Part shown: positions 1-7,099 of the stretch, piece by piece
How the letters are laid out: every line of letters begins with the position of its first letter
Numbering within the stretch: the stretch's first letter is position 1
DNA from: an uncultured Bdellovibrio sp.
GTDB taxonomy: Bacteria; Bdellovibrionota; Bdellovibrionia; Bdellovibrionales; Bdellovibrionaceae
NCBI GenBank assembly: GCA_946482355.1
Contig: CAMLRE010000113.1
Location: 1 to 7,099 of the forward strand
Length of the DNA: 7,099 nucleotides
Reading direction: 5' to 3'
Made by a program: the position numbers and the translations under genes
Notes under the pieces: model-generated
Database searches by the model: none
What the model was told of the DNA's origin: nothing
What the model saw: the letters and a program-made list of their open reading frames with translations, nothing else

Positions 1-356
1 AGCATATCGAGCGCACGAGTTTATTCGTTCACATCGTAGATATTTCGGGAATGTCTGGCCGCGATCCGGTTCAAGACTTTCAGGATATCAATTTTGAAAT
101 CGAAAAATACGATGAAATGAATAAAGATAAAGACGGGTTCTTTCCGTTATCAGCGCGCAAACAAATCGTTGTATTTAACAAGATCGATTTATTATCAGCT
201 GACCAAATTGAAAAAACAAAACAGACATTCAAGAAAAAATTTGGTGTCGATGGTTACGCCATTTCCGGCGTTACAGGAAAAAACATTAATGAATTACTTC
301 AGGCGATCGCTGAAAAAGTGATGGCTTCGAAAAATGGCGAAGAAGAACAAGGGTAA
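1..356 (+). CDS. obg: Obg-family GTPase, C-terminal part (5' end outside window)
   Basis: The frame is open from the left edge (first full codon at 3), giving 117 codons to the TAA at 354-356. It begins with HIERT followed by HIVDISGMSGRDP, the signature that follows the G3 region in Obg/CgtA GTPases. The G4 guanine-specificity motif NKID is at 177-188 and the G5-like ISGVTGKN starts at 261, where the usual SA is SG. Obg is a GTPase of 50S ribosome assembly and stress control. The N-terminal glycine-rich Obg fold and the G1-G3 motifs lie upstream, so about two thirds of the protein is missing. It ends in a short charged tail (NGEEEQG) straight after the G domain, so there is no OCT domain. 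An internal ATG at 51 is not the real start because the conserved sequence continues upstream of it. nadD follows after 5 nt. Confidence 0.93.
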   Translation, partial: HIERTSLFVHIVDISGMSGRDPVQDFQDINFEIEKYDEMNKDKDGFFPLSARKQIVVFNKIDLLSADQIEKTKQTFKKKFGVDGYAISGVTGKNINELLQAIAEKVMASKNGEEEQG

Positions 357-361
357 AAGAA

Positions 362-1381
362 ATGAAAATCGGTATTTTCGGGGGAAGTTTTAATCCTCCA
401 CACAATGGCCATGTTAACAGCTTAACAACAGTTCAAAAGAAAATGGGTTTTGATAAAATCCATATTATTCCTAATAGCCAGAACCCGTTAAAAGTTCCCA
501 CAGAAACAGCTTCTGATGAACATCGTTTAGCGATGGCTAAATTAGCTTTTGCTACTTACGGCGATGCTTTTTTCATTGATGATATCGAATTAAAACGCGG
601 TGGCAAAAGCTACACAATTGATACAATCAAAGAATTACGCAAATCTTACGAATCAAAAGATTTATATTTAATTATCGGTGCTGATAACTTTGAAACTTTT
701 AACGAGTGGAAAGACTTTAAAAAAATTCTTTCTGAAGTAAACCTAGTTGTTACAACTCGCCCGGGTTATCAAATTCCTGAAACTGAGTCTGAATTTCCAG
801 CGTACTTATCAGGTTTAGTGGCTGAAAGCGATTTCGGTGCAGTTGAATTAACAACTGGCCGTTCAATCGAGTTCTTAACTTTACAAGACATGGACATTTC
901 TTCGTCTGAATTACGCAAAAAATTACGCGTAGGCCGTCCTGTAGATAAGTTTTTACCACTAGCAGTAGAAAGTTATATCAAAGAACATAAACTTTACCGC
1001 CAAGCGAATCAAAAAATCAGCGATTACGAAAAATTCACTGAGTTTTGTGCTCAGGTTCTTTTTGATAAAAAAGGTATCGCGGTTCGCGGTTACGATATCC
1101 GTAACAGCTCAACAACAACTGACTTTACATTAATCGCTTCTGGTACAAGCACTCGTCACGCGGCTTCTATGGCTGAAAACTTAGTTCAAGCTGTTAAAGA
1201 AGAATTCAACGTTTACCCATTAGGCGTTGAAGGTGTTGATGAAGGTCGTTGGGTGGTTGTGGATTACGGTCCATTAATCGTTCACTTATTCTACGATTTC
1301 GTTCGTCAAGAATACCGCATGGAAGAACTTTGGAAAGACGGTAAGGAATTTAAACTTACTGATAAAACTGGCCAAAAATAA
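362..1381 (+). CDS. nadD-rsfS: Fused nicotinate-nucleotide adenylyltransferase (NadD) and ribosome silencing factor (RsfS)
   Basis: One 339-codon frame carries two proteins that are normally separate. Residues 1 to about 213 are NadD: the nucleotidyltransferase motif GGSFNPPHNGH (7-17), the IGADNF...W stretch (105-117) and the ISSSELR signature (179-185). NadD transfers AMP from ATP to nicotinate mononucleotide in NAD synthesis. After a short linker, residues about 219-330 are RsfS (YbeB/DUF143): TTTDFTLIASGTS (251-263), the LGVEG...GRWVVVDYG block (287-303), and VHLFYDFVRQEYRMEELW (307-324). RsfS binds ribosomal protein L14 and blocks 30S-50S joining. No stop, frameshift or internal start with a clear ribosome site separates the halves. 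The ATG at 362 has AGGG about 8 nt upstream (350-353). rlmH begins 2 nt after the stop, which suggests translational coupling. Adjacency of nadD, rsfS and rlmH is common; the in-frame fusion is the unusual part. Confidence 0.93.
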   Translation: MKIGIFGGSFNPPHNGHVNSLTTVQKKMGFDKIHIIPNSQNPLKVPTETASDEHRLAMAKLAFATYGDAFFIDDIELKRGGKSYTIDTIKELRKSYESKDLYLIIGADNFETFNEWKDFKKILSEVNLVVTTRPGYQIPETESEFPAYLSGLVAESDFGAVELTTGRSIEFLTLQDMDISSSELRKKLRVGRPVDKFLPLAVESYIKEHKLYRQANQKISDYEKFTEFCAQVLFDKKGIAVRGYDIRNSSTTTDFTLIASGTSTRHAASMAENLVQAVKEEFNVYPLGVEGVDEGRWVVVDYGPLIVHLFYDFVRQEYRMEELWKDGKEFKLTDKTGQK

Positions 1382-1383
1382 TT

Positions 1384-1854
1384 ATGAAAGCCGTTCTATT
1401 TGACTTTAAAACAGCCAAAGAAGAATGGTTTGATCTTGCGGTTGCGACCTACACTAAAAAATTAAATCCGTTTATTCCGTTTGAGGTGATTTCGCTGAAA
1501 TCATCAAAAACGGATCGTGATGATGCCGCCGCTAAGAAAAAACAAGAATCAGAAGATTTATTAAAAAAAATCACCAACGATGATTATGTGATCTTATTTG
1601 ATGAAAAAGGCAAAGACCTAGATTCACTCCAATTTTCAAAACAAATCGAAGCCGCGCAAATGTCTGGTAAAAAACGTTTAGTATTTATTATTGGCGGGGC
1701 GTTCGGCGTATCTGATGATATTAAAAACCGTGCCCAGCTTAAGGTTTCACTCTCAAAAATGGTGATGAACCACTTGGTTGCAGAAACTGTGGCGCTTGAA
1801 CAAATCTACCGCGCGTTTACCATCATTAAACGCATTCCTTATCACAATATTTAA
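1384..1854 (+). CDS. rlmH: 23S rRNA (pseudouridine1915-N3)-methyltransferase RlmH
   Basis: The 156-residue product has the usual length of RlmH (YbeA/SPOUT family), which methylates pseudouridine 1915 in helix 69 of 23S rRNA using S-adenosylmethionine. Visible family blocks are LFDEKGKDLDS (71-81), the SAM-knot segment FIIGGAFGVS (101-110), SLSKMVMNH (122-130), EQIYRA (139-144) and the C-terminal PYH (152-154). The region usually reading H-x-L-x-R is HLVAE here (130-134), a small deviation. The ATG lies 2 nt after the nadD-rsfS stop with no convincing Shine-Dalgarno sequence, so it is probably translated by coupling. In most bacteria rlmH sits directly after rsfS, as it does here after the fused gene. 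Confidence 0.95.
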   Translation: MKAVLFDFKTAKEEWFDLAVATYTKKLNPFIPFEVISLKSSKTDRDDAAAKKKQESEDLLKKITNDDYVILFDEKGKDLDSLQFSKQIEAAQMSGKKRLVFIIGGAFGVSDDIKNRAQLKVSLSKMVMNHLVAETVALEQIYRAFTIIKRIPYHNI

Positions 1855-1888
1855 AAAATCCGGCCACACATTTGCAAACTAAACCCAC

Positions 1889-2566
1889 ATGATGTGGAAA
1901 GCTTTACGTTTTTGGTTTTACAGATTGTTCATTGTTGATTGTGTGGGCTGTGGTTCGCTTGTAGTGCATGGGCGCGGGCTTTGTTTGTCGTGTGAATATC
2001 ATATTCTTGATCATTATCTTTCTTCGCAGGTTGAAGCTTCGAAAGTTCCGGAATCCGAATTGCCTTTTCGTTTTTTGTTTCATTGGATTCCCGGCGAAAG
2101 CCGTCTGTTATCAAGTTATGTGTATTTGCTTAAGTCACCTTTGGCAGAACCGCTCTGGCATGAGCTTTCGCGCTACTTTGTACCACCAGAACATATTAAA
2201 AATACCGCGATTTTTGTTCCGATTCCGAGTCGTAAAAAACGTAAACATTCGCTTTATCTGGCGCAAGGGTTGGTCGAACAATTTGGGGGTGAAGTTATTG
2301 AAGCTTTGCAAACTTCAGCGTTAGATTCACTCGAACAAAAGCAAAAATCCAAGAAAGAACGCCGTAAAATCAGCTTTACCCTGAATGAAGAATTTACAGA
2401 GCGTCTGCGTCTGGCCCCGACAATTGTGCTGGTGGATGATGTCATTACTACAGGAGCTTCTTATGAAGCCGCATATAACGTTTTAAAAAACCATCAGGTG
2501 TGTCCGGAAAACATCGAACTATGGGCCGCGTTTCATCGTGAAGTTGTCAGAGTGAACTTTGAGTAA
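1889..2566 (+). CDS. comF: ComF-family phosphoribosyltransferase-like protein with zinc finger
   Basis: The 225-residue product has the two-part ComF layout. An N-terminal four-cysteine zinc finger uses C18, C21, C32 and C35 (CVGC...CLSC). A C-terminal type I phosphoribosyltransferase fold carries the PRPP-binding loop VDDVITTGAS (182-191) and a VPIPSRKKRKH segment (110-120) at the usual VPxP position. ComF is needed for DNA uptake in competent bacteria such as Bacillus and Haemophilus; in many others its role is unknown, and its substrate cannot be read here. The usual RGFNQ element after the VPxP stretch is replaced by KHSLYLAQGL. There are two tandem ATGs (1889, 1892), neither with a clear ribosome site. 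Codon use differs from its neighbours, with more TTG, CTT and CTG leucines instead of mostly TTA. It lies 34 nt after rlmH in the same direction. Confidence 0.88.
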   Translation: MMWKALRFWFYRLFIVDCVGCGSLVVHGRGLCLSCEYHILDHYLSSQVEASKVPESELPFRFLFHWIPGESRLLSSYVYLLKSPLAEPLWHELSRYFVPPEHIKNTAIFVPIPSRKKRKHSLYLAQGLVEQFGGEVIEALQTSALDSLEQKQKSKKERRKISFTLNEEFTERLRLAPTIVLVDDVITTGASYEAAYNVLKNHQVCPENIELWAAFHREVVRVNFE

Positions 2567-2572
2567 TTACCG

Positions 2573-2601
2573 TTGTTGAAAAGGGCGGCATCTGATATAC
2601 C
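2573..2601 (+). promoter_or_regulatory. Possible sigma70-like promoter for the lolA-like/rimO pair
   Basis: In the 41-nt gap after comF, TTGTTG (2573-2578) is followed after 17 nt by TATACC (2596-2601), with a TG one base upstream of the -10 (2593-2594), as in extended -10 promoters. Transcription would be expected to start at or very near the ATG at 2608. The match is partial in both boxes and short AT-rich motifs occur by chance, so this is tentative. Confidence 0.35.
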
Positions 2602-2607
2602 AAAGAC

Positions 2608-3297
2608 ATGCAATTTCACTCTCAAATTCGTCAAATTTTTGTTTTGCTTACGGCTATTGTTTTAATGCCGTTTGCAAGCGTTGCTGCTGCGAAATCGAAA
2701 GCTAAAATCAGCGATCAAACGCAGGCTGAAAATATCTTAAAAAAATATAATCAAAAATCTGGTGTGCAAATCAAACTTGAAATGCTGACTGAGAAAAAAG
2801 CGCTAGGCACTAAAACAACTGATAAAGGTGTAATGACTCACCAAACGGGTAAATTAAATTTATCACTTGAAGGCGAAAAAAAATCAGAAATGATTTTTGA
2901 TGGAAAAAAAGCATATTTAATTTCTTATCCTGACCAAGAACTTGATCCGGATGGAAAAAGAAAAGTTATTTTACTTAAAGTGAACGATAAAAACCAATTA
3001 GGTCTTTTATCTAACCTTTTCGGTAATCCAAAAAAATTCTTTTCAAACTTTAAAACTAAAACAGTTTCCAGCGATAATGAGACACTAACTTTAGTTCTTG
3101 AAGATAAAGCGAAAACATTAAAACCAATGACTTTAGTGTTTTCAAAAAAAGACCAAGCTTTACAAAAGATGTCGTACCTAGACGATGTGGGTTCAGAAAT
3201 TCAGATCAATTTTGAAAAGCCGAACTACACTACAGAAATTTCATCTAAATTATTTAAATACAATGCTCTTAAATCCGATGAGGTCGTAAGCCAATGA
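2608..3297 (+). CDS. Secreted LolA-like protein (putative outer-membrane lipoprotein carrier)
   Basis: The 229-residue product begins with a Sec signal peptide: QIRQ, a hydrophobic core at about 10-24, and likely cleavage after ASVAAA (near residue 28). The mature part resembles the LolA/LolB-like fold: an early ENILKKYNQKSGVQIKLEM helix-strand region (41-59), TGKLNLSLEG (80-89), and the hallmark DGKKAYLISYPDQEL (98-112), then long beta-rich stretches. LolA carries lipoproteins across the periplasm from LolCDE to LolB. The usual RP-x-x-F-R-W motif before the DGK element, which contains a key arginine in E. coli LolA, is not evident here, so this may be a divergent paralogue and lolA is not assigned. 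The ATG is required to keep the signal peptide, yet no Shine-Dalgarno sequence stands within 15 nt. The stop overlaps the rimO start (ATGA). Confidence 0.75.
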   Translation: MQFHSQIRQIFVLLTAIVLMPFASVAAAKSKAKISDQTQAENILKKYNQKSGVQIKLEMLTEKKALGTKTTDKGVMTHQTGKLNLSLEGEKKSEMIFDGKKAYLISYPDQELDPDGKRKVILLKVNDKNQLGLLSNLFGNPKKFFSNFKTKTVSSDNETLTLVLEDKAKTLKPMTLVFSKKDQALQKMSYLDDVGSEIQINFEKPNYTTEISSKLFKYNALKSDEVVSQ

Positions 3298-4673
3298 GCC
3301 AAAAACAAACTCCCGAAACTACAGGTCCTAAAAAAGTTCACTTTATTAGCTTAGGTTGCCCGAAGAACTTAGTTGATAGCGAAATCATGGCGGGAACGCT
3401 GATGAAAGATGGCTACGAAGTTGTGGCCGACGCTGAAGACGCTGATACAGTTGTTGTGAACACTTGCGGCTTTATCGAAGAATCAAAAAAAGAATCTATC
3501 CAAAGAATTTTAGATATGACGTCTTTAAAAGAACAAGGCCAAATCAAAAAAGTGGTTGTGGCCGGTTGTTTAACACAACGTTATAAAGATGAATTAGTTG
3601 AAGGTTTACCAGAAGCTGACTTGTTCGTTGGTAGCGGTGAGTTTCAAAATATCGCAAAGATCTTAAAAAACCACGACGCGGGCGAAAAGAAAAAAACGTT
3701 CTTTAACTTACCAACGTACCTTCAAGAGGAAGCTACTCCACGTGTAAACTCACAGCCAAAACACAGAGCGTATTTAAAAATCTCTGAAGGTTGTATGAAA
3801 CGTTGTGCGTTCTGCGCGATTCCTTTAATTCGCGGTAATTTACAATCACGCACAATTTCTAACATCGTGAACGAAGCTAAATTATTAGCTGCCGGTGGCG
3901 TTAAAGAATTAATTATTATCTCTCACGATTTCACAGATTACGGTTGGGATTTACGTCGTAAAGATCCGAATGCGAAAGAATCTCCGGTTGAATTATTAAA
4001 AGCTTTGGCTGAAGTTGACGGTATCCAATGGATTCGTATGCTTTATTTATATCCAGATGGAATCACACAAGAGCTTATCGATTTAATGAAATCAAATCCT
4101 AAGTTTGTAAAATACTTTGATATGCCATTACAGCACATCAATAACGACGTTCTTAAAAAAATGAACCGTAAGATGACTCGCGAAGAAATTGAAGTGGCGT
4201 TAAAACGTATCCGCACTGAAATTCCAGACGCTGTGATTCGTACACAATTCATCGTAGGTTTTCCTGGTGAAACAAACGAGCAATTTGAAGAATTATTAAA
4301 GTTCGTGTCTGAGCAACAATTTGACCGCGTTGGTTGTTTTAAATATTCGCCTGAAGAAAACACACCGGGCGGAAAAATGACTGACCAAATCGAGGATCAC
4401 ATCAAAGACTTCCGTCATGATGCTTTAATGTCGATTCAGCAAAATATTTCTAAAGTTAAACATGAAGCTTTCATTGGTAAAACAGTTGAAGTTTTAGTTG
4501 AAGGTTACTCTGAAGAAACTGAATTGTTATTACAAGGCCGTACTTCACAGCAAGCCCCTGAAATTGATGGTGTTGTTTTAATTAACGACGGTGAAGCTAA
4601 AATCGGTGATATCGTTAAAGTAGAAATCACTGAAAGTATGGAATACGACTTAATCGGTGGAATCGTTCAGTAG
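3294..4673 (+). CDS. rimO: Ribosomal protein S12 methylthiotransferase RimO
   Basis: The 459-residue product has the three-domain methylthiotransferase layout. The N-terminal UPF0004 domain has SLGCPKNLVDSE (19-30), NTCGF (56-60) and VVAGCLTQRY (88-97), so C22, C58 and C92 ligate the auxiliary 4Fe-4S cluster. The radical-SAM core carries CMKRCAFC (C167, C171, C174) and a later VGFPGET motif (321-327). A C-terminal TRAM domain starts near residue 393 and ends with IDGVVLIND and IGDIVKVEI. GCPKNLVDSE is typical of RimO rather than MiaB. RimO adds a methylthio group to an aspartate of S12 (Asp88 in E. coli numbering). The usual QD before T-x-YG reads HDFTDYG (211-217). The ATG overlaps the preceding stop by 4 nt (ATGA) and GAGG at 3280-3283 gives a good ribosome site. 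Leucine use is strongly TTA-biased. Confidence 0.96.
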   Translation: MSQKQTPETTGPKKVHFISLGCPKNLVDSEIMAGTLMKDGYEVVADAEDADTVVVNTCGFIEESKKESIQRILDMTSLKEQGQIKKVVVAGCLTQRYKDELVEGLPEADLFVGSGEFQNIAKILKNHDAGEKKKTFFNLPTYLQEEATPRVNSQPKHRAYLKISEGCMKRCAFCAIPLIRGNLQSRTISNIVNEAKLLAAGGVKELIIISHDFTDYGWDLRRKDPNAKESPVELLKALAEVDGIQWIRMLYLYPDGITQELIDLMKSNPKFVKYFDMPLQHINNDVLKKMNRKMTREEIEVALKRIRTEIPDAVIRTQFIVGFPGETNEQFEELLKFVSEQQFDRVGCFKYSPEENTPGGKMTDQIEDHIKDFRHDALMSIQQNISKVKHEAFIGKTVEVLVEGYSEETELLLQGRTSQQAPEIDGVVLINDGEAKIGDIVKVEITESMEYDLIGGIVQ

Positions 4674-4695
4674 CCTGGCCGGCTGCATTGCTCAA

Positions 4696-5829
4696 TTAGT
4701 GGATTCCAGCGCATTGCTGGATGCCATGGTAGTACGCCGTAGAAGCCTTCATTTTCGCGGCTTCTAGGGGGGCCTGAGCTTCTCTAAAGCGAACCGCCGA
4801 AGACTTATCTAACTGGCAGGCTTTAATGAAATACGGTAAAGCCTCGTCATAACGTAAAAGTTGATATAACGATTGAGCAGCGCCTAACTGGGCGCGGCCT
4901 GATTTGGGCTCAACCACTGTGGCGTCTTTAAAGGCCTCGATCGCTTTACCGTAATTTTTTTGTAAATAAAAAACCTCGCCTAAACAAGTTAAAGCAAATT
5001 CGTTTTTTTCTATCTGGGCTGATTTTTCAAATTGCTTTTGCGCGTCTTTATAATTCATACGTTCACGCTGAGAAATGCCTAAGTAAATTAAAGCTAAGTT
5101 ATCTTTTGGAAACGCTTTAATTACTCGAGGACAGACAACATCAACTTCACCGTGATTTGAATCTTCTGTTTCTAAAATGCAAAGATCTAAAAGATATTTG
5201 TTCACATTTTTTTTGTCGATCTTCATTGCGTCTTGAAGGGCACTTTTAGCTTCAAATAAATTTCCGAGTTTACGATAAACACGAGAGTATTCGGCTAAAA
5301 CGATCAGGTCATTTTTGCTGTCATCAGTGATCGAATCCAAGATTGAAAGTGCATCACGGTATTTACGGTCAGCTGTTAAGATTCGAGCCTGTAAGGCTTT
5401 ATCCTGGGGAACTGTCAGTAATGATTTGTTTTCAATAACCATTGAACGAGCTTCTTTGGTGTGACCTTCGTTAATTAAAAAATCCACCATCGGTTCAAAA
5501 TTGGCGAAAGTTTTTTTCGCATTAAAGGTGGTTTTGAAAGGTTCAAGAGCCATTTGAAATTCAGACTCAGAAAGAAAAGATTTAAACTCAAGCGGGGCAC
5601 GACAGTAAGATTGATACTCATAATATTTGCCACTGACGGGAGCCGAAGTGATGGCTGGTCGGCCAGAGCCATTTTGAACAGGTTGTGCTGCTCCTTGGGG
5701 GGCTCCGGGACTAAAAGAGGGAACGGTGACTTGGGCTGGTGGCTGAGGTTGTGTGGTGGTCTGGGCCTGTGCCAGATTGATACAAATTAAACAAATACAA
5801 ATAGAAAAAACCAATAAAAATCGTCTCAT
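4696..5829 (-). CDS. Secreted TPR-repeat protein of unknown function
   Basis: From the ATG at 5829 the product has 377 residues. It starts with MRRFLLVFSICICLICINLAQA, a typical signal peptide with likely cleavage after AQA (residue 22) and no lipobox, so it is probably periplasmic. Residues about 23-66 form a Pro/Gln/Gly-rich linker. The rest is helical, with at least three clear tetratricopeptide repeats at about 243-276, 277-310 and 311-344 (YLGISQRERMNYKDAQKQFE and CLGEVFYLQKNYGKAIEAFK type) and a weaker one near 173-206. Six cysteines remain in the mature part, which could form disulfides. The frame also offers TTG (5841) and GTG (5838) starts. GGTGA (5839-5835) is 5 nt before the ATG, while AAGGG (5849-5845) would serve the GTG, so the start is uncertain by 3-4 codons. 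TPRs bind proteins; no partner can be named. It diverges from the prepilin-like gene; TadD of Flp pilus systems is also a TPR protein, but homology is not shown. Confidence 0.85.
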   Translation of the reverse strand: MRRFLLVFSICICLICINLAQAQTTTQPQPPAQVTVPSFSPGAPQGAAQPVQNGSGRPAITSAPVSGKYYEYQSYCRAPLEFKSFLSESEFQMALEPFKTTFNAKKTFANFEPMVDFLINEGHTKEARSMVIENKSLLTVPQDKALQARILTADRKYRDALSILDSITDDSKNDLIVLAEYSRVYRKLGNLFEAKSALQDAMKIDKKNVNKYLLDLCILETEDSNHGEVDVVCPRVIKAFPKDNLALIYLGISQRERMNYKDAQKQFEKSAQIEKNEFALTCLGEVFYLQKNYGKAIEAFKDATVVEPKSGRAQLGAAQSLYQLLRYDEALPYFIKACQLDKSSAVRFREAQAPLEAAKMKASTAYYHGIQQCAGIH

Positions 5830-5846
5830 ATTTTTCACCAATTGCC

Positions 5847-5862
5847 CTTATCTTCCGATAAG
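5847..5862. promoter_or_regulatory. Perfect 6-bp palindrome in the divergent gap (possible operator)
   Basis: CTTATC and GATAAG flank a 4-nt spacer (TTCC). It sits in the short space between the leftward TPR gene and the rightward prepilin-like gene, so a bound regulator or an RNA hairpin there could affect both. Six-base arms can occur by chance, so this is only a candidate. Confidence 0.3.
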
Positions 5863-5890
5863 TTCATAGGTGAAACAAGAGCTAGAACAA
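5863..5890 (-). promoter_or_regulatory. Weak candidate promoter for the TPR gene
   Basis: Read leftward, TTGTTC (5890-5885) is followed after 16 nt by TATGAA (5868-5863). The start would fall near 5856, giving a leader of about 27 nt to the ATG at 5829. The -35 matches the consensus at only three bases. The -10 ends next to the GTG start of the rightward gene. Confidence 0.2.
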
Positions 5891-6847
5891 AAAACAAGAC
5901 GTTCAATTTTGCGAGCACGCAAAATCGGCTTCGTATTGCGTGGTCGAAACAGCGGTCAGGCTGTGGTCGAATACATTCTTATTGTTTCAATCGCCGTAGC
6001 TATCATTTTTATTATGAAGGGTGCCTTCAGTGGCATGAGTAACTTCATCGATAATTATTTAGGAAAATATACAGAGTGTCTTATGGCGTACGGCGAGTTG
6101 CCAACATTGGGTATCAGAAATGATGACTTAAAAAAACACTTAAGCTCAGATTATAAATGTGAATCAGGTTTTAAACCTTTCACTGTAGCTGAAGGTCGAC
6201 CACCGATTGCCAATGGCAGTGCTGCTGGTGGCAGTAGTAAAAATAGCAACGGCAAAGGAAATTCGAATTCCAATAATTCATCGAATTCAAACGGAAGTTC
6301 CAGTGATCCGTCTTCAGCTGAAGCTGGCCGCGGTGATAGAGATGCTGTAGGCGGTAATGGTAGCGGTGGCAGTAACAGTGATCAGAATGCGAATACAAGG
6401 CCGCGCCGTGCAGGGCGAGGAACAGCAGATGGTATCGCCGGTGGTGATGGCAATCAGCGTTTGATCGAAGAAGAGGGCGACGAAGAAGGTGGCCGCGGGC
6501 GTAAAAGAAAGCCTCGTGAATCACGTATTATTTACAGAGATAGACCGCGTTATCGCGCCGTTCTGGGTGATGAAGCGGAACAAATTACCAAGCAATCCTC
6601 GCGTAGCTCAATTAGTCGTAAACCGACCTCACGTTCTATTGCTAAAGCCGAAGGTGGAAGCCTTCCTGGCCCACGTTCGGGCTTAATGCGCCCACCCCCT
6701 GAAAAAGTGGCGTATGTGGAAGAAACTAAAGACGAAGGCTGGGGATTTGGTAAGATCATCAAGTGGATCTTTATTATCGGTATGATCGTAGCTCTTGTAA
6801 TCTTTTTCGGGGGACAATTGCTCGGTTACTCGAATTCCGACAGCTAG
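5870..6847 (+). CDS. Flp/TadE-type prepilin-like protein with disordered middle and C-terminal membrane helix
   Basis: The 325-residue product has a basic leader (RR, RAR, RGR) ending at G29, then QAVVEYILIVSIAVAIIFIM. With G at -1 and E34/Y35 at +5/+6 this matches the prepilin peptidase site of Flp pilins and TadE-like pseudopilins, followed by the usual hydrophobic helix (about 36-52). Two cysteines (C70, C97) flank a small domain. Residues about 110-280 are low complexity: Ser/Asn/Gly-rich (114-145), then acidic (199-206) and Arg/Lys-rich (206-260). A second membrane helix (about 297-315, WIFIIGMIVALVIFFGG) precedes a short polar tail. Typical Flp pilins are far shorter and have one helix, so this is an atypical, perhaps anchored, family member; its function is unknown. 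The start is GTG at 5870, directly after an in-frame TAG, with only a weak AAG ribosome site; TTG codons at 5909 and 5936 are alternatives that shorten the leader. Confidence 0.85.
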   Translation: MKQELEQKTRRSILRARKIGFVLRGRNSGQAVVEYILIVSIAVAIIFIMKGAFSGMSNFIDNYLGKYTECLMAYGELPTLGIRNDDLKKHLSSDYKCESGFKPFTVAEGRPPIANGSAAGGSSKNSNGKGNSNSNNSSNSNGSSSDPSSAEAGRGDRDAVGGNGSGGSNSDQNANTRPRRAGRGTADGIAGGDGNQRLIEEEGDEEGGRGRKRKPRESRIIYRDRPRYRAVLGDEAEQITKQSSRSSISRKPTSRSIAKAEGGSLPGPRSGLMRPPPEKVAYVEETKDEGWGFGKIIKWIFIIGMIVALVIFFGGQLLGYSNSDS

Positions 6848-6859
6848 TTTTTTAGCCAT

Positions 6860-6874
6860 TTTGCCGGCGGCAAA
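6860..6874. repeat. Short GC-rich inverted repeat downstream of the prepilin-like gene
   Basis: TTTGCCG and CGGCAAA are perfect complements around a single G, so a real hairpin would open to about 5 bp with a 5-nt loop. It lies 13 nt after the stop at 6847. No T-run follows it on the plus strand; a T6 (6848-6853) precedes it instead, so it does not look like a standard intrinsic terminator, though it could protect a 3' end. Confidence 0.4.
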
Positions 6875-6899
6875 TAATTCACAATGCCGCAGGCAAATA
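6862..6899 (+). repeat. Imperfect 15-bp direct repeat, two copies
   Basis: TGCCGGCGGCAAATA (6862-6876) and TGCCGCAGGCAAATA (6885-6899) agree at 13 of 15 positions with starts 23 bp apart, about two helical turns. Each copy can also fold on itself (TGCC with GGCA). The last eight bases, GGCAAATA, recur at 6956-6963. The arrangement would fit tandem protein-binding sites ahead of the next gene, but no protein can be named. Confidence 0.45.
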
Positions 6900-6909
6900 G
6901 CGCATTTTA

Positions 6910-6915
6910 TATAAT
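6910..6915 (+). promoter_or_regulatory. Candidate -10 box for the downstream gene
   Basis: A perfect TATAAT lies in an AT-rich stretch, with an overlapping second near-match TACAAT at 6917-6922. No good -35 stands 16-18 nt upstream; that position falls in the second direct repeat (6885-6899), so an activator-dependent promoter is possible. A start near 6922 would give a leader of about 78 nt to the TTG at 7000. Confidence 0.3.
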
Positions 6916-6987
6916 ATACAATCGCCGATTTCTTCGTTGAAACTTTAGGTAAGTTGGCAAATAAAGAGTCCATAAATTTTCGTGAGC

Positions 6988-6993
6988 AGGGGA
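6988..6993 (+). promoter_or_regulatory. Shine-Dalgarno sequence deciding a TTG start
   Basis: AGGGGA stands 6 nt before TTG at 7000-7002. This is the best ribosome-binding match near the right edge and favours the TTG over an in-frame GTG at 6982, which has no comparable site upstream. Confidence 0.6.
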
Positions 6994-6999
6994 CTTAAA

Positions 7000-7099
7000 T
7001 TGATCGAGATTTTCAACGTTCAAAAGAACAAGCATTTTACATATGCGGAAGCAGAAGAGATTCTACCCCTGGTCTACCGCATTACTGACGACGCCAGCA
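7000..7099 (+). CDS. 5' end of an unknown gene, possibly DUF2203-like (runs off the window)
   Basis: From the TTG at 7000 the frame stays open for 33 codons to the right edge. An in-frame stop lies at 6973 and a GTG at 6982 is an alternative start. The visible residues include KHFTYAEAEEILPLVYRIT, which resembles the N-terminal FT-x-x-EA-x-x-LLP-x-V-x-x-I pattern of the small uncharacterised DUF2203 family. That is a resemblance over about 20 residues only, so the family call is tentative. The TTG start with a strong ribosome site (6988-6993) supports a real gene. It follows the prepilin-like gene in the same direction after a 152-nt gap that seems to hold its own promoter, so it is probably a separate transcription unit. 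Confidence 0.6.
   Translation, partial: MIEIFNVQKNKHFTYAEAEEILPLVYRITDDAS

Follow-up and report, generated by a model that had tools for sequence, protein, structure and literature searches.

In an uncultured Bdellovibrio sp., the nicotinate-nucleotide adenylyltransferase NadD and the ribosome silencing factor RsfS are encoded in a single open reading frame. The fusion is real, old and fixed in the class to which the organism belongs (presumably Bdellovibrionia), and is of one origin on the trees obtained here. The analyzed sequence, hereafter the window, is a stretch of 7,099 nucleotides at the start of contig CAMLRE010000113.1, and the features discussed are listed in Table 1. That NadD and RsfS share one uninterrupted frame had been claimed in a sequence-only reading of the window, and this observation is confirmed, both by the translation, in which the frame contains no internal stop codon, and by the matches of its two halves to the respective equivalog models.

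Table 1. Coordinates in the window of the fusion gene, its domains and motifs, and the flanking genes.
Feature	Position (nt)	Strand	Remarks
obgE, 3' part, immediately upstream	1..356	+	Runs off the 5' end of the window; partial match to NF008954 (ObgE), profile positions 251-348
nadD::rsfS fusion gene	362..1381	+	ATG to TAA, 339 aa, one frame
NadD domain (nicotinate-nucleotide adenylyltransferase), residues 1-213	362..1000	+	
GGSFNPPHNGH motif, residues 7-17	380..412	+	
ISSSELR motif, residues 179-185	896..916	+	
Linker, residues 214-220	1001..1021	+	
RsfS domain, residues 221-339	1022..1378	+	
Predicted uL14-contact residues E290, W297, D301, Y318	1229..1315	+	By alignment to S. aureus RsfS E70, W77, D81, Y98
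rlmH	1384..1854	+	PF02590, 157 bits

The proposed identities of the two domains were borne out by the profile searches. PF01467 matched residues 5-186 (E = 1.7e-25, far above the gathering cut-off), and TIGR00482, the NadD model, was matched over positions 1-194 of 194 with 179.8 bits against an equivalog cut-off of 112.45. Likewise, PF02410 matched residues 229-324 (E = 1.1e-23, 83.7 bits against a cut-off of 21.6, profile positions 3-98 of 98), and TIGR00090, the RsfS model, was matched over positions 3-99 of 99 with 85.7 bits against an equivalog cut-off of 56.9. RsfS is usually a small stand-alone protein and is here embedded in a frame of 339 residues, a difference in architecture that is no criterion of the domain family. 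The best stretches of 32 PDB sequences (E<=0.001) fell inside residues 2-215 (NadD/NMNAT) or residues 215-331 (RsfS/MALSU1), and none of them ran across both. Among the matches listed in a structural alignment with VIA-align, no single chain covered both domains.

We take the segment GGSFNPPHNGH to be the nucleotide-binding and catalytic motif of NadD, and presumably the motifs of the family are those named (H/T)xGH and ISS(S/T)xxR, the latter of which is represented here by ISSSELR. Residues G8, F10, P12, H14, G16 and H17 did not vary among the 125 sequences of alignment A1, and R185 was present in all 125 as well as in 87 of the 91 sequences of a wider set. S180 was found in 117 of the 125, and S181 is replaced by A in 28 and by G in 5 sequences of the wider set. 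With these motifs intact, the NadD domain would be fit for NaMN adenylyltransferase activity.

RsfS is described in the accessible text of PMC13246957 as an anti-association factor and a late checkpoint of the 50S subunit, and the RsfS of S. aureus, according to parts of PMC7125091 and PMC9503621, contacts uL14 through E70, W77, D81 and Y98. Each of the four corresponding residues was present in all 125 sequences of A1 and in 85-91 of the wider 91, where E290 is replaced by D in 6 and Y318 by F or I in 2 sequences. The RsfS domain, which has kept these contact residues, is thus predicted to bind uL14 on the 50S subunit. The AlphaFold model of the fusion consists of two good domains, the mutual placement of which is given without confidence (pTM 0.63), and its RsfS half matches the fold of ribosome-bound RsfS with an rmsd of 1.2. 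A linker had been placed at about residues 214-220, in agreement with the model, where a helix ends at residue 208 and the first helix of RsfS spans residues 222-235; the block of residues 211-220 has a pLDDT of 68.

The gene is separated by 5 nt from the stop codon of obgE and its own stop codon by 2 nt from rlmH, and because of these short gaps the three genes look like one operon. An upstream obgE was found in 72 and a downstream rlmH in 66 of 80 loci fetched from genomes of the class. Farther downstream, the window contains a TPR-repeat protein with what by eye is a signal-peptide-like start (4696-5841, minus strand), located between rimO and a 325-aa frame on the opposite strand (5870-6847, plus strand) that has no match to Pfam or NCBIfam at E<=0.001. 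The N-terminal part of the latter, judged by eye, presumably resembles a Flp/TadE-type pilin segment (GQAVVEYILIVSIAVAIIF), and is followed by a long stretch rich in Ser, Gly, Asn and Arg and by a C-terminal hydrophobic segment.

In total, 2341 protein homologs were identified at E<=1e-10, and the 120 that were listed all carry both Pfam domains, as do the 120 listed of the 220 proteins found with a divergent member of the class as query. The source names seen in the database for these two-domain proteins mention only NadD or, for P0139, only RsfS, and since they thus name one half, the ribosome factor is easily missed. Ten related loci were found in genome contigs. Nine of them, under the names Bdellovibrio, Pseudobdellovibrio, Bdellovibrionaceae or Pseudobdellovibrionaceae, were fused, including the two on complete chromosomes (CP025734.1 and NZ_CP102930.1), which belong to B. 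qaytius and B. bacteriovorus kdesi. The tenth, from a Gemmatimonadota metagenome-assembled genome, matched NadD only and encodes RsfS in a separate frame of 122 aa.

The spread of the fusion was mapped in a sample of the class centered on the genome of B. bacteriovorus kdesi (G002, from L009). RsfS was matched once each in 133 of the 143 genomes, in 131 of them in frames of 330-443 aa; contig ends truncate the two remaining frames, in G332 (281 aa) and G324 (109 aa), and G332 nevertheless retains both domains in one frame. Eighty of the 131 were fetched (one of which, G005, is also counted among the nine fused contig loci), and NadD and RsfS were in the same frame in all 80. Among the ten genomes in which RsfS was not matched, a NadD search recovered one NadD above the cut-off, which runs into a contig end (G301), and in G292 the contig breaks off within NadD; no NadD above the cut-off was found in the assemblies of the remaining eight. 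A single NadD above the cut-off was present in 57 of 59 relatives, always in frames of 333-406 aa, the exceptions being G292 and G293, and in the sample of the order the fusion protein was matched in 58 of 59 genomes. No RsfS was matched in G293, a near relative, and its sole NadD-like domain scores 76.8 bits to TIGR00482, below the cut-off. This nucleotidyltransferase domain lies at the C-terminal end of a 465-aa frame (L057, minus strand, 230-1625), the N-terminal part of which looks exported by eye. A separate and intact NadD or RsfS above the cut-off was seen in none of the 143 genomes of the class.

In the sample of the phylum, RsfS was matched in 259 of 290 genomes, members of the class included, and loci were drawn from the rows listed. 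Outside the class, 46 loci from 42 genomes were examined, a non-random selection of which 30 were the best RsfS matches and the rest were chosen for long frames or spread, and the fusion was present in none of these 42 genomes. Two long RsfS frames, in G207 (353 aa) and G142 (328 aa), were considered as independent fusions and rejected, as nadD is in another frame in both. The claim that nadD and rsfS are usually adjacent genes holds: in 38 of the 42 genomes nadD is a gene of its own that directly precedes rsfS, in another frame in 33 of them and in the same frame with an intervening stop in 5. An ATG or GTG that would let rsfS overlap the end of nadD is available in 31 of the 38. In the four remaining genomes (G014, G069, G239 and G185; L064-L067) there is no nadD near rsfS, and only weak NadD matches were found genome-wide, the best with 35-64 bits, so that the NaMN adenylyltransferase of these bacteria may be divergent or of another kind.

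Phylogenies of the RsfS domain (85 rows, 40 fused) and of the NadD domain (81 rows, 40 fused) were inferred with every second of the 80 fused sequences, three genomes being present twice among the separate rows. Each tree requires one change between fused and separate, with a support for the split of 100/100 for RsfS and 84/93 for NadD (83% of 200 bootstrap trees), values to be read with the tool's warnings that columns were few, branches long and bootstraps unsettled. In the RsfS tree, the fused and separate rows are connected by a branch of 0.78 that is not assignable to either side. Since each tree needs one change and the genes overlap in relatives, the simplest history would be a single ancient fusion of neighboring, mostly overlapping genes in the ancestor of the class.

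Fusions in other lineages were also looked for. RsfS was present in 200 of 200 Gemmatimonadota genomes, and in 20 loci from among the rows listed (15 with frames of at least 300 aa and 5 others) no NadD was matched at E<=1e-4 in or near the RsfS frame with the NadD domains of the window and of P0124 as queries; these loci held no NadD positive control, and the NadD of the window does match a Gemmatimonadota NadD elsewhere. Candidate fusions in this phylum were thus rejected (0 of 20 examined loci). A search for long RsfS proteins, which was limited by search words and is no measure of rarity outside the class, gave 4 matches among 102 candidates. One of these proteins, P0124, is a NadD-RsfS fusion of 363 aa, and as it is only 29% identical to the fusion of the window over 330 aa, it probably represents a second, independent fusion event. 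Another, P0123 (282 aa), has an RsfS domain (PF02410) N-terminal to an RlmH domain (PF02590) and is either a further fusion of neighbors or an assembly frameshift. No published description of a NadD-RsfS fusion was found among the matches listed in a literature search.

Taken together, the fusion is probably a constitutive bifunctional protein in which NadD and RsfS are tethered 1:1, and which originated once in the ancestor of the class. Two neighboring and co-transcribed genes, overlapping in most of the relatives examined, would have lost the intervening stop, usually with a change of frame. The N-terminal half would be an active NaMN adenylyltransferase that converts NaMN and ATP to NaAD, and the C-terminal half would bind uL14 on the 50S subunit and block joining of the 30S subunit, with a short linker of some 7 residues connecting the two. 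Since the fusion is the only NadD and RsfS to be found in cells of the class, the two activities would be made 1:1. The product would be intact in the cell, and with RsfS on uL14 the 24-kDa NadD domain would ride along, adding its bulk on the 50S subunit and perhaps to the steric block, in the manner of mt-ACP in the MALSU1 complex.

A regulatory coupling of the two halves is unlikely. Binding of NaMN, ATP or NaAD by NadD would here alter the affinity of RsfS for uL14, or the 50S subunit would alter NadD, such that the NAD status tunes the pool of idle 50S subunits. The obligate 1:1 link has been kept throughout the class, in which no clear fission was found, the tether is short, and the accessible part of PMC8316566 offers a precedent in mt-ACP, a metabolic protein in the complex of the RsfS homolog MALSU1. 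However, an irreversible neutral fusion accounts equally well for the retention, the AlphaFold model gives no confident domain-domain arrangement, and the linker is poorly conserved, with a mean identity to the window of 28% as compared to 51% and 57% for the domains. Its length is modal in 84 of 91 sequences (92%), against a median of 98% over all 17-residue windows of the protein, and of the 43 such windows whose sequence is no better conserved than the linker (a set that contains the linker itself), 17 are equally constant in length. Length constancy is thus unexceptional for this protein and does not point to a geometry under selection, and a rigid linker under selection for length was rejected as evidence. 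It is similarly doubtful that substrate or product occupancy of NadD gates the binding of RsfS to uL14, making the NAD state a stoichiometric input to ribosome silencing across the class, and that such a gate would, in principle, be a case of convergence with MALSU1-bound mt-ACP. A plain bifunctional tether is most likely, and nothing favors coupling over neutral retention.

It had also been suggested that coupling of NAD or nutrient status to 50S silencing would suit a predator, a claim that is weakened by the distribution of the fusion. Halobacteriovorax marinus SJ is an intraperiplasmic predator according to part of the text of PMC11656739, and its presumed genome (G014), which is placed outside the class, encodes a stand-alone RsfS (L064) with no adjoining nadD. 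Within the class, the fusion is present in the intraperiplasmic B. bacteriovorus kdesi and the presumed genome of HD100 (G079), and also in the epibiotic B. qaytius and the presumed genome of P. exovorus JSS (G011). The fusion thus tracks phylogeny and not lifestyle, predation alone neither requires nor predicts it, and a predator-specific explanation is unsupported.

The RsfS half has diverged at several positions in the class, as seen from a comparison of 80 fused sequences with 63 separate RsfS rows (42 from the phylum, 20 from Gemmatimonadota and E. coli). D304 is D in 59 of the 63 separate sequences and S or A in 59 of the 80 fused; F256 is conserved in 59 of the separate and replaced by T, A or S in 67 of the fused sequences; and L244, present in 60 of the separate, is F or Y in 77 of the fused. 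In addition, Y311 has been gained in 73 of the 80. These changes could reflect adaptation to the fusion, drift or an altered contact, and because D304, F256 and L244 are conserved in separate RsfS, the activity of the fused protein could have shifted. Together with the long branch in the RsfS tree, the three substitutions could also be taken to mean that the RsfS half has lost its ribosome-silencing role and instead serves NadD, for example as a module for dimerization or localization. We regard this as improbable to a greater degree than coupling, given that the uL14-contact residues have been kept and that the fold matches ribosome-bound RsfS.

Slightly less credible again is that, despite the fused frame, cells contain free RsfS, either alongside the fusion or in place of it, produced by internal initiation or by proteolytic cleavage in the linker. 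The linker block is modeled at lower confidence, and an in-frame ATG, GTG or TTG occurs at residues 205-233 in 53 of 91 sequences (ATG or GTG in 34 of them), but 38 sequences, the window included, have none in this interval. A Shine-Dalgarno-like stretch precedes an in-frame start in only 3 of the 91, all of them TTG at three different positions. As the window lacks a start and these candidates differ in position, a conserved internal start for RsfS was rejected; internal initiation, which the sequence-only reading had named as grounds to abandon the fusion, is thus unsupported in the window, and the fusion stands. A hidden stop or frameshift, or an assembly error that joined two genes, had been named likewise and is refuted, with next to no probability left, because the same in-frame fusion recurs on two complete chromosomes, one from B. 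qaytius and one from B. bacteriovorus kdesi, as well as in all 80 genomes fetched from the class.

For the preferred reading of a constitutive bifunctional protein, the implication is that two widespread housekeeping functions, which have been studied separately, namely a late step in NAD synthesis and 50S silencing with late assembly checking, would permanently be one molecule across the class, including the model predator B. bacteriovorus. Deletion of "nadD" in the class would also remove rsfS, and the fusion provides a natural system in which one gene could be split to test whether NAD metabolism and subunit association are linked. Should there be no coupling, it would serve as a clean class-level marker (synapomorphy) and would illustrate that a neutral gene fusion can be stable.

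We compared the fusion to known systems with related components. In the human mitoribosome assembly complex MALSU1-L0R8F8-mt-ACP, as described in the accessible text of PMC8316566, a metabolism-linked protein likewise sits on the large subunit together with a member of the RsfS family, but as separate subunits and with an ACP instead of a fused NadD, and a functional likeness is only suggested. The N-terminal half has the same full-length domain, motifs and fold as NadD (TIGR00482; 1yum from P. aeruginosa and 1k4k from E. coli), and differs from known NadD in carrying an RsfS domain at the C-terminus. NF005519 (PRK07152), a NadD model of 361 positions with a C-terminal extension, matches residues 1-215 with its first 187 positions and scores 158 where the cut-off is 315; the match does not extend into its later half, and it therefore represents another architecture. 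The C-terminal half shares the full domain, the uL14-contact residues and the fold with RsfS/YbeB/Iojap (TIGR00090, PF02410) and mitochondrial MALSU1. In E. coli and the 42 genomes from other classes, rsfS is a separate gene, whereas here it has an N-terminal fusion and class-specific substitutions. Also, in the obg...nadD-yqeK-lytR-rsfS cluster of Negativicutes/Firmicutes, as given in part of PMC7549365, nadD and rsfS are separate genes, but they are neighbors located near obg, as in the window.
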